42,422 nt of DNA from Synergistales bacterium (GTDB lineage Bacteria > Synergistota > Synergistia > Synergistales > Aminiphilaceae), in the NCBI GenBank assembly GCA_021736445.1, contig JAIPGA010000013.1:1-42422 (forward strand), written 5' to 3'. The translations under genes were made by a program, and so were the position numbers. This document shows positions 1-42,422 of the stretch, piece after piece. The notes under the pieces were generated by a model, which did no database searches, was not told the origin of the DNA, and worked only from the letters and a program-made list of their open reading frames with translations. Each line of letters opens with the position of its first letter. Position 1 is the first letter of the stretch.

Positions 1-503
1 CCGCAGGGGGCGTCGCCGCCCATCACCAGATGTCCCGGCTCGGCGGCCATCCCGCGGCTGCCGCGGAGGAGCCTCCGCCCCAGCACAATGCCGCCCCCGA
101 TGCCGGTGCCGAGGGTCAGCACCACAAAGGAGTCGTACCCCCGGGCCGCACCGAAGCGCCCCTCGCCGACGGCGTAGCAGTTGGCGTCGTTCTCCAGGGT
201 CAGCGGCGCATCAATGTGCCTGCGGAGCTCCGCAGCGAGCGGCGCCCCCTCCCATCCCGGGAAGTTGGGCATCCGCAAGGCCACCTCGCGCTGGATATCG
301 AGAAAGGCCGGAACGCCGACGCAGAGCGGCACCCCTTCCGCACCGGCGGTCACCTGCCGGGCGAGCCGGGCGATCTGCGCCAGCACGGCCTGCATCCCTC
401 TGTCCGATGCCGTCGCCTCCCGGGCGTGTTCGACAATACGGCCATCCTCCACCATGGCGACGCGGAGGTTGTGTCCGCCCAGATCCACCCCTAGGGATCT
501 CAT
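1..503 (-). CDS. ROK family sugar kinase/regulator, 3' end cut by window edge
   Basis: The first 167 codons of a ROK-family protein, a group of cytoplasmic sugar kinases (glucokinase-like) and related repressors. Visible are the N-terminal phosphate loop VDLGGHN (residues 6-12), the sugar-binding block ENDANC, the glycine-rich TLGTGIGGG and the histidine of EPGHLVM. The reading runs off the window just as the cysteine cluster (DAPCG) begins. The usual Thr of DxGGT is His here. ATG at 503 is preferred because GGAGGT lies 8 bases upstream; an in-frame ATG at 509 would leave only 2 bases. It is 34 bases downstream of the old-yellow-enzyme gene on the same strand, so probably co-transcribed. Kinase versus regulator: no N-terminal helix-turn-helix is present, which favours a kinase. 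Confidence 0.88.
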   Translation of the reverse strand, partial: MRSLGVDLGGHNLRVAMVEDGRIVEHAREATASDRGMQAVLAQIARLARQVTAGAEGVPLCVGVPAFLDIQREVALRMPNFPGWEGAPLAAELRRHIDAPLTLENDANCYAVGEGRFGAARGYDSFVVLTLGTGIGGGIVLGRRLLRGSRGMAAEPGHLVMGGDAPC

Positions 504-537
504 CTCCATCCACCTCCCGCGGGCTGATCCCGCCGTG

Positions 538-1536
538 CTACAGCTGCCTCCACCGCTCCGGCAGCGTCGGATCCGCCAGCAGCGGACGCCCCACGCCGAC
601 CAGCCGGCAGGAACCGTCGCGGAGCAGCCGCTCGGCCGTCCCAGCGGAACGGATGCCGCCCGCGCAGACCGTGGGGGCCATGCCCACATGCTGGGTGATC
701 TCGCGGGCGAAGGGCTCGAAGTAGGCGTCGCCCTCGCCGTCGTAGCCGCACATATTTCCCGAGAGATCGAGGATGTCCGCACCCATGGCCACCAGCTCCC
801 CGGCCAGCCAGGCCGTCTCCTCGATCCGGAGCCCCCGGGGCTCCGCACAGGGGAGATGGTCGGCCATGCCCAGCCGTACCGAGAGGGGCGCGTCGCCGAT
901 GAGGTCCCGGACCACGTCGACGATGTCCCGCAGCAGCCGGGAACGCCCCCTGATATCGCCGCCGTATCTGTCGGACCGGTGGTTGGTCAGGGGACTGAGG
1001 AACTGCCCCAGCAGAAAGCCGTGGGCGCCGTGGACCTCCACACCGTCGTAGCCGGCGTGCATCGCCCGCAGAGCAGCGGAGGCAAAGGACTGGACGATCT
1101 CCGACAGATCGCTTTCGTTCAGCTCGCGGGGGACCGCCTCCCCCTCCAGACCGGGATGGGGCACGGGAGAGGGCGCCGCCGGCAGCGGCTCTTCATTCCA
1201 CAGCGCAGGATCCATCACCAGGCTCCCGCCGTGGTTGAGCTGCACCAGCGCCGGCACCCCGGCGCTCCGGAAGCACTCCGTCAGGCGACGGTGCCCCTCG
1301 ATCACGGCATCGTCGTGGAGCATCAGCTGCGTCTTCCGCACCCTGCCCGCGGCGTGTACGGCGTGGTGCTCCACCACCACCAGGCCCACACCGCTCCGGG
1401 CGAAGCCCTCGTAGATCTCCAGGGTCTTCTCGCCGGGCGTGCCGTCGGGCTGGGCGGTGCCGGAGAAGAGCGGCACCGAGACAAGGCGGTTGGCCATTCG
1501 CATATCGCGTACTCCAATGGGCTGCCACAACTGCAT
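538..1536 (-). CDS. NADH:flavin oxidoreductase, old yellow enzyme family
   Basis: A 332-residue FMN-dependent TIM-barrel oxidoreductase of the old yellow enzyme family, which typically reduces activated alkenes with NAD(P)H. Motifs include the N-terminal NRLVSVPLFSGTA, LVQLNHGG, the active-site block VEVHGAHGFLLGQFLSP followed by NHRSDRYGG, and the phosphate-binding C-terminal GGIRSAGTAE and VGVGRPLLADP. It is a single-domain form; the Fe-S and FAD domains of 2,4-dienoyl-CoA reductase are absent. ATG at 1536 is 8 bases after AGGAG; a GTG directly before it (1539) is an alternative. Fifteen bases separate it from ychF upstream. The substrate cannot be told from sequence. Confidence 0.92.
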   Translation of the reverse strand: MQLWQPIGVRDMRMANRLVSVPLFSGTAQPDGTPGEKTLEIYEGFARSGVGLVVVEHHAVHAAGRVRKTQLMLHDDAVIEGHRRLTECFRSAGVPALVQLNHGGSLVMDPALWNEEPLPAAPSPVPHPGLEGEAVPRELNESDLSEIVQSFASAALRAMHAGYDGVEVHGAHGFLLGQFLSPLTNHRSDRYGGDIRGRSRLLRDIVDVVRDLIGDAPLSVRLGMADHLPCAEPRGLRIEETAWLAGELVAMGADILDLSGNMCGYDGEGDAYFEPFAREITQHVGMAPTVCAGGIRSAGTAERLLRDGSCRLVGVGRPLLADPTLPERWRQL

Positions 1537-1551
1537 CACAGGCTCTCCTTT

Positions 1552-2646
1552 CTACACGTTGAACCGGATCTCGATGATATCCCCGTCCACAACGGGATAC
1601 CCCTTGCCCTCCAGGCGCAGGACACCGGCCTCCCGGCATTTCGCCGTGGACGCCCCGTGGGCGATGAACTCGTCGTAGTGCACCACCTGGGCCCGGATGA
1701 AGCCCCGGGCCAGGTCGGAGTGGATCGCCCCGGCCGCGTCCACCGCCGTATCGCCCCTGCGGAGCGTCCAGGCCTTCACCTCGTCCTTCCCGGTAGTGAA
1801 AAAGGAGATCAGCCCCAGCAGATCGTAGGCCTCGGCGATGAGGCGCTCCCGGCCCGGATCGGCGATCCCCAGCTCCTCCATGAACTCACGCTGCTCCTCC
1901 GATTCCAGCTCGGCCATCTCCATCTCCGTCCGGCCGTAGACGGAAACCAGCCGGAAACCGCTCTTTTCGGCCCGTTTTTTCAGTTCTCCGTAGCCGGGGA
2001 TGTCCGCTTCGGTCAGCTGGCTCTCATCGAGGTTGCAGACCACCAATTGCGGCTTCTGGGTCAGAAAGGTGAATCCCCGCAGCGCCTTACCCTCCTCCGG
2101 CGAGAGCTCCAGGTCCCGCAGGGGAAGCTCCTGCTCCAGATGTTCCCGGCAGCGCTGCAGCAGCTCCTCCTCGAAGCGCTCGCCGGCCTCTTTCTTCTTC
2201 TTGGCCTGCAGCCGGTCCAGGCGGTTCTCGATCACCTCCAGGTCCCGGAAGATCAGCTCCATGTCGACGATCTCCAGATCCCGCACCGGGTCGACACTCT
2301 CCTCGGGATGGGGCACCTCGGGGTTGTCGAAGGCCCGCAGGACATGCACCAGCGCGTCCGCCTCGGCCACGAAGGAGAGGAAGGCATTGCCCAGTCCCTC
2401 GCCTTTGCCGGCCCCCCGGGAGAGCCCGGCGAGGTCGACAAACTCCATGGACGCCGGTGTGGCCTTCTTCGGCCTGTAGAGCTCCACCAGCTTGTCGTGA
2501 CGCGGATCCGGCACCGACACCAGCGCCTTGTTGGGGTCCGTCTTCCCCCCCGCATAGGACTTTACCTCCGCACCCGCCTTGGTGATCACATTGAAGACCG
2601 TGGTCTTCCCCGCCAGGGGCAGGCCGATAATGCCGCAGTTCAGCAT
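1552..2646 (-). CDS. ychF: redox-regulated ATPase YchF (Obg-like)
   Basis: A 364-residue YchF/OLA1 P-loop ATPase, a near-universal translation-associated protein that binds ribosomes. The Walker A GLPLAGKT is at residues 8-15 and switch/G3 is VDLAGLSRGAGKGEGLGN. The G4 position reads CNLDE instead of NKxD, the change that gives this family ATP rather than GTP preference. A Lys-rich helical hairpin (about 135-190) and the C-terminal TGS-like domain ending GKGYPVVDGDIIEIRFNV complete the fold; length is normal. The open frame extends far upstream, but ATG at 2646 follows GGAGAG at a normal distance and starts the conserved N-terminus. First gene of the probable ychF-OYE-ROK run. Confidence 0.97.
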   Translation of the reverse strand: MLNCGIIGLPLAGKTTVFNVITKAGAEVKSYAGGKTDPNKALVSVPDPRHDKLVELYRPKKATPASMEFVDLAGLSRGAGKGEGLGNAFLSFVAEADALVHVLRAFDNPEVPHPEESVDPVRDLEIVDMELIFRDLEVIENRLDRLQAKKKKEAGERFEEELLQRCREHLEQELPLRDLELSPEEGKALRGFTFLTQKPQLVVCNLDESQLTEADIPGYGELKKRAEKSGFRLVSVYGRTEMEMAELESEEQREFMEELGIADPGRERLIAEAYDLLGLISFFTTGKDEVKAWTLRRGDTAVDAAGAIHSDLARGFIRAQVVHYDEFIAHGASTAKCREAGVLRLEGKGYPVVDGDIIEIRFNV

Positions 2647-2794
2647 GGTCTCTCTCCATCCTTTTGTCGCAGTGTGTGCGCTCCGTCCAGAAATCGGAGC
2701 CCCTTGCAATAGGTAAGCATAGCATACCTGCCGGCGGGGTCGTAGCGGCCCAATCGCTGAATTGTCTGAAGCTTGCGAAATTGTACCCGCATGA

Positions 2795-2822
2795 TTGACA
2801 ACTACGGACAATTTGCTATGAT
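2795..2822 (+). promoter_or_regulatory. sigma-70-type promoter for the 36-residue peptide
   Basis: TTGACA (2795-2800), 16-base spacer, TATGAT (2817-2822). It is the best consensus promoter in the window. The start would be near 2829, leaving about 68 bases of leader before the small gene at 2897. Confidence 0.75.
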
Positions 2823-2896
2823 ACGCGCGGCGTCGGCGAATGCCACGTGATGAACGTGATCGCGACGGTTTACTTTCACAAGGAGGAGGTATACCC

Positions 2897-3007
2897 ATGA
2901 ACGAACACCATATCCGCAAACAGGTTTCGCAGGCGATGTCTTTCTTCGGAAGCACCGCTGTTGCCCTCACGGCGGCTACGTACGGCGCAGCCATGCTGCT
3001 TCTGTAG
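2897..3007 (+). CDS. 36-residue hydrophobic peptide, function unknown
   Basis: A short gene with a very strong ribosome binding site (AGGAGGAGGT, 2881-2890) six bases before the ATG. The product has a polar, basic first third (MNEHHIRKQVSQ) and then about 22 Ala-, Leu- and Phe-rich residues that would form one membrane helix ending almost at the C-terminus. It has no Cys and no recognisable family. It has its own promoter (2795-2822) and a hairpin at 3091-3117, so it forms a monocistronic unit. It sits about 430 bases upstream of a radical-SAM gene on the same strand. It could be a small regulatory membrane protein, a type I toxin-like peptide or a peptide substrate; none is demonstrated. Confidence 0.6.
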   Translation: MNEHHIRKQVSQAMSFFGSTAVALTAATYGAAMLLL

Positions 3008-3090
3008 GAGGCAGCAACCGACACAACCAAAACCACGTGCATACCCACGTGTGCCTGACAGTGTACAACCCACAACCCACCTCTCAACTC

Positions 3091-3117
3091 GGGGAGACGC
3101 CCACTGGGCGTCTCCCC
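3091..3117 (+). terminator. hairpin after the 36-residue peptide
   Basis: GGGGAGACGCCC, a 3-base loop, GGGCGTCTCCCC: a perfect 12-bp stem 84 bases after the stop codon. There is no clear T-run, so termination strength is uncertain. Confidence 0.55.
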
Positions 3118-3208
3118 TTCGCATATCCCGCATGGACGCCGCAGCGAGGGTCGCACAGTCACGAAAAGCCGTCTTCCCGGGAATCCCGGAGAACTGAAAT
3201 CCCTCCAT

Positions 3209-3237
3209 TTTCCCTGCATCCATCTTCCTGATATACT
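3209..3237 (+). promoter_or_regulatory. possible distal promoter of the radical-SAM gene
   Basis: Extended -10 TGATATACT (3229-3237) with a poor -35 TTTCCC 17 bases upstream of the hexamer. It would give a leader of about 190 bases before 3437. Confidence 0.35.
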
Positions 3238-3328
3238 AAGCTCACAATAGCAGTAACCAGGAATGGTGTCTCCGCCAATCCGGCCCGGAAACGAAGGGGG
3301 GCCTGTGCAGGAATGTCGGAAATAGGAG

Positions 3329-3366
3329 CAAATGACCATGACAGGCCATTTGTCTGGTGATATAAA
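3329..3366 (+). promoter_or_regulatory. promoter and overlapping palindromic operator of the radical-SAM gene
   Basis: ATGACA (3338-3343), 17-base spacer, TATAAA (3361-3366). An inverted repeat, CAAATG-A-CC, six bases, GG-C-CATTTG (3329-3352), is centred on the -35 box, the usual place for a repressor site. No cognate regulator is identified. Confidence 0.5.
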
Positions 3367-3436
3367 TAACGAGTAGTCTGCCATAGACCACCTGGTTGCA
3401 TTCTGCGGCTTGATGGTTGAAAAGGAGGGATACATC

Positions 3437-4879
3437 ATGTCCAAAACACTGCTGGAACAGATGAAAGGCTACATCTCGGGAAAGCTCTTCGAACGCGTAA
3501 CCACCCTCATTGACGAGGGGGATGAAACCAAACTGGCGCAACTCTTCGACAACATCGCAAGCATCGCCCCTGCGCAATACCACAAGGAGGCCTTCGGCTA
3601 CCTGGCGCAGCTGGCGCGGGAGGGAAGCCCCTTCATGGGGGTCTTCCGCAGGATGTTCCGCAATCTCCACCCGAACTGCAGGAAGAAGCTCATCCAGAAC
3701 TTCCTGGTCAACTTCGTGGTCCTCAGCCGGGGGATTCGGGAACGCAAGGAGGCGCAGCTTGACACCCATCTGCCCAACTTCTTCGTGGTCTCGCCGACCA
3801 TGAAGTGCAACCTCCACTGCAAGGGATGCTACGCCAGCGGCTACGACACAAGCGAAGACCTGACCTTCGAAGAGCTCGACAAGCTCTTCTCGGAGGCCAA
3901 GGAGCTGGGGATGTACTTCTTCACCCTCTCCGGCGGCGAGCCCTTCTACCGCAGGGACATCCTCGACCTCTTCGCCAAGCACGACGACTGCTACTTCCAG
4001 GTCTACACCAACGGCACCCTCATCGACGACAGCGTGGCCGACAGGCTGGCCGAACTGGGCAACGTGGCCCCCATGATCTCCGTAGAGGGCGACAAGGAGG
4101 AGACCGACTACCGGCGGGGCGAGGGCGTCTACGAAACGGTGCGGGCCACCTTCCGGCGACTCAGGGAGAAGGGCGTGCTCTTCGGCTTCAGCGCCACCTA
4201 CACCAGCCACAGCGCCGACCACATCGCCCGGGACGAGTTCATCGAGGAGATGATCGAGGCGGGCTGCTCGGCGGGATGGTTCTTCCAGTACATCCCCACG
4301 GGATCCAAACCGGAGCTCGAATACATGGCCACACCGGAACAGCGCGTCTACCTCCATAAAAAGGTGGAACAGTGGCGTCTCGACTATCCCATCTTCCTGG
4401 GTGATTTCTGGAACGACGGGAAGTACGTGGACGGCTGCATGGCCGGCGGGGAACGCTACATGCACATCATCTCCAACGGCGACGTGGAGCCCTGCGTCTT
4501 CTGCCACTTCGCGGTGGACAACATCAGGGACAAACCGCTGGCCGAGGTGGTCCAGAGCCCCTTCTTCAAGGCCATACGGGACGCCCAGCCCTACGACGAC
4601 GACAACCTGCTCCGGCCCTGCATCATCATCGACCACCCCTGGGTGCTGCGGGATCTCGTCCAGAAACACGGAGCACGCCCGACCCACGACGGCTCCAGCG
4701 CCATGCTGGAGGAGCTGGCTCCGGGCCTCGACCAATACGCCCAGGAGCTCAAGGAGATCTACGACCCGCTGTGGGAGGAGCACGAACGGGCCCACTACGA
4801 ACGGCTCATCCTCTCCAGGGAGGACAAACCGCGCTCCCACCAGCGCTTCCAGAAACACCGGCCCGTCCAGACCTCCTGA
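3437..4879 (+). CDS. radical SAM protein with SPASM-like C-terminus, function unknown
   Basis: 480 residues. An all-helical N-terminal region (1-110) precedes a radical-SAM core with the cluster motif CNLHCKGC (C124, C128, C131), SAM motif GGEPF (166-170) and VYTNGTLID. The C-terminus carries four further cysteines (C334, C353, C356, C395) in the context GGERYMHIISNGDVEPCVFCHF, as expected for an auxiliary Fe-S cluster. This layout matches a conserved COG0535-type family of anaerobes whose reaction I do not know. ATG at 3437 is used because AAGGAGGG precedes it; an in-frame ATG at 3410 lacks a site. A 36-residue peptide gene lies upstream and a lytic transglycosylase downstream, but neither link is proven. 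Confidence 0.9.
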   Translation: MSKTLLEQMKGYISGKLFERVTTLIDEGDETKLAQLFDNIASIAPAQYHKEAFGYLAQLAREGSPFMGVFRRMFRNLHPNCRKKLIQNFLVNFVVLSRGIRERKEAQLDTHLPNFFVVSPTMKCNLHCKGCYASGYDTSEDLTFEELDKLFSEAKELGMYFFTLSGGEPFYRRDILDLFAKHDDCYFQVYTNGTLIDDSVADRLAELGNVAPMISVEGDKEETDYRRGEGVYETVRATFRRLREKGVLFGFSATYTSHSADHIARDEFIEEMIEAGCSAGWFFQYIPTGSKPELEYMATPEQRVYLHKKVEQWRLDYPIFLGDFWNDGKYVDGCMAGGERYMHIISNGDVEPCVFCHFAVDNIRDKPLAEVVQSPFFKAIRDAQPYDDDNLLRPCIIIDHPWVLRDLVQKHGARPTHDGSSAMLEELAPGLDQYAQELKEIYDPLWEEHERAHYERLILSREDKPRSHQRFQKHRPVQTS

Positions 4880-4950
4880 GGGGTTGCCTCCAGCGTCGCT
4901 TTCCCCTATCATGCTGGGGCGCTTGAACCCAGTCTGTACAAAGGGAGCGG

Positions 4951-5574
4951 ATGTACGTGACAAATCGGCACCTCTGGTGCCTGCTTGTGCTACCGATCAT
5001 ACCGCTGCTTCTGACCACGGCCGCACCGGCCCCGTCGGAGGCAGCGGATCATTTTGGAAATCATCCCGGGATCCGCTACATGCGGAGCCTGGGTGAACAC
5101 AAGTACGGCGCAGCGGCACGCAACGCCATCAGCAGCTTTCTCGCCACCAGACACAACGGACTGAATGCGACCACACGGCAGCGCTACGCACGCTGGACCA
5201 CCGAAGCGGCCGACGAGTTCGGCGTGGATCCCCTGCTGGTGACCGCCATCATGGTTCGGGAATCCAACGGCCGCGCCGACGCCACCAACCGGGGCTCCTA
5301 CGGCCTCATGCAGATCAACTGGCGGGCCCACCGCCGGACCATCCCCCTGGCCTTCCCCGAGGTCACCTCCATCAGGGCGCTCATGGCCCCCCACACCAAC
5401 ATCCGGGTCGGCACCTACCTCTTCGCCAACAACCTGCGGCGCGCCTCCTTCGACGTCGACAGGGCCCTGGTCTACTACAAGGGCGGCAGGAGTGACGCCT
5501 ACAACCGCAGCATCCGCCGCTTCTACGAAGCGATGCTGCAGCAGTACAGACGCCACCGCCGACAGTCACCGTAG
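4951..5574 (+). CDS. secreted lytic transglycosylase, SLT domain
   Basis: A 207-residue exported murein lytic transglycosylase. Residues 1-32 form a signal peptide (basic start, Leu-rich core, small residues before the AAD junction). The SLT fold begins near 82 with the catalytic Glu at E104 (VRESNG), followed by GSYGLMQIN (116-123) and the C-terminal helix with VYYKGG. It cleaves peptidoglycan glycan strands, leaving 1,6-anhydro ends. The start ATG follows GGGAGCGG. It lies 71 bases after the radical-SAM gene with no terminator between, so co-transcription is possible. The very basic C-terminal tail (YRRHRRQ) is unusual and may bind the wall. Confidence 0.92.
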   Translation: MYVTNRHLWCLLVLPIIPLLLTTAAPAPSEAADHFGNHPGIRYMRSLGEHKYGAAARNAISSFLATRHNGLNATTRQRYARWTTEAADEFGVDPLLVTAIMVRESNGRADATNRGSYGLMQINWRAHRRTIPLAFPEVTSIRALMAPHTNIRVGTYLFANNLRRASFDVDRALVYYKGGRSDAYNRSIRRFYEAMLQQYRRHRRQSP

Positions 5575-5613
5575 CCCCTGTTGCGTAGAATATTCCCAAT
5601 ATGCAGCTGAAGT

Positions 5614-5651
5614 AAGACTCCAGCCTCCTTGCACGGGAGCGCTGGAGTCTT
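5614..5651 (+). terminator. hairpin after the lytic transglycosylase
   Basis: AAGACTCCAGC (5614-5624) pairs with GCTGGAGTCTT (5641-5651); CTCC/GGAG extends the stem inward. Only a short T-containing tail follows. It isolates the transglycosylase from the GntR gene. Confidence 0.6.
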
Positions 5652-5671
5652 TAGTATGTGTGTGCCCAACT

Positions 5672-5689
5672 GTATCCTGCATTGGATAC
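5672..5689 (+). promoter_or_regulatory. inverted repeat upstream of the GntR gene, candidate autoregulatory operator
   Basis: GTATCC-TGCATT-GGATAC, a perfect 6-bp inverted repeat 25 bases before the GntR start. A weak promoter TTGCAC (5629-5634), 17 bases, TAGTAT (5652-5657) would place it just inside the transcript. Confidence 0.4.
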
Positions 5690-5713
5690 GACTTTGTGAA
5701 AGAAGTGAAGAAT

Positions 5714-6463
5714 ATGTCCCGACAGAGCACCGAGGACCACGCCTACCGCACCCTGATGGGGATGCTCCTCAACCACGAGCTGCCCCCCGGGGACCGGGTG
5801 GTGGAGAGCGAGATCGCCGGCGAGCTGGGCCTCAGCCGGACACCCGTCCGGAACGCCCTGGGCAGACTGATCGCCCAGGGTCTGCTGGAAAAGCGGGGGA
5901 GCAAGGGCTGCTACGTACCCAGGCTCACCCCCATGGACATGAAGGAGGTCTTCGAGTCGCGGATCACCTTGGAATCCCAGGCGGCCCGCTCGGCGGCCCA
6001 GCGCTCGGTGGGCAAGGACCTCCGCTATCTGCGGATCCTCACCGAGCGGGAGAAGGAGCTCTACCGCGCCGGCGACCGCCACGGCTACACCGAGGTCAAC
6101 AAGGACCTCCATCTCTTTGTGGCCTCCCTGGCCCACAACTCCTACCTGGAACGCTTCGTCCGCCAGACCTTCTGGCGCTCGGAGCTCTACATCTTCTTCT
6201 TCGACCGCTTCTACCAGCACCCGACGGAGGAACAGACAACCCTGCGCAACCCCGAGGAGTCCGTCAGCTGCCGGGAACACGACGCCCTGGTGACGGCGCT
6301 GGAGTCCAAGGACGCCGACCGGGCCGCCGAGCTGATGGAAGCCCATATCCAGAGCACCTACGAGCTCATCACCCGTCGCTTTCCGCCGCAGCCGCTCTAT
6401 CCGGGGCTGCAGCGGAACGGCGTCGAGGGGCACAGCAGGGAAAGGGGGGATAGCAGGGGATAG
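5714..6463 (+). CDS. GntR family transcriptional regulator, FCD type
   Basis: A 249-residue cytoplasmic DNA-binding repressor or activator. The N-terminal winged helix contains LPPGDRVVESEIAGELGLSRTPVRNALGRL and the wing GLLEKRGSKGCYV, both diagnostic of GntR. The remaining two thirds are a helical FadR-C (FCD) ligand domain; this subfamily senses small organic acids. ATG at 5714 begins MSRQSTEDHAYR; an upstream in-frame GTG (5696) is possible because neither has a clean Shine-Dalgarno. It is followed after 105 bases by an NhaC antiporter gene and is the likely local regulator of it. The last 18 residues are Gly/Arg-rich and not part of the domain. Confidence 0.93.
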   Translation: MSRQSTEDHAYRTLMGMLLNHELPPGDRVVESEIAGELGLSRTPVRNALGRLIAQGLLEKRGSKGCYVPRLTPMDMKEVFESRITLESQAARSAAQRSVGKDLRYLRILTEREKELYRAGDRHGYTEVNKDLHLFVASLAHNSYLERFVRQTFWRSELYIFFFDRFYQHPTEEQTTLRNPEESVSCREHDALVTALESKDADRAAELMEAHIQSTYELITRRFPPQPLYPGLQRNGVEGHSRERGDSRG

Positions 6464-6568
6464 TCGAGCGGTGGAGTGGGCGAGCATTCTGTCGTCAGCG
6501 CACCATGGGATGCAGCGATGTGCGGGAATGCATCCGATCGTATTGGAGACAAAGGGAGGTTCACACTC

Positions 6569-8149
6569 ATGGAACACTACGGTTTTCTGTCTGTCCTGCC
6601 GCCGCTGGTGGCGGTGGTTCTGGCCATCAAGTACAGAAACGTCCTCATGGCCCTCTTTACGGGGACCTTCATCGGCACCCTCACCCTGGCGAACGGCAAC
6701 CCCATCGTCGGCCTCACCTCGATGATCAAGGACTACATCTTCGAGCAGGCCGCAGGGGGCTACAACTCCAGTCTGCTGGTGATGATGGTCTTCATCGGCG
6801 GCTTCGTCGGCGTGGTTACCCACTCCGGCGGCGCGGCGGCCTTCGCCAGGAAGGCGGCCAACTGGTTCAACACCCGGGCCAAGGCGCAGATCGCCGTCTG
6901 GCTGGGCGGGATCGCCATCTTCTTCTCCGACTCCGGCAACCCGCTCATCCTGGGCCCCACCTTCCAGCCGATCACCGACAAGCTGCGGCTCAGCCGGGAG
7001 AAGCTGGCCTGGCTGCTGGACTCCACGGCCTCGCCGGTCTGTATCCTCATCCCCTTCATCGGGTGGGGGATCTACATCATGGGCCTCATCAAGCAGGAGT
7101 TCGGCAATCTGAACATGACGGAGGCCCCCCTGACGGCCTTCATGAAGGTCATCCCCTTCCAGTTCTACGCCATCAGCACACTGCTGATGATCCCGCTGGT
7201 GGCCTATCTGGGCTTCGAGTTCAGCGCCATGTACAAGGCCGAGAAGCGGACCATCGAGAAGGGCCAGCCCTTCTGGCCTGAAGCCCGTCCCGCCAGACCC
7301 TCGGTGGACATCAGCGCCAGGGAGAACGGCGTGGAGCCCCGGGCCTCCATGATGGTGATCCCCCTGATCGTCCTCTTCGTCTGTATCTTCGGCCTGCTGA
7401 TCCCCGAAGGCTTCCCCTTCAAGAAGGTCTCGGGCTCCACGCTGCGGATGGCGCTCTGTATCGGCTACTTCCTCGGCGCCCTGGCCTGCATGTTCCTGAT
7501 GGTGCGCTACAAGGTGCACACCGCCCAGGAGGCCTTCACCATGTACATGAACGGCACCAAGGAGATCGTCTTCATCCTGATGATCCTGGTGCTGGCCTGG
7601 TCGCTGGGCTCGGTCTGCAAATCCCTGGGCACCGCCAGCTACATCGTCAGCATCACCCAGGGAACGCTGCCGGGATGGATGGTGCCGGCGCTGGTCTTCG
7701 CCGCCGGGGCGGGTATCAGCTTCTCCACCGGCTCCTCCTGGGGGACCTTCGCCATCCTCATGCCGCTGGCCATCCCCATGGCGAGCGCCCTGGGCGCACC
7801 ACTCTACGCCTCCATCGGCGCGGTGCTCAGCGGAGGGCTCTTCGGCGACCACTGCTCGCCCATCTCCGACACCACGGTGCTCTCCTCCATGGGGGCCGCC
7901 TGTGACCACATCGACCACGTGAAGACCCAGCTCCCCTACGCGCTCACCGTGGGCCTCGCCAGCATCATCGCCTACATCATCGTGGGCTTTACGGGCACCT
8001 CCGCCATCCTCGGCGTGGCCCTGCTGCTGACGGTGCTGCTGGTGACCATCTTCGGCAAGCTCTGGGGCTCCAGGATGCCCAACTACTCGGCCGACGAGAT
8101 CGAACACATGGAAGCCCAGGGCGTGGAGGCCTACAAGGCGAACAACTAA
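6569..8149 (+). CDS. Na+/H+ antiporter NhaC family transporter
   Basis: A 526-residue polytopic inner-membrane protein with about 11-12 hydrophobic segments. The signature stretches are GGIAIFFSDSGNPLILGPTF, FSTGSSWGTFAILMPLAIP and GGLFGDHCSPISDTTVLSS, typical of the NhaC/arginine-antiporter-like superfamily that exchanges sodium or amines for protons or amino acids. ATG at 6569 follows AGGGAGGT. It sits between a GntR regulator and a saccharopine-reductase-like gene, so it may move an amino acid or related metabolite rather than only Na+; that is inference. A perfect hairpin (8161-8201) separates it from the next gene. Confidence 0.9.
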   Translation: MEHYGFLSVLPPLVAVVLAIKYRNVLMALFTGTFIGTLTLANGNPIVGLTSMIKDYIFEQAAGGYNSSLLVMMVFIGGFVGVVTHSGGAAAFARKAANWFNTRAKAQIAVWLGGIAIFFSDSGNPLILGPTFQPITDKLRLSREKLAWLLDSTASPVCILIPFIGWGIYIMGLIKQEFGNLNMTEAPLTAFMKVIPFQFYAISTLLMIPLVAYLGFEFSAMYKAEKRTIEKGQPFWPEARPARPSVDISARENGVEPRASMMVIPLIVLFVCIFGLLIPEGFPFKKVSGSTLRMALCIGYFLGALACMFLMVRYKVHTAQEAFTMYMNGTKEIVFILMILVLAWSLGSVCKSLGTASYIVSITQGTLPGWMVPALVFAAGAGISFSTGSSWGTFAILMPLAIPMASALGAPLYASIGAVLSGGLFGDHCSPISDTTVLSSMGAACDHIDHVKTQLPYALTVGLASIIAYIIVGFTGTSAILGVALLLTVLLVTIFGKLWGSRMPNYSADEIEHMEAQGVEAYKANN

Positions 8150-8160
8150 CCAGAGAGATC

Positions 8161-8201
8161 CCGCGGCCGCCGGCGCATCGCGTCCAATCCGGCGGCCGCG
8201 G
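8161..8201 (+). terminator. 13-bp hairpin between nhaC-like and saccharopine-reductase genes
   Basis: CCGCGGCCGCCGG (8161-8173) and CCGGCGGCCGCGG (8189-8201) form a perfect stem with a 15-base loop. There is no T-run, so partial termination or 3'-end protection of the transporter message is more likely than complete termination. Confidence 0.5.
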
Positions 8202-8222
8202 CAGAGGAAGGTGTGTCAATCC

Positions 8223-9548
8223 GTGAAGCACGTACTCGTACTGGGAGCGGGCCGCGTCGCCCGCCCCTGCGTTCAATATCTCCTGCGACACCAGCACATC
8301 ACCGTCACCGTGGTCGATCAGGCCCGGGACCGGATCGACCGCGTCCTGGGCGGACACCCCCGGGGGAAGGCCCTCCGGGACGACGCCGTGGCCCAGGCCG
8401 GCGCGCTCATCGAAGCGAACACCCCGGACGTGGTGGTCAACCTTCTGCCCAAGCAGTTCATGGCGTCTGTCGCCAGGGAGGGGATCAACCACAGAACGCC
8501 GGTGATCAACCCCTCCTACATCGGCGACGAGCTGCGGGCGCTGGACCGACCGGCCCGGGAGGCTGGGGTGCTGCTGCTCTGCGAACTCGGCGTGGACCCC
8601 GGCATCGACCACATGTCGGCCGTCAGGACCATCCGCTCCATCCACGACCAGGGCGGTCAGGTGGAGTCCTTCTGGTCGGGCTGCGGGGCGCTTCCGGCAC
8701 CGGGGAGCAACACCAACCCTCTGGGGTACAAGCTCTCCTGGTCGCCCGAGGCCGTGGTGGGCACCGGCAAGCGGGAGGCCCGCTTCTACCGCAACGGCGA
8801 GACGGTGGTCTACCCCGACGGCGAGACCTTCCGTCACAGCTCCTTCACCGAAATCGGGGATCTGGGCTGCTTCGAGGAGTACGCCAACGCCGACGCCACC
8901 CCCTACCGGGAGCTCTACGACATCCCCGAGGCCGGCGACATCTACCGCTGCACCCTGCGCTACCCCGGATGGAGCGAGCTGGTGACGGCCCTCAACCGGC
9001 TGGGCTACTTCGACACGGAACCGCTGGACAGCCCCCCCGCCACGGCGGCCGGGTGGACCCTCCGTCTGGCGGGCCGGGAGGGAACACCCCGGCAGGCCGC
9101 GGCGGCCGCTCTCGGTCTGCCGGAATACGCCGCGCTCTTCCACAGGATGGAGTGGCTGGGGCTCTTTGCAGACAGAGCGCTGGAGGGGGAGCCCCGCTCC
9201 CCCCGGGATGTGCTCTCCCTGCTGTTCAACCAGCGCCTCCTCTACGGCGAGGGCGAACGGGACATGGTGGTAATGGAACACCGCTACCTGGCGCGCTTCC
9301 CCGGCGGCGGACGGAAGCGCTACACCTCCACGCTCGTGGACTACGGCGATCCCCTCGGGGAGACCTCCATCGCCAAAACCACGGGGCTCCCGCCGGCCAT
9401 CGCCGCCACGCTGCTGCTGGAAGGGCGCTTCGACGCCGTGGGCGTCAGGGCCCCGGTCTTTCCGGAGCTCTCCGAGCCGTCGCTGGAGCTGCTGGAAAAC
9501 GAGGGCATCCGCTTTGCGGAGACCGTGGAGGACATGCCCGCCAGATAA
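8223..9548 (+). CDS. saccharopine reductase-like dehydrogenase
   Basis: A 441-residue NAD(P)-dependent oxidoreductase of the saccharopine dehydrogenase (glutamate-forming)/Lys9 type. The Rossmann motif VLVLGAGRVARP is at the N-terminus; CELGVDPGIDHM and the block SFWSGCGALPAPGSNTNPLGYKLSWSP are characteristic of the catalytic domain. It would make or split an amino-acid adduct such as saccharopine; relatives use carboxynorspermidine or homospermidine, so the substrate is open. Start GTG at 8223 has AGAGGAAGG at good spacing; an earlier in-frame GTG at 8211 overlaps that site. No partner lysine-ketoglutarate reductase is in the window. Last gene of the GntR-NhaC group. Confidence 0.88.
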   Translation: MKHVLVLGAGRVARPCVQYLLRHQHITVTVVDQARDRIDRVLGGHPRGKALRDDAVAQAGALIEANTPDVVVNLLPKQFMASVAREGINHRTPVINPSYIGDELRALDRPAREAGVLLLCELGVDPGIDHMSAVRTIRSIHDQGGQVESFWSGCGALPAPGSNTNPLGYKLSWSPEAVVGTGKREARFYRNGETVVYPDGETFRHSSFTEIGDLGCFEEYANADATPYRELYDIPEAGDIYRCTLRYPGWSELVTALNRLGYFDTEPLDSPPATAAGWTLRLAGREGTPRQAAAAALGLPEYAALFHRMEWLGLFADRALEGEPRSPRDVLSLLFNQRLLYGEGERDMVVMEHRYLARFPGGGRKRYTSTLVDYGDPLGETSIAKTTGLPPAIAATLLLEGRFDAVGVRAPVFPELSEPSLELLENEGIRFAETVEDMPAR

Positions 9549-9584
9549 CGCTGCGGGGCAGAGAGGCAACAGCACACAGGACAA

Positions 9585-9616
9585 CCGGAGGGGACGGCGT
9601 GCGCCGTCCCCTCCGG
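9585..9616 (+). terminator. bidirectional hairpin between convergent genes
   Basis: A near-perfect palindrome, CCGGAGGGGACGGCG then its complement, between the dehydrogenase stop (9548) and the gpmA stop (9637). It probably ends transcription from both sides; T-runs are lacking. Confidence 0.65.
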
Positions 9617-9636
9617 TGCAGGTGCTCCCCTGTGGG

Positions 9637-10386
9637 CTACTGCTGCTGTGTGGTCTGGTCGGCCACGGCCCTGGAGGCCCTGGCCACCTCCTCGGGGTCG
9701 CCGAGGTAGTAGTGGCGGATGGGCTCCAGGCTGTCGTCCAGCTCGTAGACCAGCGGGACGCCGGTGGGGATGTTGAGCTTGGCGATCTCGTCGTCGTCCA
9801 CCCTGTCCAGGTACTTCACCAGCGCCCGGAGGCTGTTGCCGTGGGCGGCGATGAGCACCTTCTCCCCCCGCTCGATGGTGGGGGCGATCTCCTGCTCCCA
9901 GTAGGGGACAAAGCGTTCCACCGTATCCCTGAGGCACTCCGTGTGGGGCGCCTCGCCTTCGGCCAGGTCGCCGTAGCGGGGGTCCAGACCGGGGAAGCGC
10001 TCGTCGTCCTCGGCCAGCCCGGGGGGACGCACATCGTAGCTCCGCCGCCAGGCGTGGACCTGCTCCTTGCCGTGCTTCTCGGCCATCTCGTGCTTGAAGA
10101 GCCCCTGCAGCGCCCCGTAGTGACGCTCGTTGAGCCGCCAGTTCCGTTCCACGGGGATCCACATCAGATCCAGCTCGTCCAGAACGATCCAGAGCGTCCG
10201 GATCGCCCGCTTGAGCACCGAGGTGTAGGCCACCGTAAAGCCGTACCCCCCCTCGCGGAGGAGCCTCCCCGCCTGCCGGGCCTCCTCGACACCCTTCTCG
10301 GAGAGGTCCACGTCGGTCCAGCCGGTAAAGCGGTTCTCCTTGTTCCAGACACTCTCGCCGTGCCGCAACAGTACCAGTGTATGCAT
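9637..10386 (-). CDS. gpmA: 2,3-bisphosphoglycerate-dependent phosphoglycerate mutase
   Basis: A 249-residue cofactor-dependent phosphoglycerate mutase interconverting 3- and 2-phosphoglycerate in glycolysis. It has the phospho-histidine motif [10 protein letters not shown] (H9) followed by [30 protein letters not shown], and the second active-site histidine in [14 protein letters not shown]. Length and order match E. coli GpmA closely. The last residues (ADQTTQQQ) are a non-conserved tail. It is monocistronic: a palindrome separates it from the convergent gene and 164 bases lie upstream before the next minus-strand stop. Another glycolytic gene, class I aldolase, lies 3 kb away. Confidence 0.97.
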
Positions 10387-10490
10387 CGGATCACTCCCTG
10401 ACCGCAGATTTCATCTTCCTGCGGATAGTGTACACCACACCGCCCGGGAGGCGGAACCGGGGGAGAGCGTTGCCGCCGGCACCGGCGGGG

Positions 10491-10526
10491 AATCATAAAA
10501 CAGGAGGCCGCCGAGGCGGCCTCCTG
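10491..10526 (-). terminator. rho-independent terminator of the lipoprotein gene
   Basis: On the minus strand CAGGAGGCCGCC-GA-GGCGGCCTCCTG (10526-10501) is followed by TTTTATGATT. It is a 12-bp stem plus T-run, 28 bases after the stop at 10554. Confidence 0.8.
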
Positions 10527-10553
10527 TAGCGTTACCGTTCAGACTGGAATGTG

Positions 10554-12137
10554 TTAGGGACGGGTGATCTCAAATAAAAACTGAAACTGGTAACACTGCA
10601 TTCCGCCACGAACCATTGAAACATACATAATTTTTTTCCACTTCTTGTGAAGATCTGTCAGTCTATCCAAACACATAACAAACTCGGTTCTTTCAAACTC
10701 CCTTCTTGTCCGCCTTACAGGACATACTTTTTCATCCTCCTCTAACGATTTCCATTCCCCGTTTTCAAGAACTCGGTAGTCTCCTCCGCCTCGACTAACG
10801 TTCTGCGAGACATAGCCCTCTTCATACACTCGCCACCACTGCTCAGGCAATCCTACGGTAGCCAATAGCAATGTTGTCGCATTTACGGGGATATCCGGCA
10901 TCCTGTCACCGGCGTGGAGTGTCGCCAGCTCCGTCCATCCGGAGTCTGTGGGATCCTCCTCGTTACCAGGATCGGTGATGTGGTCGGAGCGGTAGTAGAC
11001 CTCCACCGCCACATCGTCGGTGCCTGCCGTCTCGCTCCCCTCGGGGATCATGAAGGTGTAGTCCTTGGATCTGGACTGGTCTTCGCTGGTCAGATTGATC
11101 TCCACATCGTAGGAGACGGCGGTGCCGGCGGTCCGCCAGGTGGTGACCACAGCCTGATTCTGTGCATTGACTCCCGGTCTGCCTGGAAGTTCCCAGTATC
11201 CGTACCAGTCACCATCCTCCTGGACCTCACAGTCCCGGGACAATGTCATGTCGTCGAGGCCGGAGACAATCAACCGTTTCGATCCCTTACCTCGGGAATC
11301 GAGGCCCTCCGCTTCCAGATCATAGCTGATGCCCTCGTCGGGGCTGATCAGGTTCCACTGTTCCGTTACCAGGAGATTTTCGACCGCCCAGTTGTTGTCC
11401 GGATTTTCGTTGTCACCGATTTTGTCGGTACGTCCGGTACGGTTGAAAACCCATTCGAACTGTGCGTTGTCTCCGAAGTTCTTCCGCACCGTCGCATACC
11501 TGAACACATAATTGGCGAAGCTGGTGTTCAGGATGAACTCCTCTCTCAGGGGATCGCTGTTGTCGCCCTTTCCAGTCCGTACTGATGTCTCCACAGGCTC
11601 GCCATAGGTGCTCAAAAAATTTACTCCACTGGCATAGGTCCATCCCCTGGCGGCCCAGCCGTCATCGAGGTCGCCGCTCACCTGATAGTCCAGATGGAGA
11701 TCCTCGCTGTTGGGCAGCGACATCCAGACGTCGTTGGAGCAGTCGTCCTCGACGATATTGATCCAGCCGCCGTTCTGCTTGTAGGACCACTCCACATCCG
11801 GGCTGGCCTCCACATCGGTGAGGTCGATCGTCCGCTCCCATGTATAGGTTTTGTCGTCCTCAAGCGTAATCCGGAATTCCATCTTCTTCCCGAGGAAGTC
11901 GGGACGCTCGTTGAACCGGTACCGATAATACCTTGCATAGGTTGCATTGTAGTCGTTGGAGATCTCCTTGTCCTCCCAGCCGAAGGCCTCGCAGGTCACC
12001 AGAAGCGGCTGGCCCTCGTCTCCCGGAAAGGTTCCGTCCTCGGCGGGATAGAGATCAAACCAGAGATGCCCCGTGCTGTTTTCGCCATCTCCCCACATAC
12101 CGAGGCAGTCGTGCTCGTACCGGTCCTCCACGGTCAA
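10554..12137 (-). CDS. C-terminal part of a large lipoprotein, separated from its N-terminus by a frameshift
   Basis: The frame is open from about 12570 to the stop at 10554; 12137 is merely the first possible start (TTG) after the linker. Translation upstream of it gives a Pro/Thr-rich linker and, before that, [14 protein letters not shown] and [16 protein letters not shown], which clearly continues the lipoprotein encoded at 12455-12997. Adding one G at 12544-12546 restores a single 814-residue protein. This part has about 500 acidic, Trp/Tyr-rich, beta-type residues with no family I recognise. The last about 110 codons (10554-10880) are strikingly AT-rich compared with all neighbours. If translated separately it would lack a signal peptide. 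Confidence 0.6.
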
Positions 12138-12171
12138 GCGGAGCTCCGGCTCATCCGACGGTGTCGGCGTG

Positions 12172-12387
12172 GGCGTCGGAGCTGTAGTTGGTGTCGGGGC
12201 CGGCGTGGCCGTCGGACCCGGTGTGGGGGTGGGGCCTACCGTAGGTGTAGGTGTCGGGGCGGCCGTCGGCTGGGGTGTGGGCGTCGGAGCTGTAGTTGGT
12301 GTCGGGGCCGGCGTGGCCGTCGGACCCGGTGTGGGGGTGGGGCCTACCGTAGGTGTAGGTGTCGGGGCGGCCGTCGGCTGGGGTGTG
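12172..12387 (-). repeat. perfect 108-bp tandem duplication encoding a Pro/Thr linker
   Basis: Two adjacent identical 108-bp units (12172-12279, 12280-12387). Each encodes 36 residues in the reconstructed lipoprotein frame, rich in PT, APT and VGPT steps. The length is a multiple of three, so copy-number change would keep the frame. It acts as a flexible spacer between the N- and C-terminal domains. Confidence 0.9.
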
Positions 12388-12454
12388 GGCGTGGGCGAAC
12401 CGGTGGGGGCGTGGAAGGTGTTGACGGTGATCCGGATGCGGCCCTCCTCGTCGT

Positions 12455-12997
12455 TCAGGTCGTACCGGCCGTTGTCGGCGATGCCGTTCCAGTGGAGGCT
12501 GATGACCTCGCTTCGGCCTTCGCCGACCTCGGAGCTGATAAAGCCCAGGTGCCGTCGCTCCGCTTGGCGAAGAGGTAGTAGACAGCGGCACTGTGGCTCC
12601 GCACCCGGAAGGTGGCGTTGGCAGTGAAGGCCGCGGCGTGGAACGGTGCGCCCGACCGGACCATCCTGCCGTCAACAATCCGGAGTTCCTCTCTCCCGGC
12701 CGTGTTCTCGGGAACGAGATCAAGGGTTCCCCCGCCGCCGGGGACGGGTTGTGCCGAGGGCTCCACCTCCTGGGCGGTACTCTGGGAGGTCTCTTCGTCC
12801 TCCTCCGCCAGCTCGGGCTCCACATTCTCCACCTGCCCACCCGCCACGGTGGTCTCATCCAGGTCGGCCGAGGGCGCCTCGCCGCCGTTGTCGCCGCCGC
12901 CTCCGCAGCCGCCCGCAAGAAATACGGAAAAGGCCAGAAGCGCGACAAAAAGCCAGACTGTCGATGCTGTGCTCTTTCTCCGTCCAAATCGATACAT
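12455..12997 (-). CDS. N-terminal part of a frameshifted lipoprotein
   Basis: 180 codons. A basic start (MYRFGRRKS), a hydrophobic segment and LAGGC (Cys31) form an imperfect lipoprotein signal, followed by Gly-rich and Glu-rich spacer, then a small domain around [20 protein letters not shown] and [20 protein letters not shown]. After GTW the frame changes: the printed reading ends in low-complexity Ser/Ala/Thr and a stop at 12455, whereas the +1 frame continues sensibly into a Pro/Thr linker and the 10554-12137 domain. The break lies in a GGG run (12544-12546). It is either a real inactivating or phase-variable frameshift or a sequencing error. Surface exposure is inferred from the signal and linker. 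Confidence 0.65.
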
Positions 12998-13508
12998 ATC
13001 TGCGTTCCTCCTTACAGTTCATCATCCCTGTGGTGCATCCTGCTCTGCTGTCCATCCCGTTTTCGCGTGTCTCGGCTTACCACTCCGACGGGCATCACCT
13101 GCCTTCGGTAGATCGCGCCGTACGAAACAATCGGTCCCTTCCGCAACAGAGGAGACCAGACAGCCGTAACGGCGGCACTATTGGAACTATCATATATCGT
13201 ACCACAGGAACCGGTTATTGGAAGGAAAGATTTTGAGCTTTATTGTATACAACGCTAGACAATTCGAGCCTCCATATCGATTTAACTGTCAGTGCAACAA
13301 CTGTATGTTTTACCCAGATGGAACAGAAAACACCGGCAGGGAACCCAGGCCATCCCTACTGGAGAACCACGCATTCCCCGCACTTTTTTCATCACATTCA
13401 CAATCGGGCAGTGACAGCGCGGAGGCTCTTCGTTATTATAGAGGCTGGCCGCCGCTGGTGGCCGGAGGCTCTAACCGTTACGCCCGAATCCTACAAGGAG
13501 GCGATACT
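12998..13508. other. intergenic region between divergent lipoprotein and aldolase genes
   Basis: 510 bases without a credible gene; the local base composition is mixed, with an AT-rich part around 13200-13330. The only supported element is the aldolase promoter at 13411-13439. No clear promoter for the minus-strand lipoprotein could be assigned. Confidence 0.5.
13411..13439 (+). promoter_or_regulatory. promoter of the class I aldolase gene
   Basis: GTGACA (13411-13416), 17-base spacer, TATTAT (13434-13439), about 70 bases before the start codon. Confidence 0.6.
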
Positions 13509-14570
13509 ATGGCAGAAGGAAGCGCACGTATTCGCGAGCTGCTCGGGGAGGAAGCGGACTACCTGCTGGACCACCGGTGTTCCACCGTACCGACGGATCA
13601 GCTGCACCTGCCCGGTCCGGACTTCGTCGACAGGGTGGTGGCCGACAGCGACCGGCCGGTGCCCGTGATGCGGGCGATGCAGGATCTCTACGGACACGGC
13701 AGGCTGGCCGACACGGGGTACCTCTCGATCCTCCCGGTGGACCAGGGGATCGAGCACTCCGCCGGGGCGAGCTTTGCGCCGAACCCCATGTACTTCGACC
13801 CCGAGAACATCGTGCGGCTCGCCATGGAGGCCGGCTGCAACGGCGTGGCCAGCACCCTGGGGGTGCTCTCCTCGGTGGCGCGGAAGTACGCCCACAGGAT
13901 CCCCTTTATCCTCAAGCTCAACCACAACGAACTGCTCTCCTACCCCAACTCCTACGACCAGATCCTCTTCGGCTCCGTCGAACAGGCCCACCGCCTCGGC
14001 GCCGTCGCCGTGGGGGCCACCATCTACTTCGGCAGCGAGGAGTCGCAGCGGCAGATCCAGGAGATCTCCGAGGCCTTCGAATACGCCCACGAAATGGGGA
14101 TGGCCACGGTGCTCTGGTGCTATCTGCGCAACAACGCCTTCAAGCACGAGGGGACGGACTACCATCTGGCCGCCGACCTGACGGGACAGGCCAACCATCT
14201 GGGGGTCACCATCAAGGCGGACATCATCAAGCAGAAGCTCCCGGAGACCAACGGCGGCTTCAAGGCCCTCAAGTTCGGCAAGACCAAAGAGGAGGTCTAC
14301 AGCCAGCTGACCTCGGAGCATCCCATCGATCTGCTCCGCTACCAGGTGGCCAACTGCTACATGGGCCGGGCCGGGCTGATCAGCTCCGGCGGCGCCTCGG
14401 GCAAGAACGACCTGGCTGCGGCGGTCCGCACGGCGGTCATCAACAAGCGCGGCGGCGGCATGGGGCTGATCCTGGGCCGGAAGTCCTTCCAGAAGCCCTT
14501 CAAGGAGGGCGTGGGGATCATCCAGGCCGTCCAGGATGTCTATCTGGACGACAGCATCACACCCGCCTAG
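13509..14570 (+). CDS. class I fructose-bisphosphate aldolase
   Basis: A 353-residue Schiff-base aldolase of the FbaB/DhnA type, cleaving fructose 1,6-bisphosphate to two triose phosphates without a metal. Supporting stretches are [47 protein letters not shown], the lysine-containing [13 protein letters not shown], and the phosphate-binding LISSGGASG and [16 protein letters not shown]. Length fits E. coli FbaB. ATG at 13509 follows AAGGAGG. It is monocistronic, with its own promoter (13411-13439) and a strong terminator at 14600. Together with gpmA it indicates a working glycolysis/gluconeogenesis section. Confidence 0.95.
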
Positions 14571-14599
14571 CCCGTTCGCCCCAAAGGAAGGTACAATAC

Positions 14600-14634
14600 A
14601 GCCTGGAGGCATCCAGCCTCCAGGCTTTTTCTTT
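14600..14634 (+). terminator. rho-independent terminator of the aldolase gene
   Basis: AGCCTGGAGGC, 5-base loop, GCCTCCAGGCT, then TTTTCTTT: an 11-bp stem with T-run 30 bases after the stop. Confidence 0.9.
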
Positions 14635-14689
14635 GGGTTTCCCCTATGAGAGAGAAAGAGCGGATCACATCTGCAGGAGGAGGAACTGC

Positions 14690-15481
14690 ATGCAATTCCT
14701 TTCGGTTCTGTTCGGTATCGCGCTGGGCGCTGCGCTGGGATCCTTTCTCAACGTGGTGGCCGGCCGCTCCATCAGCGGCGAGGCCTGGTGGGGAAAGGAG
14801 CGCTCCCGCTGCGACCACTGCCGCCGGGAGCTCACGGCGCGGGAGCTTGTGCCGGTGGTCTCCTATCTGATCCAGAAGGGGCGGTGTCCCTCCTGCGGGC
14901 ACGCCATCCCCATCTCCTATCTGGTGGTGGAGAGCCTGGGGGCACTGCTTGGGGGACTGCTCTTCTGGTCCTACAGCCCGGCCGAACCGCTGCCGCTGCT
15001 GGTCGCCGCCGTCTGCGCCTTCAGTCTCTACCTCAACGCGCTGACGGACCTGAAAAGCGGCTATATCTTCGACCTCTTCGCCTTCCTGCCGGGGGTGGCC
15101 GGACTGCTGCTGCGGATCCCGGGGGGGTTCACCGCGCTGGGCGACGGGTTGCTGGGCGCCGCACTGGGGTACGGTCTGATCGCGTCGATCATCGGGATCA
15201 GCAATGGTGTGCTGGGCAAACCGGGCATGGGCTGGGGCGACGCCCACCTGATGGCGGGCTGCGGCGCGCTGCTGGGGTGGAAGATGACCGCCGTGGCGCT
15301 CTACCTGGGGCTCATGGGCGGCGGGCTGATCGTGCTGGCTCTGCTGCTGTTCCGGGTGGTCCGCCGGGGCGACGCCCTCCCGCTTGGGCCATTCCTCGCG
15401 CTGGGGGGCATGGCGTCGCTCTTTGTCGGGCCGGCGCTCCTGATGCGCTACTTCGGGGCCGCTCCCGGCTGGCCCTGGTAG
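14690..15481 (+). CDS. prepilin peptidase, A24 family
   Basis: A 263-residue polytopic membrane aspartyl protease that cleaves and N-methylates type IV prepilins or pseudopilins. It has an N-terminal membrane helix, then a cytoplasmic zinc loop with two Cys pairs (C41/C44, C66/C69), and catalytic aspartates D120 (ALTDLKSG) and D184 (GMGWGDAHL, the GxGD motif). About seven further hydrophobic segments follow. AGGAGGAGG precedes ATG 14690. No pilin gene is in the window, so substrates lie elsewhere. Its 3' end overlaps the convergent cyclase gene by 34 bases, so the C-terminal GAAPGWPW is read antisense within that gene. Confidence 0.95.
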   Translation: MQFLSVLFGIALGAALGSFLNVVAGRSISGEAWWGKERSRCDHCRRELTARELVPVVSYLIQKGRCPSCGHAIPISYLVVESLGALLGGLLFWSYSPAEPLPLLVAAVCAFSLYLNALTDLKSGYIFDLFAFLPGVAGLLLRIPGGFTALGDGLLGAALGYGLIASIIGISNGVLGKPGMGWGDAHLMAGCGALLGWKMTAVALYLGLMGGGLIVLALLLFRVVRRGDALPLGPFLALGGMASLFVGPALLMRYFGAAPGWPW

Positions 15482-16794
15482 CGGTAGACCTCATCGGTGG
15501 AAACGAGGCAACAGCTGTTGCCCCCAGCGTCCTTGGCCCGGTACATGGCCTTGTCGGCCTTGCGGAAGAGCTCCTCCACGGTGCGGGCGTCGTCGGGGAA
15601 CCGGGCGACGCCGATGCTCGCCGACATGGAGACCTCCCGGCCGCGGAGCGAGAACCGCCGGTCGAAGAGGCCAAGGATCATTTCGGCAGGCCGCCGGAGG
15701 TCTGCGAGATCGTCGGCTGCGGTGAGCAGCACGGCGAACTCGTCGCCCCCCAGCCGGTAGAACCGCCGGCGGGTTCTGCTGATCCGCAGGAAACCCCGTG
15801 CGCTTTCGGTCAGCAGCCTGTCCCCGGCGGCGTGGCCCATGGTGTCGTTGATCTCCTTGAAGTTGTCGAAGTCGATCACCATCAGCGCCGCGGGGAAGCC
15901 CTCCGACGCAGCGCAGCGCACCATCCGCTCCGCCTGCTCGTTGAAGGAGGTCCGGTTGGGGAGTCCGGTCAGGCCATCGTAGTAGGCCATGCGGTGGAGC
16001 TTCTCCCGGGTTTTGCGCAGCTCGCTGATGTCCCGCAGGACAAGCACATAGCCGCCGTCGCCCTCGCCTGCCGAAATGCCTTTGAGTGTGCCCTCTACGG
16101 GGAAACGCCGGCCGTCCCGGGAACGGAGCTCCAGGGACGACCCCGCATCGAGAAAACGCTGCAGGGCCTCCTCGGGGGGCTCGCCCTTTCCCGGCCTCAG
16201 TCGTTCGTCGCCTGCAAGGAGGGTGATCACATCGAGGAGGGAGTATCCCCGCACCTCGGACTGGGAGAATCCCAGGAGGGACTCCCCCGCAGGGTTCAGC
16301 GCCACGAGACGGCCCTGGCTGTCCAGGGTGAAGACCCCCTCGTCCAGGGCATCCAGCGTGGAGGCCATCAGCCCCTGCTGCCGCCGGAGATCCTGCTGGG
16401 CCTGCCACAGGCCGTAGCCCACCTCGATGGTGGTCCGCACGCTCTGGACGAAGGAGGCCTTGCTGTAGTCATCCTTCAGGACGTAGCCGTAGGGGGCGGT
16501 CTCGGTGGCCTTCCGCAGGGTCTCCCCGCCGGCGTGGGCCGACAGGTAGATCACGGGGATCCCCATGGCGGAGACCGCTCCCGCCGCTTCGATCCCGTCG
16601 ATGTCGCCGTCGAGAACGATGTCCATCAGGACGAGATCGGGACGGAGCCGTTCCGCGAGCTCGACGGCCTCCCTACCGGATGCCGCCGTTCCCGCAACAG
16701 CATACCCCAGCTCCCGCAGCACATCGCCGAGGAACCGGGTAAAGAATCGGCTGTCGTCGACGACAAGAATCTCCAACGTCTCGTGTTTGTTCAT
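15448..16794 (-). CDS. response regulator diguanylate cyclase, REC-PAS-GGDEF
   Basis: 448 residues. A receiver domain (about 8-125; acidic pair D13/D14, phospho-acceptor D58 in LVLMDIV, conserved Lys in GYVLKDD), a PAS domain (about 140-260, ALDEGVFTLDSQGRLVALNPAG), and a GGDEF domain (265-435) with an intact GGDEF at 349-353. It should synthesise cyclic di-GMP in response to phosphorylation by an unlinked kinase. The RxxD inhibitory site expected five residues before GGDEF is absent (TRRR there), so classical product inhibition is unlikely. ATG at 16794 has GGAGG upstream. Overlaps the prepilin peptidase tail-to-tail by 34 bases. Confidence 0.95.
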   Translation of the reverse strand: MNKHETLEILVVDDSRFFTRFLGDVLRELGYAVAGTAASGREAVELAERLRPDLVLMDIVLDGDIDGIEAAGAVSAMGIPVIYLSAHAGGETLRKATETAPYGYVLKDDYSKASFVQSVRTTIEVGYGLWQAQQDLRRQQGLMASTLDALDEGVFTLDSQGRLVALNPAGESLLGFSQSEVRGYSLLDVITLLAGDERLRPGKGEPPEEALQRFLDAGSSLELRSRDGRRFPVEGTLKGISAGEGDGGYVLVLRDISELRKTREKLHRMAYYDGLTGLPNRTSFNEQAERMVRCAASEGFPAALMVIDFDNFKEINDTMGHAAGDRLLTESARGFLRISRTRRRFYRLGGDEFAVLLTAADDLADLRRPAEMILGLFDRRFSLRGREVSMSASIGVARFPDDARTVEELFRKADKAMYRAKDAGGNSCCLVSTDEVYRYQGQPGAAPK

Positions 16795-16948
16795 TCGGCC
16801 TCCGCACCTTTTTCTGCACACCTGTGAGAATATTACAAGAATAGCAAAAGATCGGCCGTTGTGGAACAGGGCCGGCAGACTCCGTCCCTTTCCGCTTGAG
16901 TATCATCAAGCCGCCACACCGTGGACGCACAAGAAAGCGAGGTTAACC

Positions 16949-18235
16949 ATGGATTTTGTGACACTGCTGATTCTCCTCCTCCTGGGCCACGCCGCCTGGA
17001 AGGAGTGGCTCGCCTACCGGAACCACCGGGCGCTCCGGCGGTTCGCCGCGACCCCCGACCCCGATGTGCTCGCCACGTTCCCCGAGGGATACCGCTGGAA
17101 ACGGGAGGTGGCCTACCGCACGGCCCACGGCAGAGCGGGGATGATCGCCGAAATCTGGGAGACGGGGCTCCTGGCGGCCGTGCTGGCCTCGGGGCTTCTC
17201 CAGGCACTGGCCCGGTGGAGCGCCGGGATTGCCGAGGGCCCCTTTCTCCCGGGGCTGCTCTTCGGGGCGCTCTGCGCGCTGGCCGTGGTCGCCGCCGGTC
17301 TCCCCCAGAGGATCTGGACCACCTTTGTGCTGGAGCGGCGCTTCGGGTTCAGCCACGAGAGCCTGGGGCACTTCGCCAGAAACAGCGCCCTGGCCGCCCT
17401 CCTGGCGGCGCTGCTCGGCGGGGGACTGCTGGGGCTGCTCGCCCTTTTCGCCGGCATGGGCCCGCTCTGGCCGCTCTGGGGGTTTCTGGGGACAGAGGCG
17501 GCCACGCTGCTGTTGACGGTGCTCTTCCCGGTGGCGATCCTGCCGCTCTTCTACCGTCTCAGACCCCTGGAAGAGGGCACTCTGAAGGAGGCCATCCGGC
17601 AGCTCTTCGCGGAGACCCCCTTCGCCTCCAGGGGGATCTCGGTGGCCGACGAAAGCACCAGCTCCACCCATCTCAACGGCATGGTCAGCGGTCTGGGGAA
17701 GGCCAAGCGGATCATCCTCTTCGACACGCTGCTGCAGCGGGTCTCCGAGGAGGGCATCGTGGCGGTGGTGGCCCACGAGCTGGGCCACGCCGTCCACGGC
17801 CATATCAGGCAGCGTTTCCTCCTGGCCACAGCCCAGTATGTCCTGCTCTTCGGCGTGGCGGGACTCCTCTGGGACCTCCCCTGGGTCACGGCGGCCGCCC
17901 CGGCCCTCCCGGTGCGTCTGGTGCTGGTCTTCCTCTTTGCGGGCACCCTGATGGAGCTCTTCACCGGCAGCCTGACCATGGGCTTCGCCAGAAGGCAGGA
18001 GTTCCAGGCCGACACCTACGCCGCCCGCAAGGCGGGGCACCGGGCCACCTACGGTGTTCTCTCCAGGCTGGCCAACCACGAGATGAGCTGGATCCCCGAT
18101 GACCCCCTCTACGCCCGGTGGAACAGGGACCACCCGACCCTCCCCGAGCGTCTCCGCCGGCTGGGGACACCGCCGGCAGAACCCGGGGAGGAACAGGATG
18201 GAGAGGAGACCGCGGAGACGGAGGAGGCCGGTTAG
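16949..18235 (+). CDS. M48 family zinc metallopeptidase, Ste24-like
   Basis: A 428-residue membrane metalloprotease. There are several transmembrane segments on both sides of the active site. Zinc site HELGH is at 276-280, and the third ligand lies in RQEFQADTYAARKAG about 85 residues later. The order and N-terminal extension (FVLERRFGFSHESLGHF) are those of the CAAX-protease/Ste24 branch rather than HtpX; bacterial relatives act in membrane-protein quality control. GCGAGG precedes ATG 16949. The C-terminus is a short Glu-rich tail. It converges on the RNase H gene with a 4-base overlap and no terminator. Confidence 0.93.
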   Translation: MDFVTLLILLLLGHAAWKEWLAYRNHRALRRFAATPDPDVLATFPEGYRWKREVAYRTAHGRAGMIAEIWETGLLAAVLASGLLQALARWSAGIAEGPFLPGLLFGALCALAVVAAGLPQRIWTTFVLERRFGFSHESLGHFARNSALAALLAALLGGGLLGLLALFAGMGPLWPLWGFLGTEAATLLLTVLFPVAILPLFYRLRPLEEGTLKEAIRQLFAETPFASRGISVADESTSSTHLNGMVSGLGKAKRIILFDTLLQRVSEEGIVAVVAHELGHAVHGHIRQRFLLATAQYVLLFGVAGLLWDLPWVTAAAPALPVRLVLVFLFAGTLMELFTGSLTMGFARRQEFQADTYAARKAGHRATYGVLSRLANHEMSWIPDDPLYARWNRDHPTLPERLRRLGTPPAEPGEEQDGEETAETEEAG

Positions 18236-18819
18236 GGCCGGCTCTTCGCCTCCTCCAGATGCCTGCAGCTCCCCTCCTTCCGGAAGGCGGGGCAGGTGCA
18301 GGCGGCGTGCCTTCTGTCCACGGCGAAGCGTTCGTCGCCGTCGCTGACCACGAAGATCTCTGCAGCCACCTTGCGGAAAACGAGGGGGGAGGCGGCTTCT
18401 GCGCTGTCTCCCCCCTGCGCATCGGGCCCCCCGTCCATGGCCCTGTTGGCCAGGGCGTCGGCCCGGCTGTTGTCCTTCCGAGGCACCCAGGCAACCCGGG
18501 CTCCGGTGTGCCGGAGCAGGTCCCGCGCCCTGGCGTGCAGGGGCTGGAGCCTCGGCTCCCGCACCTTCCACGTCCCCTGCAGCTGGTTCACCACCAGCCG
18601 GCTGTCGCCGTAGAGGGTGATGCCGCCCTCCGCCCCCCGGCGCTGCAGCTCCTCCAGCAGCAGCAGCACAGCGGCGTACTCCGCTTCGTTGTTGGTCTTC
18701 CTGCCCAGAAACCGCGAGGCCTGCCAGACGGCACGGCCCTGCTCGTCCACGAGCAGGGCCCCCGCTCCGGCGACGCCGGGGTTGCCCCTGGAGCCGCCGT
18801 CGAAATAGCCGCGTATCAT
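18232..18819 (-). CDS. ribonuclease HI fused to a C-terminal SWIM zinc finger
   Basis: 195 residues. The first about 130 are an RNase HI fold with catalytic acidic residues D7 (YFDGGS), E46 (NNEAEYAAV), D72 (YGDSRLVVNQ) and D121 (RADALANRAM); such enzymes cut the RNA strand of RNA-DNA hybrids. After a Gly/Asp spacer, residues 147-195 form a small domain with C174, C176, C185 and H187 in the SWIM pattern CxC...CxH, predicted to bind Zn and nucleic acid or protein. It lacks the basic handle of E. coli RNase HI. ATG at 18819 follows GGGAGGT; the ORF upstream is not conserved. Last gene of a minus-strand run after pcm (19-base gap). Confidence 0.88.
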   Translation of the reverse strand: MIRGYFDGGSRGNPGVAGAGALLVDEQGRAVWQASRFLGRKTNNEAEYAAVLLLLEELQRRGAEGGITLYGDSRLVVNQLQGTWKVREPRLQPLHARARDLLRHTGARVAWVPRKDNSRADALANRAMDGGPDAQGGDSAEAASPLVFRKVAAEIFVVSDGDERFAVDRRHAACTCPAFRKEGSCRHLEEAKSRP

Positions 18820-18838
18820 CCCATACCTCCCGCCTCCA

Positions 18839-19483
18839 TCACTCCTCTTCCACACCAGGCAGAAGGGGCACGAAGCTGCAGTATTCCAGCCGGCTCTCCT
18901 CAAGGGCGTCCCCCTGTTTCACCTTCAGCAGCAGCTGCTCGCCGAAGACCCGCTGCTTCAGGGGCACCACCAGACGCCCGCCGTCGGCAAGCTGGTCGAT
19001 CCAGGCCTCTTCCACGGTCGGCGCGGCCGCCGTCACCACAATCCCGTCGTAGGGGGCCATGGCCGCGTAGCCGCCGCGTGCGTCCCCGGCCACCACCGTG
19101 ACCTGGTAGCCCAGGGCATCGAGCCGCTTCCGGGCCGCATCGGCGAGCACCCGGTACCGTTCCATGGAGACCACCTCGGCGCCGGTTTCGGCCAGCACCG
19201 CCGCCTGATAGCCCGAGCCCGTGCCGATCTCGAAGATCCGCTTGCCCGGGCCGGGCTGGAGCAGCTCGGTCATCCGCGCCACCATATAGGGCTGGGAGAT
19301 GGTCTGTCCGTGTCCGATGGAAAGCGGGCCGTCCTCGTAGGCCGCCCATTCCTTTGAAGGCGGGACGAAGGCGTGACGGGGTACCCGCCCCATGGCTTCA
19401 AGCACCGCCTCGGCGCGAACCCCCCGGGGCCGGAGCTGCCGTTCCACCATCTGACGCGCCTGCTGCCGCCAATCTGTTGCCAC
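18839..19483 (-). CDS. pcm: protein-L-isoaspartate O-methyltransferase
   Basis: 214 residues. A SAM-dependent methyltransferase that starts repair of isoaspartyl residues in ageing proteins. Diagnostic stretches: MGRVPRHAFVPP, DGPLSIGHGQTISQPYMVARM (substrate loop), SAM motif I IFEIGTGSGYQAAVLAE, and GGRLVVPL. Length fits the family. GTG at 19483 is chosen because GGGGGGAG lies four bases upstream and it begins the usual N-terminal helix; the ORF could open 10 codons earlier at a GTG without a site. It is between the secreted protein gene (54-base gap) and RNase H. Confidence 0.95.
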   Translation of the reverse strand: MATDWRQQARQMVERQLRPRGVRAEAVLEAMGRVPRHAFVPPSKEWAAYEDGPLSIGHGQTISQPYMVARMTELLQPGPGKRIFEIGTGSGYQAAVLAETGAEVVSMERYRVLADAARKRLDALGYQVTVVAGDARGGYAAMAPYDGIVVTAAAPTVEEAWIDQLADGGRLVVPLKQRVFGEQLLLKVKQGDALEESRLEYCSFVPLLPGVEEE

Positions 19484-19537
19484 TGTTCTCCCCCCTTCTG
19501 CAGCCGCCGACACAGAGGGGCAACACCGAAAGTGCCG

Positions 19538-20137
19538 CTATGCGCCGGGCATCTCCACCTTCTTGAACCCTTCCGGGATCTCGAAGAGGCTGTCGTCCAG
19601 CGGCTTCTCCCGGATATTGCTCATCTCCGTGGTGAATGTCCCCTCCTCGGTCTCGGCGATAATCTTCAGCGGCGTCTCCAGCTCCTCGGAGATCCAGAGC
19701 GTGCCGGCGTTCCCCTCTGCATTGCTGTAGGTGACGTGGTAGACCTTGCAGAGATAGCCGTGGAGCTTCTCCTCGCCCTGGTACTCCGCCTCGGCGATGT
19801 CGGGGTTGTTGGCCACCAGATCCTCGGCCGATTCCCCGGAAAAGCGCGGCGACTCCGGCGCCTGCTCCCCCATGGCCGAGAGATCCATGTACATCTTCCG
19901 TTCGTGGAGAACCACAAAGGTGCCGCCCGTCTGCTCGTCGATGATGATGCTCTGTTTCTGCCCCCCCATGGCGAGGTCCTGCCGGAACCGGTCGCCCTTC
20001 ACATAGACCGTGGCGTTCCGCTCCCCCTGGGGTCCGGAGATCACCATATCCGCCGTGTACTCCGCCGCCATCCCCGCCAGGGGCGAAAGCAGCACCAGAG
20101 CGCACAGCACTACGCCCATTACCAGAATCCGTTTCAT
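19538..20137 (-). CDS. secreted protein, DUF4412/LolA-like
   Basis: 199 residues with a cleavable signal peptide (MKRILVMGVVLCALVLLSP...AGMAA, cut near residue 25). The mature part is a beta-rich fold: EYTADMVISGPQGERNATVYVKGDRFRQDL, then IIIDEQTGGTFVVLHERKMYMDLS, and TLWISEELETPLKIIAE. These are features shared by DUF4412 and outer-membrane lipoprotein-sorting-like proteins, which bind hydrophobic ligands. Function unknown beyond periplasmic location. Strong AGGAGG precedes GTG 20140/ATG 20137; ATG is used. It heads the three-gene run with pcm and RNase H. Confidence 0.8.
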   Translation of the reverse strand: MKRILVMGVVLCALVLLSPLAGMAAEYTADMVISGPQGERNATVYVKGDRFRQDLAMGGQKQSIIIDEQTGGTFVVLHERKMYMDLSAMGEQAPESPRFSGESAEDLVANNPDIAEAEYQGEEKLHGYLCKVYHVTYSNAEGNAGTLWISEELETPLKIIAETEEGTFTTEMSNIREKPLDDSLFEIPEGFKKVEMPGA

Positions 20138-20187
20138 CACGTAGATCCTCCTCTCGTCGGTTCGCGTAACGCTCTCCTGCCGGAGCT

Positions 20188-20193
20188 ATTGTA
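20188..20193 (-). promoter_or_regulatory. -10 element of the minus-strand run (TACAAT)
   Basis: TACAAT on the minus strand with a weak TTTCCG about 18 bases upstream. The transcript would start near 20181, 44 bases before the gene. The rest of the 20141-20364 region shows nothing further. Confidence 0.35.
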
Positions 20194-20364
20194 CCTGCTG
20201 CCGGGCCTCGACGGAAAGGCCCTCCGCGCCTCATCGGCGACACCGCCCCGCGGCACGCTATTGCCTCCCCACCCCGCATGGTTTAAAATTTTTTCAGGAT
20301 ACCTTCTCGTTGCTGTACCGGGAAGACGCATCGGGCCAAACAGCCCGCTCTGGGAGGGACAACG

Positions 20365-21534
20365 ATGAAGCGGAGCAGTGCCGTACTTGTGGCGGCGGCA
20401 GCAGCATTCCTTTTGGCCCTGGTTCTCTGGCTCGGCGCCGACAGACAGCCGATCCGGATCGGTTTCGCCGGCACCCTTACCGGGGATCTCTCCGACCTCG
20501 GCGTACAGGGGCGGAACGGGGCGATCCTGGCCGTGGAGGAGATCAACGACCGGGGCGGCGTGAACGGGCGCAGACTCGAACTCATCGCAAAGGACGACGG
20601 CGGCGATCCCCGGCAGGCGAAAGCGGTGGACCGGCAGCTGATCGAAGCAGACGTGACGGCCATCGTCGGCCACATGACCTCCAGCCTCACCATCGCCGCC
20701 CTGCCTGTAACGGAAGCGGCCGGGACGGTGCTCTTCAGCCCCACCACATCCACCCCGAAGCTCTCCGGCAAAGAGGACCTCTTCTTCCGCCTCAATCCCG
20801 CTTCGGACACGGAGGCGCGGGCGCTGGCCCACTACGCCCGCCGGACCAGGGAGCTCGACAGCGTGGGCATCCTCTGGGACAGCGACAACCAGGCCTACGC
20901 CGAGCCCTTTACGGAGGCCTTCCGCTCCCAGTTCGAGGAGGAAGGCGGTGCCGTTCCCGCAGTCTGCCGCTACAGCTCCTCCTCGCCGACGGAATGGAAC
21001 GAGCAGCTCCACCGCATCCGGCAGTCGGACGCACAGGGGATCCTGCTGGTCAGCTCGGCCAGGGATACCGCCACCTTCGTCCAGCAGCTGCGAAAGGAGA
21101 ACAGGGACTGGGCGCTCCTTTCGAGCGGGTGGGCGGCCACCGGCGCGCTGCACCAATACTGCGGCAGCCCCTGCCGGGGCGTCCTGTTCGCGGGCAGCTT
21201 CGTCACCGGAGAACCCCCGGAGGCGATGCGGGACTTCCGGCGGCGCTACCGGGAACGCTTCGGCGCCTCGGCGTCCTTCGCTGCCGAGCTGGCCTACGAC
21301 ACCATCCGCATCCTGGCCCAGGCACTGCAGCAGACAGAGGGCAGGACCGGGAACCTCCCGGAGGCGCTCGTCGCCATTGACGGCTTTCCCGGCCTCTCCG
21401 GACCGATCTCGCTGGACCGCTACGGCGACGTCTCCTCTCCCGTCACCATCATGGAGCTTCGGGACGAACGCTTTGAACCCATCGCCACGGTCGAACCGGA
21501 GGAGTTGCGGCTCCCCGGAACCGCCGTTCGATAA
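20365..21534 (+). CDS. ABC-type branched-chain amino acid substrate-binding protein (orphan)
   Basis: A 389-residue type I periplasmic-binding protein of the Leu/Ile/Val family. After a hydrophobic segment (about 7-24) the mature part begins IRIGFAGTLTGDLSDLGVQGRNGAILAVEEINDRGGVNGR, the hallmark N-lobe, with TAIVGHMTSSLTIAALPV and VGILWDSDNQAYAEPF following. No lipobox Cys is present and there is no obvious Ala-x-Ala site, so the N-terminus may stay as a membrane anchor. No permease or ATPase genes adjoin it. It may feed a distant transporter or be the sensor of a signalling protein. GGGAGG precedes ATG 20365. Confidence 0.9.
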   Translation: MKRSSAVLVAAAAAFLLALVLWLGADRQPIRIGFAGTLTGDLSDLGVQGRNGAILAVEEINDRGGVNGRRLELIAKDDGGDPRQAKAVDRQLIEADVTAIVGHMTSSLTIAALPVTEAAGTVLFSPTTSTPKLSGKEDLFFRLNPASDTEARALAHYARRTRELDSVGILWDSDNQAYAEPFTEAFRSQFEEEGGAVPAVCRYSSSSPTEWNEQLHRIRQSDAQGILLVSSARDTATFVQQLRKENRDWALLSSGWAATGALHQYCGSPCRGVLFAGSFVTGEPPEAMRDFRRRYRERFGASASFAAELAYDTIRILAQALQQTEGRTGNLPEALVAIDGFPGLSGPISLDRYGDVSSPVTIMELRDERFEPIATVEPEELRLPGTAVR

Positions 21535-21593
21535 AACGTCGAGGCTGACGCATCGTTCGCACCGTCGTCCTCAGCGCCCCATCCATCCGAACA

Positions 21594-21615
21594 CCGGGCG
21601 CGCCGGCGCGCCCGG
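21594..21615 (+). terminator. 22-bp GC palindrome after the binding-protein gene
   Basis: CCGGGCGCG-CCGG-CGCGCCCGG, perfect, 60 bases after the stop, without a T-run. It could reduce read-through into the Sel1 gene. Confidence 0.4.
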
Positions 21616-21705
21616 CACCGTCGAGGGAGAGGAGCATGCCGTGATGGAACAGTGGAGATGGAGACCCCGGCATTCCGCAGAACCCCGGGAGGTGAACGGC
21701 ACGCC

Positions 21706-22551
21706 ATGAACACCCGCAAGCTCTCCGACCTCAGCCCCGAGGAGATCCGCAGACAGGCGGAACAGGGGAATACCGAGGCCATGCGGCTTCTGGGAGCCAT
21801 GTATGCCTTCGGCATGCGCATCGAACAGGACGACAGCCAGGCCATCCACTGGTACAGCGAAGCGGCGCGCCAGGGGGATCTCCCAAGCCAGTGCTTTCTC
21901 GCCTCCCGGTACACCTACGGCATGGGTGTGGAAAAGGACAGGGACCAGGCCTTCTCCTATTTCAAGGAGGCCGCGGGCCAGGGGCACCCCTGGGCGCAGC
22001 ACGAGCTCGCCAGGATACATATGGAGGAGCCCGCCTACTACAATCCGCAGGAGGCCTCGCGATTGTTGAAAGCGGCAGCCGAACAGGGGAATCCCGCAAG
22101 CCAGAACGCCCTGGGGGAGCTGCGCGAACAGGCCGACGACAGCCGGCAGGCTGTCTACTGGTGGCAACAGTCGGCAACCTCGGGCAACCCCGACGCCCAG
22201 TACCATCTGGGCAGGGCCTTCCAGTCCGGAGCGGGCGTCCACCAAGACACCGCCAAGGCCGTCTACTGGTACTGGAAGGCCGTAGCGGGCGGCGGCCATC
22301 CGCTGGCCGAATACGAACTGGGGCTCATGTACTACCACGGCGAAGGCATCGAGCCGGACCACCAGCAAGCCCTGGAACTGCTGCGACGCAGTGCGGCCCA
22401 GGACATCCCCGAAGCGCAGTATCTGGTTGGCCTCTTCTACACCGAACAGGTGCCGGACACCCCGGTGGATCTCGACGAGGCCCGGATGTGGCTCCAGCGT
22501 GCCGCTGACAGGGGGGACAGGGAGGCCCGGGAGGAGCTGGCCAAGCTCTAG
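21706..22551 (+). CDS. Sel1-repeat (TPR-like) protein
   Basis: 281 residues made almost wholly of about seven Sel1-like repeats of around 36 residues (for example EAMRLLGAMYAFGMRIEQDDSQAIHWYSEAARQG split over residues 18-51, then PSQCFLASRYTYGMGVEKD and AEYELGLMYYHGEGIEPD). Such repeats form a protein-binding superhelix. There is no signal peptide, so it is probably a cytoplasmic adaptor. ATG at 21706 has GGGAGGTG about ten bases upstream. Neighbours give no functional clue. Note Trp/Tyr-rich repeat 5 (VYWYWKAVAGGG). Confidence 0.9.
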   Translation: MNTRKLSDLSPEEIRRQAEQGNTEAMRLLGAMYAFGMRIEQDDSQAIHWYSEAARQGDLPSQCFLASRYTYGMGVEKDRDQAFSYFKEAAGQGHPWAQHELARIHMEEPAYYNPQEASRLLKAAAEQGNPASQNALGELREQADDSRQAVYWWQQSATSGNPDAQYHLGRAFQSGAGVHQDTAKAVYWYWKAVAGGGHPLAEYELGLMYYHGEGIEPDHQQALELLRRSAAQDIPEAQYLVGLFYTEQVPDTPVDLDEARMWLQRAADRGDREAREELAKL

Positions 22552-22662
22552 CGTCTGCAGCCGGCAGCGCAGCCCTGCCGCCCTCCCGGATGCAGGTCCC
22601 GAAAGGATGCAGGCGGATGGAGGACAGACCGGCCGACACATATCCCGTAATCCCCAACACTT

Positions 22663-22671
22663 TGGTACAAT
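22663..22671 (+). promoter_or_regulatory. extended -10 promoter of the DUF4139 gene
   Basis: TGGTACAAT (TGn plus TACAAT) 48 bases before the start codon; no good -35. Confidence 0.5.
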
Positions 22672-22718
22672 AGGTGCGCAGCATAACCAAACAACTGTAC
22701 AGACAAGGATGTGATTTC

Positions 22719-24209
22719 ATGCGGAAGATTCTGTTACCCATCGGGGCGATGCTCCTGGCGATGCTGCTGATCCTGCCGGCCTCGGCCGCACCGCGGGTGG
22801 TCGCCGCCGATCTCTATCCCCGGGGGATGCTGGTGGTCTTCGAAACGGCCACGGGGGCCGGCGGGGGAAGCATGCAGCTGCCCGGCGCCTTCGACGCATC
22901 CCGCATCTGGTGTGTGGGCACCGACGTGGCCCTCCATTCGACCTCGGTGCGGCGGGTACCGCTCTCCCGGGACCTCCCCGGCAAACTGGGCGAGATGGAA
23001 GCGGAGATCGAGGTGAAACAGGAGCGTATCGCGGAGATCGATGGGCTGATGAAACACGCCAGGCAGTTCTTCGGCGGCTCCAGGGAGGGCATGGAGATCC
23101 GGACGGATCTGCAGGCCTACCTGGATGCCTCGGAAGAGATGGGCCGGGAGCTCTTCCTCCTCTCCGACCAAAAGGAGAAACTGGAAGCCAGAATCCAGGC
23201 GCTGCGGGCCTATCTCCGCGACCACGCCCCCGCCTCCCCCAGCGAGGCGGTGGAGGTCGCCTGGGAGACCGCCGAAAGCGGACATATCCGGGTCTATGCC
23301 TGGTCTGACCATGCCCGCTGGGAACCGCGGTACCATCTGGACCTGCAGCCGGAACCCGGCACGGTCCGGATCGCCCTGAAAGGGAAAGCCCGGCAGCGTA
23401 CGGGGCTGGACCTCACCGGCAGGCCGGTGACCTTCCACACCCAGCTCCCGGGACACGACGTCCGGCTCCGCTCCGTCCCGCCGCTGAAGGTCTCGGAGAA
23501 GCAGGAGGCCAAGTTCCTCATGCGCAACATCCTGCGGAAGGACGAGGTGGGCGCTCCCGCACCGGAACAGCCCCGGGAGCCCGTCAAGGCGGAGCGGAGG
23601 GAGTCCGTGGCCGGCGTGTCCTTCACCGCGGAGACCGTCCTTCCCGGCGACAACACCGAACAGGTGGTCACCCTGGAGAGCCACACCGCGGAGGCCAAAA
23701 CCTACATCGCCCTGCGTCCCTTCCGGCAGAAGCGGGGGATCATCGTCGGCGAGATCGACGAGCTGCCCATGCCGCTCTTTCCCGCCACGGCCCAGCTTTT
23801 CGTGGACGGAGCGCCCTCCGGCGAAAGCAGGATCGACGCCCATCCCAGGGGGACCACGGCGGCACTCCCCTTCGGCTGGACCGATCAGGTCCGGGCCGAA
23901 CGGATCGACAAGGTGGGCACCAAGGGGGAGAGCTTCTTCGGCACCAAGGGCCTGATCAAGGAGGCCTACACGCTGAAGGTCTCAAACGGCATGCCCCGGA
24001 CTGTGGATATCCGGCTCAGCGACCGGATTCCGGTGAGCACCAACGAAAAGATCGAGGTCGAGGATGTCTCGATCGGCGTGAGCCCCACGGAGCGCGAGGA
24101 AGGGGTCCTCACCTGGCGCCGCAGTCTTGCTTCGGGCGAGACCTTCGAGGTGGAGATCCGCTATACCATCAAGCACCCCGAGGACATGGAGATCCTCAAA
24201 AGCGACTGA
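22719..24209 (+). CDS. DUF4139 domain protein, exported
   Basis: 496 residues with a signal peptide ending ASA (about residue 24). An N-terminal small domain is followed by a coiled coil (about 88-185, KLGEMEAEIEVKQERIAEIDG onward), and then a beta-rich DUF4139-type domain: IRVYAWSDHARWEPRYHLDL, later EAYTLKVSNGMPRTVDIRLSDRIPVSTNEKI split across 410-440, and FEVEIRYTIKHPED near the end. This is the layout of the MuiA/mucoidy-inhibitor A family, whose biochemical role is unknown. The start ATG is preceded by AAGGAT. Monocistronic between its own promoter and the hairpin at 24241. Confidence 0.82.
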   Translation: MRKILLPIGAMLLAMLLILPASAAPRVVAADLYPRGMLVVFETATGAGGGSMQLPGAFDASRIWCVGTDVALHSTSVRRVPLSRDLPGKLGEMEAEIEVKQERIAEIDGLMKHARQFFGGSREGMEIRTDLQAYLDASEEMGRELFLLSDQKEKLEARIQALRAYLRDHAPASPSEAVEVAWETAESGHIRVYAWSDHARWEPRYHLDLQPEPGTVRIALKGKARQRTGLDLTGRPVTFHTQLPGHDVRLRSVPPLKVSEKQEAKFLMRNILRKDEVGAPAPEQPREPVKAERRESVAGVSFTAETVLPGDNTEQVVTLESHTAEAKTYIALRPFRQKRGIIVGEIDELPMPLFPATAQLFVDGAPSGESRIDAHPRGTTAALPFGWTDQVRAERIDKVGTKGESFFGTKGLIKEAYTLKVSNGMPRTVDIRLSDRIPVSTNEKIEVEDVSIGVSPTEREEGVLTWRRSLASGETFEVEIRYTIKHPEDMEILKSD

Positions 24210-24240
24210 CCTCCGCCTCCCACACGATGGCAGCAGCGCG

Positions 24241-24272
24241 GCAGCGCCCGGGGCGACGCTCCCGGGCGCTGC
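24241..24272 (+). terminator. hairpin after the DUF4139 gene
   Basis: GCAGCGCCCGGG, 8-base loop, CCCGGGCGCTGC: a perfect 12-bp stem 32 bases after the stop, no T-run. Confidence 0.6.
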
Positions 24273-24369
24273 GTGATCACTGGAGGCGCCGATGGTTTGG
24301 CGAGCAGACATGCGAAGGATCACCAGACAGTCGTAACCAGTACAATTGTTTCAATTTTGTAACAGCCCC

Positions 24370-24397
24370 TTGCCTTCCGGCGGAAAGTGTGTATACT
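24370..24397 (+). promoter_or_regulatory. intergenic plus-strand promoter without a following gene
   Basis: TTGCCT (24370-24375), 16-base spacer, TATACT (24392-24397). No plus-strand gene lies downstream; the next gene is on the minus strand. Confidence 0.45.
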
Positions 24398-24403
24398 ATT
24401 CTC

Positions 24404-24500
24404 TCAAGCACCCATCCACTTCGTCCTCCTGCTCCGCTATTGCAACCGCCAAGCGACACACCATCCCATCCCTGAGGCCCCCGGAATTCCGGGGGCCTCA
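24404..24500 (+). ncRNA. candidate small RNA in the 24273-24605 gap
   Basis: A transcript from the promoter at 24370-24397 would run about 97 bases to a 28-base perfect palindrome (TGAGGCCCCCGGAA and complement, 24473-24500). No start codon with a ribosome site is seen in it. The hairpin lacks a T-run, and could equally be the terminator of the convergent minus-strand GNAT gene. The remaining 24273-24369 shows no other feature. Confidence 0.3.
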
Positions 24501-24605
24501 ACGTATGTCGGCATGCCGCCGGAAGGGCGGCCGGGCCTCGACAGCAGAAGACCCCGGGGCCGGCAGCCTCCGGGGCTCCTTCGGGACGCAAAAAACCTTT
24601 CGACA

Positions 24606-25118
24606 TTACAGCTCCAGATCGTAGCGCTCCTCCACGATATGCCTGCCCCAGTGCTCGTGCTCGATCACATCGGTCCGCCGGAAGCCGTAGCGCCGATAGA
24701 TATGGATCGCCGCATCCAGCTCCCGCACCGTCCAGAGGAAGATCCTCCCGTAGCCCTCCTGCCGGCAGAAACACACCGATTCCCCGATAAGGTGCTTCCC
24801 CAGCCCCCGTCCGCGTACCTTGGGGTGGAGGAGAAACCACCGCAGCTGCGCCGCGCCGTCGCCGCCATCCACGATGGCCACGGACCCCCGGACGCCCTGG
24901 TCGGTGGCCACGATCCAGATCCGGTCGCACCGGTTCCGGTTCAGCACAAAGTGGGCCATCGGCTCGGCCACGTAGGGCTCGAAGGTGGCGTCGAAACCGT
25001 ATTCCTCGGCGTAGAGCACGCCGTGGAGCCACACCACCGCCCCCAGATCGCCCGGTTCGATGGTGGTGCGGATGGTGACGCCGCCGAAGGCCGCCGTTCC
25101 GTTCCCGTTCCCCGCCAT
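24606..25118 (-). CDS. GNAT family N-acetyltransferase
   Basis: 170 residues with the GCN5-type acetyl-CoA fold. The core is LRWFLLHPKVRGRGLGKHLIGESV (pyrophosphate-binding RGRGLG), then ELDAAIHIYRRYGFRRTDV, and the last strand VEERYDLEL. This version, with WLHGVLYAEEYGFDATFEPYVAEPMAHF near the N-terminus, resembles the GNAT half of MarR-GNAT fusions, but no helix-turn-helix is present. Substrate unknown. ATG at 25118 follows GGGAGGT; longer readings into the upstream gene are artefacts. It is 13 bases downstream of the PhzF gene, thus likely co-transcribed. Confidence 0.9.
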   Translation of the reverse strand: MAGNGNGTAAFGGVTIRTTIEPGDLGAVVWLHGVLYAEEYGFDATFEPYVAEPMAHFVLNRNRCDRIWIVATDQGVRGSVAIVDGGDGAAQLRWFLLHPKVRGRGLGKHLIGESVCFCRQEGYGRIFLWTVRELDAAIHIYRRYGFRRTDVIEHEHWGRHIVEERYDLEL

Positions 25119-25131
25119 GGCGCCCACCTCC

Positions 25132-26010
25132 CTAAAGCTGGATGGTTCCTTCGATACAGGGCACGACGCGACCGCCGATGGCGACCCCTCCGCTTTCCGG
25201 ATCCATCCGGACATGGACGGCGCCGTCGCGGTGCAGCTCGTGCCCCTGCCTGGCGATATAGTCCCCGCCCACCCGGTCGAGCAGACCGGCATGGAGGATA
25301 AAGGCCGCCACGCTGGCGTTGCCGCTGCCGCATACAGGGTCCTCGGGCACATTGAGGATCGGAGCGAAGGAACGCACGTAGATCTGGTGCCCCCCTCCCC
25401 GGCTGGGCGCCATGCCGAAGGCCGTGATCCCGGTGATCTCCAGCTCCCCGCTGAAGCGGGCAAGCTGCTGCATGTCCGGTTTCAGGGCGTGCACCGCCTC
25501 CTCCGTCCCCAGGGGAACCACAAGCCATCTGGGCCCCACGTCCACCAGCAGCGGAACCGGGCCGTCCAGATCCCGCCCGATGCAGGCCGCCGCACGGGTG
25601 GCCACAGAGGCGTCGAGCTCGGTCACCTCCGGCTGCGGCGACTGGACAAAGGGGATGGGTTCATCGCCCTGCTCCACCACTACCTCAAGCAGCCCCGCAT
25701 CGCACTCCTGCACCAGGCGCTCCGCTTCGGCGTCCACAAGACCGCTCCGCAGCGCGCAGTAGGCCGCGCCCACCGAGGGATGGCCGGCAAAGGGCAGCTC
25801 GCACTCCGGCGTGAAGATCCGCACCCGGTAGGAGGCCCTCTCGTTCTGCGGCGGCAGCAGAAAGGCGGTCTCCGAGAGATTGGTCCATCTGGCGAGCTGG
25901 AGCATCTGTTCCTCCGACACCCCCTCGGCGCCCGCTACCACCGCCAGGGGATTGCCGAAATAGGGACGGTTGGCAAAGACATCGACCTGGTTGAAACGGA
26001 AGGATTGCAT
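25132..26010 (-). CDS. PhzF family isomerase/epimerase
   Basis: A 292-residue two-lobed PhzF-like protein of the diaminopimelate-epimerase fold. FNQVDVFANRPYFGNPLAVV opens the protein; the catalytic-type Glu is E47 in NLSETAFLLPP; IFTPECELPFAGHPSVGAAY and FAPILNVPEDPVCGSGNASVAAF are family signatures. Only PhzF itself acts in phenazine synthesis; most relatives have unknown substrates, and no phz genes are here. ATG at 26010 follows GAGGAG; ATG 26031 is a weaker alternative. It lies between YqhA (23-base gap) and GNAT (13 bases) in one minus-strand unit. Confidence 0.93.
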   Translation of the reverse strand: MQSFRFNQVDVFANRPYFGNPLAVVAGAEGVSEEQMLQLARWTNLSETAFLLPPQNERASYRVRIFTPECELPFAGHPSVGAAYCALRSGLVDAEAERLVQECDAGLLEVVVEQGDEPIPFVQSPQPEVTELDASVATRAAACIGRDLDGPVPLLVDVGPRWLVVPLGTEEAVHALKPDMQQLARFSGELEITGITAFGMAPSRGGGHQIYVRSFAPILNVPEDPVCGSGNASVAAFILHAGLLDRVGGDYIARQGHELHRDGAVHVRMDPESGGVAIGGRVVPCIEGTIQL

Positions 26011-26033
26011 CGTCTCACTCCTCTCCTGCATGG

Positions 26034-26606
26034 CTATCGTTCGTTCTTGTTCATAAAATAGGTGCCGATGGAGATGGACAGTATGGAGATCGCCAGATAG
26101 AGCATGTCGGTAGGCGAGTTGTACCGCATGGCCAGGGCCCGCTGGAAGAAGGTGACGATCAGCACCATCACCACCACCTTGATGATCCGGCTCTTCAGCT
26201 CGTCCAGAGAGTGGATGTCCAGGATGGCGATGCTGTCGCCCAGGCGGGCCACATCGATCTGGGAGATGAAGAGCTCGTAGAGACCGAAGCTGACGATGAG
26301 CAGGATCACGCCGATGAGATACATGTCCACGGCGCCGATGATCTGGATGATCAGCCGCTCGTGGACCACCTCGCCATGGCCCAGATGCGTCGCCAGGTAG
26401 ACGATGGCGTCGGCGATCTCCAGGCTCCCCTTGAAAAAGAGAGCCATGGCACTGATGATGCTGAAGATCACCGCAAAGACCACCATATACCGGGTCCCCC
26501 AGAGAAGGCGTTCGAAACAGCGCTCCCAGGGGCGTTTGTCCATCAACTGTTCGCAGTGTTTCTGATGTTCCGTATCGAGCTGTTCGCCGGCGCTCGGCTC
26601 CTCCAC
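26034..26606 (-). CDS. YqhA/UPF0114 family membrane protein
   Basis: 190 residues. After a polar, acidic N-terminus come RPWERCFERLLWGTRYMVVFAVIFSIISAMALFFKG, a central pair of hydrophobic helices (IGAVDMYLIGVILLIVSFGLYELFIS) and a C-terminal helix; four membrane spans and the pattern ASxDELKxRIIKVVVMVLIVTFF typical of UPF0114. Function unknown. GTG at 26606 is chosen because GGAGG lies eight bases upstream; ATG at 26621 (five codons longer) has no site. First gene of the YqhA-PhzF-GNAT unit, driven by the extended -10 at 26677-26685. A long GC hairpin (26638-26673) lies in its leader. Confidence 0.85.
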   Translation of the reverse strand: MEEPSAGEQLDTEHQKHCEQLMDKRPWERCFERLLWGTRYMVVFAVIFSIISAMALFFKGSLEIADAIVYLATHLGHGEVVHERLIIQIIGAVDMYLIGVILLIVSFGLYELFISQIDVARLGDSIAILDIHSLDELKSRIIKVVVMVLIVTFFQRALAMRYNSPTDMLYLAISILSISIGTYFMNKNER

Positions 26607-26676
26607 CGTTCCATCCTCCATTCATCAATCGGCTGGGGCACGCAGGTCGGCGGGGAAACCGCCGGCGTGCCGGGCA

Positions 26677-26685
26677 ATTGTACCA
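26677..26685 (-). promoter_or_regulatory. extended -10 promoter of the YqhA-PhzF-GNAT unit
   Basis: Minus strand TGGTACAAT, identical to the element at 22663-22671. The leader would be about 65 bases and includes a bulged GC hairpin with arms GGCACGC and GCGTGCC. Confidence 0.5.
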
Positions 26686-26730
26686 TCATCGGAACGCAGC
26701 CCCGCCGAAACAGGAACAGCTTTTCCTCGG

Positions 26731-26770
26731 GACGTGTCTCCGCGGTGGGTCTCCCTCGGGAGGACACGTC
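26731..26770 (-). terminator. hairpin after the IclR gene
   Basis: GACGTGTC (26731-26738) pairs with GACACGTC (26763-26770), with an inner CTCCC/GGGAG. About 57 bases after the IclR stop; no T-run. Confidence 0.4.
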
Positions 26771-26826
26771 AGACGGCGGGCTCCGCGACGAAGACCGTCC
26801 CCATCGGCGGGAACTGCAACCCGCGG

Positions 26827-27579
26827 CTACGCCCCCTGAAACCCGAGCTGCCGGGAGATCATCCGCGCCGCCTCCACCACCCTCTCCGCCCAGGGCTCTC
26901 TCAGTTCCGCAGCAAAACGGACGGCGGGGACACCCAGCGCCAGACTCGCCTTGAACCGCCCCGACTCGTCGAAGACAGGCGCCGCGATCCCGCAGGAACC
27001 GAGGGTGCTCTCCTCGCTGCTCAGCGCATAGCCTCTGGCCCGTATCGCCGCGTACTCCCGGCGGAGCGCCCCGGGATCGGCGATGGAATAGGGGGTGGAC
27101 GCCGTCAGCGAGAAATCCCGCAGAAGCGCATCCCGGCGTTCCTCCGGCAGAAAGGCCCCGGCCACCTTCCCCAGCGCCCCGAGGTTGAGAGGGTACTTCC
27201 GCCCCGCCCGCCCGGAAACCCGGAGGTCCTGGCTGCTTTCCACGATATCCACCAGTACCACATAGGCCCCTTCCAGTATCCCCAGCGCCACCGACTCGCC
27301 GGTCTCTTCCCGGAGACGCTCCATCACCGGCACCGCCACGTCCCAGAGCCGCTCGCGGCTCTTGTAGAGATTGCCGAGGCGGAAGAGGACGGGGCCGAGG
27401 CTGTACCGTTTCGTATCGGGATGGCGGAGGAGAAACTGCTCCTCCGCCATCTGGGTCAGTGTCTTGTAGAGGCCGCTGCGGGCCAGCCCCAGCTCTTCCG
27501 CCAGCTCCGTCAGGGTCATCGAGTAGGGTGGTTCCGCCAGTCGTTTGAGAATCCACAGCGTTTTCTCCGTCGCGTTCAT
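26827..27579 (-). CDS. IclR family transcriptional regulator
   Basis: A 250-residue dimeric DNA-binding protein. N-terminal winged helix: EKTLWILKRLAEPPYSMTLTELAEELGLARSGLYKTL read over residues 4-40, then FLLRHPDTKRYSLGPVLFRLG, the canonical IclR linker. The C-terminal ligand domain shows ALGKVAGAFLPEE and the Ser/Cys segment SSEESTLGSCGIAAPVFD. It is divergent from the epimerase-amidohydrolase-TRAP operon with a shared 164-base promoter region, so it most likely controls that operon in response to its substrate. ATG 27579 follows GGAGGT. Confidence 0.95.
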   Translation of the reverse strand: MNATEKTLWILKRLAEPPYSMTLTELAEELGLARSGLYKTLTQMAEEQFLLRHPDTKRYSLGPVLFRLGNLYKSRERLWDVAVPVMERLREETGESVALGILEGAYVVLVDIVESSQDLRVSGRAGRKYPLNLGALGKVAGAFLPEERRDALLRDFSLTASTPYSIADPGALRREYAAIRARGYALSSEESTLGSCGIAAPVFDESGRFKASLALGVPAVRFAAELREPWAERVVEAARMISRQLGFQGA

Positions 27580-27602
27580 TGGCCACACCTCCGGCTCACG
27601 TG

Positions 27603-27608
27603 ATTGTA
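27603..27608 (-). promoter_or_regulatory. -10 element of the IclR gene
   Basis: TACAAT on the minus strand, 24 bases before the IclR start; the -35 region is poor. It lies 33 bases from the divergent TTGACA, so one bound regulator could affect both. Confidence 0.4.
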
Positions 27609-27640
27609 CAACCTCCTTGCCTTCTGGAGGATACTTTTTC

Positions 27641-27669
27641 TTGACAGCGCGACGTCTCCATGCTACAAC
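27641..27669 (+). promoter_or_regulatory. promoter of the epimerase-amidohydrolase-TRAP operon
   Basis: TTGACA (27641-27646), 17-base spacer, TACAAC (27664-27669). The start would be near 27676. Confidence 0.7.
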
Positions 27670-27743
27670 AAACGTACCGAACAGGAAACCGGAGTATGTA
27701 ATAGGAAAACAAGGAGGTGAGTCCACTGGAAGAGGAAGCGATT

Positions 27744-28835
27744 GTGTCCATTGAAACAGCGGTGATCCCCATGGCCTTCAGGAAGACCTGGGCCACGTCA
27801 CTCTACGCGGAGCAGTCCCGGCCCCATCTCTTCGTCCGGATCACCACAGCCGGCGGTGTACGGGGTATCGGGGAGATCTCCCCCTCGCCATCGTTTATGG
27901 GAGAGAGCGCCTTCACGGCGGAACAGGTGATCCAGCACCACTTCAGGGAAGCCCTCACGGGGATCAACGCCGCCCGGATCGCCCTGGCACACCAGCGTAT
28001 GGACAGGGCCATCCACGGGAACTACGCGGCCAAGACAGCCGTCGATCTGGCGCTGCACGACGCCGCGGGCAAGATGATGGGGGTCTCTGTCTCCCGATTG
28101 CTCCGCGGCCCTCTGCGGAGTCGGGTGCCCCAGGCCTGGGTGCTGGGGCTGCAGGACGAATCGTCGGCGCTGGAGGAGGCGCGGGCCGCCCTCGCCAAGG
28201 GGTACGGCACGCTGAAGATCAAGGTCGGGCACGACCCGGAACGGGAACAGGGGATCCTCCGGGCTTTGCGCCGGGAGTACGGCAAGGGGCTCAGGCTGCG
28301 GGCGGACGGCAACCAGGGGTTCACCGTCCCCGAGAGCCTCCGTTTTCTGGAGGCCACGGAGGAATTCGGACTGGAATGCCTCGAACAGCCCGTCCCCCGG
28401 TGGAATCTGGAGGGAATGCGGTTCATCAGGGAGCACAGCTCTGTGGCGATCATGGCCGACGAGAGCTGCGCCTCCCTGCAGGAGGGACTCAAGGTGATCC
28501 GGGAGGGCGCGGCGGACATCCTGAACATCAAGGTGGCCAAGGTGGGGGGACTCCACCGGGCCTCCCAGATCGCGGCCCTCGCCGAGGCGGCCGGGCTCAC
28601 CACCGTGGCGGGCTGCAATCTGGAAAGCGGCTACGCGTCGCTGGCCAACATCCACTTCGCCGCCTCGGCCCCGACGATGCGGCACGACAACGATCAGATC
28701 GCCGCCCCGCTCTACGAACGGGATGCGCTGGCGGAACCCCTGGAAGTCGGACAGGGAACCGTAGCCGTGCCGACCGCGCCGGGCCTCGGCGGTACGGTAC
28801 GGGAGGATCTCCTCTCCTGGAACGGAGAGGACTGA
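27744..28835 (+). CDS. enolase-superfamily enzyme, dipeptide epimerase / muconate cycloisomerase type
   Basis: 363 residues (from GTG 27744). A capping domain (1-115) precedes a barrel with the superfamily catalytic set: K158-x-K160 (LKIKVG), metal ligands D188 (RADGNQ), E214 (LEQPVP) and D239 (MADES), and general-base K263 (NIKVAKVGG). A double Lys set like this supports 1,1-proton transfer, i.e. epimerisation of dipeptides or N-acyl amino acids, rather than dehydration. GCNLESGYAS is the substrate loop. The strong AAGGAGG at 27711 is nine codons away and points to a start at GTG 27717 or CTG 27726, which leaves a non-conserved tail; GTG 27744 has AGAGGAAG. First gene of the operon. Confidence 0.88.
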   Translation: MSIETAVIPMAFRKTWATSLYAEQSRPHLFVRITTAGGVRGIGEISPSPSFMGESAFTAEQVIQHHFREALTGINAARIALAHQRMDRAIHGNYAAKTAVDLALHDAAGKMMGVSVSRLLRGPLRSRVPQAWVLGLQDESSALEEARAALAKGYGTLKIKVGHDPEREQGILRALRREYGKGLRLRADGNQGFTVPESLRFLEATEEFGLECLEQPVPRWNLEGMRFIREHSSVAIMADESCASLQEGLKVIREGAADILNIKVAKVGGLHRASQIAALAEAAGLTTVAGCNLESGYASLANIHFAASAPTMRHDNDQIAAPLYERDALAEPLEVGQGTVAVPTAPGLGGTVREDLLSWNGED

Positions 28836-28849
28836 GAAGGGAGACCGCC

Positions 28850-30082
28850 GTGGACCAGAGGGTCGATCCCGCAGAGCTGCGCGCCCATGGGGCGGCAATA
28901 GCCGATGACATCATCGGCCTGCGGAGAACCATCCACCGCCATCCGGAGCTCGCCTTCGAGGAACGGAAGACGGCCGACCTGGCCGCCCGGACACTCGATG
29001 AAGCCGGTTTCGAGGTCGTCCGCGGACTGGCCGGCACCGGTGTCCTGGGCATCCTGCGGGGCGCCGCGGAGGGGCCTTCGCGGGGGCTGCGGGCCGATAT
29101 GGACGCCCTGCCGCTCACCGAGGAGACAGGCCTGTCCTTCGCGTCGTCCGAACCGGGTATCATGCACGCCTGCGGCCACGACGGCCACGTGGCGTCGCTG
29201 CTCGGCGCGGCCCGTATCCTTGCCGATCACCGGGAGCACGTCAGGGGAACGGTCTGCCTCCTCTTCCAGCCGGCCGAGGAGGGAGCGGGCGGGGCCAAAC
29301 GGCTGGTCCGGGAGGGCCTCTTCAGGGATTTCCCCATGGATTTCCTCTTCGGGCACCATCTCTGGACCGGCCCGGGCTTCCCGAAGGGGAGCTTCGTCAC
29401 CAGGAAGGGCATCATGACCGCCGCCAGCGACCGCTTCGAGATCTCCATCACCGGGAGGGGCGGCCACGCCTCGCTCCCCCAGTACACCCTGGATCCGCTG
29501 CCGGTGCTGGCCGACCTGATCCACGCCGTCTACGCCATCCCCTCCCGGAGGCTGGACCCCTTCGACCAGGCTGTCGTCTCCATCGGCCGGGTCGCCGCCG
29601 GAGAGGCGGAAAACGTCATCCCCCAGGAGGCGACCCTGGCGGGCTCGATCCGCACCTTCTCGCCCGGGGTCCAGCAGGAGGTCCACCGGCTGCTGGCGGA
29701 GACGGCGGAGGAGATCAGCGCCGCCCGGGGATGCACCGGCACCTGCAGCGTACGGAGAGGCTATCCCTGCCTGCAGCAGGACGAGGGACTGACGACGGCG
29801 GTGCTCCGGCTGGCTGAAGCGTTCTGGGGGAAGGACCAGGTCATCGAAAAGGAGACCCCCTTCACGGGGTCCGAGGATTTCAGCTACCTGGCCGGGGCGG
29901 TGCCCGCCTGCTTCGCCATGATCGGCTGCGGCGGGGAGTACGGGCTCCACAGCCCGAAGATGGAACTGGACGAGGAGATGCTTCCCCTCCTCAGCGCCTG
30001 GGAAGCCTATCTCGCCATCGAAAGCGGTGCGTTACCGTCCACGGACGGTACAGAGGAGAAGAAAAAGGAGGTTCCCCAATGA
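28850..30082 (+). CDS. M20 family amidohydrolase
   Basis: A 410-residue zinc/manganese amidohydrolase of the aminoacylase/hippurate-hydrolase group. Motifs: LRRTIHRHPELAFEE, RADMDALPLTEETG, metal-site IMHACGHDGHVASLLGAA (C108, H110), FQPAEEGAGGAK (catalytic Glu), the dimerisation lid GRGGHASLPQ, and TGSEDFSYL near the C-terminus. It splits an amide bond of an N-acyl amino acid or similar. GTG 28850 follows AGGGAG, 14 bases after the epimerase stop. Its stop overlaps the next ATG (ATGA), indicating translational coupling with the TRAP binding protein, so the imported substrate is probably hydrolysed by this enzyme. Confidence 0.94.
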   Translation: MDQRVDPAELRAHGAAIADDIIGLRRTIHRHPELAFEERKTADLAARTLDEAGFEVVRGLAGTGVLGILRGAAEGPSRGLRADMDALPLTEETGLSFASSEPGIMHACGHDGHVASLLGAARILADHREHVRGTVCLLFQPAEEGAGGAKRLVREGLFRDFPMDFLFGHHLWTGPGFPKGSFVTRKGIMTAASDRFEISITGRGGHASLPQYTLDPLPVLADLIHAVYAIPSRRLDPFDQAVVSIGRVAAGEAENVIPQEATLAGSIRTFSPGVQQEVHRLLAETAEEISAARGCTGTCSVRRGYPCLQQDEGLTTAVLRLAEAFWGKDQVIEKETPFTGSEDFSYLAGAVPACFAMIGCGGEYGLHSPKMELDEEMLPLLSAWEAYLAIESGALPSTDGTEEKKKEVPQ

Positions 30083-31134
30083 AACGCGGTGTTGTTGTCT
30101 CGCTTGCGCTGTTTTGCCTGACTCTGGCTGTCCTGGCTCTTCCGGCTGCATCCCAGGCCGGACCGATCGTGCTGCGCTACGCGGAATCCGGTCCGCCGGC
30201 GGGCCTGGGCGGCGAGTACGTGAAGATCGTCAAGGAGGAGATCGAGAAGGCCACCGACGGCCGGGTCACCATCGAGGTCTACTGGAGCGGTTCGCTCCTC
30301 AAGGGGAAGGAGATCCTCAACGGCATCAAAACGGGTCTGGTGGACATGGGATACGTGCTCCCCGCCTACTATCCGAAGCAGCTCTTCGTCCACAACGCCC
30401 TCTCGCTCTTCCCCGTGGGCCCGGTGGGTTTCGAGGGGGCCCATCGGGCGATGGAGCGCTGTCTGCAGGAAATCCCGGCATTCAGGGAGGAGATGGCCTC
30501 CTGGAACCAGAGGGTGCTCTACATGCGTCAGATGCTCCCCATGGCGCTCTGTTCCGTCGACCCCGTCACGGGGCTGGAGGACTTCGAAGGGCAGCAGATA
30601 CGGTCCTCCAGCAAGCACTACCTGGCGGCGCTGGAAGCCCTGGACGCCTCGCCGGTGTCGATCCCCTGGAGCGACTGCTACATGGCGCTGCAGACGGGAA
30701 CCATTGACGGCGTGTTCACCAACTACGACGGCATATTCGCCACCAAGCTCTACGAACCGGCGCCGCATATCCTCACCGCCAAGGCGCTCTGGGTGCCCAT
30801 GCCGATCTTCAGCTGCATCAACCTGAAGCGCTGGAAGAGTCTGCCTGAGGAGCTCCAGTCGGCCATGCTCGAAGCCGACGAGGCCATTGTGGAACGCTTC
30901 TCCCGCCTCTACGAAGAGGAATGGGACCACATCGTCGCCGCCATGAAGGACGAGGGCTGTACGGTCACGGCGGCAAGCCGGGAGGACATCAGGCGTTTCG
31001 AAACGCTCCCCGTCTGGGAGGGCTTCCGGGAGGAGTGGGCCGCCGATGCGGCGAAAAGAGGCATCCCAGACCCGGAGGAGGTTCTGGAACAGATGGCAAC
31101 CATCATCGCCGAGGAGCGTCGGCAGGAGAACTAG
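30079..31134 (+). CDS. TRAP transporter solute-binding protein DctP
   Basis: 351 residues. A signal peptide (1-27, ending SQA) and a DctP-type periplasmic-binding fold: EIEKATDGRVTIEVYWSGSL, the conserved carboxylate-binding Arg in GQQIRSSS, and PWSDCYMALQTGTIDGVFTN. It captures a carboxylate in the periplasm for the DctQM permease. It starts in a 4-base overlap with the amidohydrolase, with AAAAAGGAGG upstream. A hairpin 6 bases beyond the stop probably protects or terminates part of the message, giving more binding protein than permease. Substrate inferred only from operon: acylated or peptidic amino acid. Confidence 0.95.
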   Translation: MKRGVVVSLALFCLTLAVLALPAASQAGPIVLRYAESGPPAGLGGEYVKIVKEEIEKATDGRVTIEVYWSGSLLKGKEILNGIKTGLVDMGYVLPAYYPKQLFVHNALSLFPVGPVGFEGAHRAMERCLQEIPAFREEMASWNQRVLYMRQMLPMALCSVDPVTGLEDFEGQQIRSSSKHYLAALEALDASPVSIPWSDCYMALQTGTIDGVFTNYDGIFATKLYEPAPHILTAKALWVPMPIFSCINLKRWKSLPEELQSAMLEADEAIVERFSRLYEEEWDHIVAAMKDEGCTVTAASREDIRRFETLPVWEGFREEWAADAAKRGIPDPEEVLEQMATIIAEERRQEN

Positions 31135-31139
31135 AGAGG

Positions 31140-31170
31140 GTTGAGGGCGGTCCCCGGGGCCGCCCTCAAC
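31140..31170 (+). terminator. hairpin between dctP and dctQ, likely partial terminator
   Basis: GTTGAGGGCGG, 9-base loop, CCGCCCTCAAC: a perfect 11-bp stem in the 54-base gap, no T-run. Such elements commonly set binding-protein to permease ratios. Confidence 0.6.
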
Positions 31171-31188
31171 AGGGAAAGGAGGACCACC

Positions 31189-31668
31189 GTGCGCATTGTC
31201 CACAGCATCAACCGGATACTCGCCGAGAGCAGCGGATGGCTGGTGACCGTCATCATGGTACTGCTTCTTTCCGACATTGCAGCCAGACTCTTTTTCAAGC
31301 CCCTCCAGGGGGTCAGCGAGCTGGCCGTCTTCGCACTGGTGGCCACGGTCTATCTGGGGCTCTCCCACTGTGAGGAACGGCATGGGCACGTCCGGGTGGA
31401 GATCCTTCTGACCAGGCTGTCGGAGCGGTGGCGGAGGAGACTGTCGCTCTGCACCCGCACCCTCTCGACCATGGTGCTCGCCATCCTGGTCTACTCGGCG
31501 GCGCAGAGCGCCCGGACAGCCTGGTCCACCGGGGAAGCGGTGGCCGGCACGGTGCCGCTGCCCGTGGCGCCCGTCAAGACGGTCATCCTGGCGGGGCTTG
31601 TCCTCTACCTCGTGCAGACAGCCCTGGGAAGCCAGAGCAACCGCTCCGGAGAGGGGGAAGGGGAATGA
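31189..31668 (+). CDS. TRAP transporter small permease DctQ
   Basis: 159 residues with four membrane helices: ESSGWLVTVIMVLLLSDIAARLFF, a second around ELAVFALVATVYLGL with the family pattern HCEERHGHVRVEILL, and two in the C-terminal half. It is the small integral subunit that pairs with DctM. GTG at 31189 follows AAAGGAGG; the ORF extends upstream into the hairpin and is not used. The last codons (GEGEGE) overlap the dctM start. Confidence 0.93.
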   Translation: MRIVHSINRILAESSGWLVTVIMVLLLSDIAARLFFKPLQGVSELAVFALVATVYLGLSHCEERHGHVRVEILLTRLSERWRRRLSLCTRTLSTMVLAILVYSAAQSARTAWSTGEAVAGTVPLPVAPVKTVILAGLVLYLVQTALGSQSNRSGEGEGE

Positions 31669-32987
31669 TGGAACCGGTGACCGTAGGCCTCGGCGGGATC
31701 GCCGTCATGCTGGCGCTCCTGGTGACGGGCATCCCTATCGCCATCAACTTCTTCCTGGTGGGCTTCTCCGGTCTCGCCCTGCTCATCGGCTTCCAGGCGG
31801 CATCGGGCTTTCTCGGCGAAGCGCTCTACTACACCATCGCCTCGCCGACATTCTGCGCGCTGCCGCTCTTTATCCTCATGGGGGCCTTCGCCGCCCAGGG
31901 GGGATTCGCCGAAAAGGCCTACGAAGGCATCCACGACCTCGCCGCCCGCCTGCCGGGTTCGCTGGCCATCGCCACCACCTTCGGCTGCGCCGCCTTCGGT
32001 GCCGTCTCGGGCTCCTCGCTGGCCACGGCGGCCCTCTTCGGCAAGATCGTCCTCCCCGAGATGCTCCGCTACCGGTACAACAAGTCCTTCGCCCTGGGCA
32101 GCATCGCAGCGGCGGGGGGCTTTGCGGCCATGATCCCCCCAAGTGCGGGGTTCATCGTCTACGCCATCATCACGGGACAGTCGGTGGGCAAGCTCTTCAT
32201 CGCCGGGATCCTCCCCGGTGTCCTGACCGCCGTCACCTTCTCGGCGGTCATCATCCTTCGCGTCCTCCGCAGGCCCGAGCTGGCGCCGCAGCTGCCCCCC
32301 GAAACCGGGGAGAAGCGCCAGGCCCCCACCAGGGCGGCCTCACTGGGGAAGATGTGGTCCATCGGCCTCATCGCGGCGATCGTTCTGGGCGGGATCTACA
32401 CGGGGCTCTTCACACCCACCGAGGCGGCGGCCATCGGCGCCGCGCTGGCTTTGATTCTCGGGGCGGCGCAGGGCAAAATCCGGCGGTTCGCGCAGTTCCG
32501 GGAGGCCATGCGGGACTCGGCCCGCACCACCTCGATGGTCTTTCTCATCATGGTGGGCGCCCTCTTTTTCGGGAGGTTCCTGGCGCTCACCAGGGTACCC
32601 ACCACCTTCTCCGAGATGGTCTCGGCGGCCAGTCTGCCGCCCTTTCTCATCCTCGCCGGCATCCTGCTGATCTGGTTCCTCCTGGGGATGATCGTCATCC
32701 CCACGGGGATCATGGCGCTCACGCTGCCGATCTTCTTCCCCGTCATCACCTCGCTGGGCTACGATCCGATCTGGTTCGGCGTGATCATCATCAAGCTGGG
32801 GGAGATCGCCGCCATCACCCCGCCGGTGGGATTGAACGTCTATACGCTGAAGGGCGTCGCCGGTGAAGGCACGACACTGGAAGAGGTCTTCTCCGGCGCC
32901 TGGCCCTTTGTGCTCTGCGAACTCTTCGTTCTGCTGCTGCTGGTGCTCTTCCCCCGGATCTCGCTCTTCCTCCCGGGGCTCATGTAG
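31665..32987 (+). CDS. TRAP transporter large permease DctM
   Basis: 440 residues, about 12 membrane segments, the ion-coupled transport subunit of the TRAP system. Signatures: GIPIAINFFLVGFSGLALL, FCALPLFILMGAFAAQGG, AAFGAVSGSSLATAALFG, AAGGFAAMIPPSAGFIVY, YTGLFTPTEAAAIG, and IVIPTGIMALTLPIFFPV with ITPPVGLNVYTLKG. It starts in ATGATGG overlapping the dctQ stop by four bases. It ends directly against a truncated HdrC-like gene on the other strand, with no terminator between. Last gene of the operon. Confidence 0.96.
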   Translation: MMEPVTVGLGGIAVMLALLVTGIPIAINFFLVGFSGLALLIGFQAASGFLGEALYYTIASPTFCALPLFILMGAFAAQGGFAEKAYEGIHDLAARLPGSLAIATTFGCAAFGAVSGSSLATAALFGKIVLPEMLRYRYNKSFALGSIAAAGGFAAMIPPSAGFIVYAIITGQSVGKLFIAGILPGVLTAVTFSAVIILRVLRRPELAPQLPPETGEKRQAPTRAASLGKMWSIGLIAAIVLGGIYTGLFTPTEAAAIGAALALILGAAQGKIRRFAQFREAMRDSARTTSMVFLIMVGALFFGRFLALTRVPTTFSEMVSAASLPPFLILAGILLIWFLLGMIVIPTGIMALTLPIFFPVITSLGYDPIWFGVIIIKLGEIAAITPPVGLNVYTLKGVAGEGTTLEEVFSGAWPFVLCELFVLLLLVLFPRISLFLPGLM

Positions 32988-33299
32988 TGGGGCGGTCTCC
33001 CCTTCGGCAAGAAGAGCCTGGAGCAATTCGATGACCCCCATGGGATCGATGCCCCGGGGACAGACACCGGCGGTGCAGCCGTAGCACCACATGCAGGCCT
33101 CGGCCCGCATCCGGACCACCGACGACGCGGGACCGCCCCGGAGGAAGGCCAGGACATGGCGCTGCACCTCCACCGGCGGCACATCCCGCAGCGGGCCGCT
33201 GCGGACAGCAGGGCAGAGGGCCACGCAGCGGCCGCAGAGACGGCACCGCCGGAGCAAACGTTCCCGCACAAGCTGGAGTTCCGCCGGCAATGGCTGCAT
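32985..33299 (-). pseudogene. 3'-truncated HdrC-like 4Fe-4S protein gene
   Basis: Residues 1-105 form a heterodisulfide-reductase-C-like ferredoxin: C19, C22, C25, C29-P30 and C69, C72, C75, C80-P81 for two 4Fe-4S clusters, then RGIDPMGVIELLQALLAEG. At that point the reading enters the antisense of dctM and stays open to 32340 with meaningless sequence (Glu/Asp/Arg/His-rich), so the natural 3' end and stop are missing. The 5' end is intact: ATG 33299, AAGGGGGG and GGAGGA upstream, and a promoter at 33368-33396. It is probably the remnant of a longer electron-transfer gene cut when the TRAP operon arrived; a functional 319-residue overlapping gene is unlikely. Confidence 0.6.
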
Positions 33300-33367
33300 T
33301 CCTCCGCCCCCCTTTCGATGTCATTGCTCTGTTGGAATCTTTTTTACCCCATTGTTACGTTTGCCGT

Positions 33368-33396
33368 AGTATACGCGCTCCAACAGCAAAATGCAA
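33368..33396 (-). promoter_or_regulatory. promoter of the HdrC-like gene fragment
   Basis: Minus strand TTGCAT (33396-33391), 17-base spacer, TATACT (33373-33368). Confidence 0.5.
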
Positions 33397-33413
33397 ATGT
33401 ATGCAACCACAAC

Positions 33414-33448
33414 AATGCCCCCAGGGTGCGACAAACCCCGGGGGCATT
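33414..33448 (-). terminator. terminator of the YibE/F gene
   Basis: AATGCCCCC (33414-33422) pairs with GGGGGCATT (33440-33448), GGG/CCC extends inward; on the minus strand a G/T-rich tail (TTGTTGTGGTTG) follows. 25 bases after the stop. Confidence 0.65.
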
Positions 33449-33473
33449 CGTTCTCCGGACACTGCCGCAGCGG

Positions 33474-34613
33474 TCAAGCGCGGCTGTCCGGCTCCCTTTC
33501 CCCTGACAGAAGCAGCATCCCGGCGAAGGAGGTGAGCGGGATGGTGGAAAGAAGACCCACCGTTCCGGCCACGCCGCGGCAGAGCTCCTGGGCGATCATG
33601 GGATCGTTGAGCAGCGAGAAGAAGCCGGTCCCCGAGGCGGCGATCAGAAGCGCCACCACCAGGGAGCTGCCGAAGTAGGCGAGGATCAGCGTGTTGATCA
33701 TGCTGCCCAGGACATCGCGCCCCACATTCATTCCCGCCTGGAAGAGCCGGCCCCCGGGGATCTGCTCGTCGTAGGCGGCGAGCTCCGACATGGCCGAGGT
33801 GATGGAGATGGCCACGTCCAGAACGGCCCCGATGGCGCCGATGATCACCGAGGCGAGCAGCACCCCCCGCATGGAGAGCGCCGGGAGCGTGCCGGCCAGC
33901 AGCGCCCCCTCCTGGGAGCCGAGACCGTTGAGCTGCCAGAAGGCCACGGTGAACCACCCCACCAGGAAGGCCCCTACGGCACCCCCCACCGCCCCGGCGA
34001 AGGCCACGACCCAGCAGCGGCGCCGCCGGAGCACCACCACAATGGTCAGCGCCGCGATGGCGGCGACAGAGAGAAGGGCCACCAGCACCGGGGGCGTGCC
34101 GGCGAGCATGGCGGGGAGGCCCCAGCCGGCCAGCAGTCCCAGGGAGAGCAGCAGCCCCAGCAGGGCCCGGACACCGCTCCCGCCGGCTGCAAGACAGAGA
34201 AAGACGGCCACGGCCACCAGGAAGCCGATCACCTCGGGCAGACGGAAACGGTCGGAGAGGAAGTAGACCACCGTCCCGTCCTCGAAGCGGTTGGTGGAGA
34301 GCACGTAGAGCTTCCCCGGCTCCATCCGGAGGCGGCTCTCCTTGAGATGCTCCACCTCCACGGTGCGCTCACCGCCTTTGCCCTCGCCGGCGAGCACCGT
34401 CACCTCCATGTTCCGGGTCACCGTGGCCCACTCCCCCCGGGACTCCCTCTGCTCCCTGGGCGCCGAAACCCGGTGCAGCCGGACCAGCCAGGCGTCGTCC
34501 CGGTCCCACCGGGCGATGAAGACCGCCTCGGTCACCAGGCCGGCGGCGTAGCCGACGAGTACCGTAAAAAGAGCGACCAGGACAATGACCCCCAGGTTTC
34601 GCACGTCATCCAC
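33474..34613 (-). CDS. YibE/F family membrane protein
   Basis: About 379 residues. An N-terminal membrane anchor, an extracytoplasmic beta domain (about 45-125, VTRNMEVTVLAGEGKGGERTVEVEHL), then seven or eight membrane helices with the YibE/F signatures GAIGAVLDVAISITSAMSEL and GRDVLGSMINTLILAYFGSSL. Function unknown; the family is often near ion-homeostasis genes but no such partner is here. The start is uncertain: GTG 34613 (GGGGAA six bases before) is used; GTG 34604 fits the family N-terminus equally well. Monocistronic between two hairpins. Confidence 0.88.
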   Translation of the reverse strand: MDDVRNLGVIVLVALFTVLVGYAAGLVTEAVFIARWDRDDAWLVRLHRVSAPREQRESRGEWATVTRNMEVTVLAGEGKGGERTVEVEHLKESRLRMEPGKLYVLSTNRFEDGTVVYFLSDRFRLPEVIGFLVAVAVFLCLAAGGSGVRALLGLLLSLGLLAGWGLPAMLAGTPPVLVALLSVAAIAALTIVVVLRRRRCWVVAFAGAVGGAVGAFLVGWFTVAFWQLNGLGSQEGALLAGTLPALSMRGVLLASVIIGAIGAVLDVAISITSAMSELAAYDEQIPGGRLFQAGMNVGRDVLGSMINTLILAYFGSSLVVALLIAASGTGFFSLLNDPMIAQELCRGVAGTVGLLSTIPLTSFAGMLLLSGEREPDSRA

Positions 34614-34635
34614 ATCCCTTTCCCCGGCATGACAG

Positions 34636-34664
34636 GGCACCGGGAGAGCGACTCCCCCGGTGCC
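34636..34664 (-). terminator. hairpin between the papain-like protease and YibE/F genes
   Basis: GGCACCGGG (34636-34644) and CCCGGTGCC (34656-34664) with an 11-base loop, 63 bases after the protease stop. No T-run. Confidence 0.5.
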
Positions 34665-34726
34665 GTCACGAACAGGTTGATGTTCTCAGTATACACTACA
34701 TCGGCGCACTGGAGAACAGACCGGCG

Positions 34727-36469
34727 CTACCGCCTGAGCAGGACCAGAGGCAGAAGCAGGAGCGCGAAGACAGCCGGCGCCGCAAACCCAACGGAGCAGC
34801 CTCCCCCGCCGCCGTCGGCACTGCCTGTGGGCACCACACCTGTAGGTGTCGCGGTCGGGGCAGCCGTCGGGCCGGACGTCGGCGCCACCGTGGGTGCGGG
34901 CGTCGGCGTGGGGCCCGAATGGCTGTCGGTGAAGGCCTTGAGGCAGACATTGGCGTTAGGGATCTCGGTCGTCAGATCCGTCCAGGTTGTCCCATCCAAC
35001 GAGACGTAGCTCTGCCCCGCCGACGCCGTGGCGTTGCTGGTGTAACCGGTGATCGGGCGTTCCACAGCAATGGGGTAGGTGTACCCCGGCGTGGTGAGCT
35101 CCACCACGATGGAGAAGTTCTCGCCGCCGGCGACATAGACGGCGTTGCCGAGCGGAACGGTGACGTACCCCGTGCGGCCCAGTGTCCCGCCGGTCACCTC
35201 CCGCAGTGTCCCGTTGATGGGGTTGCCGGGGCTCGCCGGGAGATCGGTGTAGACATAGATGTTGTAGCTCGCCGGGTTGGACGTGGAGGCGCTGTTGCAG
35301 TAGAAGGAGACGGCCTTGATCTGTTCGCCGGCCGCCCCTTTGCCGCCGGCAGCCTCCTTGCCCGTTCCGGCCTGGAAGACATTGGCGAACCAGGCCGTTT
35401 CCGAGCTGTATCCGAAGGTATCGACCAGCCCCAGCGGGTCGTACTGGTAGTTGTAGTCGTAGTTGGTTGCGTCCTCCACGGCGTAGGCGACGCCGCTGTC
35501 GATCCCCTTGCTGTAGTAGGAGACGTAGAAATAGCCGCTGACGCCCCAGCCTGCGCCCCAGCTGTTGCGGACGATCCAGGCGCCGTCGTCGGGGGGCGTG
35601 GTGGCGAAGTTGCTCGCCGCGTAGCTGTCGTCCCAGCCGACGATGTTCACGGCGTGGTCGGAGATGCCGTTGCCCTGGTAGTAGAAGGAGCTGGTGGCGC
35701 TGTCCCAGACCGTGGCGTCACCCATGGCGGTCGAATAGACACCGATGCTGATGGCGCCGTAGTTCATCAGCGCATATTTGGCGTTCTCGATGTCGATGGC
35801 GGGGTACCTGGGCATCATCGGCGAAGCGGGATCCAGATGGAGATAGTAGGCGTTCTGTAGATGCTTCCGGATCGTCTCGCTCCCCGTGGGGTCGGCGCCG
35901 CCGTAGGGGACGGCGCTCTCCAGGACCGGTGCGTCCCAGCGCGCCAGGGTAGCGGCAGCTATCCAGTCGTCGCCGCCTGCATTCCGCCAGTCTCCGCCGC
36001 AGTCAAAGGCCGGGGAACCGTTGAAGGCCTGGTACCCCAGCTGCCACTCCGAGTAGTCCGCCGCACCCATGCCCTGTTTCAGCATGGAGGACTCGATGGA
36101 GGCCTGGGCGGCGAAGGTCCAGCACAGACCATAGGGGTTCTGGTCTTTGACGGGAGAGACCTCTCCCAGCGAACGGAGGTCGTACTGGGCCGGGGCTGTG
36201 TTGACCTGCTTGCGGGCGCTCCGTGGGACAAAGGACTTCCCCGCCAGATGGGAGAAATCCACCGGATGGGGGACATACCCCCGCGGCTCCAGGATCTGCC
36301 CGGTCCGCTTCGCCTCCTGCACCTGCTCCCGATAGGCCTCGAAGTCGGGGTTCAGCGGCGCCGACTGCAGCTCCGCCGCCCCCGCCGGCGCTCCCGCCGC
36401 CACCGCAAGAAGGACGGCCATCGCAATCAGCCCGGTCCACCGGGCATACCTGTTGGTGCTCTGCTGCAT
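34727..36469 (-). CDS. secreted papain-like (C1A) protease with lectin-like domain and Synergist-CTERM anchor
   Basis: 580 residues. A signal peptide (to about 32) and a short propeptide precede a C1A domain with oxyanion Q110, nucleophile C116 (DQNPYGLCWTFAA), H272 (ISDHAVNIVGWDD) and N302 (VRNSWGAGWG). Residues about 335-515 are a beta-sandwich like the lectin-like domain that accompanies such proteases. A Pro/Thr linker (519-550) leads to a C-terminal Gly-rich motif with C558, a hydrophobic helix and terminal Arg-Arg: the Synergist-CTERM layout, predicting processing and cell-surface attachment. It would digest external proteins, suiting a peptide-fermenting life. ATG 36469 follows GGGAG. 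Trp/Tyr-rich. Confidence 0.93.
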   Translation of the reverse strand: MQQSTNRYARWTGLIAMAVLLAVAAGAPAGAAELQSAPLNPDFEAYREQVQEAKRTGQILEPRGYVPHPVDFSHLAGKSFVPRSARKQVNTAPAQYDLRSLGEVSPVKDQNPYGLCWTFAAQASIESSMLKQGMGAADYSEWQLGYQAFNGSPAFDCGGDWRNAGGDDWIAAATLARWDAPVLESAVPYGGADPTGSETIRKHLQNAYYLHLDPASPMMPRYPAIDIENAKYALMNYGAISIGVYSTAMGDATVWDSATSSFYYQGNGISDHAVNIVGWDDSYAASNFATTPPDDGAWIVRNSWGAGWGVSGYFYVSYYSKGIDSGVAYAVEDATNYDYNYQYDPLGLVDTFGYSSETAWFANVFQAGTGKEAAGGKGAAGEQIKAVSFYCNSASTSNPASYNIYVYTDLPASPGNPINGTLREVTGGTLGRTGYVTVPLGNAVYVAGGENFSIVVELTTPGYTYPIAVERPITGYTSNATASAGQSYVSLDGTTWTDLTTEIPNANVCLKAFTDSHSGPTPTPAPTVAPTSGPTAAPTATPTGVVPTGSADGGGGGCSVGFAAPAVFALLLLPLVLLRR

Positions 36470-36551
36470 CCTCTCCACTCCCTTTCCACTCTCTACGTAG
36501 ATTGATACCCCGGCTGCCGATCGTGCCGGGGAGACTGCCCACAGCATGGAA

Positions 36552-37373
36552 TCACGATCCGCTGTACCACTCCGGTGCGTCGATGCCTTCCATCTCGGCG
36601 CCGTCAACAGGCGCCGAACGGAACCATTCGCCGTCCTTGTCCCGGTAGTAGAGATAGTCGCCGGGGGCGCTGCAGGGCGGGATCACCCGCCGGTACCAGA
36701 CGCCCTGCCGGATCTCCAGACCGCCGTCGCCGTGGCGGTGCTTCCCCTGCTGGTCCGGCGCCAGACAGGCGGCGAAACGGCGCCCTTCGGGCAGGCCGGG
36801 GAACCAGCGCGGTGCGCTCACGGCCTTCAGCGGCGTGTCGGGGGCCACCACCTTGCGGTAGCATTTGCCCTCTTCGTCCACCAGCAGCACGCTGCCCAGA
36901 CGCCTCGGTCCGGCGGGTACCAGCCGACGGGCCCAGACACCGCCGTAACGGCGCCAGGACTCCCAGGAAAAGACCAGTCCCTCGGGCATCCCTTCGGCGC
37001 TGCCGGAACTGAAGAGATTCGCGCCGCCGTCCATGGGACGGCCCGGCGCAGGGAACCACTTGGGGACCGCGGTGCGTCTCCAGGTGACATCGGGGACCAC
37101 CGCTCTGGCGTAGACATAGCCGTCCAGCGCCACCACCGTCATCCGTCCCCTGGTCGCAAAAGCGGGGATGATCCGCCGCCCCCAGAGGCTGCCGTGCAGG
37201 TTGATCCACTCGCCCCACTGGAAGGACTGGCGGTTCTCGCCGGCGCTCTGGCCGAAGGTGCCTTTCGACTCCACGGCTCTGGCCTCCTCCGGACACCCTG
37301 CCAACACCGCACACACAAAAAGACCAACCATCACCACAAGCCACTTGCTTCGCGTTTTTTTCCATCCAAGCAT
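36552..37373 (-). CDS. lipoprotein with three internal repeats, family unknown
   Basis: 273 residues. Lipoprotein signal with lipobox LAGC (C27). The mature part consists of three units of about 80 residues. Each has a W-x-RR-(I/L/V)-(I/V)-P strand (residues 64-70, 147-153, 226-232), a hydrophobic strand with a DG/EG turn, an aromatic-x-R strand, and ends in P-x-W-(F/Y) (104-107, 188-191, 267-270). No known domain is recognised; the pattern suggests a beta-propeller-like or SH3-like repeat fold. AAGGAGG precedes ATG 37373. It is 82 bases upstream of the papain-like protease gene, so it may be co-transcribed and work at the same surface. Confidence 0.8.
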   Translation of the reverse strand: MLGWKKTRSKWLVVMVGLFVCAVLAGCPEEARAVESKGTFGQSAGENRQSFQWGEWINLHGSLWGRRIIPAFATRGRMTVVALDGYVYARAVVPDVTWRRTAVPKWFPAPGRPMDGGANLFSSGSAEGMPEGLVFSWESWRRYGGVWARRLVPAGPRRLGSVLLVDEEGKCYRKVVAPDTPLKAVSAPRWFPGLPEGRRFAACLAPDQQGKHRHGDGGLEIRQGVWYRRVIPPCSAPGDYLYYRDKDGEWFRSAPVDGAEMEGIDAPEWYSGS

Positions 37374-37516
37374 AGATTTGCCTCCTTTCTTTGAGGGTGG
37401 TTGCTCAGCGTAATGCTTCAACTGGCAAAATCATAGCACAGATGGGCGGAGGGAAGAACAGAAACTGGAAGGATTTTTATCGAATCCGGAGAAAGGAGCA
37501 AGAGACACAACAAAGA

Positions 37517-37551
37517 CGCGGCAGACGGCATGGGTTCCGCCGTCTGCCGCG
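37517..37551 (-). terminator. terminator of the NapH-like gene
   Basis: CGCGGCAGACGGC (37517-37529) and GCCGTCTGCCGCG (37539-37551), 13-bp perfect stem, with TCTTTGTTGTG following on the minus strand. Confidence 0.75.
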
Positions 37552-37580
37552 GTGATCACGATGGACTCGGCGCGCAGGGT

Positions 37581-38420
37581 CTACGCCGTCTTCTCTTCGG
37601 GCTCCTCCTGCTGCGCGTCCAGCTCCCGGGCCGCGGAGACCGCCGGACAGGTTTTGCAGCTCGCCATGGTGGGGTTCCTGACGGTCTCGATCCGCAGCGC
37701 GCCGGTGGGGCATATGGCCACACAGTCCATGCAGCCGTAGCATTCCGGAGAGACGCTCAGGGTCTCACTCCCACCCTCTTCCTTAAGCTCCTTCGCCCGG
37801 GCGATCATGGGGTCCAGAAGCCGCTCGTCGAGGTCGCAGACGGTCTTGCATTTGCCGCAGCCGATGCACTTCTCGGTATCCATCACCACAGGGCTCTTCT
37901 TCCTGGCGATGGCCATGATGGAACCCAGCGTCCCGCCGGGGCAGACATGGGCGCAGAAGGACCGGGGCTCGAAGATCAGCGCCATCACGGCCGCCAGGGC
38001 GAGCATGAACTGACAGAACCGCAGAAAGAGGATCCCGTGGGCCTCGTAGGAGGCAAAGGCGACGGGCATCCCTTTGTGGATATTCACCAGCCAGACGATC
38101 CACCCGAAGTAGGCGAGCATCCCCGCCAGAAAGAGGCCCTGCAGCACCCGCCCCTTGTTGAGCCACCGCGGAAAGGGCACAAGCTGCAGGGAGATTCTGC
38201 TCCACAGCAGATCGATGAACCCGCCGTTGGGACAGAGCATACCGCACCATATCTTGCCGCGGAACATGGAGAGCAGACCGCCGATGGCGATCATCAGAAC
38301 GCAGAACCACCACTGCTTCATGATAAACACGGCGACGATGAAAGCGATCACCAGCTGCGCCTGCAGCACGCTTCTGATGCCCTTCCAGGTCTTGAGATCA
38401 AGCTGGCCTTTGGAAGCCAT
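37581..38420 (-). CDS. NapH-like polyferredoxin membrane protein
   Basis: 279 residues. Four or five membrane helices carry two NapH-type CxxxCP motifs (WCGMLCP, C59/C63; FCAHVCP, C156/C160). The soluble C-terminal part binds two 4Fe-4S clusters (C185, C188, C191, C195 and C227, C230, C233, C237-P) and ends with an extra Cys pair (C255/C258). Proteins of this type pass quinol or membrane-derived electrons to a partner oxidoreductase or a maturation system. GAGGGGG precedes ATG 38420. It is monocistronic, and its promoter carries a palindrome resembling CsoR/CstR operators, hinting at control by copper or reactive sulfur. Confidence 0.92.
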   Translation of the reverse strand: MASKGQLDLKTWKGIRSVLQAQLVIAFIVAVFIMKQWWFCVLMIAIGGLLSMFRGKIWCGMLCPNGGFIDLLWSRISLQLVPFPRWLNKGRVLQGLFLAGMLAYFGWIVWLVNIHKGMPVAFASYEAHGILFLRFCQFMLALAAVMALIFEPRSFCAHVCPGGTLGSIMAIARKKSPVVMDTEKCIGCGKCKTVCDLDERLLDPMIARAKELKEEGGSETLSVSPECYGCMDCVAICPTGALRIETVRNPTMASCKTCPAVSAARELDAQQEEPEEKTA

Positions 38421-38461
38421 TCCACATACCCCCTCACAGAGACGTACTCTCTATGAGAAGG

Positions 38462-38491
38462 ATCCTACTATACCCCTCATGGGTATGTCAA
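38462..38491 (-). promoter_or_regulatory. NapH-like gene promoter with CsoR/CstR-like operator
   Basis: Minus strand TTGACA (38491-38486), 18-base spacer, TAGGAT (38467-38462). The spacer is filled by ATACCC-5 bases-GGGTAT (38470-38486), a perfect inverted repeat of the type bound by CsoR/CstR (DUF156) repressors. No such regulator gene is in the window. Confidence 0.6.
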
Positions 38492-38686
38492 GCCGCATCT
38501 CGCCGCCGAATGCAGAGCGGAGACAGGGAACGCGCTCCGGTTCGCAGCACCGCGAAGACGCGGCCGCACACCTCCCCCCGTTGCTTTGTCCACAGCCTCC
38601 CTGCGGGGTTCGCCGTCCGGGGCCCGGGAAGACCCCGATGGCGGAGACCCTGCCGTCCATTGCAGGTGCGATTCCCGCACGTGAAC

Positions 38687-38711
38687 CGTCACCAGTACCG
38701 TTCGGGTGACG
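38687..38711. other. hairpin in the 38421-38903 intergenic region
   Basis: CGTCACC and GGTGACG arms with an 11-base loop. The 480-base gap otherwise holds the NapH-gene promoter, the 41-bp imperfect repeats and a possible regulator promoter; no gene is supported in 38500-38700. Confidence 0.35.
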
Positions 38712-38796
38712 TGTGGGCAATGTCATGTTTGTCCATGTTTTGAGGAACGGTGGCCTATGGGTAATGTCGTATCTTCCCATGTCTTGGGGAACGGTG
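38712..38796. repeat. two 41-bp imperfect direct repeats, possible mobile-element remnant
   Basis: 38712-38752 and 38756-38796 match at 32 of 41 positions, sharing GGG-AATGTC, CCATGT and GGAACGGTG. The composition differs from the surroundings. Their arrangement is like decayed element ends or repeated protein-binding sites; no transposase is present. Confidence 0.5.
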
Positions 38797-38832
38797 TGTA
38801 GCGCCGCATTCCTTTGATTTCGCAACAGTACA

Positions 38833-38861
38833 TTGTAGTCGGGGGAGAGATGTGCTACCAT
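38833..38861 (+). promoter_or_regulatory. possible promoter of the TrpR/YerC-like gene
   Basis: TTGTAG (38833-38838), 17-base spacer, TACCAT (38856-38861), 43 bases before the gene. Confidence 0.35.
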
Positions 38862-38903
38862 GCTCTGCGGTCAATTGAGCTTTCGTTTATGGGAGATGAT
38901 AGA

Positions 38904-39197
38904 ATGGCTGAAAAATGGAAAGACGCACTGACCGACCAGCTCTGCAAGGCGATGTTGAGCCTGGAAAACGTGGACGAAGCCTACCAGTTCCTCTCCGACG
39001 TGGCGACGATCGGGGAGATCAAGGCGCTTGCACAGCGCCTGGAGGTAGCGCGGATGCTGCGGGAGAGCCACAACTACGCCACCATCGCCAAGGAGACCGG
39101 CGCCAGCACGGCAACCATCAGTCGGGTGAAAAAGTGCCTCGACTACGGGGCCGACGGGTACAAGGTCGTCCTCGACCGCCTGGCGGAGAACGCCTGA
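38904..39197 (+). CDS. TrpR/YerC family DNA-binding protein
   Basis: 97 residues, all helical, of the Trp-repressor-like superfamily in its YerC/YecD branch. The N-terminal helices include LCKAMLSLENVDEAYQFLSDVATIGEI; the helix-turn-helix is YATIAKETGASTATISRVKKCL. Proteins of this branch are uncharacterised regulators; only true TrpR binds tryptophan, and no trp genes are near. ATG 38904 follows GGGAG; an in-frame ATG at 38889 lacks a site. It has its own terminator at 39223 and no operon partner. Confidence 0.92.
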   Translation: MAEKWKDALTDQLCKAMLSLENVDEAYQFLSDVATIGEIKALAQRLEVARMLRESHNYATIAKETGASTATISRVKKCLDYGADGYKVVLDRLAENA

Positions 39198-39222
39198 CCC
39201 AGGTTCTGACCGTAAGGGCGCA

Positions 39223-39253
39223 CGAAATCCCCGGGGATCCCCCGGGGATTTCG
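39223..39253. terminator. bidirectional hairpin between convergent regulators
   Basis: CGAAATCCCCGGGG, 3-base loop, CCCCGGGGATTTCG: a perfect 14-bp stem between the stops at 39197 (plus) and 39295 (minus). Confidence 0.75.
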
Positions 39254-39294
39254 CCTTGCCGTGCTCCGACGGAGCGGAACCGGCCTCAAAACCG

Positions 39295-39717
39295 CTACGA
39301 AGAGGTCTCGGTAAAGATGTTTTCCGCCATATCGGCGATGGAGATACTGGCAAACCGTTTGCTGGCCTCCTCGGAGAGCTCGTCCAGGATACGGGCCAGT
39401 TCGCAGAAATCGAAGGGACAGCCGCGGATGGAGCATTCCGTCGGGTTCAACGGTCCCTCGATGGCCTCGTAGACCTGCTTCAGCGAGATCTCACCGGGGT
39501 CCTGGTTCAGCGAGAGACCACCCCTGGGCCCGCGGAAGGTCTTGATCAGATTGGCACTGATCAGAAGCTTCAGCACCTTCTCCATGTGGGGGAAGGAGCA
39601 TCCGATCGCTTCGGCCAGAGCCTCGCGCTTCACCAGATCCTCTCCGGAATGCGCAAGGTAGACCATGGCGTGGATCCCCAGCGATGCTGCTTCGGATAGA
39701 TTTACGATTCTCGACAT
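39295..39717 (-). CDS. Rrf2 family transcriptional regulator
   Basis: A 140-residue Rrf2-type winged-helix protein. N-terminal MSRIVNLSEAASLGIHAMVYLA, recognition helix region CSFPHMEKVLKLLISANLIKT, wing RGPRGGLSL. Three cysteines C95, C100 and C105 lie at the usual cluster position (GPLNPTEC through DFCEL), indicating control by a 2Fe-2S cluster or by redox/NO. ATG 39717 follows GGGAGGG. It is not next to isc or suf genes. A 270-base leader carrying a terminator-like hairpin (39906-39944) separates it from the nearest promoter element, so attenuation is possible. Confidence 0.93.
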   Translation of the reverse strand: MSRIVNLSEAASLGIHAMVYLAHSGEDLVKREALAEAIGCSFPHMEKVLKLLISANLIKTFRGPRGGLSLNQDPGEISLKQVYEAIEGPLNPTECSIRGCPFDFCELARILDELSEEASKRFASISIADMAENIFTETSS

Positions 39718-39905
39718 GCCTGTACCCTCCCAACTCATTCTCGTTCGTCTTGCCCAACCCCGCGTTTCAGGCTCTTTTCCGGCATCCACCCTCCACCATT
39801 TAGGGTTCTTTTCTATCAAATGCCATAAACCAAACGTCTTGATTGTACACAATTTTTCACCAAGGCGCAACACCCATGCGGACAGGTATCAGCTATTCAG
39901 GCAAC

Positions 39906-39988
39906 AAAAGGTGCGTTTATCGGCACACCGGCCTGTCCCGCACCATTCCCGATGCCACCGGCCAGGCCCGGTCGGTTATCCTCTGATT
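39906..39988 (-). ncRNA. candidate small RNA or attenuator leader upstream of the Rrf2 gene
   Basis: An extended -10 TGATATAAT on the minus strand (40003-39995) starts a transcript near 39988. 44 to 79 bases on, GGTGCG (39944-39939) pairs with CGCACC (39915-39910), followed by TTTT (39909-39906). An earlier ATCGG can instead pair with CCGAT inside the terminator loop, so terminator and alternative fold exclude each other. It does not match a riboswitch class I know. It may also just terminate the hydrolase message that ends at 40030. Confidence 0.4.
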
Positions 39989-40029
39989 GTATTGATTATA
40001 TCACGTTCTCCAGACAGCCGACAGGCATT

Positions 40030-40881
40030 TCACTGCCACGCTATCCCGTCACACACCCAGGAGACCAGCAGTCGGGCCAGCCCGACCCGCGAATGGATCA
40101 GGGTGTGTCCGTCGTCGAAGACATGCTCCTCGAGGGCCACCTCCGGGTTGGCCAGAAGCGCCGCGGCGAGCGGTTCGTGATGCCCCGCAAAGGGGCAGAT
40201 CTCATCCCTGCGTCCGCCGCAGAGAAAGAAGGCCCCCTCCCGGGCGCCCCGGGCACGCTCCACCAGATCCCAGGCATCCGCATTGTCCATGATCTCCCGG
40301 AGCAATGTCGGCGCATCCGTCCCATGCAGAGGAAGCAGCTTGTCCTCGATAAACCCCAGATAGGAGGCCCGGAACGCGGCGTCCTCCCGGGCCCTCCTGC
40401 CCAGTACGCCGAAGTTGGCGGGGGTGATGCCGGCCGCAGCCGGGAAGAGATCCGGTTCGCTCCCCACCAGGAGACTGAGGAACCCCCCCATGCTGTGGCC
40501 CACGGGGAAAAGCCGGTCGGTGTCGATCCGGTGAGCCCAGGGCGCGCCGGGTTCCAGAAGGAAGCGCCGTGCCGCCCGGACATCCTCGGCGCAGTGGGAG
40601 AGGGAGAAGCTCCCTCCGGTCCCCCAGCTGCCGCGGTAGTGGAAATAGAGCACGTTGACGCCCCCCCGGCAGAGGGCGTGGGCGAGATCGAGGTTCCGTT
40701 CGTAGCCGGGGAAGCCGTGGAGCAGAAGCGCCGTCGGATGGGGCCCCGCCCCGGCGGCGAGATAGAACGTTCCGGGCACGGTCACGCCGTTGCTTTCAAA
40801 GGGGCAGGGGACCACATCCATGGGATACGCCTCGTCGCGCTCCTTCGGGTCGGCGGTGAGCCAGTCCTCTCTGTCTTCCAT
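40030..40881 (-). CDS. alpha/beta hydrolase
   Basis: A 283-residue serine hydrolase. TALLLHGFPGYERN carries the oxyanion HG loop, the nucleophile elbow is GHSMGG (S130), the acid lies in the GGRRDEICPFAGHH stretch and the histidine in VFDDGHTLIHS. It resembles the dienelactone-hydrolase/X-Pro-peptidase-like branch, with a short lid after S130 (LGRRAREDAAF). Cytoplasmic, no signal peptide. Substrate unknown. ATG 40881 follows AAGGAGG. Monocistronic. Confidence 0.92.
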   Translation of the reverse strand: MEDREDWLTADPKERDEAYPMDVVPCPFESNGVTVPGTFYLAAGAGPHPTALLLHGFPGYERNLDLAHALCRGGVNVLYFHYRGSWGTGGSFSLSHCAEDVRAARRFLLEPGAPWAHRIDTDRLFPVGHSMGGFLSLLVGSEPDLFPAAAGITPANFGVLGRRAREDAAFRASYLGFIEDKLLPLHGTDAPTLLREIMDNADAWDLVERARGAREGAFFLCGGRRDEICPFAGHHEPLAAALLANPEVALEEHVFDDGHTLIHSRVGLARLLVSWVCDGIAWQ

Positions 40882-41231
40882 GTATGGACCTCCTTCGTTC
40901 TGTCGAGGACGACAGCCTGAAATCGTATACCACGGACACGATCACGAATAGTATAACAAATAAATCCCTTCCATTTCAGCGCCCCGCCGCCCGCAGCATC
41001 CGATCTGCAGCCTCCACGAGGCCGGCTCGGCAACAGGCCGTCCGGAGACGCTCGAAACCCGCCCCCTCGTCCCCGGGGATGTTGCTGTACAATATGCAGA
41101 AGGCCACCCTTCGGCGACCGAGAAGTTTGTTTTGCTCATCTTAGGGCTTCGCCGCCGCACTGACAATCACGGAGCGCAGGCCGGAAGGCAAGAGGTACCT
41201 GCGCGTACTCTACATGGAAAGGGGCTGCACG
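40882..41231. other. intergenic region between divergent hydrolase and aminopeptidase genes
   Basis: 350 bases without a supported gene. TACAAT at 41088-41093 (plus) and TATACT near 40948-40953 (minus) are -10-like but lack good -35 boxes. Nothing else is seen. Confidence 0.4.
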
Positions 41232-42422
41232 ATGCCGGAAGAATCCACAACCGAGACATCGCTGTACAGGGCCTGGCGCCGGTACAGCGACGACAACCGA
41301 CTGGAAGGGATCAACGAGGATCTCAAAGGTTTTCTCTCGCTCTGCAAGACCGAACGGGAGGCAACGGGCTGGCTGGAGGAGGATCTGCGTTCGCGGGGAG
41401 GGATCCCCGTGGAGGAGGCGGAAGGCCTGAGGGCCGGCGACCGCGTCTTTCTGAACTGGAAAGGAAGGGCCTTCGCCGCCGCACGGATCGGCTCCGCCCG
41501 CCCCGAGGAGGGCGTACGCATCATCGGCTCCCACATCGACTCGCCGCGGATCGACATCAAGCCGCAGCCCCTCTACGAGGAGTCGGGGCTGGCCATGCTG
41601 GACTGCGTCTACTACGGGGGGATCAAGCAGTACCAGTGGACCAATGTCCCTCTGGCGCTCCACGGACGGATCCATCCGCCGGGACACCCTTCGCAGGATC
41701 TAGTGATCGGCGAGGATGAGGGAGAGCCGGTCTTTCTGCTGCCCGACCTGGCACCCCATCTGGACCGGGAGATGGACAAACGCAAGGCCTCGGAGACGGT
41801 GCTCGGCGAACACCTCGACGCCGTGGCCGGGAACCGACCGCTCAAGGGGAAGGACAGCGAGAAGGATGCGGTGAAACGGCAGATCCTCCAGTATCTCGAC
41901 GCCAAGTGGAACCTCTCGGAGCGCGACTTCCCCAGCGCCGATCTCTGTCTCGTGCCGGCGGGCCAGGCCCGCGACGCAGGGCTGGACAGGGGCATGGTCA
42001 GCTCCTACGGCATCGACGACCGCGCCTGCGCCTACCTCTCCTACCGGGCCTTCACCGATTTGCAGGGCGCCGCACCCACAGCGGTCTATCTGGCCTTCGA
42101 CAGGGAGGAGATCGGGAGCGAGGGCCTCGCCTCGGCCCAGAGCCCGCTGCTGGAGGAGTTCCTTCTGGAGCTGCTCCACCACCTGAAACGGCCCACGGAC
42201 CAGCGGACGCTCAAACGCTGTCTCAGCCGTTCCGAGGCGCTGAGCACCGATGTGACGGAGGCCTCCAACCCGATGTACAAGGAGGTCTTCGACCCCCGGC
42301 AGGCACCGCTCTGCGGCGGCGGAATCGCGTTGATGAAGTACTCCGGCGGCCGGGGAAAAGGCGGGGCCAGCGAGGCCGACGGGGCCTTCGTCAGCCGCGT
42401 GCAGCGCCGCTTCGACAGGGAG
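41232..42422 (+). CDS. M18 family aminopeptidase, 3' end beyond window
   Basis: The first 397 residues of an M18 (aspartyl/aminopeptidase I) zinc enzyme that removes N-terminal residues from peptides in the cytoplasm. Metal-site block IIGSHIDSPRIDIKPQPLYEESG (H101, D103), YYGGIKQYQWTNVPLALHG, DDRACAYLSY (bridging Asp), and FDREEIGSEGLASAQS (catalytic Glu pair) are all present. The C-terminal His-containing block is outside the window. ATG 41232 follows AAAGGGG; an in-frame ATG at 41214 has no site. With the secreted protease and peptide-related operon it fits a proteolytic, amino-acid-fermenting physiology. Confidence 0.95.
   Translation, partial: MPEESTTETSLYRAWRRYSDDNRLEGINEDLKGFLSLCKTEREATGWLEEDLRSRGGIPVEEAEGLRAGDRVFLNWKGRAFAAARIGSARPEEGVRIIGSHIDSPRIDIKPQPLYEESGLAMLDCVYYGGIKQYQWTNVPLALHGRIHPPGHPSQDLVIGEDEGEPVFLLPDLAPHLDREMDKRKASETVLGEHLDAVAGNRPLKGKDSEKDAVKRQILQYLDAKWNLSERDFPSADLCLVPAGQARDAGLDRGMVSSYGIDDRACAYLSYRAFTDLQGAAPTAVYLAFDREEIGSEGLASAQSPLLEEFLLELLHHLKRPTDQRTLKRCLSRSEALSTDVTEASNPMYKEVFDPRQAPLCGGGIALMKYSGGRGKGGASEADGAFVSRVQRRFDRE

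Follow-up and report, generated by a model that had tools for sequence, protein, structure and literature searches.

The sequence analysed here (hereafter the window) is a stretch of 42,422 nucleotides from a Synergistales genome. Near its start, a spacer of 790 nt separates ychF, which begins at position 2646 on the minus strand, from a divergently oriented radical-SAM gene. This spacer contains a promoter, a ribosome-binding site, a small open reading frame (ORF) and a hairpin (Table 1), all of which had been described in the original prediction at coordinates that proved essentially right. The promoter represents the top-scoring site on both strands of the window, the runner-up matching the consensus at 10 of 12 positions. 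The hairpin has the sequence GGGGAGACGCCC-ACT-GGGCGTCTCCCC, in which ACT forms the loop and all 12 base pairs are formed. The region 538–3437 was also found to be a synteny breakpoint, where the oxidoreductase-ychF pair is retained in both family relatives read there (L040 and L041). The gene located upstream of ychF varies between the genera of the family.

Table 1. Features of the ychF/radical-SAM spacer and the adjoining enzyme gene, in window coordinates
Feature	Position	Strand	Details
Inverted repeat AATTGTC/GACAATT, possible operator	2760–2813		arms 2760–2771 and 2802–2813; 83% complementary
Sigma-70-type promoter, TTGACA-16-TATGAT	2795–2822	+	11/12 consensus matches; TG precedes the -10 element
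Shine-Dalgarno sequence, AAGGAGGAGGT	2880–2890	+	read from the sequence; 6 nt ahead of ATG 2897
Small ORF, 36 codons plus stop	2897–3007	+	ATG at 2897; stop TAG at 3005–3007
Perfect GC-rich hairpin, 12 bp	3091–3117	+	followed by TTCGCATATCCC; may terminate transcription or stabilise the 3' end
Promoter-like site of the radical-SAM gene, ATGACA-17-TATAAA	3338–3366	+	10/12 consensus matches
Radical-SAM/SPASM-like protein, 480 aa	3437–4879	+	PF04055 and PF13186 above cut-off

The arrangement of these elements is rare. The motif AAGGAGGAGGT, followed after 4–8 nt by ATG, occurs only once in the entire 2.45-Mb genome. When a strong Shine-Dalgarno sequence was defined as AGGAGG or GGAGGT positioned 4–10 nt ahead of the start codon of an ORF of 20–80 codons, the small ORF at 2897 was the sole such ORF in the window to combine a hydrophobic stretch with a promoter, the remaining ones possessing neither. 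Chance occurrence was assessed by simulating the 790-nt spacer 2000 times with a first-order Markov model, which yielded 59 ORFs of 20–80 aa led by a Shine-Dalgarno sequence, three of them with a hydrophobic 19-mer. The full cassette, i.e., such an ORF with a hydrophobic 19-mer and a promoter matching the consensus at 10 or more of 12 positions, was obtained in none of the 2000 simulated spacers. With regard to codon usage, the forward frame scored highest of the six (0.21 bits per codon, a score slightly weakened by the model's crude gene set, in which the shadow ORF 181–2712 was counted as a gene). The synonymous codon score of the ORF exceeds that of 14% of real genes and is equalled by 15% of random synonymous versions, and codon usage is thus indecisive between coding and chance. 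On the basis of the rarity of the cassette and its unique Shine-Dalgarno sequence, with codon usage being less helpful, 2897–3007 is likely, but not proven, to be a real small gene.

The deduced 36-residue product, MNEHHIRKQVSQAMSFFGSTAVALTAATYGAAMLLL, combines a basic N-terminal segment (R7, K8) with a hydrophobic region, rich in Ala, which extends to the C-terminus, and exhibits neither cysteines nor a leader/core layout. AlphaFold2, run on the single sequence, returned one helix spanning residues 2–35 with a mean pLDDT of 88. Hydrophobicity is moderate, the best 19-residue Kyte-Doolittle mean being 1.43 and hence under the usual 1.6, while the positive-inside rule would place the N-terminus in the cytoplasm.

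The original prediction named tBLASTn as a way to test whether the peptide is conserved and linked to the radical-SAM gene. Among the genomes of the class, tblastn returned a single copy, in the peptide's own genome, and none in the 182 others, a set which includes three further members of the same family, none of them congeneric, and for which a 36-residue query would overlook strongly diverged copies. Weaker matches, with E values of 0.07–0.5, are at chance level. Furthermore, the peptide was not found in phages, plasmids or viral contigs (IMG/VR), and it matches no entry in Pfam, NCBIfam, PHROGs or the PDB and no described family of small membrane proteins. Since a homologue was found nowhere among the collections searched, selection on the reading frame is unsupported, and the distribution is best read as that of a small gene restricted to its own lineage. 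The proposal of a self-contained gene for a small membrane peptide outside known families is, as far as sequence can show, borne out.

The downstream enzyme possesses a CX3CX2C motif and three additional invariant cysteines, C334, C353 and C395 (alignment A1); these three are the only invariant cysteines outside CX3CX2C, and the full SPASM cysteine motif CX2CX5CX3C, which many maturases share, is not seen. Matches at E <= 0.001 were obtained to 58 NCBIfam models, of which the best 25 are all under cut-off, NirJ2 being the nearest among these. Homologues of 55–68% identity were identified in 29 other Synergistales genomes, although not, at this level, in the three family relatives, while more distant relatives (31–43% identical) occur in Poribacteria, Maledivibacter and Bacteroidota. 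None of these 29 genomes (0/29) carries a recognisable peptide upstream of the enzyme gene; in 21 of them the upstream neighbour is SecF, as recognised by sequence, often with a protein of ~100 aa in between. In the genome to which the window belongs, secDF is located on a different contig (C3), indicating that the enzyme gene occupies a non-standard place here. The recurring secF neighbourhood of the radical-SAM gene may be a more interesting lead. A 5' leader RNA ahead of the enzyme (3236–3440) was considered and rejected, as its fold is no better than that of shuffled sequences (z 0.30).

It had been suggested that the two genes constitute a peptide-modifying pair, in which the peptide would be the substrate of the enzyme. 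They adjoin on the same strand, the radical-SAM core is common to this enzyme and to peptide maturases such as SkfB, and the order of the two genes, with the small ORF first, is that of RiPP precursors and their radical-SAM/SPASM maturases (e.g., SkfA/SkfB). In contrast to such pairs, the enzyme occurs without the peptide across the rest of the order, with secF as its usual upstream neighbour, has a promoter-like site of its own, and falls far under the cut-offs of the peptide-maturase models among its best 25 matches of the 58, the top sub-threshold hit being NirJ2. The peptide, for its part, is devoid of Cys and of a leader/core pattern, its hydrophobic stretch continuing to the very C-terminus. 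On these grounds the pairing is not supported, and a substrate role appears highly improbable. As the enzyme is conserved without the peptide, has a different usual neighbour and carries its own promoter-like site, the adjacency of the two genes is best read as coincidence.

The hairpin at 3091–3117 is followed by TTCGCATATCCC, without a U-tract, whereas two other strong hairpins of the window, at 14600–14626 and, on the minus strand, at 10500–10527, have T-rich tails; whether it acts as an intrinsic terminator is consequently uncertain. Rfam searches returned nothing at the gathering score, and at a loose threshold only two chance-level matches (CC1840, E 0.2; caiA, E 8.6). The promoter is flanked and overlapped by the inverted repeat AATTGTCTGAAG/CTACGGACAATT, the 12-nt arms of which have their centres 42 bp apart and which may be an operator. 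The pattern AATTGTC-N10-40-GACAATT has one other match in the genome, an unrelated hairpin on contig C1, and for this reason no regulon can be named; a search for a second comparable site in the genome was negative.

The original prediction also offered a type I toxin or a regulatory membrane protein as possible identities. As a type I toxin, the product would be a membrane-damaging peptide kept in check at the level of translation by a small RNA, either antisense or located nearby. Type I toxins of E. coli span 18–51 aa (PMC7667032), a range which includes the 36 residues found here, and the basic head, the single predicted helix and the stand-alone intergenic gene would all suit such a role. 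The mRNA is structured (folding z of -2.87), although this low energy is partly due to the 3' hairpin, and a weak promoter-like site on the minus strand (3087–3060) faces the gene, although it matches the consensus at just 9 of 12 positions. This site is all that the minus strand offers, and no convincing antisense antitoxin gene was found at the locus. Burial of the Shine-Dalgarno sequence in mRNA structure, a frequent though not general trait of type I toxins, does not exceed that of controls, the unpaired probability being 0.25 against a control mean of 0.36 and equally low in 18% of controls. Furthermore, the gene is present as a single copy in the genome, plasmids and phages gave no matches, and Rfam contains no counterpart at its gathering score. 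A close comparison is with TimP of Salmonella, a 38-aa type I toxin with a signal sequence that is repressed by the small RNA TimR (PMC7667032): both are small, stand-alone, intergenic genes for a hydrophobic peptide, yet the signal sequence and TimR-like repression are features of TimP, and a convincing antisense RNA gene is not seen at the present locus. The short peptide and its one predicted helix are in keeping with both suggested identities, no convincing candidate emerged for the antitoxin gene that the toxin would call for, and a toxin is regarded as unlikely.

The remaining explanations, like the substrate role discussed above, are less likely than a membrane protein or a toxin. If the product were a small RNA and the ORF had arisen by chance, the strong promoter and the 3' hairpin about 290 nt away would be accounted for, conservation of the frame cannot be shown and codon usage is indecisive; the exceptional Shine-Dalgarno sequence, unique in the genome and ideally spaced from the ATG, and the lack of an Rfam match at the gathering score argue against such an RNA, which is deemed rather unlikely. 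About as doubtful is a new family of lineage-specific small membrane regulator or toxin, with a promoter controlled by a dedicated factor that would bind the AATTGTC/GACAATT repeat. Finally, the ORF could be what decay has left of the beginning of a longer gene, or could have come about by chance in a spacer without function, in favour of which are the synteny break, the variable gene upstream of ychF and the lack of a peptide homologue. A remnant of a longer gene was rejected, given that Pfam gave no match to the spacer's remaining frames, and the promoter, Shine-Dalgarno and ORF arrangement never arose in simulation, rendering decay or chance improbable.

The explanation that we favour, with somewhat better than even confidence, is that of a lineage-restricted, monocistronic small gene whose product is a small, presumably strongly expressed membrane protein. 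It draws on a cassette that has no equal in the window and was absent from all 2000 simulations, on the window's strongest promoter and a Shine-Dalgarno sequence unique in the genome, on the best codon frame of six and a confidently predicted single helix, and on an enzyme gene that is conserved in genomes where the peptide was not found and that carries a promoter-like site of its own. Counted against it are that no homologue appeared in the collections searched and no partner came to light, the indecisive codon usage, the marginal hydropathy of 1.43 and a hairpin without a U-tract. In the proposed scheme, the promoter would give rise to a short mRNA starting at about position 2829, from which the unusually strong ribosome site would direct efficient translation, while the hairpin would end or protect the 3' end and the radical-SAM gene would form a separate transcription unit. 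The 36-residue product would be a single helix inserted in the cytoplasmic membrane, its N-terminus, with R7 and K8, remaining cytoplasmic, and its most probable role would be that of a small subunit or regulator in helix contact with a larger membrane protein.

Bacteria possess small membrane proteins of a single helix, such as CydX, AcrZ, MgtS and KdpF, that serve larger membrane proteins as subunits or regulators. The present peptide resembles them in its length, its one helix and its short charged head, and differs from them in that it has no Pfam, NCBIfam or PHROGs match, is monocistronic and has no partner gene adjoining. It can plausibly be regarded as an orphan among small membrane proteins, ordinary in kind. 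With the radical-SAM link unsupported, the known peptide-modifying chemistry is not extended by this locus. If expressed, the gene would provide a bacterial order that has received little study with one more small membrane protein that had escaped annotation, and would indicate that such genes can be detected from the strength of their promoter and ribosome site alone.
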